In this document: positions 1 to 26,464 of the stretch, in pieces
Position numbering within the stretch: position 1 is the stretch's first letter
Layout: the number at the start of each line of letters is the position of its first letter
Assembly (NCBI GenBank): GCA_016202645.1
Contig: JACQOF010000107.1
Span: forward strand, 1 to 26,464
DNA length: 26,464 nucleotides
Direction of reading: 5' to 3'
From: a bacterium
Lineage (GTDB): Bacteria > Lindowbacteria > 2-12-FULL-62-27
Position numbers and translations under genes: made by a program
The notes under the pieces: generated by a model
Seen by the model: only the letters and a program-made list of their open reading frames with translations
Databases searched by the model: none
What the model was told of the DNA's origin: nothing

Positions 1-41
1 CCCCGAATACGACCTGCGCAGCGCCGTCCCCAACCTCAGCA

Positions 42-103
42 GGGTCATTCGTTCACTTTTTCACTTTCGGCGTGCCGAAAGTGAAAAAGTGAACGAATGA
101 CCC
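42..103. repeat. Perfect palindrome with GGGTCATTC ends
   Basis: Two perfectly complementary 30-bp arms (42-71 and 74-103) surround a 2-nt loop. The outer ends read GGGTCATTC and GAATGACCC, and the core contains CACTTTCGGC. Related ends occur at 1417, 14937 and 17690 in this window, so this is a dispersed element rather than a local operator. It resembles the non-autonomous REP-like hairpins mobilised by RAYT transposases (inference from memory). It lies about 80 bp upstream of the aminotransferase gene. Confidence 0.85.
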
Positions 104-145
104 CCATTGGACCGATCGGCGATTGCCCGATTGATGCTATCGCTA

Positions 146-174
146 TTGCGCACTGGGCGGAAACGGTGTAGGGT
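146..174 (+). promoter_or_regulatory. Putative sigma-70 promoter of alaC (leaderless geometry)
   Basis: TTGCGC (146-151) and TAGGGT (169-174) are separated by 17 bp. The start codon at 183 is 8 bp beyond the -10, close to the expected transcription start, and there is no Shine-Dalgarno sequence. The hexamers are weak individually. The call rests on the same geometry recurring at other first genes in the window. Confidence 0.4.
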
Positions 175-182
175 ACACGGTC

Positions 183-1472
183 ATGCCTAGGAAATCCCAG
201 CTCAGATGGGCCTATCGGATGGACCGCCTGCCGCCGTATCTGTTCGGGATCATCAACGAGACCCGGCACCGGATGCGCCAGGCCGGTCGCGACGTCATTG
301 ACCTTGCGATGGGCAATCCCGACCGGCCTACCCCTGAGCACATCGTCCAGAAGATGATCGAGGCGGTCGCGGACGGGAAAAACCACAGGTATTCGGTGTC
401 CAAGGGGATCTTCAACCTCCGCAGGCACGTCGCCCTTTACTACAAGGACCGCTACGGCGTGACGCTCGATCCCGACCGCGAAGTCGTCCAGTGCATCGGC
501 TCGAAGGAGGGCATCTCGCACATGGCCCTCGCGATGCTCGGACCCGGCGACACCGCGCTCGTGCCGTCGCCCTTTTTCCCCATCCACGTCTACACCGCCA
601 TCATCTCCGGCGCGAACGTGATCAACGTGCCGATGTTCGACCCGCAAGACGGAAACGGCGACGCGGCCTCCGCGACCCTCGACGTCGACCGGTTCCTCGG
701 CCGGCTCGCCATGGCCGCCAAACAAATTCACCCGACGCCCAAAATGCTCTATCTGAACTTCCCCCATAACCCGACCGCCGCCGTGGTCGAACTCGATTTT
801 TTCAAGGAAGTCGTCAAAATCGCGCGGCGGCACCACATGGCGATCATCCAGGATTTCGCCTACAAGGACATCGTCTTTGACGGATACAGAAGTCCCAGCA
901 TCATGGAAGTCCCTGGCGCCAAGGACGTCGCGGTCGAGTTCTGGACGCTTTCAAAAAGCTACAACATGGCCGGCTGGCGCGTCGGATTTTGCGTGGGCAA
1001 CGAACTCATGTGCTCGGCCCTCGCCAAAATCAAAGGCTACTACGACTACGGCCATTTCCAGGCCGTCCAGATCGCCGCGATCATCGCGCTGAAATCTCCG
1101 AAAGAACTCGTCAGCGGCATCGCCCAAGTCTACGAAAAACGCCGCGATGTCCTCATCCAGGGTCTGAACCGCATCGGCTGGCCCTGCACCGCCCCCAAAG
1201 CGTCGATGTTCGCGTGGGCGCCTCTGCCGAAAGATTTTCTAAAAATGGGCTCGATGAAATTCTCTCTGCTCCTGCTCGAAAAAGCCGAGGTCGCGGTCTC
1301 GCCCGGTATTGGCTTCGGCGAGGAAGGCGAAGGCTTCGTCCGAATCGCCTTGGTCGAAAACGAACACCGGATCCGCCAAGCTGTCCGCCAGATAGGACAT
1401 GTCCTTCAGGAGTCAAGGGGTCATTCTTCCTCTTTTACACTTTCGCGAAATGTGAAAACGCCGAACGGCTGA
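183..1472 (+). CDS. alaC: AlaC-type class I/II aminotransferase (probable glutamate-pyruvate transaminase)
   Basis: A cytosolic PLP-dependent aminotransferase of fold type I, 429 aa, close in pattern to AlaC alanine transaminases; a related transaminase such as an LL-diaminopimelate aminotransferase homologue is the alternative. LAMGNPDRPT (41-50) is the N-terminal substrate region. NFPHNPT (192-198) is the conserved asparagine-proline segment. FWTLSKSYNMAGWRVGF contains the Schiff-base lysine (about K258) and the arginine R266 that holds the PLP phosphate. The length is normal for the family. There is no Shine-Dalgarno sequence, and a promoter abuts the start. The last 17 or so codons, from 1417, lie in a truncated copy of the GGGGTCATTC palindrome, so the natural C-terminus was probably replaced or extended by the repeat. 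The next gene starts 2 nt after the stop, suggesting co-transcription. Confidence 0.9.
   Translation: MPRKSQLRWAYRMDRLPPYLFGIINETRHRMRQAGRDVIDLAMGNPDRPTPEHIVQKMIEAVADGKNHRYSVSKGIFNLRRHVALYYKDRYGVTLDPDREVVQCIGSKEGISHMALAMLGPGDTALVPSPFFPIHVYTAIISGANVINVPMFDPQDGNGDAASATLDVDRFLGRLAMAAKQIHPTPKMLYLNFPHNPTAAVVELDFFKEVVKIARRHHMAIIQDFAYKDIVFDGYRSPSIMEVPGAKDVAVEFWTLSKSYNMAGWRVGFCVGNELMCSALAKIKGYYDYGHFQAVQIAAIIALKSPKELVSGIAQVYEKRRDVLIQGLNRIGWPCTAPKASMFAWAPLPKDFLKMGSMKFSLLLLEKAEVAVSPGIGFGEEGEGFVRIALVENEHRIRQAVRQIGHVLQESRGHSSSFTLSRNVKTPNG
1417..1458. repeat. Truncated GGGGTCATTC element at the alaC 3' end
   Basis: The left end GGGGTCATTC (1417-1426) is followed by an imperfect palindrome at 1433-1458 centred on TTCGCGAA. 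The CACTTTCG core is shared with the perfect copy at 42-103. The matching right end GAATGACCCC is absent. The element lies inside the alaC reading frame and encodes its C-terminal tail. Confidence 0.65.
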
Positions 1473-1474
1473 CC

Positions 1475-2236
1475 ATGTCCCTCTCCCTCTATCGTCCCAG
1501 CGCCGCCGACCCCGGCCAGGCGCCTCCCGCCGATCGGGTCCTTCAGACCCTCGTCGGGAGAAAACACCTGCAACGCACCGTCATCCTGACCCCCTTGCTC
1601 CCGATCCCTCTGCCCCGGCAAAAACGCGGGTTGTGGTCCTCCTATGAGATTTCAACACGCGGCTCCGAATCCGGCGGCATTACCGTGATCCGAACCGGCG
1701 CCGGCTCTGAATCGGTCACCGGATGCTTGGGCCGCCTCTTTTCATTGCTCGGCCCAGCCGCCCGTCTCCACCAATTCCTCTTCTTTGGATCCGTCTGCAC
1801 TCTCGGCCCCATGCCCACCCAGCCCCTTGGCCTGACGCCCATGCGCTACCTGGCGGCCGACCACCAGGCCTTTTTGGAGGGCCGCCTCTCCATATTATAT
1901 AGTCAGCCCTATATCGGCTCTCTGTCAGCACTCCAGACGGCACGTATTGATGGTCTGTGTATCTCAGTTCCTGGAACTTGGCAGGGGAAAATGGTGCTGA
2001 ATGAGGCGCGGAAGGCGCGAGCAACCCACGTGGACCAAGAGTCGTACTGGTTTGTTTCCTTTATGAATCAGCACCGGATAGCCGATTATTCTGTGATTCT
2101 CGTGCCCACAGACTCACTTGAGCATCCTCAAGCCCATCTTCAATCAGACACTACAGGTCTCAGAAGTGAGTTCAAACGCCTGGTTGAAGCCCTTCAACTA
2201 TCCTTGAGTCCGGGCCGAACACCGCATCCAAATTAA
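1475..2236 (+). CDS. Nucleoside phosphorylase / MTAN-superfamily-like protein
   Basis: A 253-aa protein whose pattern recalls the nucleoside phosphorylase fold (MTA/SAH nucleosidase, futalosine hydrolase). ITVIRTGAGSESV corresponds to the beta-strand plus Gly-rich loop seen as G-x-G-x-x-N-A in the family. FLFFGSVCTLGP corresponds to the GTAGG-like strand. HVDQES lies where family members have the substrate-binding D-M-E, here D-Q-E, and ILVPTDSLEHP lies near the usual S-D aspartate position. These matches are weak and made by eye, so activity is uncertain. The ATG at 1475 is the first sensible start after the alaC stop at 1470-1472. The frame stays open upstream to 989, but that part shadows alaC. 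The 3' half looks less GC-rich than its neighbours. It is probably co-transcribed with alaC. Confidence 0.6.
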   Translation: MSLSLYRPSAADPGQAPPADRVLQTLVGRKHLQRTVILTPLLPIPLPRQKRGLWSSYEISTRGSESGGITVIRTGAGSESVTGCLGRLFSLLGPAARLHQFLFFGSVCTLGPMPTQPLGLTPMRYLAADHQAFLEGRLSILYSQPYIGSLSALQTARIDGLCISVPGTWQGKMVLNEARKARATHVDQESYWFVSFMNQHRIADYSVILVPTDSLEHPQAHLQSDTTGLRSEFKRLVEALQLSLSPGRTPHPN

Positions 2237-2250
2237 TCCGACGAAATCTA

Positions 2251-2280
2251 TTGCAACTTCCTGTATAGATTTGGCATAAT
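2251..2280 (+). promoter_or_regulatory. Putative promoter of the MerR gene
   Basis: TTGCAA (2251-2256) and CATAAT (2275-2280) are separated by 18 bp. The -10 overlaps the ATG at 2279, so that codon cannot be the start on this transcript. The in-frame ATG at 2288 falls on the predicted transcription start, which gives a leaderless mRNA. Confidence 0.5.
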
Positions 2281-2287
2281 GGCTTCG

Positions 2288-2740
2288 ATGAGTGGGGAAA
2301 GTGAGGGGGTATCCGGGTTAAAGGGCATCAGTGAAGTTGCGCAGGAAACCGGTATACCCGAGTCCACCCTCCGCTACTACGACTCCGAATTCAGTGATTC
2401 CCTCGATATCAAACGGGACTCCGCCAACCGCCGAATGTTCGACGAGAAGGACATCCGGCAGATCCTCTACATCCGCCGCCTGGTCAAGAAGGATGGCCTG
2501 TCGGTCAAGCAGGTCAAGGACAGACTGGCGATGGAGAAGGACATCTTGTCGGGTGGCAAGGGCCCGGACGAAGCGGCCATGAACCTTCTGTCAGAACGAA
2601 TCACCCGGATCGAACGCCAGCAGGACCTCCTGGTCAAGGCTGTCGAATCGATCCTCCAAGAAACCCGCCACCTAAGACGCCTCTTAGACCTGAACCTCAC
2701 ACGATTTTCGATGCTGTTGGGGGAACCCAAGGGTAAATAG
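2288..2740 (+). CDS. MerR-family transcriptional regulator
   Basis: A DNA-binding regulator of 150 aa from ATG 2288 (an upstream in-frame ATG at 2279 overlaps the -10). The N-terminal winged HTH is clear: ISEVAQETGIPESTLRYYDS followed by NRRMFDEKDIRQILYIRRLV and GLSVKQVKDRL, which is the MerR helix-turn-helix, wing and second helical pair. Residues of about 100-145 (LSERITRIERQQDLLVKAVE and onward) look like an amphipathic coiled coil suited to dimerisation. I see no cysteine-rich metal site or effector domain, so the inducer is unknown. MerR proteins usually act on promoters with long spacers next to their own gene. It has its own promoter and ends at the edge of a repeat and a long gene-free region. 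Confidence 0.85.
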   Translation: MSGESEGVSGLKGISEVAQETGIPESTLRYYDSEFSDSLDIKRDSANRRMFDEKDIRQILYIRRLVKKDGLSVKQVKDRLAMEKDILSGGKGPDEAAMNLLSERITRIERQQDLLVKAVESILQETRHLRRLLDLNLTRFSMLLGEPKGK

Positions 2741-2767
2741 CCACAGAGGTCGCGGAGTAGTTCAGGT

Positions 2768-2874
2768 CGTCATTCCCGCGAACGCGTCCGCCTAAGGCGG
2801 ACAGTTTGCTTTGTAATTCGCCTGATATCAGCCAGAGATTCCCCGTGCTGGATTCCCGCTTTCGCGGGAATGAC
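2768..2874. repeat. Diverged paired-hairpin repeat
   Basis: The left half CGTCATTCCCGCG starts at 2768. The right half GATTCCCGCTTTCGCGGGAATGACA-like unit lies at 2851-2874. The space between them is longer than in other copies and carries a separate small palindrome, GTCCGCC-TAA-GGCGGAC. The same family recurs at 3981, 7345, 9641, 14875, 17739, 23789 and 25304. Confidence 0.8.
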
Positions 2875-3980
2875 AACTTTATCCTTCAAATATTTTTGTA
2901 TCCTCTCTTATGCATAAAGCTGTATCTTGTGTTATTTAAGGCTGTTTATGCTTGTTGTCAGATCGTGTGCTCGAGCCTATTCGTCGTATGTAGACGCCCC
3001 TCGCGTGCTCTGCCGGATTTCCTGACAAATTTCTTACGGTACGGTCCCGTTCCTTTAGGTCTTCGGCCATCGCTTTACGCGATTTTTGAGTCTGCCTCAG
3101 CCGCCAGACGTCTCGCGGAAATATTTCTTGCGCCGCTCCAGTAGAAGCCCCTCCTTGTACCATTTTCCCTCTTGGTATTGATCGGCGGACTTGGAGTTTC
3201 TGGTAGCCTATTTGACCGAATTCGGCCGTTTTTTCTTGAGGGTGATACTCCAATATTTTAAGGTACCGCTTTCGGTCTCTTGAGGAATGCTTGAGGGCGC
3301 ATCGTGGAGGCTCAAAGGCATGAGATGTTCAGGCATCGCGCAATACACCGTATGAACATACTGAGTCGGCGGTTGATGATTCTGACATAACCCCCCGGGT
3401 TACCGCCCTTTTGAGGGGGTTTGTGTATTCCGCGGGCCAACCCTGCCTCCATGAAAATATTGGCCCATTCTTTTTCCCCATGGTATCAACGACGCCCGCC
3501 CCCCGCCTTGGCAGACCCTCCGGCGCGTCCATTTGGCACTGCCTTCGAAAAAAGTTTTCTCAAATGCACGCCATCTCCATGCGCTTGAATGTCCCTTCAC
3601 CAAAGTTGAGCGTTCTCATGCAGTGGAGATGGCCTGTCGGGGCAACTTTTTTTCAGGCCGAAAGTCCACCCGCTCGAGGATGCGGGTACTTCCCGCCTTT
3701 CTCCATCAGGATGTGGGTATTGTCGGCTGTTCAAGTGCTGAGAGATAAACCCGGCGGGTTCCAATTCAAGCGGGTTTTTGGCTGATTGGGCACAAAAGTC
3801 CCCTCAAGTTTGGCCGCTGATTCGGAAGGTTTTCACCCGCCCCGGAAAATTTTTTTCGCGGGCGTGGTGAAGAGGCGCCGTAAAATGCGATTTTCGGGCG
3901 TATCGGTCGCGAGGTGGGTGGTAGGTGGGAAAAAGAGACTTTTCCAGACATCGTGTGAATAACCCGTTCTTGACCCTCTT
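2875..3980. other. Long region with no convincing gene; several hairpins
   Basis: Open frames here are short, have no recognisable domains, and their composition fits no protein family I know. Visible structure: AACCCCC (3389-3395) with GGGGGTT (3415-3421), a 9-bp stem CCATCTCCA/TGGAGATGG (3571-3579 with 3624-3632), GGCCTG/CAGGCC (3631-3636 with 3654-3659), and a terminator-like hairpin at 3747-3779. A minus-strand frame at 2936-3253 is rich in charged residues and could be a gene relic, but I cannot identify it. I looked for RNase P, tmRNA, SRP RNA and tRNA signatures and saw none. An unknown RNA or decayed DNA are both possible. Confidence 0.5.
3747..3779 (+). terminator. Intrinsic-terminator-like hairpin
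   Basis: AAACCCG (3747-3753) pairs with CGGGTTT (3771-3777) and runs into five Ts. A competing shorter hairpin AACCC-GGC-GGGTT (3748-3760) uses the same left arm, so two exclusive folds are possible. No upstream gene on this strand needs a terminator, which suggests an unannotated transcript in 3400-3747. Confidence 0.45.
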
Positions 3981-4053
3981 CGTCATTCCCGCGAAAGCGG
4001 GAATCCAGTCTGCATTGCGATTAGTCTGGATTCCCGCTTTCGCGGGAATGACG
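3981..4053. repeat. Paired-hairpin repeat, complete copy
   Basis: Two half-units, each itself a palindrome (ATTCCCGCGAAAGCGGGAAT and ATTCCCGCTTTCGCGGGAAT), stand in inverted orientation around a short spacer containing AGTCTGC. The whole runs from CGTCATTCC to GGAATGACG. It sits between the gene-free region and the ubiE/menG promoter. Confidence 0.9.
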
Positions 4054-4076
4054 GCTGGGGCTCATATAGTTACTTC

Positions 4077-4105
4077 TTGACAGTATTCTTTGGCCTGTCC
4101 ACAAT
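4077..4105 (+). promoter_or_regulatory. Putative sigma-70 promoter of ubiE/menG (leaderless geometry)
   Basis: A perfect -35 TTGACA (4077-4082), 17 bp, then CACAAT (4100-4105). Six bases later comes the ATG at 4112, at the expected transcription start. There is no Shine-Dalgarno sequence. Confidence 0.7.
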
Positions 4106-4111
4106 GCTCCC

Positions 4112-4807
4112 ATGCCCATTGACCACACGGGTCCGGACCCTGCATCCGTCAAGGATCTGTTCGCAAAAATCGCGCCCCGGTACGACCTCCTGAATATGCT
4201 CCTTTCCATGGGGCTTGACCGGATCTGGCGGAGGGTCGCCGCTTCCCGGGTACGGCCGGTCGCCGGCGAACTATTTCTGGACTTGGCCGCCGGGACGGGG
4301 GCCTTTTCTGAGGCGCTCCGTGGGACTTGTCCGGAGGTCCGAATTATCGCCGCGGATTTTTGCGTTCCTATTCTCTCTCGGACTTCTCCGAATATTGCCC
4401 ACCGCGCGGCTGCCGACGCGCTCAACCTGCCCTTCAAAAATGGGGTCTTTGACGGCTTCGTCATGGCGTTTGGCCTCCGAAATTTCGCGGACCCCCTCCG
4501 CGGCCTTTCGGAACTTGCCAGGACGCTTCAACCGTGCGGCCGAGGTCTCGTGCTGGAGTTTCTGCGGCCTGAGCCGACCTTGTTTGGGTTTCTGTACCGG
4601 CTATATTTGCGGCTATGGGTGCCGCTTCTGGGGGGACTCCTCTCCGGCTCCTTTTCCGCCTACCGCCACCTGACCCGGACGATTTCAAGCTTCTACAGCC
4701 GTTCCGAGTTCCGGGACATGGCGGCCCAAGCGGGCTTTGACGTGGCGGAAACGCGGGAACTGACCTTCGGCGCCGCCACGGCCCTGCTTTTAACAAAAAA
4801 ATCCTAA
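4112..4807 (+). CDS. ubiE: UbiE/MenG-family quinone C-methyltransferase
   Basis: A SAM-dependent methyltransferase of 231 aa that would methylate demethylmenaquinone to menaquinone, and/or the ubiquinone precursor, at the cytoplasmic membrane. VKDLFAKIAPRYDLLNMLLS (13-32) is the diagnostic N-terminal UbiE motif. LDLAAGTG (56-63) is the SAM-binding glycine loop. FDGFVMAFGLRNFADP (113-128) is the motif II region with the family's G-L-R-N-x. YRHLTRTISSF near 184-194 matches the conserved Y-x-x-L-x-x-S-I-x-x-F with T in place of S. Length is normal. Which quinone it serves cannot be told from this window. The start is fixed by the promoter 6 bp upstream. Its stop codon overlaps a sigma-28-like promoter for the next operon. 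Confidence 0.9.
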   Translation: MPIDHTGPDPASVKDLFAKIAPRYDLLNMLLSMGLDRIWRRVAASRVRPVAGELFLDLAAGTGAFSEALRGTCPEVRIIAADFCVPILSRTSPNIAHRAAADALNLPFKNGVFDGFVMAFGLRNFADPLRGLSELARTLQPCGRGLVLEFLRPEPTLFGFLYRLYLRLWVPLLGGLLSGSFSAYRHLTRTISSFYSRSEFRDMAAQAGFDVAETRELTFGAATALLLTKKS

Positions 4808-4832
4808 AGTTCCTCACGCATTCCGCCGATCA
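4805..4832 (+). promoter_or_regulatory. Sigma-28 (FliA/SigD)-like promoter for the barrel-TPR-PASTA operon
   Basis: TAAAGTTC (4805-4812), 12 bp, GCCGATCA (4825-4832); counted from TAAA the gap is 16 bp. The sigma-28 consensus is TAAAGTTT-N11-GCCGATAA. A second match with the same 16-bp gap lies at 13414 beside flgE. Predicted transcription would start near 4839, leaving a ~48-nt leader before the ATG at 4887. Confidence 0.5.
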
Positions 4833-4886
4833 GTCTGGATAAGTGGGGGTGTCTCTAGTGCAGGAATCGAAAGGAGTGTGACTCAG

Positions 4887-5669
4887 ATGAGACACCGACC
4901 CCTGTGGGCGGCCATCGTCGGCCTGGCGGTCTTCGCGGGCGCGGCCGACGCCAAAGTCAGAGATTTTCAATTCATCGAGGATTTATCCTTCGCTATGCCC
5001 CGCGAATTTTCCTACAGTCAGGGCATCATGCGCTCCGAAACGCGGCGGACCGTGACCAATCAGCTTTCCGGACTCGGCCTGGAACAGCCGCCCGCCAATT
5101 ACCTCAAGGCGACGTCCGTGGTGCCAAATACCCTCACCTACGGCGTGAGCGAAAGATTCGAGATTGCGCTTGAAGTTCCGTACGTCTTCTTGGATAATGC
5201 CCTGACCGACTACAACGGTCTCGGCGATGTTGCCCTTCGGCCCAAGGTCCTCATGAGCGACCAGGCCGGCAAGGACTGGCTGTCGAGCGCGTTTGGGATG
5301 CGGATCGAGACGCCGACCGGGGACAAGGCCAAGGGCCTCGGGAACGGCAAGACCGACGTCGAGATCATGGGGATTTTGATGAAGGAGTTCGGGTTTGCCA
5401 AGTGGCTCGTGAACGTCGGGTACAATTTCATCGGCGGGCCGCTCGACAACGAGTTCAAGTACAACGGCGGCGTCAACGCGGCGGTCCGGCCGGGGCTGTC
5501 GTTCTTGATGGAGTTCAGCGGAATCGCGGGCGCCCGGGACCAGATGTACTTGGCGCCGGGAATTCTGATCGAAACCCGCGGGATTTCCCTGCGGCTCGGA
5601 ACGCAGTTCGGGATGAACGATGACAGCTTCAAGTATCGCTGGAATTTCAACCTGAGCAACAATTTCTGA
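4887..5669 (+). CDS. Outer-membrane beta-barrel protein
   Basis: A secreted protein of 260 aa. Residues 1-22 form a signal peptide (basic start, hydrophobic LWAAIVGLAVFAGAA, cleavage after ADA). The mature part is full of alternating strands and ends in an aromatic residue (NLSNNF), the usual BAM-recognised C-terminus. The segments YGVSERFEIALEVPYVF and GLGDVALRPKVLMS recall transporter-type or phenol-pathway MetA-like barrels of unknown substrate. ATG 4887 is chosen because AAGGAG (4871-4876) lies 10 nt upstream; a GTG at 4878 is too close. This is one of few clear Shine-Dalgarno sequences in the window. It leads a three-gene set with the TPR and PASTA proteins, spaced 25 and 21 nt. Confidence 0.8.
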   Translation: MRHRPLWAAIVGLAVFAGAADAKVRDFQFIEDLSFAMPREFSYSQGIMRSETRRTVTNQLSGLGLEQPPANYLKATSVVPNTLTYGVSERFEIALEVPYVFLDNALTDYNGLGDVALRPKVLMSDQAGKDWLSSAFGMRIETPTGDKAKGLGNGKTDVEIMGILMKEFGFAKWLVNVGYNFIGGPLDNEFKYNGGVNAAVRPGLSFLMEFSGIAGARDQMYLAPGILIETRGISLRLGTQFGMNDDSFKYRWNFNLSNNF

Positions 5670-5694
5670 CGGTGAGGGGGTGGGGAAGGCCGGT

Positions 5695-6321
5695 ATGGAC
5701 GGATTGGAAAGACTCGAAGCGTACATCAAATCTCATCCGGAGCTGCTCAAACGGGTTCTCGTGGCCGCGGCCATCCTCGGGATCGGCGTCCCCATTGTCC
5801 TCTGGCAGATCCGGTCGTCCGAGGAGAAGGCCTATATCCTTTTTACCAACGGTTATTACTACTACAAGAACCAGAGCGTCGGGCAGTCTCACAACGCTTT
5901 GAGCCAGCTGGTCCAGCTCTACCCGGGTTCCAAGTTCATTCCCATGGCCCGATATTATCTCGCCCTCAACCACCTCCTGGCCGGGCAGTACGAGGACGCG
6001 ATCTCGCAGTTCAAGATTTTCATGGACGAAAATCCAAAACATTTCGTCCGCGAACGGGTTTATCCCATGTGGATGGCGGCGGAGATTGAAGTCCAGAGGC
6101 CGCACGTGTGCGTGGACTTGGCCGAACAGTTTTTCTCGGAATACAGCGGCGGGTCTCCGGCCGCCGCCGAGGTGCTCTACCGCAAGGGCGTGGGACTCAC
6201 GGCGCTCGGGCGTCAGGAGGAGGCCGCGGCGTGTTTCAAACAATCGTCGGAAATGGGCCGGGACGGGAACATTTTCGCCAACCTGGCTTTTTACGCGCAC
6301 ACCGCCCGGCCCTCCATGTAG
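5695..6321 (+). CDS. Membrane-anchored TPR protein (YfgM/BamD-like architecture)
   Basis: A 208-aa protein with one N-terminal membrane helix (about 20-40, VLVAAAILGIGVPIVLWQI) and tetratricopeptide-like helix pairs after it: ALSQLVQLYPGSKFIPMARY, YLALNHLLAGQYEDAISQFK, then AAEVLYRKGVGLTALGRQEE and AAACFKQS. TPR domains bind partner proteins. With the single anchor the repeats probably face the periplasm, as in YfgM, but topology is inferred. ATG 5695 is preceded by GGAAGG; an alternative GTG at 5680 adds five residues. It lies between the barrel gene and the PASTA gene in one probable operon, so an envelope-assembly or scaffolding role is plausible. No enzyme motif is visible. Confidence 0.75.
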   Translation: MDGLERLEAYIKSHPELLKRVLVAAAILGIGVPIVLWQIRSSEEKAYILFTNGYYYYKNQSVGQSHNALSQLVQLYPGSKFIPMARYYLALNHLLAGQYEDAISQFKIFMDENPKHFVRERVYPMWMAAEIEVQRPHVCVDLAEQFFSEYSGGSPAAAEVLYRKGVGLTALGRQEEAAACFKQSSEMGRDGNIFANLAFYAHTARPSM

Positions 6322-6342
6322 TCCCCGCGCCGCCCGTTTCCG

Positions 6343-7305
6343 TTGTCCATTTTTAAAACCCTCTTTAAATTCTCGATCATCACCTTCCTCGCTCTCACCC
6401 TCACCTGGATCATGCTCACCCGCACCGCCGGAAACCGGATCGTGCCCAAGGTCGAAGGCCTGGCCGAACGCGATGCCGTCCGGCTCATCGAAAACGAAGA
6501 CCTGGTCCCGAGGGTGGAACGCGCCCACCGAAAATCCGATCCGGCCTCCATTGTCTACCGCCAATCCCCGCCGCCGAACGCGAAGGTCAAGGAGGGCCGC
6601 CCGATCCGGTTGTTTGTCTCCCTCGGCGCCGCCCAGTCCGTAATGCCGGACCTCCGGGGACTGAGCCTCACCGAAGCCAAAAATGCCCTGCGCGTCGTGG
6701 GACAGGAGCAGAACGTCCGGGGCGGGTTGACGATCAGCATGCTCTCGCGAAGCCCGCACGCGCACGTCCCGGACGACCATGTGATTTCGCATTTCCCGCT
6801 GGCCGGCCAGCCGGTGGTCATCGGCGACGGCGTTCAGATCCTGCTGTCCAGCGGCCCGCCCAAATCCGCCGTGGTGGTGCCGAACGTCGCCGGCCTGTCC
6901 CAATCCCAGGCCGAGGAGACGCTCCGGGCCGCGGGTCTCATCGTCCACCGGATTTCGAAGGAACTTTCCGCGAAGGATGCGGGCGTCGTGATCCGGGTCA
7001 TCCCGGCCGCGGGAACGCCCGCGTCCGAAAGCGATCTGGTGTCGCTCGTCGTGAGCACGCCCCGCCACCCTAAAATCTCCAGCACCCCCCGCGGCATTCT
7101 CATTCGCTACGTCGTGCCTCTGCTCATGGTCCCCGCGCCCTTCCACCTCGTCATCTTCGACCGCGAAGGCCCCCGGACCATCTACGCCGGCACGCCCAAC
7201 CCGGGCCAGGTTCTCGAATTCGCCGAACGCGTCATCGGCGACGCCGAACTCAAAGTCTACATCGACGGCATTCTCTCCAGGACCATCCCGTACAAGTCTC
7301 CGTAG
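6343..7305 (+). CDS. Membrane-anchored PASTA-repeat protein without a kinase domain
   Basis: A 320-aa protein with an N-terminal membrane helix (about 8-26, KFSIITFLALTLTWIML) followed by three PASTA modules: about 33-95 (VPKVEGLAERDAVRLIENED), 100-171 (MPDLRGLSLTEAKNALRVVG) and 178-239 (VPNVAGLSQSQAEETLRAAG). Each has the V-P-x-h-x-G-h start and ends with P-x-x-G-x-x. PASTA domains bind peptidoglycan or its precursors in Ser/Thr kinases and PBPs, but here there is no kinase or transpeptidase. A C-terminal segment (250-320) has no family I recognise. The start must be upstream of the membrane helix, and TTG 6343 is the only sensible codon; no Shine-Dalgarno sequence is evident. It is third in the barrel-TPR-PASTA operon, and a paired-hairpin repeat follows. 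Confidence 0.8.
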   Translation: MSIFKTLFKFSIITFLALTLTWIMLTRTAGNRIVPKVEGLAERDAVRLIENEDLVPRVERAHRKSDPASIVYRQSPPPNAKVKEGRPIRLFVSLGAAQSVMPDLRGLSLTEAKNALRVVGQEQNVRGGLTISMLSRSPHAHVPDDHVISHFPLAGQPVVIGDGVQILLSSGPPKSAVVVPNVAGLSQSQAEETLRAAGLIVHRISKELSAKDAGVVIRVIPAAGTPASESDLVSLVVSTPRHPKISSTPRGILIRYVVPLLMVPAPFHLVIFDREGPRTIYAGTPNPGQVLEFAERVIGDAELKVYIDGILSRTIPYKSP

Positions 7306-7344
7306 TCGTCGAAAGACCAATATTCGCTGCTGTTCAGCCTCCTC

Positions 7345-7417
7345 CGTCATTCCCGCGAAAGCGGGAATCCAGTCTGCTTTACGATTGGTCTGGATGCCCG
7401 CTTTCGCGGGCATGACG
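7345..7417. repeat. Paired-hairpin repeat, complete copy with covariation
   Basis: The left half is ATTCCCGCGAAAGCGGGAAT. The right half has changed to ATGCCCGCTTTCGCGGGCAT, with both sides of the small stem altered together, so base pairing is kept. It lies between the PASTA gene and the xer promoter and could act as a transcription end point. Confidence 0.9.
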
Positions 7418-7438
7418 ACCTGATTATTGCGCCGAGGA

Positions 7439-7467
7439 TTGACCCTTCCCCACGCTCTGTCGATAAG
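7439..7467 (+). promoter_or_regulatory. Putative sigma-70 promoter of xer-cca (leaderless geometry)
   Basis: TTGACC (7439-7444), 17 bp, GATAAG (7462-7467). Six bases later the ATG at 7474 sits on the expected start site. No Shine-Dalgarno sequence is present. Confidence 0.6.
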
Positions 7468-7473
7468 CTGAAT

Positions 7474-8364
7474 ATGGACGCCTCTACACTGCTGGCGGAC
7501 TTTCTCAACCACCTGGCGATCGAACGCGGGCACGCGAAAAACAGCGTGCTGGCCTACGGGCGGGACGTGCGGCGGTTTCTGGAGGACATCCGCCGCGCTG
7601 AATGCGCCGTCGAATCGGTCGGGCCCCAGACCGTGCTCGACCATCTCTCTCGGATTCAGGCCGCGGGGGTGTCCGCCCGGAGCGCCGCGCGGGCGCTGTC
7701 ATCGATCAAGTCGTTCTATAGATACCTCGTATCGTCCGAGCGGATGGCGCGGGACCCGGTGGGAGAGGTGCAAAGTCCGAAACTCCGCAAGCACATTCCC
7801 GGATTTCTGGATGTCGGCGAAATCGTGCGGCTCATCGAATCCGTTCCCCTCGACACCCCCCGGGGCCTGCGCGATCGCGCGATGCTTGAGCTCTTTTACG
7901 CGGCGGGCCTGCGCGTCAGCGAACTCTGCGATTTGTCGCTATCCCAGCTGGATCTGGAGCACGGGTTTGTCACGGTCATCGGCAAAGGCAGTCGCGAACG
8001 GACCGTGCCGATTGGCCGGCAGGCCGTGTCGGCGCTGAAGGTCTATCTGGCGAAGGCTCGCGGGGCGTTTCTGAACGGCGCGCTGACGGACCGCGTTTTT
8101 CTGCCGCGGCTGGGCAAGGGCTGGACGCGGCAGGGAGTCTGGAAATGGATTGGTCAGCTGGCGCGTGCCGCCGGCCTGGACCGCCGCCTTCATCCGCATC
8201 TTCTTCGGCACACCTTCGCCACGCACGTTCTTTCCGGAGGCGCGGACCTCCGAAGCGTCCAGGAACTGCTCGGGCACGCTGATATTTCGACGACCGAAAT
8301 CTATACGCATCTGGACACGCCGCGCCTGAGAAAAATACACCAGCAGTACCACCCGAGGGCCTGA
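7474..8364 (+). CDS. xerD: XerC/XerD-type tyrosine recombinase
   Basis: A site-specific recombinase of 296 aa, the usual XerC/XerD length. With a partner recombinase it would resolve chromosome dimers at dif. The N-terminal SAM-like core-binding domain covers about 1-90 (LADFLNHLAIERGHAKNSVL). The catalytic domain keeps all six active-site residues: R147 (AGLRVSEL), K171 (GKGSRERTVP), H242 and R245 (HPHLLRHTFATH), H268 (LGHADIST) and nucleophile Y277 (TTEIYTHLD). The C-terminal RLRKIHQQYHPRA matches the XerD tail that contacts the partner. XerC versus XerD cannot be decided without an alignment. It has its own leaderless-type promoter and is followed after 2 nt by cca, a probable operon. No att-like repeats suggest a mobile integrase. 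Confidence 0.9.
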   Translation: MDASTLLADFLNHLAIERGHAKNSVLAYGRDVRRFLEDIRRAECAVESVGPQTVLDHLSRIQAAGVSARSAARALSSIKSFYRYLVSSERMARDPVGEVQSPKLRKHIPGFLDVGEIVRLIESVPLDTPRGLRDRAMLELFYAAGLRVSELCDLSLSQLDLEHGFVTVIGKGSRERTVPIGRQAVSALKVYLAKARGAFLNGALTDRVFLPRLGKGWTRQGVWKWIGQLARAAGLDRRLHPHLLRHTFATHVLSGGADLRSVQELLGHADISTTEIYTHLDTPRLRKIHQQYHPRA

Positions 8365-8366
8365 CC

Positions 8367-9605
8367 ATGCTGCTCAGCCGGCTGAAGCGTCTGCTCCCGT
8401 CTTCATGCCGCGCCGCCGCCGAGGCGCTGATGAAATCCGGTCCCGTCCCCCTCTATCTCGTGGGCGGTCCGGTGCGGGACCTGCTTCTTGGAGAAAAAAT
8501 TCTAGACTTGGATGTCGCCGTCGAAGCGCCGCTAGACGCGCTGGCGCCTCGTCTGGCCGCGCTGGGAGGCCGGCTGACGATCTACGAACGTTTTGGCACG
8601 GGGAAAATTGAACTCAAGGGCGGCGGAGTGGTCGATCTGGCAACGACTCGCCGGGAAACGTATCCGGAACCGGCGCGCCTGCCGGTGGTGGAACCGGGCG
8701 CGGGAATCGTCGAAGACATGGCGCGACGGGACTTCGCGATCAATGCGATGGCGCTCCGACTCAATGGTTCCGATGCGGGCCGTCTGGTCGATCCCTTCAG
8801 AGGCCAGGATGACTTGAAAAACCGGACTATCCGCATCCTCCACCCGGACAGTTTCCGGGACGACCCGGTTCGGGCCTTCCGGGCGGTCCGGTACGCGGCG
8901 CGGTACAAGTTCAAGTTCGAGGAAATCACGAGCGGGGCGATGGCTGATCTTCTCAAACATCCGGAACTCCTCCTCGTCGCCTCCGACCGGATATTCGACG
9001 AGTGGCGCCGCGCCTTCGAAGAGGCCCGCTGGCCTGAGTGCCTGCGCCGGACTCCGCCGTCGCTCTTTCAAAGGTGGCTGGGCTCGAAAGTCGCGGCAGA
9101 TCCGAAATTCTGCCGCGCGGTCGACGCCGGGTTTAAAAGAATTTCCAAATTCTATCCGAATCTCCCTCTCTGGGCCGCCCGCTGCGCCGCCTCGCTGTTT
9201 GCCCTGCCGGCTGGTCCCCGCGCGCGCATCGCCGCGCGGATGCCGTTCCCACGGCAGATCAAAAAAATATTCTCGGCGCCCTTCACGCCCGCCCGCACGG
9301 TCAAGGCCCTCGGCGCAAAATGCGTCAGGCCCAGCGACGTATTTCGCCTCCTGTCAGGCCTCCCGCCCGAGTGGCTTCCGGCGATCTTCGCGGCGTCCGG
9401 CCTGGCCGGCCGCTCAAATGTCGGGATGTTCGCCGGCAAGTGGCGGAAAGTCTCCCCGCCCGCGACCGGCGACGATCTTCAGAAAGCCGGCATCCCGCCG
9501 GGCCCGGCCTACCCGAAAATCCTGGCCGCCCTCCACGCCGCGAAACTCGACGGCCGGATCAAATCCGCCTCGGACCTCCAGGAGGCTATCGCCGAGAACT
9601 TGTGA
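8367..9605 (+). CDS. cca: CCA-adding / poly(A) polymerase family nucleotidyltransferase
   Basis: A class II tRNA nucleotidyltransferase family protein of 412 aa. YLVGGPVRDLLLG (30-42) is the G-G/R-D signature, and LDLDVAVE gives the metal-binding D-x-D. DMARRDFAINAMALRLNG is the next conserved block. RDDPVRAFRAVRYAARYKFK corresponds to the D-P-x-R-x-x-R-x-x-R-F motif of the nucleotide-selecting neck. After residue ~220 the sequence resembles no HD domain and ends in a helical region typical of short CCA enzymes. CCA addition versus polyadenylation or an A-adding or CC-adding split enzyme cannot be told by eye. It starts 2 nt after the xer stop and has no Shine-Dalgarno sequence, so it probably relies on translational coupling. 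Confidence 0.87.
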   Translation: MLLSRLKRLLPSSCRAAAEALMKSGPVPLYLVGGPVRDLLLGEKILDLDVAVEAPLDALAPRLAALGGRLTIYERFGTGKIELKGGGVVDLATTRRETYPEPARLPVVEPGAGIVEDMARRDFAINAMALRLNGSDAGRLVDPFRGQDDLKNRTIRILHPDSFRDDPVRAFRAVRYAARYKFKFEEITSGAMADLLKHPELLLVASDRIFDEWRRAFEEARWPECLRRTPPSLFQRWLGSKVAADPKFCRAVDAGFKRISKFYPNLPLWAARCAASLFALPAGPRARIAARMPFPRQIKKIFSAPFTPARTVKALGAKCVRPSDVFRLLSGLPPEWLPAIFAASGLAGRSNVGMFAGKWRKVSPPATGDDLQKAGIPPGPAYPKILAALHAAKLDGRIKSASDLQEAIAENL

Positions 9606-9640
9606 ATCTTTGTGGCTCTGTCGAAATCCTACGCATTTCT

Positions 9641-9705
9641 CGTCATTCCCGCGAAAGCGGGAATCCAGAACCGTCTTCTGGACCCCCGCTTTCGCGGGGG
9701 TGACG
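9641..9705. repeat. Paired-hairpin repeat, complete copy with covariation
   Basis: The left half is standard. The right half reads ACCCCCGCTTTCGCGGGGGT, so both arms of that small hairpin changed in step. It sits 35 bp after cca, again at the end of an operon. Confidence 0.9.
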
Positions 9706-9741
9706 AGAATTGATTCGGTCGGCCAACGTCTTGCGAATCTT

Positions 9742-9770
9742 TTGATTTTTTTACACCGTTCTGACATAAT
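9742..9770 (+). promoter_or_regulatory. Putative sigma-70 promoter of the small ORF-PilZ pair
   Basis: TTGATT (9742-9747), 17 bp, CATAAT (9765-9770), with a T-rich spacer. The ATG at 9780 is 9 bp beyond the -10, implying a leader of only a few nucleotides. Confidence 0.6.
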
Positions 9771-9779
9771 CACGGCGAG

Positions 9780-10025
9780 ATGACGCTTCAACCGGCGTTC
9801 CGCCCCAATGGGTACATCATCCTGAAAAATCAACCGGACCATCCCGGAAAATTTGTGGTCCGCCTCAAACGCAATATCGGGGATGAAACGGTCCTCGAGC
9901 CGGTTCCCGTCGCTGTCGCGGACTCGATCGAGGCCGCCCGCGACGCGATCTCCGGCGCCGACTGCCTCCTCCGCTTCCCGCCGGGCCCCGGCGATGACGC
10001 CGGCGCAGTGGAAACTTGGATGTAG
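9780..10025 (+). CDS. Small protein of unknown function upstream of the PilZ gene
   Basis: An 81-aa protein I do not recognise. It begins with a short beta-rich stretch (GYIILKNQPDHPGKFVVRLK) and has a helix-like segment SIEAARDAISGAD; there is no signal peptide or membrane helix. Support for it being real: a good promoter ends 9 bp before its ATG, and its stop codon is separated from the PilZ ATG by one nucleotide, a typical translationally coupled pair. It could be a small partner of the PilZ protein, but that is only inferred from position. Confidence 0.6.
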   Translation: MTLQPAFRPNGYIILKNQPDHPGKFVVRLKRNIGDETVLEPVPVAVADSIEAARDAISGADCLLRFPPGPGDDAGAVETWM

Positions 10026-10026
10026 A

Positions 10027-10671
10027 ATGACCGGCGCCGATTCCAGTCTCGCCTATTTTCTGGCCAAACACGGGGAAATTTACGGGCCGGTGGACATTTC
10101 CGATATCCTGGGCCGCATCAAAGACGGGCGGATCTCATCACGCGAGTGGATCTTTCTGCCCGATCCGGGGGAGTGGTATCCGGTGGTGGAAGTTCCCCAG
10201 CTGGCGGCGGGTTTCTATTCCGTCGTTGAAAAACCGTCGGCGCCGCCTTCCGGACTCTTGCCCTCGCTGTCGGGGCCGGCCACCTATGCCCACGTCGGAA
10301 GCGAAAAGGTGCACTTTGGCGGGCAGGTGGTCGAAAAACGCCGGTGGATCCGCCTTCCCCAGGCCTTGACCCTCCGTTTTTCTCTCGACACGGCCGGAGT
10401 CGATACCGCCCAGAAAACCTTCGAGACCATGACGGTCGACCTCTCCGAAGGCGGCTTGGGCTTTCGGTGGCCCGAGGAAATTCCGTCAGGGACCTTCATG
10501 AAACTCGAACTGGATATTTTTCCGAATCTGCTCAGGACCAAGGGCCGGGTGGCTCGAAGCCGCCCGTATGAGGACGGCGAGTTTCAGATTGGGGTTTTGT
10601 TTGTGACGCTAAGCGCGGGGGATCATCAAAATCTAAAGAAGTTCATCGCGTCGGCGGCTTCCCTCGGTTAA
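10027..10671 (+). CDS. GYF_2-PilZ protein (probable c-di-GMP receptor)
   Basis: A soluble 214-aa protein with two domains. Residues of about 17-60 (EIYGPVDISDILGRIKDGRI, then WIFLPDPGEWYPV) match GYF_2, a small fold that binds proline-rich peptides. Residues of about 103-208 are PilZ: R105-x-x-x-R109 in KRRWIRLP and D138-x-S140-x-x-G143 in TVDLSEGGLG are the two c-di-GMP-binding motifs, both intact. The expected reading is that c-di-GMP binding at PilZ changes a protein contact made by GYF_2. It follows the 81-aa gene by 1 nt and its 3' end overlaps by 29 bp the end of the opposing gene that follows flgE, so a motility link is suggested by context. ATG 10027 is chosen because the frame upstream overlaps the previous gene. 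Confidence 0.85.
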   Translation: MTGADSSLAYFLAKHGEIYGPVDISDILGRIKDGRISSREWIFLPDPGEWYPVVEVPQLAAGFYSVVEKPSAPPSGLLPSLSGPATYAHVGSEKVHFGGQVVEKRRWIRLPQALTLRFSLDTAGVDTAQKTFETMTVDLSEGGLGFRWPEEIPSGTFMKLELDIFPNLLRTKGRVARSRPYEDGEFQIGVLFVTLSAGDHQNLKKFIASAASLG

Positions 10672-10894
10672 GCCTTTTCCAAACCCATTCCTTCGCGTAG
10701 GTCACCCCGTCCCGGCCGGCCATGAGCGTGCCGAGCCCCAGCGTAACCCATGTCAATCCGTAGACCCACCCGGCGATTTTCAGGGCGAGCGTGCCGTAGA
10801 CCGGGTAGAGCGCCCCGCCGAGCGCGAGGGCCGGCCAGCCGACGGCCTGGGAAAAAATAATGAGGCCAACCCCCCACCAGAATTTCCGGGACAT
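10643..10894 (-). CDS. Small integral membrane protein downstream of flgE
   Basis: An 83-aa protein with two predicted membrane helices (about 6-24, WWGVGLIIFSQAVGWPALAL, and about 38-58, LKIAGWVYGLTWVTLGLGTL) and a basic C-terminus (KRLNRGKPPTR). The pattern loosely recalls small membrane proteins annotated as transporter-suffix domain, but I would not assign a function. It begins 12 nt after the flgE stop on the same strand, so it is probably co-transcribed. Its tail overlaps the PilZ gene convergently by 29 bp. Confidence 0.6.
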   Translation of the reverse strand: MSRKFWWGVGLIIFSQAVGWPALALGGALYPVYGTLALKIAGWVYGLTWVTLGLGTLMAGRDGVTYAKEWVWKRLNRGKPPTR

Positions 10895-10906
10895 CTGAAA
10901 TTTTCT

Positions 10907-13360
10907 TCAGCGCTTCATGGAGATGGCGTTCTGGACCAGTTCGTCCGCCATCCGGATGGCGCGGCTGGAGAACTGGAACGCCCTCTGGAAAAAAATCAGA
11001 TCGGTGAGTTCTTCCGCAAGGTTGGCATTCGAGTATTCAAGTTTTTTCGGCAGGATCGTCGCGATGCCGGCGCCGATCTGCTCCACCGACCGGATCGTCG
11101 CCGCGCCAGACGCGCTCGACACCTGGAAACTGGTGTCGTCCACGCGGTTTAAGCCCCCTGGATTGACGAACCGTCCAAGCACGATCTGCGCGAGGGTCCG
11201 CTGGGTGCCGTTGGTGAAGACCCCCGTCAGTTTTCCCAGGTCGTCAAACCCGATCTGGGTCAGGACGCCTTCGAGATTGCCGTCGTAGGTTATGGTGTCG
11301 AGGTCCGACGGCCCGAAGATCTGCTGGATCTGCGTGAAGGTTGGGGTGATGGTCAGGGTATCGATCGTTGAATTCGGCGTTACGGTAATATCGGGTACTG
11401 TCGATGAGGCGGTGAGAAACTGCCCGTTCGCGTCGAACTGGACGTTTCCGAAGTATCGGTTGCTTTCTCCCGCCGCCGCGTTCGACCGAGTGAGGGTCGT
11501 CGCGTCAAAACGGTACTTGGCGCTGAATTGCGTCAAACTCGTTATTTTCGCCGAAAACGTCGGAGAGAACGTGATTTTGTTGTCGACAGGACGGTAGACT
11601 CCGATGGAACTTTCGAAGGTCGCGGTGCCGGCGGCGATGGCGGAGCCCGTGGTGAAGACCAGCCCCGGGATTTTTTCGTTGCCGTTTTCAAGAGAATAGG
11701 TGGTATTCGCTGTGAGCCCGCCCGCCGCGATGGTGCCGTTGTCGGTGGCGACGGTTTGTCCGGCCGGCGTGAACGTCCAGCTGCCGCTGCCGTTGGCGTT
11801 GATCGTGAGCGCAATCGTGCCGCTCAAGTCCTGGGTCCAGTAAGATCCCCGCACACTTTCCGGCTTGATGTTGCCCCCCGTATCGGTCTTGACCACTGAT
11901 TTCGCCATCGACAGGGTCGCGTTATTCGACACGGTCTTGACCGTGGTGTCGTTGGGGTCCATCTTGGCGTAGGTTGATATCTGTTTGATGCCGCCGGGTA
12001 AGGTTGTGACGCTCGTGCCGGCGAATGTTTCTTCGGTCAAGGCGTCCACCATGACGCCGTACTCGTTGTTCTGGACCTGCTTGAACACCGTGGTCAGCGT
12101 GTGCTGGGTCGTGGGGCTGGTGTCGTCGTAAAATGGCGTCACAATCCCCTCCGCGTCGCCTTCGTGCTTGGTGTCGAAAACCAATGTCCCCGCCGTCAGG
12201 GCCGTGCCGGCGGTTTTCTTCAGGATCACGCCGGGAATGACGTTGCTGTTCGTCGAATCGGCGGCGGCAAAGGTCCCGGATCCCGTCTCGCTTGCAAATT
12301 CGCCGCCGCCCGGCACAAAGGACCATTTGAATGTCCCATCCGCGGCGGTATTGATCGTCACCCTTCCGTCCTTGCGATTCCCCAGATAGACGCCTTCGAC
12401 CGACCCGATCACCGTGCTGTTGCTGGTCACGTCGTAGGGTCCTACCAGGGCCGTGAAGGATCCGGCCTGGAGGGCCGAGACGTCGAAGGTTCTGAAGGTC
12501 ACGCCCGGGACAAAGGTATGGTCCTTGTTCACTTTCACGGTGTTTGCCGCGAAGTCCGCTGTGTTGCCCGGGTCGGCGATGGTCTGGCCGACTTTGAGGA
12601 ATTTCCAGGACCCGGACCCGTCGGCGTTCCAGGAGACGGTGAGAACACCGCGGTCCTGGTTGTTGTTGAAGGATCCCTTCGCGCTGGCCAGCTGGAAATT
12701 GCTGTTGTTTTGCATGAGGGAAAATTGATATTCGGGCTGGGCCGAGTCGAGCGTGACTTTCAGGCTGTAGGTTTTGGTCTCCCGCGCCTCGTCCTTGGCC
12801 GCCGGATCGACCGTGAGGTCCGTCACGGCGGCGGTGTTGACGACACCCGTCGCGTCGGCAAGATACCCCTGCACGATCCTGCCGCTGCCGGTGTCGACCA
12901 GCCGCGGAAGGACGGTGTAGGTCGGCAGTTCCTGAAAAAAAAGGACCTGGCCATTGGCCGTAAAGGGATTGCCGCTGCCCGATGAAACAACGCCGGCGTC
13001 GAAACCGAAATTCCCGGCGCGCGTGAAAAACTGCCGACGGACCTCCGGCAGATGCGCGTCCTTCAGGACAAAAAACCCGTCCCCCTGGATGGCGAGGTCT
13101 GTGAACGACTGGGAGTCCTTGACGGGGCCCTGCCGGAAAAGCGTGTCGATGCTCTGAAGGTCCGGGCCGTGCCCGGTCCGCATCGGATTGGTTGTCTCGG
13201 TGCCGACCTGGTCGCTTCTCGAGAAAAGGTCCGCAAAGGTCGGCCGCTGGGCGCGGTAGCCGATGGTATTGGCGTTGGCGATGTTGTTCGAGAGCACATC
13301 AATCCCGAATTGCTGGGACACCGCCCCGTTATAGCCGATGTAAATCGCTCGATCCACCAT
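10907..13360 (-). CDS. flgE: Flagellar hook protein FlgE, unusually long with internal repeats
   Basis: The subunit of the extracellular hook, exported by the flagellar type III system; 817 aa against about 400 in enteric bacteria. The N-terminus has the axial-protein motif VLSNNIANANTIGYRAQRPT (23-42) and DLAIQGDGFFVLK (88-100). The C-terminus has ANLAEELTDLIFFQRAFQFS followed by RAIRMADELVQNAI. These conserved ends build the D0/D1 coiled-coil core. The extra length is in the middle, where three related ~75-residue modules appear at about 235-307, 320-397 and 503-585. Each has an N-x-x-G-(S/T)-x-x-W-x-F strand followed by an (I/V)-P-G-(V/L)-x-(F/L) strand and ending A-G-(S/T)-x-x-(F). They probably form surface domains on the hook. 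FlgF or FlgG are less likely at this length. Confidence 0.9.
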   Translation of the reverse strand: MVDRAIYIGYNGAVSQQFGIDVLSNNIANANTIGYRAQRPTFADLFSRSDQVGTETTNPMRTGHGPDLQSIDTLFRQGPVKDSQSFTDLAIQGDGFFVLKDAHLPEVRRQFFTRAGNFGFDAGVVSSGSGNPFTANGQVLFFQELPTYTVLPRLVDTGSGRIVQGYLADATGVVNTAAVTDLTVDPAAKDEARETKTYSLKVTLDSAQPEYQFSLMQNNSNFQLASAKGSFNNNQDRGVLTVSWNADGSGSWKFLKVGQTIADPGNTADFAANTVKVNKDHTFVPGVTFRTFDVSALQAGSFTALVGPYDVTSNSTVIGSVEGVYLGNRKDGRVTINTAADGTFKWSFVPGGGEFASETGSGTFAAADSTNSNVIPGVILKKTAGTALTAGTLVFDTKHEGDAEGIVTPFYDDTSPTTQHTLTTVFKQVQNNEYGVMVDALTEETFAGTSVTTLPGGIKQISTYAKMDPNDTTVKTVSNNATLSMAKSVVKTDTGGNIKPESVRGSYWTQDLSGTIALTINANGSGSWTFTPAGQTVATDNGTIAAGGLTANTTYSLENGNEKIPGLVFTTGSAIAAGTATFESSIGVYRPVDNKITFSPTFSAKITSLTQFSAKYRFDATTLTRSNAAAGESNRYFGNVQFDANGQFLTASSTVPDITVTPNSTIDTLTITPTFTQIQQIFGPSDLDTITYDGNLEGVLTQIGFDDLGKLTGVFTNGTQRTLAQIVLGRFVNPGGLNRVDDTSFQVSSASGAATIRSVEQIGAGIATILPKKLEYSNANLAEELTDLIFFQRAFQFSSRAIRMADELVQNAISMKR

Positions 13361-13413
13361 ATGTCTTATCCCATCGACAGTTCCCCCCCGGCGCCTTAGC
13401 CCGAAAATTTTCC

Positions 13414-13441
13414 TAAATTCTCCTTTTCAACACGCCGATAC
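13414..13441 (+). promoter_or_regulatory. Sigma-28 (FliA/SigD)-like promoter
   Basis: TAAA (13414-13417), 16 bp, GCCGATAC (13434-13441), matching the sigma-28 consensus at 11 of the 12 defined bases, with one extra spacer base. The ATG at 13449 follows after 7 bp, at the predicted transcript start. It faces away from flgE, which shares the 88-bp divergent intergenic space. Confidence 0.6.
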
Positions 13442-13448
13442 GGAAGAC

Positions 13449-13745
13449 ATGAAAAGGAATTTGGCGAAAGCGATCGCGGTGGCCGGAATTCTGGGAGTTG
13501 TCTTTATCCTTAATTATTTCGTCCGGGTCGACTTTTCGTGGAGGCAGCAGGGCGCTGAAGCCAGAACGGAAGGCGGCGGACCCCAGACGACGATTCATTT
13601 CGAGCAGACGCGCTCGGACATCAATATGCAGGAAGAGACGTACATCCTCTACGCGGACCTGGACCAGGACGGGGACTTGGACATCGCCTACACAACGAAC
13701 AGCCCCATCCGGTTCATCGAGAACAAAACGGTCGAACGCAGGTAG
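13449..13745 (+). CDS. Small membrane-anchored protein with an acidic D-x-D-x-D-G-D motif
   Basis: A 98-aa protein. An N-terminal membrane helix (about 8-26, AIAVAGILGVVFILNYFVRV) is followed by a variable linker and then YADLDQDGDLDIAYTTNS, which resembles one calcium-binding loop of FG-GAP/VCBS repeats. A single repeat cannot make a propeller, so it may be a fragment of such a fold or an oligomerising unit. Topology suggests a periplasmic C-terminus. It has a sigma-28-like promoter, sits divergently beside flgE, and is followed by a good intrinsic terminator, so it looks like a single-gene flagellar-regulon unit. Function unknown. Confidence 0.65.
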   Translation: MKRNLAKAIAVAGILGVVFILNYFVRVDFSWRQQGAEARTEGGGPQTTIHFEQTRSDINMQEETYILYADLDQDGDLDIAYTTNSPIRFIENKTVERR

Positions 13746-13785
13746 TTGTCCAACCGGTAACCGGAAAATAGATACCCCATCGTGT

Positions 13786-13844
13786 GGGTGGGTCGCCGTA
13801 CCGTCAGCTAACAGTGTTAGTTTCGGGGTGACCCACCCTTTTTT
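13786..13844 (+). terminator. Intrinsic terminator
   Basis: GGGTGGGTC (13786-13794) pairs with GACCCACCC (13830-13838), followed by six Ts. The enclosed loop holds its own small stem CTAAC-AGT-GTTAG. It lies 41 bp after the stop of the 98-aa gene. Confidence 0.85.
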
Positions 13845-13877
13845 ATTTTCCTGAATCGGTGTAGCGTGAACGTCGCC

Positions 13878-14840
13878 ATGGCCATTTCCGTCCTCGTCCG
13901 CGCGGATGGCGGCGCCGCAATCGGTGGCGGCCACATTGTCCGCGCAAAAATTATTTGCGGCGCCCTTCGGTCGGAGGGCTTCGACCCTCACCTCCTGACA
14001 AAGGAGGACTCGTGGACCCGCTCGGCCCTGCAGTCAACGGCCTGGACGGTCCATGTCCTGCGCCCCGGCGAAAATGAATCCCTGGTCGTCGAGAAGGCCA
14101 TCCGGCGGCTGGCGGCGCGGGTGGTTGTGCTCGACGTGCGGGACACGTCGGCCGAATACGTTCGGTACCTCAAGGAAACTGGCGCGCGGGTCGTCACGAT
14201 CGATGATCCGGGCGCAGGCGCCGGACTGGCGGACGCGGCGTTTCGCGGCGGCGTTGCGCCGAGGCGCGAGAAAAATATGTATCTCGGCCCGGACTACACG
14301 ATCCTTTCGCCGGATATTTCCGCCTTTCGGGAACAATCCCGGCCTCCGGCCGCGGCGGCGCGCGCGGTCTGTTTTCTCGGAACATTCGACGCCAAGCATT
14401 ACGGCCGGTGGTTGCCTGAAGCCGCGGCGGCTTTTCCGCGGATAACCTTCGAGTGGTTTAGCGGGGGCGGCTCTCCGGAATGCCCGCTCCCAAACCTCCG
14501 GATCATGGATTTATCCCATCCCGCCTTTTTCCAGTCACTGGTCTCCGCCGATTTCGCGGTGGTATCGGGCGGCGTCTGCCTCTTTGAGTCGCTGGCGATC
14601 GGCCGCCCCGCGCTCGTGCTCGCGCAAGCGCCGCACGAATCCGACCAGGCGGTCCTGTTTTCATCCATGGGCGCCGCCGTGCCAGTCCACCCGCCGACGG
14701 CGGCCCGTCTCATCGAAGAAATCCGCGGCCTCGCCGACGAACCGTCCAGGCTGGCGGACTTGCACCACCGCGCCCTCGCCGCCGTCGACGGCCGCGGCCT
14801 CGAACGCTTCCTGGCGCTGATCCGGACGCTGGCTCGGTAA
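13878..14840 (+). CDS. PseG-like nucleotide-sugar hydrolase/glycosyltransferase-B-fold protein
   Basis: A 320-aa protein resembling PseG, which removes UDP from UDP-2,4-diacetamido-2,4,6-trideoxy-altropyranose during pseudaminic acid synthesis. VLVRADGGAAIGGGHIVRAK (N-terminus) matches PseG R-A-D-x-x-x-x-x-G-x-G-H-x-x-R, including the catalytic-type histidine (about H19). VVSGGVCLFESLAIGRPALV matches the UDP-binding S-x-G-G-x-x-x-x-E motif near the C-terminus. ATG 13878 is preferred because the conserved strand begins right after it; a GTG at 13866 adds four residues. Pseudaminic acid commonly decorates flagellins, which would fit the nearby flgE. No other pse genes are in the window, so a different nucleotide-sugar or glycosyltransferase role is possible. 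Confidence 0.75.
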   Translation: MAISVLVRADGGAAIGGGHIVRAKIICGALRSEGFDPHLLTKEDSWTRSALQSTAWTVHVLRPGENESLVVEKAIRRLAARVVVLDVRDTSAEYVRYLKETGARVVTIDDPGAGAGLADAAFRGGVAPRREKNMYLGPDYTILSPDISAFREQSRPPAAAARAVCFLGTFDAKHYGRWLPEAAAAFPRITFEWFSGGGSPECPLPNLRIMDLSHPAFFQSLVSADFAVVSGGVCLFESLAIGRPALVLAQAPHESDQAVLFSSMGAAVPVHPPTAARLIEEIRGLADEPSRLADLHHRALAAVDGRGLERFLALIRTLAR

Positions 14841-14874
14841 ACAGGGAGAGAACATTGGCCTCAACGATCAATAA

Positions 14875-14908
14875 CGTCATTCCCGCGAAAGCGGGAATCC
14901 AGTCTGCT
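14875..14908. repeat. Half copy of the paired-hairpin repeat
   Basis: Only the left half (CGTCATTCCCGCGAAAGC and its partner arm, then AGTCTGC) is present, 34 bp after the PseG-like stop. The right half has been lost or replaced by the G/T-rich run leading into the element at 14937. Confidence 0.8.
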
Positions 14909-14936
14909 TGGAGTTGGGAGTTGAGTTGGGGAGTTG

Positions 14937-14996
14937 GGGGTCATTCCTTAACAATCATAACATTGGAGCATGTTACATTTGTTAAAGAATGAACCC
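14937..14996. repeat. GGGGTCATTC-ended imperfect palindrome
   Basis: Left end GGGGTCATTCCTTAACAA (14937-14954); right end TTGTTAAAGAATGAACCC (14979-14996), complementary with two mismatches. The inner arms TAACAT and ATGTTA extend the stem. The palindrome includes the first ATG of the ATP-grasp frame (14970). Confidence 0.75.
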
Positions 14997-16346
14997 TCAC
15001 GCCCCTCAAACTTCTCAAACTTCTCCGTGACTTCCGCGGCTAATTCGGAATTTCACAGGTTCTGTCTGGATCATCCCCGCCTGACCGTCCGTGCCGTCCG
15101 AGACGTGGCACGCCGCCTCCCGGATCTTCACGCGCTGTTTGGCAAAACCCCGACCCCGTTTTCCCTGACGCCATATATCTTTACCGGTCGGAACTGGTCC
15201 CGTCTGGGATCCCTTTGCGCCAACCTCGCGGAAATATTCGAGACTGTGGGGCGCCGGGTTTTGTCGGACGGATATCTTCTGGCGTCGTACGCCTTTCCCC
15301 CGGAGTTTCTGGACATCCTCCGGATCAATCCCCCCTACCGCCGCCTGGCTCCCATCCTCCGGCTCGACGGGCATTTCGTCGACGGCGTGTTCCGGCTGGT
15401 TGAGACCAATGCCGACGGTTCCGCCGGCATGAACGACTCCAACGCCATCGAACGGGCGGCGCTTGAAAGCGGAATCTATTCGGCGTGGAACCGCCGGATG
15501 CGGCTCAGGTCGGTCGATATGGTTTCTCCTCTGGCTGATCTTCTCGTTCGCTACGGCCGCCGCTTCGCGCCAAGCGGATCCCGCAACCTGCGGATCGGGA
15601 TACTCGACATCCCGGGCGTCAAGACGGCTTCAGAATTTACGGCGGTCCGTGAACGTCTGGGCCAAAAAGGCGTGGAGGCGGTCATTTTGACGACGCGTGA
15701 ATTGAATCAGCTTGGATCGATCAACTTGATCTACAGGCGGCTGGTCACCCGCGACGCGCTCGCCGTTTGGAAAGTGTTGGAACCGCTCCTCCGCGCTGTC
15801 CGCCGCCGCAAGGTATGCCTGGTCGGATCATTCCGGTCGGAGATTCTGCACAGTAAGGCCATTCTTGCGCTGGTCCAGGATCCAAAACTGCGGGAGGCGC
15901 TGGGGCCGGCGGAGCGGAAATTGATCGCGCGACACGTTCCGAAAGCCGTCCCGCTCACGCCGGAGACGGCGGAAGAAGCGGCCTGCCGCCGGATTCGGTG
16001 GGTCCTCAAACCGCTCGCCGCCTACGGCAGTCAGGGCGTGGTCATCGGCCGGCAAGTGTCCGCCAAATCATGGAAGTCCGCCCTGCAAGCCGCCGTCCGG
16101 GCCGGCGCCCATCTTCTGCAGGAATATGTCCCGGCCCCCGTCGAACCGGTCCTCCGCATCCGCTCGGGCCGACCCGCCATCTCGCGCGAAATGACCTCCG
16201 TCGGATTCTTCCTCTACGACGGCAAATTGGCCGGCCCCTACGTCCGTTCCGGACCCCGTCACCCGTTGTCGATTTCCTATGGAGCGGTGACCCGCCCGGG
16301 GTTTGTCTTGGAAAAGGGGAAAAGGGGACGGAGGCTAACAGATTAA
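14970..16346 (+). CDS. Circularly permuted ATP-grasp protein (glutathionylspermidine-synthase-like superfamily)
   Basis: Up to 458 aa. FRLVETNADGSAGMNDSNAI (141-160) is the acidic nucleotide/metal segment with E145, N147, N155 and N158. INLIYRRLVTRDAL (251-264) and SEILHSKAILALVQD (290-304) are typical of circularly permuted ATP-grasp ligases, and WVLKPLAAYGSQGVVIG (344-360) carries the lysine and Gly-rich ATP loop. Such enzymes form amide bonds on carboxylates. The substrate is unknown, but the convergent neighbour makes gamma-glutamylcysteine, so a thiol-related peptide is plausible. The ATG at 14970 lies inside a palindromic repeat and could be recruited from it. GTG 15027 is an alternative that avoids the repeat-derived N-terminus; no Shine-Dalgarno sequence supports either. 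The last residues come from another repeat (16320-16443). Confidence 0.75.
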   Translation: MLHLLKNEPSRPSNFSNFSVTSAANSEFHRFCLDHPRLTVRAVRDVARRLPDLHALFGKTPTPFSLTPYIFTGRNWSRLGSLCANLAEIFETVGRRVLSDGYLLASYAFPPEFLDILRINPPYRRLAPILRLDGHFVDGVFRLVETNADGSAGMNDSNAIERAALESGIYSAWNRRMRLRSVDMVSPLADLLVRYGRRFAPSGSRNLRIGILDIPGVKTASEFTAVRERLGQKGVEAVILTTRELNQLGSINLIYRRLVTRDALAVWKVLEPLLRAVRRRKVCLVGSFRSEILHSKAILALVQDPKLREALGPAERKLIARHVPKAVPLTPETAEEAACRRIRWVLKPLAAYGSQGVVIGRQVSAKSWKSALQAAVRAGAHLLQEYVPAPVEPVLRIRSGRPAISREMTSVGFFLYDGKLAGPYVRSGPRHPLSISYGAVTRPGFVLEKGKRGRRLTD

Positions 16347-16443
16347 CAGTTGACCCCGGACGCTGATCTGGTCACAGCCTGTTCAGGCCTATTTACCCGG
16401 AGAGAAAATACGAGTGTTAATCTGTTAGCCTCCGTCCCCTTTT
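16320..16443. repeat. Inverted repeat with GGGGACGGAGG ends shared by two convergent genes
   Basis: Two perfect 29-bp arms (16320-16348 and 16415-16443), each beginning AAAAGGGGACGGAGGCTAA on its own strand, enclose 66 bp. The left arm contains the ATP-grasp stop codon and the right arm the gshA stop codon. As RNA it would form a strong hairpin from either direction and may serve as a bidirectional end signal. The terminal sequence recalls RAYT-transposase flanks in other genomes (memory, not searched). Confidence 0.85.
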
Positions 16444-17639
16444 GCGCCTTTTGCGGCTGCGGCCGTTTCTTCAGCCGCCGCCAGGACCGCCAACCGCGTG
16501 ACGGCCAGGAGCGTCTGGAGCGGGACGTCTTTTGCTTCGGGATCGTCGTGGAGGCAGATGGGTTTGAAGGCCATGCCGGAGACGTTCAGGTTATAGGTAT
16601 TTTCGCGCTCGCAGTGGTGGCGGTAGAAGGCGCCGATGGGTCGTCCGTCGAGGAAATACACGACAGGCTCGGCCGGACAGCCATCAACGGCGTCCTCCGT
16701 CGGGATGCCTTCCTGCACCAGCACTTCCCGGGTCTGGATCTTGCCCTTCCCGATTTGCATCTTGTTCACGGTTTTTCGGTTCATCTGCCGGACTTCGTCC
16801 ACGCTTGAAACCGACATCACCGCCATCCCGTAGGTGCCGTGGTTGCTCTTGATGACGGCAACGGGACGCTCGGAAATCTCCATCTCGTCATGCCATGCCC
16901 TCGCCGCCGCAAGGACGGATTCGACCGCCTCCGCCAGCTGGTCAAATCCCGCGCGGGTTTTGAAATTGACGTCTCCGACGAAAAGACTCTTCGGGACAAT
17001 CAGCCGGGAGTCGGTGCCAAGGTCCCGGCAGAATTCTTTGGCGATGCGTTCGTAGTGCGAGAAGAAATCGTGCTTGCGCCGATTGCACCAGCCGAGGGTC
17101 GGCGATGGTTCCATGGTTTGAAGGGGCCGGACGAGGCCGGGTGGGATGCCGGAGGCGAAATCGTTGTTGACGAGGAGAAAATCGGGGACGAAATCGGCGC
17201 CGAAAATGATTTTCCGGTCCAGCCTCAGGATCGGCAGCATGGTCAGGGTCTCTCCCGACACCGACCGGACGGTGACGTCCTCGGCGCATTCCGGGCACGA
17301 AATCTCGGCGCGGTATCCGGCTTTGCGGATCAGTCCGACGAGCGCGTGCAGATGCTCGGCGTAGTAGGGATTTCGAGTGTGGCTTTCGGCGATCACCCCG
17401 ACCCCCGCGCCCGCCCGGACCCCGCGCCGCTCAAACGCGGCCTTCAGCTTCCCGGGGGTGTCCTCGGCGTCCGTCTTGCAGAGATTGTTGAATCCCGCCG
17501 GAAATAAATTGACGTCAATCGGACATATCCGCCCCGCCCCACGCCGGATGTCGACCGAAGCGTAAAACACAGGCCGCTCCGGATCGCGCCGATCCAGCCA
17601 CTCCACTGCGGATTTGGAGTCTATGGGTAATTCTCTCAT
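16425..17639 (-). CDS. gshA: Glutamate-cysteine ligase, Acidithiobacillus (ferrooxidans) type
   Basis: Makes gamma-glutamylcysteine from glutamate and cysteine with ATP, the first step to glutathione; 404 aa, cytosolic. The sequence fits the rare GshA family first described in Acidithiobacillus ferrooxidans rather than the classical enteric or plant types. YASVDIRRGAGRICPIDVNL and FPAGFNNLC (about 26-54) is its hallmark N-terminal block. PTLGWCNRRKHDFFSHYERI and VIKSNHGTYGMAVMSV are further recognised blocks, the latter with a lysine and G-T-Y-G-M turn typical of ATP binding. The C-terminal KGAKGDGG tail is encoded by the right arm of the 16320-16443 repeat. It converges on the ATP-grasp gene. 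The ATG has no Shine-Dalgarno sequence. No gshB is in the window. Confidence 0.85.
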   Translation of the reverse strand: MRELPIDSKSAVEWLDRRDPERPVFYASVDIRRGAGRICPIDVNLFPAGFNNLCKTDAEDTPGKLKAAFERRGVRAGAGVGVIAESHTRNPYYAEHLHALVGLIRKAGYRAEISCPECAEDVTVRSVSGETLTMLPILRLDRKIIFGADFVPDFLLVNNDFASGIPPGLVRPLQTMEPSPTLGWCNRRKHDFFSHYERIAKEFCRDLGTDSRLIVPKSLFVGDVNFKTRAGFDQLAEAVESVLAAARAWHDEMEISERPVAVIKSNHGTYGMAVMSVSSVDEVRQMNRKTVNKMQIGKGKIQTREVLVQEGIPTEDAVDGCPAEPVVYFLDGRPIGAFYRHHCERENTYNLNVSGMAFKPICLHDDPEAKDVPLQTLLAVTRLAVLAAAEETAAAAKGAKGDGG

Positions 17640-17645
17640 GCGGTC

Positions 17646-17674
17646 AGTTTACCATAGCTGCGGAGGTCACGGCG
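17646..17674 (-). promoter_or_regulatory. Possible leaderless promoter of gshA
   Basis: On the minus strand TAAACT (17646-17651) ends 6 bp before the gshA ATG, the same distance as at 4112 and 7474. The corresponding -35 (CGCCGT at 17 bp) does not match consensus, so this is weak and rests on spacing alone. Confidence 0.25.
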
Positions 17675-17689
17675 AAAGAAATAGAAATA

Positions 17690-17864
17690 GGGGTCATTCC
17701 CTTAGTTTGTTAGTTTGGGCCAAACGAAACTGTTCAGGTCGTCGTGCCTGCCTGGGGTGGAGGCACCCATATCGTCACCACTCGGACTACATTCCCACTT
17801 TCGCGGGAATGACGGATAGGGCCGAATAGTAACGGCTAAACTAATAAACTAAGGGAATGACCCC
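17690..17864. repeat. GGGGTCATTC-ended inverted repeat with a nested second repeat
   Basis: Arms of 27 bp (17690-17716 and 17838-17864) match at 26 positions, with ends GGGGTCATTCCCTTAG and CTAAGGGAATGACCCC. Between them (17739-17814) lies a decayed copy of the paired-hairpin repeat, with its right half ATTCCCACTTTCGCGGGAAT still clear. One repeat family therefore sits inside another. Confidence 0.8.
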
Positions 17865-17932
17865 TTCACATGCCTTCACATGACCCCTTCACTCTCACTT
17901 CACCCTTAACCAAAATTCTATTTTTCATCATG

Positions 17933-17961
17933 TTGATAATATAAAGGTTAATATTTATTTA
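17933..17961 (+). promoter_or_regulatory. Putative promoter upstream of the hybrid kinase
   Basis: TTGATA (17933-17938), 17 bp, TATTTA (17956-17961) in a strikingly A/T-rich patch with the palindrome ATTTATAAAT (17957-17966). It would leave a leader of about 250 nt (17968-18217) with a small hairpin ACCGGC/GCCGGT but no known riboswitch. The reading frame is open through this leader from TTG 17972, but its translation looks non-protein-like. Confidence 0.45.
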
Positions 17962-18217
17962 TAAATATCTATTGAAAACCGGCCTTCCACGCGGTACAAA
18001 TTGGTGTGGCGTTTTACCGGCCTTTGCCGGTGGCCCCGTTCCGTTTGTCGTCCCCGGATTGGATGACGTTCTTTTTCAATTCGAATACTCCCCCCTCAAT
18101 CACGGCTCAGACCGTAAGTTGTTAAGTTATTCACCCGCGTTCAACGTCATGCAGGGGGGCTGGGTTGTGCGTCGAGTGGGGTTTGGGGAAGGAAGAGGGT
18201 TTATTTCATACAGGGCT

Positions 18218-19414
18218 ATGAAATTTGAAGATCGGCTGGAAGAATCCGGTCTTCCGGGGGGTGTCCCGCACATGTCGGATGGCTCTGAGGTCAAACAAGC
18301 GCCGGACCATGCCGCGGAAATTCAGCGCGAGTGCGCGGCCGGGCCGCCTGGCCGGCTCGTTCGTGTTCTACTCATCGAGGATAATTCCGACGACGCGGAT
18401 TACTTTTTCAAAGCTCTCTTGCGGGGGACAGATCCTTGTGAAATCGAGCGGGTCGAAACTCTTGCCGCCGCTTTTGAACGACTTGGCCGCGGCGGCATCG
18501 ACGTGGCGGTGTTGGATCTCAGTCTGCCGGACAGTTCCGGCGTCGAGACCCTCGCCCGCATCCACGCTCAGTTTCCGTGGACGCCGGTTGTGGTCCTCAC
18601 CGGCCGGGCTGACGAGTCGATGGGTATTCAGGCCGTGAAGGAGGGTGCGCAGGACTATCTGGTGAAAGGCCAGGTCGACACGCGCCTCCTCGTCCGGTCG
18701 ATCCGGTATGCCATCGAGCGCTCCCGGCTGGATCGTCAGCGCGGCGATTTTGTGCATGTGCTGACCCACGAAATTCGAAACCCCTTGACCGTCGTTCGGG
18801 GTTCCCTGGAGACCCTTGCGGACTCGGACCCCGGGACATGGACGGCGGCTCAGAAGGGAAACATCGATCGGGCCCTGCGAAACGCCGGACTCCTTTCCAA
18901 AATAATTGACACCATGCTGGAGATTTCGAGGCTGGAATCGGGGAATGCCCTGATCCAGTTCGGCCGCGTCCGCGCCGCGGGGGTGATTCGCCCGATGCTG
19001 CAGGATTTCGAGGCGGAAGCTCGAAAGCGGAAGATCCGATTGGAGGAGGAGATTCAGGAGGACCTGCCGGACATCTGCGCGAACGAAGACCTGGTGCTGC
19101 AAGTCCTCATGAACCTGGTGCAAAATGCGCTTCGCTTCGCGTCCAGCACCGTGCTTGTCCGGGCGGCTGCCAACGGCGCGGGGGCGCAAATCAGCGTGAT
19201 TGATGACGGGGAGGGCATCCCGGACCATCAGATCGGCCTAGTGTTCAACCGGTTTGTTCAGTTAAAACGCCGGTCCAGGGGCGGTTTCTACAAGGGAACC
19301 GGGCTTGGACTTGCTCTCTGTAAACAAATCGTGGAACTCCATCACGGGAAAATCTGGGTCGAGAGCGAGGAAGGCGCCGGCGCGGCGTTTCATGTGGTGT
19401 TTCCGTATGCGTGA
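18218..19414 (+). CDS. Response-regulator/histidine-kinase protein (REC-HisKA-HATPase_c)
   Basis: A cytosolic 398-aa signalling protein. REC domain at about 47-165, with acidic pocket IEDNSDD, phospho-acceptor D100 (VAVLDLSLPD) and lysine K150 (DYLVKGQ). HisKA at about 175-240, with phospho-histidine H184 in VLTHEIRNPL. HATPase_c at about 285-398, with N box near N303 (NLVQNALRF), G1 DDGEGI and G2 GTGLGLALC. There is no membrane segment, so input probably comes through phosphorylation of REC, making it a relay that responds to another kinase. ATG 18218 is chosen as the first plausible start after an unlikely leader; ATG 18272 is also possible. A single-domain response regulator follows after 6 nt and is the obvious phosphate acceptor. 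Confidence 0.88.
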   Translation: MKFEDRLEESGLPGGVPHMSDGSEVKQAPDHAAEIQRECAAGPPGRLVRVLLIEDNSDDADYFFKALLRGTDPCEIERVETLAAAFERLGRGGIDVAVLDLSLPDSSGVETLARIHAQFPWTPVVVLTGRADESMGIQAVKEGAQDYLVKGQVDTRLLVRSIRYAIERSRLDRQRGDFVHVLTHEIRNPLTVVRGSLETLADSDPGTWTAAQKGNIDRALRNAGLLSKIIDTMLEISRLESGNALIQFGRVRAAGVIRPMLQDFEAEARKRKIRLEEEIQEDLPDICANEDLVLQVLMNLVQNALRFASSTVLVRAAANGAGAQISVIDDGEGIPDHQIGLVFNRFVQLKRRSRGGFYKGTGLGLALCKQIVELHHGKIWVESEEGAGAAFHVVFPYA

Positions 19415-19420
19415 GCGGAA

Positions 19421-19813
19421 ATGACCGGCCCCAAGGTCCTGGTCGTGGACGACGATGAGGACCTTGCGCTGACGATCCAGGAACACATCGAACGGTCCTA
19501 TCCGCGGGCAGCGGTCCGAACGGCGCATGACGGCAAGGAGGCGCTCCGGCAGATGCGGTCCTGGCGTCCGGACGTCATGATGGTGGATATCGTGATGCCC
19601 GAACTCGACGGTTTGAAAATGATCCGGTCCATCCGCGCCGACATCGATCAAAACGGCCTCAAGGTCATCGCCATGTCGGGCCTTCCGGAGGACGTCGGCC
19701 GAATAGCGATCGAAGCCGGCGCGCACGCATTTTTCCACAAGGGGGGCGGCCTGAAGGACATGGTCAAGGCCTTGGAGGAATATTTCCCGCCGGAATTAAA
19801 GAAGTCGGATTAG
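19421..19813 (+). CDS. Single-domain response regulator
   Basis: A 130-aa CheY-like receiver with no output domain. The acidic residues are in KVLVVDDDEDLA, the phospho-acceptor is D56 (VMMVDIVMPELDG), the switch serine is in IAMSGLP (S86), and the lysine is K107 (FFHKGG). All catalytic positions are intact. It starts 6 nt after the hybrid kinase and is almost certainly its partner. With no DNA-binding domain it must act by protein contact or relay onward. Its stop overlaps the mfd stop by 4 bp on the opposite strand. Confidence 0.9.
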   Translation: MTGPKVLVVDDDEDLALTIQEHIERSYPRAAVRTAHDGKEALRQMRSWRPDVMMVDIVMPELDGLKMIRSIRADIDQNGLKVIAMSGLPEDVGRIAIEAGAHAFFHKGGGLKDMVKALEEYFPPELKKSD

Positions 19814-22800
19814 TATTTGCTTCGTATCAGGCACTCGACAAATTTTTCCAGAAAGACCTCCGCCGTCACTCCCCTGAGCCCGTACTCGATCTGCCTCGGG
19901 GTCACCTGCGTGGGGCTGAGTTTTCGGGTCAAGGTCCGGACGGTGCGGCTCTCGTCGGAATAGACCGACAGACTCTTATTCCATTCGATGACTTCCGTGA
20001 TGAGGTGGGTTTTTGCCAGGAGTTTCAGGCGCCGCACGAGCATCAGATTTTTCAGGGACTGCGGAAAAGTTCCGAACCGGTCCTGGAGGGAATCCTCCAT
20101 TTCCTTCAACTGCGCGAGAGTCCGGCACCGGGCCACGCGCCGGTAAAGGGACATCCGCTCGCCGACCTCGGGCGCGAATTCCTCCGGGATGAACTGCGGG
20201 ATTTTCAGATCGACGCTCACGTTCCACGGCGGTTCCGGCCGCTCGCCCCTGAGCTCCACAATCGAGTTCTTCAACATCTCGCAATACATCTCAAATCCGA
20301 TCTCCCACACCACGCCATGCTGTTCCGAGCCGAGGAGGTTCCCGGCGCCCCGGAGGGTCAAGTCCTCAAGCGCCACGCGATAGCCCCCGCCGACCCCGGC
20401 GATCGCCGCGATCGCCTCGAGACGCCGCCGGGCTGTTCCCGAAACCGGTTTTGGATCCTGCGGCATCAAGAGATAACAATACGCCGGGCGGTCGCTCCGG
20501 CCGACCCGCCCCCGGAGCTGGTAGAGAGTCGATAGGCCGAACCGTTCGGCGTCGGCGATGAAAATGGTGTTGGCGTTCGGAAGGTCCAGACCCGACTCGA
20601 TGATGGTGGTGGTGACCAGAATATCGAGTTTGCGCTCCGTGAACGCCGTCATCACGCCCGACAGTTCCTCCTCCGACATCTGCCCATGCGCGATCCCCAC
20701 ACGGGATTCCGGCACCGCCCGCCGCACCCAGTCGGCGGAGCGGTCGATGGTCTCGACGCGGTTGTACAGAAAAAAGACCTGTCCGCCGCGGCCCATCTCC
20801 GCCCGGGCGGCCTCCCGGACGAGGTCGGCGTGATAGGGATAGATCTCGGTGTGAATCGGAATGCGGCTTCGGGGCGGGGTTTCGATGAGCGAAATATCGC
20901 GCGTTCCGATGAGGGACATATACAGCGTCCGTGGAATGGGCGTGGCGGTCATCGAAATGACGTCTACGTGCTGACGGTAAAATTTGAGACGTTCTTTCTG
21001 CCGCACTCCGAACCGGTGTTCCTCGTCAATGATGAGAAGCCCGAGGTCCGCGAAGGCCACGTCGTCCTGCAACAGCCGGTGCGTGCCGATGCAGATGTCA
21101 AGCTCGCCGGACTTGAGCCGCCGCAGAATCTCCGCCTGCTCCGCGGGCGTCCGGAACCGCGACAATTCCGCGATCGAAACCGAAAATTCCCGAAACCGCT
21201 CCTCGAAAACCTGCCGGTGCTGTTCAGCCAGAAGCGTCGTCGGCACCACCACCGCCACCTGCTTGCCGTCGGCGGCGGCCTTGAAGGCCGCCCGCAGAGC
21301 CACTTCCGTCTTCCCGAACCCCGCGTCCCCGCAGACGAGACGGTCCATGGGCTTGGGACGCTCCATGTCCCGTTTGACTTCCTCGATGGCCTTGACCTGG
21401 TCTCCGGTCTCCTCATAAGGAAACTGCATCTCGAATTCCTGCTGGAAAACGGTGTCGGCCGGAAAGGCGTAGCCGCTCTGGTGCTCGCGCGTGGCGTAGA
21501 GGCCGAGCAGATCCCGCGCGAAGGCCTCGATTTTTTCGCGCGCGCCCCGCTTGATCTTTTGCCAGGCCGCCTCCCCCAGCCGGTGCGGCTTGGGTTTCCG
21601 GCCGGTGCCGATGTATTTCTGGACCATGTGGAATTTGTCGAAGGGAACATAGAGGATGTCTTTATCGCGGTACTCGATCGCAAGGTATTCGCCTTCCTCC
21701 TCGCGGGTCTTGATCCGCTTCAGGCCCCGGAAGATCCCGATGCCGTACTGCTCGTGCACCACGAAGTCGCCCTCCGCCAGCTCCAGAACGTCCGTGATCG
21801 TCCGCGCCGCGTAGCCGCGGACCGGCGCGTCGTATCGCAGTCCCGAAGGGCTGTCGAGGTCGACGCCCTTACGGCGCGGAAAGAGGTCGGCGGCGGACAG
21901 GAGAATCAGACGCCGCGCGTCATCCCGGAACCCGCCGGGGAGGTCCCCTTCGATCAGAAACACGCCGGGCTTGAATCGTCCGGGAAACGTCCCGGCCGCC
22001 ATCTGCTGAAAGGGCAGACGCTTTTCAGTGAAATACTCCGCCACGCGCCGGCCCAAGTCCGACGGAAGACCGAGAACCACGCTCCAGCCTTCCGCCAAAA
22101 GTCGATTGAACGTCTCAACTTGCGCGCCGATCCCCAGCGGCAGAGCCGGCGCCTCGAGCCGCTCGCCCTCGCCTTCGGCCGGAAACGGCGACAGCGCCGT
22201 CCCCGGCAATTCCTCACCGGGCGTTTCTTCAAGATGATACATCGCACACCCCGACAACCACTCCCCCCAGACCGCCGAGGGGGCCGCCCCAATTCTCTCC
22301 TCCCCCCTGGCCTGCCCGCCGGGCATCGCCGGAAACACGGCCCGGGATACGTCGGCTTGCGTCGCCTGACTTCCAGGATCAAACGACCTGATCCCAACCA
22401 GCTTCACATCCTCGAAATCAAGCCGCACCGGCGACTGCTCCTGCGGCGGGAACACATCCACGAGGGATCCCCGGACCGCGAACGTCCCGGGGTCGCGGAC
22501 GGTCGAAGTCCGCTCGTATCCGGCCGAAACGAGGGTCTGGATCAGATCGTCCAGATCCACTTCGTCGCCGACCGCCAGATCGATGATCCCGGATTTGAAT
22601 TGGGCCAGGGGTTGGACGGGCCGGGCGAGTATCTCGGCGCAGACAAAAACCGCCGCGGCCTCCCGCCCGGCCAGCGCCAGAATTCCCGCCATCGACTCCC
22701 GGAGCTGATCGACCGTGAGCCGCCGCGCCGCCGACCGCAGCGCCTCGGGCCAGGACGGTCCGTCCGGCAGATCCCGGACATACCGGATCCGGCGCCCCGG

Positions 22801-22965
22801 CTCGTAAAACCGGACGTGCCTGTAAAACCTCCGCAAAAATTCCGCATCGGCCCCCAGAACAACCTGAGTCCCGGCCCGCCCCCGGATCCCCTCGGCAAAC
22901 CGAAGCGCGAGCAGCGCCTCCGGAAACGCAACGATCGGCTCCCGCTCCGTAGCTTGTTCGTCCAT
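19810..22965 (-). CDS. mfd: Transcription-repair coupling factor Mfd
   Basis: A DNA translocase that removes RNA polymerase stalled at lesions and recruits UvrA; 1051 aa, slightly short of the ~1150 of E. coli. The UvrB-like N-terminal module is present but diverged. The CarD-like RNAP-interaction domain includes EGDFVVHEQYGIGIFRGLKR and EYLAIEYRDKDILYVP. Helicase motifs: Walker A CGDAGFGKTE (the usual V is A), DEEHRFGVRQKE, SMTATPIPRTL, TTIIESGLDLPNANT and QLRGRVGRS. The C-terminal TRCF domain is intact. ATG 22965 is preferred over a TTG at 23001, which adds 12 residues; GGAGGGA immediately precedes the ATG. It lies 54 bp downstream of the toxin gene on the same strand, which may place it under partial control of that promoter. 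Confidence 0.95.
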   Translation of the reverse strand: MDEQATEREPIVAFPEALLALRFAEGIRGRAGTQVVLGADAEFLRRFYRHVRFYEPGRRIRYVRDLPDGPSWPEALRSAARRLTVDQLRESMAGILALAGREAAAVFVCAEILARPVQPLAQFKSGIIDLAVGDEVDLDDLIQTLVSAGYERTSTVRDPGTFAVRGSLVDVFPPQEQSPVRLDFEDVKLVGIRSFDPGSQATQADVSRAVFPAMPGGQARGEERIGAAPSAVWGEWLSGCAMYHLEETPGEELPGTALSPFPAEGEGERLEAPALPLGIGAQVETFNRLLAEGWSVVLGLPSDLGRRVAEYFTEKRLPFQQMAAGTFPGRFKPGVFLIEGDLPGGFRDDARRLILLSAADLFPRRKGVDLDSPSGLRYDAPVRGYAARTITDVLELAEGDFVVHEQYGIGIFRGLKRIKTREEEGEYLAIEYRDKDILYVPFDKFHMVQKYIGTGRKPKPHRLGEAAWQKIKRGAREKIEAFARDLLGLYATREHQSGYAFPADTVFQQEFEMQFPYEETGDQVKAIEEVKRDMERPKPMDRLVCGDAGFGKTEVALRAAFKAAADGKQVAVVVPTTLLAEQHRQVFEERFREFSVSIAELSRFRTPAEQAEILRRLKSGELDICIGTHRLLQDDVAFADLGLLIIDEEHRFGVRQKERLKFYRQHVDVISMTATPIPRTLYMSLIGTRDISLIETPPRSRIPIHTEIYPYHADLVREAARAEMGRGGQVFFLYNRVETIDRSADWVRRAVPESRVGIAHGQMSEEELSGVMTAFTERKLDILVTTTIIESGLDLPNANTIFIADAERFGLSTLYQLRGRVGRSDRPAYCYLLMPQDPKPVSGTARRRLEAIAAIAGVGGGYRVALEDLTLRGAGNLLGSEQHGVVWEIGFEMYCEMLKNSIVELRGERPEPPWNVSVDLKIPQFIPEEFAPEVGERMSLYRRVARCRTLAQLKEMEDSLQDRFGTFPQSLKNLMLVRRLKLLAKTHLITEVIEWNKSLSVYSDESRTVRTLTRKLSPTQVTPRQIEYGLRGVTAEVFLEKFVECLIRSKY

Positions 22966-23019
22966 TCCCTCCAACCTCTCACATCCCTCCGCAAAACGCA
23001 AAAATTTTCCGGCGTCCTG

Positions 23020-23337
23020 CTAGATCAAATCCAGAGAAATTCGCAGGGCTTCATTGAGGGTGGGCATGAGCGGAGCGGGGACGATGCCGATCCTGGATTT
23101 GAGATGGAACTGGCGGATGGTGAAAATATAGTCGGCCTGCACCTTGGTTTTAACCGGTAGTCCGGATCCCTCCAGCAAAACTTCGTTTGGATATATCCGG
23201 TCAAGACGCTGGGACGTACAGCCGGCCAGAATCACGTTGACTCCCTCCCGGTTTCTCACATCCGGCGAGACCACAACTCCCGGCCGGAATTTGCCGTCCG
23301 GAAAACGGACCTTGTAGATTTCTCCCCGTCTTACCAT
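23020..23337 (-). CDS. mazF: MazF/PemK-type toxin (endoribonuclease)
   Basis: A 105-aa protein of the MazF/PemK fold, a sequence-specific mRNA interferase. MVRRGEIYKVRFPDGKFRPG and VVVSPDVRN form the conserved first strands with R-G-E/D-I-x and R-P-x-V-V-V-S. VKTKVQADYIFTIRQFHLKS corresponds to the S-x-V-x-x-D-Q-I-R-T-V block, although the usual catalytic serine or threonine and D-Q are altered (T and A-D), so the cleavage activity is not certain. The C-terminal helix TLNEALRISLDL is typical. It overlaps the antitoxin gene by 7 bp (ATGGTAA), indicating translational coupling. Confidence 0.85.
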   Translation of the reverse strand: MVRRGEIYKVRFPDGKFRPGVVVSPDVRNREGVNVILAGCTSQRLDRIYPNEVLLEGSGLPVKTKVQADYIFTIRQFHLKSRIGIVPAPLMPTLNEALRISLDLI

Positions 23338-23561
23338 GGATAGGAGCCAAGATCCGCCGCTGTTTCGGCCTGTATTTCGGCCGCACGGTCGGCCAGGGGT
23401 TTCTCCTCCCGGTATTTCTGCGCCAGGGCGCGTCCAATGCGCATGGACCGCAGCGCCGCCAGGGCGGCCCGGATGGCCTCCGACTTCGACCCATATTCGC
23501 CCGCCAGCTCATCAAGCAGCCGGGCGTCCTGCGCCTGCAGGTAAAACGACGTCTTGGGCAT
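23331..23561 (-). CDS. Ribbon-helix-helix-type antitoxin
   Basis: A 76-aa protein from ATG 23561. The N-terminal KTSFYLQAQDARLLDELAGE is a single beta-strand followed by helix, then YGSKSEAIRAALAALRSM, the ribbon-helix-helix dimer motif. The charged C-terminal tail (KYREEKPLADRAAEIQAETA) is where such antitoxins wrap the toxin. The longer frame from 23612 is rejected because AAGGAGG lies 9 nt before the 23561 ATG and the promoter and operator fall in between. Expected to repress its own promoter, alone and more strongly with the toxin. Confidence 0.85.
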   Translation of the reverse strand: MPKTSFYLQAQDARLLDELAGEYGSKSEAIRAALAALRSMRIGRALAQKYREEKPLADRAAEIQAETAADLGSYPW

Positions 23562-23578
23562 GGGATGATCCTCCTTTT

Positions 23579-23599
23579 TATACTCTAATAGAGAGTATA
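23579..23599. promoter_or_regulatory. Palindromic operator of the toxin-antitoxin operon
   Basis: TATACTCT (23579-23586), AATAG, AGAGTATA (23592-23599): an 8-bp perfect inverted repeat with a 5-nt centre. It overlaps the -10 hexamer and ends 17 bp before the antitoxin ATG, the expected place for autoregulation by a ribbon-helix-helix dimer. Confidence 0.75.
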
Positions 23600-23620
23600 A
23601 AAAATACCACAAAATGTCAA
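23592..23620 (-). promoter_or_regulatory. Promoter of the toxin-antitoxin operon
   Basis: On the minus strand, TTGACA (23615-23620), 17 bp, TACTCT (23592-23597). A shifted TATACT gives a 15-bp spacer. Unlike most promoters in this window it is followed by a normal leader and a strong Shine-Dalgarno AAGGAGG. Confidence 0.65.
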
Positions 23621-23655
23621 GCCGGGTTGATGGGTTCCGCCCTTGGCCGCCCTAT

Positions 23656-23686
23656 CACGTTCGTTGGGATTTAGGATTTGGGATTT
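23656..23686. repeat. Direct repeat (left) flanking the motA-fliL fusion
   Basis: A 31-bp sequence built on GGGATTTAGGATTTGGGATTT, matching 25050-25080 in the same orientation at 30 positions. After it the motif decays into further GGATTT units to about 23712. Confidence 0.75.
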
Positions 23687-23788
23687 CGTTAGGATTTCGG
23701 ATTTAGGATTTAATCCCGCTTTGTGTCGCGGGACTGGCCGCATTTGCGTAAAAGCGTCAACCTGGCACTCGGCGGGGCGCGCATTTCT

Positions 23789-23855
23789 CGTCATTCCCGC
23801 GAAAGCGGGAATCCAGTCAGAGGTTGCCCGCGCAAACCTCTGGATGCCCGCCCGA
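23789..23855. repeat. Paired-hairpin repeat, right half diverged
   Basis: The left half ATTCCCGCGAAAGCGGGAAT is standard (from CGTCATT at 23789). The spacer contains the palindrome AGAGGTT-GCCCGCGC-AACCTCT. The right half has decayed to CTGGATGCCCGCCCGAG. Confidence 0.75.
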
Positions 23856-23919
23856 GTGGAAGAGGTGACATTGAATACACTGACATCAATAGAACAGAGG
23901 AATCCAGCGATCTTTGCCC

Positions 23920-23948
23920 TTGATTTACAGGATCGATTGTTCGACAAT
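23920..23948 (+). promoter_or_regulatory. Putative sigma-70 promoter of the motA-fliL fusion
   Basis: TTGATT (23920-23925), 17 bp, GACAAT (23943-23948), giving a start near 23955 and a ~30-40-nt leader that contains the Shine-Dalgarno GAAAGGGGG (23977-23985). Confidence 0.5.
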
Positions 23949-23984
23949 TCAGGGGTTGCGTTCATTTGAGCTGACTGAAAGGGG

Positions 23985-25004
23985 GTGACGGTGGTGCAGA
24001 TGGTGTTCGGATTCGGGATGATGTTTGTCGGTGTGTTCGTCGCCATGATCCTTGAGCATATCCACTTTGCCATTCTTTACGCGCCCACCGTCTTCGCCCT
24101 AATCCTCGGCGCGGTGGTAGGGGGCTCGATGATCAGCCATCGGCCGGAGGACATTACGGGCGCCGTCAAAGCCGCTTTCAGCCGTGACATCCGGCATCCG
24201 CCAGAAAAACTGCTGGAATTTGCGAATCTGTTTGACGCGGCTGGCCGATACGCGTCGGCTGCGGGGTGGATCGGGCTGATGCTGGGGGTCATTCACGTAT
24301 TGGGAAGCATCGAGGAAGCCGGGGGCGACATCGGGAAACTGGCCAGTGGCATCGCGCTGGCCATGATGGCGCCCTTCTTCGGGCTGCTCTGCAGGTATTA
24401 TTGGTTCATGCCTCTGAAGAACAACCTTGAGCGCAAGGCGCGATTGGCAGTCGAATCCTCCGGCACCTTAGGCGTCGGGGTCTCGGAACCCTTGAATCGG
24501 CCCATGGCCCAGGTTTTCGTGGGAGTGTGCGCTTTCATGGGAGCCACATTTCTGCTCCTCCTGTTATCCATGGCCGCAATGGCGTTGTTCGATTTCTTTT
24601 CCAATGATCGCGCGCCCCGGCGGGTCGCAGTGCAGTCCGTAACGGACACCGGCGCATCCGCCGCACGGCCCTTGGACACGTTCCTGCTGGGCAACAAGCG
24701 CAATCCCAATTTCAGAATCGTCCTCCGGGACGGCCAAAACAATCGGCGGACGCTGACCTGCGCCGTCTATCTCGGTTTCTCGCGGGATTACAGCTTGCAC
24801 GGGCCGGCATTCTTCGACGAACTCCGCGACCGCACGCCGATGCTGAGGGAGATCGTCATCCGGACCCTGGGATCCAAGACGCCGGATGAACTTCAAGTCG
24901 GAAACTTGGACACCTTGGAAGATGAGATTCTGTTCAAGATCAACGCCACCCTCGATCGCGGAAGCGTCAGCGACGTCATCTTCAGCGAATACATCATCGA
25001 GTAA
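23985..25004 (+). CDS. MotA-like membrane module fused to a FliL domain
   Basis: A 339-aa predicted inner-membrane protein. Residues 1-150 follow the MotA/TolQ/ExbB plan: membrane helices at about 6-22, 30-49, 93-108 and 121-141, with LGAVVGGSMISHRPEDITGA after helix 2 and GLMLGVIHVLGSIEEAGGDI then GIALAMMAPFFGLLCRYYWF in helices 3-4. That block aligns without gaps to the E. coli MotA segment around HALGS to ISPLA. The torque-generating cytoplasmic loop is cut to about 40 residues from about 120, the Pro173 equivalent is Ala, and the Pro222 equivalent (FMPLK) is kept. A fifth helix (about 176-200) leads to a periplasmic FliL domain: LREIVIRTLGSKTPDEL and LEDEILFKINATLDRGSVSD then VIFSEYIIE, the diagnostic FliL tail. 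GTG 23985 is the outer start; GTG 23994 or ATG 24000 fit the Shine-Dalgarno spacing better. No motB is adjacent. Confidence 0.8.
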   Translation: MTVVQMVFGFGMMFVGVFVAMILEHIHFAILYAPTVFALILGAVVGGSMISHRPEDITGAVKAAFSRDIRHPPEKLLEFANLFDAAGRYASAAGWIGLMLGVIHVLGSIEEAGGDIGKLASGIALAMMAPFFGLLCRYYWFMPLKNNLERKARLAVESSGTLGVGVSEPLNRPMAQVFVGVCAFMGATFLLLLLSMAAMALFDFFSNDRAPRRVAVQSVTDTGASAARPLDTFLLGNKRNPNFRIVLRDGQNNRRTLTCAVYLGFSRDYSLHGPAFFDELRDRTPMLREIVIRTLGSKTPDELQVGNLDTLEDEILFKINATLDRGSVSDVIFSEYIIE

Positions 25005-25049
25005 ACGCCGGAAACCCATTAACACGAATGGCACGGCTCAAACGAATGA

Positions 25050-25080
25050 CACGTTTGTTGGGATTTAGGATTTGGGATTT
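25050..25080. repeat. Direct repeat (right) flanking the motA-fliL fusion
   Basis: The same orientation as 23656-23686, with one C/T difference in 31 bp. It begins 45 bp after the fusion gene's stop, so the two copies bracket that gene and its promoter. Confidence 0.75.
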
Positions 25081-25084
25081 AATG

Positions 25085-25228
25085 CTTATCGGGTTGACGC
25101 AGCAACACAGCGGGGTTGGCCACAAAAGGCACAGAAGGCACATAATTTTTTATTTTTATGTGACTTTTGTGCCTTTTGTGGCTATCCATTCCCGGTACAG
25201 ATTACTGGGCTGTCTCAACCCGATAGGC
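25085..25228. repeat. Two-tier inverted repeat (MITE-like)
   Basis: Inner arms of 26 bp (25119-25144 and 25157-25182, 24 matching; core CCACAAAAGGCACA) enclose a 12-nt A/T-rich loop. Outer arms near TTATCGGGTTGAC (25085-25102) and GTCTCAACCCGATAG (25210-25228) pair with a few mismatches. No ORF is inside. It is a palindromic element of a third family, in the space between the fusion gene and the rRNA promoter. Confidence 0.7.
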
Positions 25229-25303
25229 AATTGGGTTTGAATGTCATGAATATCTACCATACGGTAAATGTTTAGCAAGACGTTAGCCGACTGAGGCAAT
25301 TCT

Positions 25304-25368
25304 CGTCACCCCCGCGAAAGCGGGGGTCCAGAAAGCGGTTCTGGATTCCCGCTTTCGCGGGAATGACG
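25304..25368. repeat. Paired-hairpin repeat, complete copy with covariation
   Basis: Here the left half has become ACCCCCGCGAAAGCGGGGGT with both stem sides changed, while the right half is the standard ATTCCCGCTTTCGCGGGAAT. It ends 48 bp before the rRNA -35. Confidence 0.9.
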
Positions 25369-25415
25369 AAGAAAATGTCGAACGACAGAAAACCGCAAAA
25401 ATCCGCGCGACGGGC

Positions 25416-25445
25416 TTGACAAGGCCCTTTTCCGAAAGCCATAAT
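25416..25445 (+). promoter_or_regulatory. Ribosomal RNA operon promoter
   Basis: A perfect -35 TTGACA (25416-25421), 18 bp, CATAAT (25440-25445). A-rich tracts at 25385-25402 could be an UP element. The predicted start near 25452 gives a leader of about 320 nt to the mature 16S. Confidence 0.75.
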
Positions 25446-25553
25446 ACCCCGTTATCGGTTAGAGTGGATTACAGCCCCTCTAAGGATATGGCTCCTGGGC
25501 GTTGCGGCGCGAAATGTGCCGTGGGTGGAGAAGTTTTTGGCCCAAGGGGCAAT

Positions 25554-25566
25554 TGCTCTTTGAAAA
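25554..25566 (+). promoter_or_regulatory. rRNA antitermination boxA
   Basis: TGCTCTTTGAAAA matches the bacterial rRNA boxA (E. coli TGCTCTTTAACA), the RNA site for NusB/NusE. It lies in the leader between promoter and 16S, upstream of a terminator-like hairpin. Confidence 0.8.
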
Positions 25567-25607
25567 GAACATAGGAATAGCCTACAGAAGCTCTAAATTT
25601 GTGCGCG

Positions 25608-25653
25608 ACCCCCATGAGGGGGTTTTAACCTTTCGTCCGCCCACAAGCGGACG
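25608..25653 (+). other. Two leader hairpins, the first terminator-like
   Basis: ACCCCC-ATGA-GGGGGT (25608-25623) is a 6-bp GC stem followed by TTTT. Then CGTCCGC-CCACAA-GCGGACG (25634-25653). The first would resemble a weak intrinsic terminator if transcription were not antiterminated via boxA 42 bp upstream. It could equally be an RNase processing structure. Confidence 0.55.
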
Positions 25654-25773
25654 AGAGAGCGGAGTTTCGAGACAACGATTTTTAATCGAGCCAAGAAACT
25701 TCTGTACGACAAGCATAGGATTGCTTTGGCTGACGGCCGAAGGCTGAAAGCTAAAGTCTAAAATATGCTTTTC

Positions 25774-26464
<691 letters not shown>

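Follow-up and report, generated by a model that had tools for sequence, protein, structure and literature searches.

A stripped MotA membrane module joined to a FliL domain in single-frame genes of Lindowbacteria

We describe here a single gene of Lindowbacteria in which a MotA-type membrane module, stripped of a large part of its cytoplasmic loop, is joined in one chain to a FliL domain. The window, that is, the whole stretch of DNA analyzed, comprises 26,464 bases and constitutes contig 85 of a 2.9-Mb genome which is about 82% complete. Its fusion gene occupies one open frame of 339 residues (positions 23985 to 25004, forward strand), with translation, coordinates and frame as given in an earlier note on this DNA. 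Together with two relatives, labelled G001 and G002 and recorded as Candidatus Lindowbacteria RIFCSPLOWO2_12_FULL_62_27 and Candidatus Lindowbacteria isolate nzgw232, the window's genome forms a sample of three different genera. The earlier note had suggested looking for the same architecture in related genomes, and both relatives indeed carry the same single-frame fusion at 44% and 36 to 39% identity, giving three out of three Lindowbacteria genomes examined.

While the parts were already known, their union appears to be new: in the portion of the openly licensed literature that our search covered, we found no description of a MotA-FliL fusion, and it is this link between a stripped MotA and FliL that we regard as the novelty. 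In profile searches of about 820 distinct genomes from outside the Lindowbacteria (383 across the domain, 45 from a phylum whose FliLs are the nearest, and 398 from a flagellated phylum of large size), the matches listed included separate MotA or FliL proteins only and no fusion of the two; as these lists end at weak scores, a very divergent one could have escaped. A contig scan with the single fusion protein as query returned no relatives; an alignment query picked out the relatives' fusions. An assembly artefact joining two genes is excluded by the presence of the same single-frame fusion in two independently assembled genomes.

Domain architecture and genomic setting of the fusion

Pfam profiles recognize both halves of the protein above their cut-offs. 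MotA_ExbB matches residues 60 to 154 (E 3.7e-11; 43.3 bits versus a cut-off of 22.9), and FliL matches residues 241 to 338 (E 1.1e-9; 39.2 bits versus 24.6), so that the FliL profile match past residue 200 is present as predicted; a match of MotA_N to residues 8 to 63 (E 3.6e-4) stays under its own cut-off. Across the three fusions, the bit scores for the FliL family PF03748 are 39.2, 42.7, and 34.9, with a gathering score of 24.6. Sequence matches in NCBIfam and the PDB likewise assign the first half to MotA/PomA and the second to FliL.

For a view of the fold, an AlphaFold2 model was computed from a three-row alignment. Given its pTM of 0.46 and mean pLDDT of 71.6, no meaning attaches to how the halves are placed relative to each other, but each half is informative by itself. 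The model contains helices at residues 2-24, 29-51, 54-65, 73-110, 116-159, and 174-208, followed by the beta/alpha fold of FliL. In this predicted model, residues 28 to 163 resemble PomA (8zyv; Z 16.4, 2.6 Å over 132 residues) and residues 227 to 339 resemble H. pylori FliL (7sgn; Z 15.1, 1.6 Å over 102 residues), with Vibrio FliL (6ahq) and stomatin as further Foldseek and VIA-align matches of the FliL domain. The four-helix MotA-type module and the fifth helix leading into FliL, both recognized earlier from the sequence alone, are thus borne out. The ExbB/TolQ proton channels show a distant fold likeness only (Z about 7.8 to 8, versus 16.4 for PomA), and an ExbB/TolQ identity was rejected on this far weaker match and on sequence matches that point to MotA/PomA only.

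Along the forward strand, TM1 and TM2 of the MotA module (residues 1-51; 23985-24137), which correspond to the first two predicted helices, are followed by a shortened cytoplasmic loop (residues 52-72; 24138-24200), delimited by alignment to the MotA of the same genome, and by TM3 and TM4 (residues 73-163; 24201-24473), delimited by identity to that MotA and by the PomA/MotA fold match. A cytoplasmic linker and TM5 (helix 174-208; 24474-24608) come next, supported by the model, by hydropathy and by alignment to the TM segment of Lindowbacteria FliL. Beyond a low-confidence periplasmic linker (residues 209-226; 24609-24662; pLDDT < 50 at residues 207-229) lies the periplasmic, SPFH-like FliL domain (residues 227-339; 24663-25001), to which the profile and fold matches apply. 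The FliL layout of a TM helix and then a periplasmic SPFH-like domain is therefore present, its TM being the fifth helix, with the others preceding it. A topology with the FliL domain in the periplasm, which the earlier note had put forward, can be inferred from alignments, trees, and fold matches alike.

The annotated start codon, a GTG at 23985, is overlapped by the ribosome-binding-like sequence AAAGGGGG (23978-23985, forward strand, read directly). Judged by the spacing from this site, the GTG at 23991 or 23994 is therefore more likely to be the true start. A promoter and terminator scan found nothing above chance.

Each of the three Lindowbacteria genomes has one ordinary motA adjoining one motB, one fliL beside fliM and fliN, and fliG; the standalone genes that the earlier note had asked about are accordingly all there. 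With this ordinary set kept, the fusion is an addition, and torque does not depend on it. No dedicated second motB for the fusion was found in the three genomes, whose sole motB adjoins the normal motA. Nor does the fusion have a conserved neighborhood, as the three genomes offer three different settings, all outside the flagellar clusters. In the window, its neighbors are mfd, a MazF/CopG-like pair and, at the contig end, a 16S rRNA gene (25774-26464). In G001, they are CBS-domain genes and a gene that we take, by eye, to be glgC; in G002, a presumed membrane TPR-like gene lies upstream and a presumed recA further downstream, both also named by eye.

Several other loci deserve mention. Close to the fusion on its upstream side, the window has a PemK/MazF-like toxin gene paired with a CopG-like antitoxin gene (23020-23612, reverse strand). 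The window also encodes a lone FlgE/F/G-type hook or rod protein of 817 amino acids (10907-13360, reverse strand; Flg_bbr_C, Flg_bb_rod), which sits outside the flgD-flgE-fliL-fliM cluster. The normal fliL gene is split across two contigs (L084 3′ end, L046 5′ end) whose ends overlap at 96% (227/236 bases), probably reflecting strain variation that broke the assembly. The window's genome also has a third, diverged FliL-like orphan of 157 amino acids (L045:16-489, reverse strand), which scores 23.8 bits with Pfam FliL and so narrowly misses the cut-off of 24.6. In both relatives, second FliG_C-domain proteins are encoded outside the main cluster (G001:C17:19704-20018; G002:C327:2980-3249).

Missing torque parts and origin of the two halves

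Compared to the MotA of its own genome, the fusion lacks about 62 residues of the cytoplasmic TM2-TM3 loop, including the LAEKARREG segment. In known MotAs, this loop holds the part that contacts FliG, and its loss had already been noted from the sequence. The C-terminal tail of MotA is also missing from the fusions. Moreover, the TM3 proline, presumably equivalent to E. coli Pro173, is replaced by Ser91 here and by Phe and Met in the relatives' fusions, and the TM4 threonine, which we take to be E. coli Thr209, by Pro130 here and by Pro and Ile in the relatives, whereas the genomes' own MotAs keep both residues. The earlier note was thus right about the loss of the proline and wrong about the substitute, for which it had given Ala. 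Its view that this is not an ordinary motor is strengthened by the lost TM4 threonine and C-terminal tail and by the lack of a MotB of its own.

In light of established MotA genetics, the loss of loop, tail, and TM3/TM4 residues should abolish ion-coupled torque; most likely, the MotA part of the fusion neither conducts ions nor generates torque. What remains in common with MotA/PomA (PF01618 with PF20560) is the four-helix membrane fold and the TM3-TM4 sequence; unlike those proteins, the fusion has gained a fifth helix and FliL and has no motB partner gene. It shares a TM helix and a periplasmic SPFH-like domain with FliL, from which it differs in that the MotA module replaces the short cytoplasmic N-terminus (which carries a KKKK motif in Lindowbacteria FliL) and that the gene lies outside the fli cluster. 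Since defining MotA features were tested and are absent, the fusion is by profile a FliL-domain protein, MotA-derived yet outside the MotA stator subunits.

To place the MotA module, a tree was built on the TM columns shared with the fusion, with loop columns removed. The three fusions and loop-less short forms from G002 make up one clade (support 100/99) on long branches, joined to Lindowbacteria MotA (100/99), and the loop-less MotAs of other phyla fall elsewhere. A tree that retained the loop columns placed the fusions with these mini-MotAs, a kinship that was rejected as a gap and long-branch effect, since it is gone on TM columns. In the FliL tree, the module joins Lindowbacteria FliL (100/100 against other phyla), although the fusions are not recovered as a single clade there, and TM5 aligns with the TM segment of Lindowbacteria FliL. 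Relative to its own-genome counterparts, the MotA module is about 33% identical over residues 6 to 78 and 54% over residues 82 to 152, making TM3-TM4 its best-kept part, and the FliL module is 49% identical over residues 229 to 339. Based on the two module trees and the TM5 alignment, we consider it well supported that the fusion arose in a Lindowbacteria ancestor when a motA copy duplicated within this lineage was linked to an almost complete duplicate of fliL.

G002 further encodes two proteins composed of a MotA module plus TM5 without FliL (L042:4655-5308 and L042:9049-9687, both reverse strand) and one four-helix MotA module alone (L043:6398-6865, forward strand); these short forms fall among the fusions, a pattern that a later loss of FliL would produce. 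Loop-less MotA-like orphans of 140 to 165 amino acids also exist in unrelated bacteria (L081:7674-8156; L082:4059-4556; L083:1095-1520, reverse strand). Such mini-MotAs (G146, G141, G056) share the cytoplasmic loop loss of the fusion and lack FliL. As they branch with other MotAs on TM columns, loss of the loop has apparently occurred repeatedly, by convergence.

We also compared identities between modules and ordinary proteins in the three genomes, which allow 6 possible pairings. Over 151 shared columns, each MotA module is closest to the MotA from the genome that encodes it (61, 49, and 53 identities; sum of 163, the best of the 6 pairings, versus a mean of 137 for mismatched ones). The FliL module shows no own-genome preference (191 versus 185.5 identities). 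In addition, a 5-residue insertion in the periplasmic TM3-TM4 loop occurs only in the fusion and the MotA of G002; its letters are unlike in the two, which speaks against the loop having been copied recently. The pattern suggests that MotA and fusion meet the same partner, a weak hint at co-assembly given that three genomes would yield it by chance in 1 of 6 cases. Partial gene conversion could also account for the match.

Possible roles at the flagellar motor

FliL arcs or rings encircle the periplasmic MotB linker, with 4 FliL for each C. jejuni stator (PMC12222027). FliL alleles that retain the N-terminal and TM region and lack the periplasmic domain stop motility, and this region acts on motor output (PMC10127578). 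The most economical mechanism, and our best explanation at a little short of an even chance, is a non-torque, MotA-derived anchor and oligomeriser, which would bring FliL domains to the stator and act there as a scaffold or modulator. After duplicates of motA and fliL had been joined in the Lindowbacteria ancestor, the MotA part would have lost ion conduction and torque along with its FliG-contacting loop, tail, and key TM3/TM4 residues. The retained membrane fold would probably serve as anchor and oligomeriser, presenting FliL domains in the periplasm. The fusion may then join or neighbor MotA5-MotB2 stator units and supply further FliL to the ring that encircles the MotB neck, by which stator anchoring or output could be tuned. 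The roles proposed earlier, namely, stator adaptor, stator-recruiting ring subunit, and non-torque scaffold, fit the evidence as candidate roles.

Several points count against an anchor at the stator. The gene belongs to no flagellar operon, its neighbors differing in all three genomes. Furthermore, the MotA pentamer rotates around MotB in current models, and a FliL domain covalently tied to it would have to rotate too or block rotation. The own-genome match of the MotA modules comes from three genomes and may reflect gene conversion, and the FliL tree does not unite the three fusions. That the fusion is a torque-dead MotA paralogue in mixed or separate pentamers, which carry a covalently attached, perhaps five-fold ring of FliL on the motor, strikes us as possible, if rather doubtful.

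The orphan loci with their non-flagellar, non-conserved neighbors are what one would expect of a non-motor FliL paralogue, acting as an SPFH-like scaffold of some other membrane complex with the MotA helices as a mere membrane platform. The resemblance of the FliL fold to stomatin/SPFH proteins and the orphan loop-less MotA modules without FliL in G002 and other bacteria point the same way. We nevertheless deem this explanation unlikely: both halves come from the lineage's own motor genes, the MotA module tracks its own MotA, and all three genomes are flagellated. Quite unlikely, in our estimation, is an inhibitory subunit, a brake or dominant negative whose loop-less MotA part would insert into MotA pentamers or compete for MotB, leaving fewer working stators, with FliL as the motor address. 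It would accord with the loss of torque and ion-path residues alongside retained TM3-TM4, with the lack of a dedicated MotB, and with the link between the FliL N-terminal/TM region and negative control of motility (PMC10127578).

Long branches, the orphan location, and the shortened FliL-less copies in G002 might be taken as signs of an accidental or decaying, functionless fusion, but with an intact frame and an architecture kept at 36 to 44% identity across three genera and independent assemblies, this, like an assembly artefact, is highly improbable. A functional stator with a covalently built-in FliL ring has the retained MotA fold in its favor and is hardly credible, given that loop, tail, TM3 proline, and TM4 threonine are lost in all three genera and normal motAB is present.

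Our preferred reading, a non-torque MotA-derived anchor carrying FliL to the stator, touches on the way FliL is kept at the stator and on whether FliL rotates along with MotA. A natural MotA core tied to FliL, with the torque parts gone, offers a fixed geometry for modelling and testing, and it exemplifies the reuse of a stator subunit as, probably, a non-driving part. If the pentamer with a FliL ring is real, it would open a new class of accessory subunits derived from the stator. Stator and FliL would then be linked in one chain, in a phylum without any studied motor.
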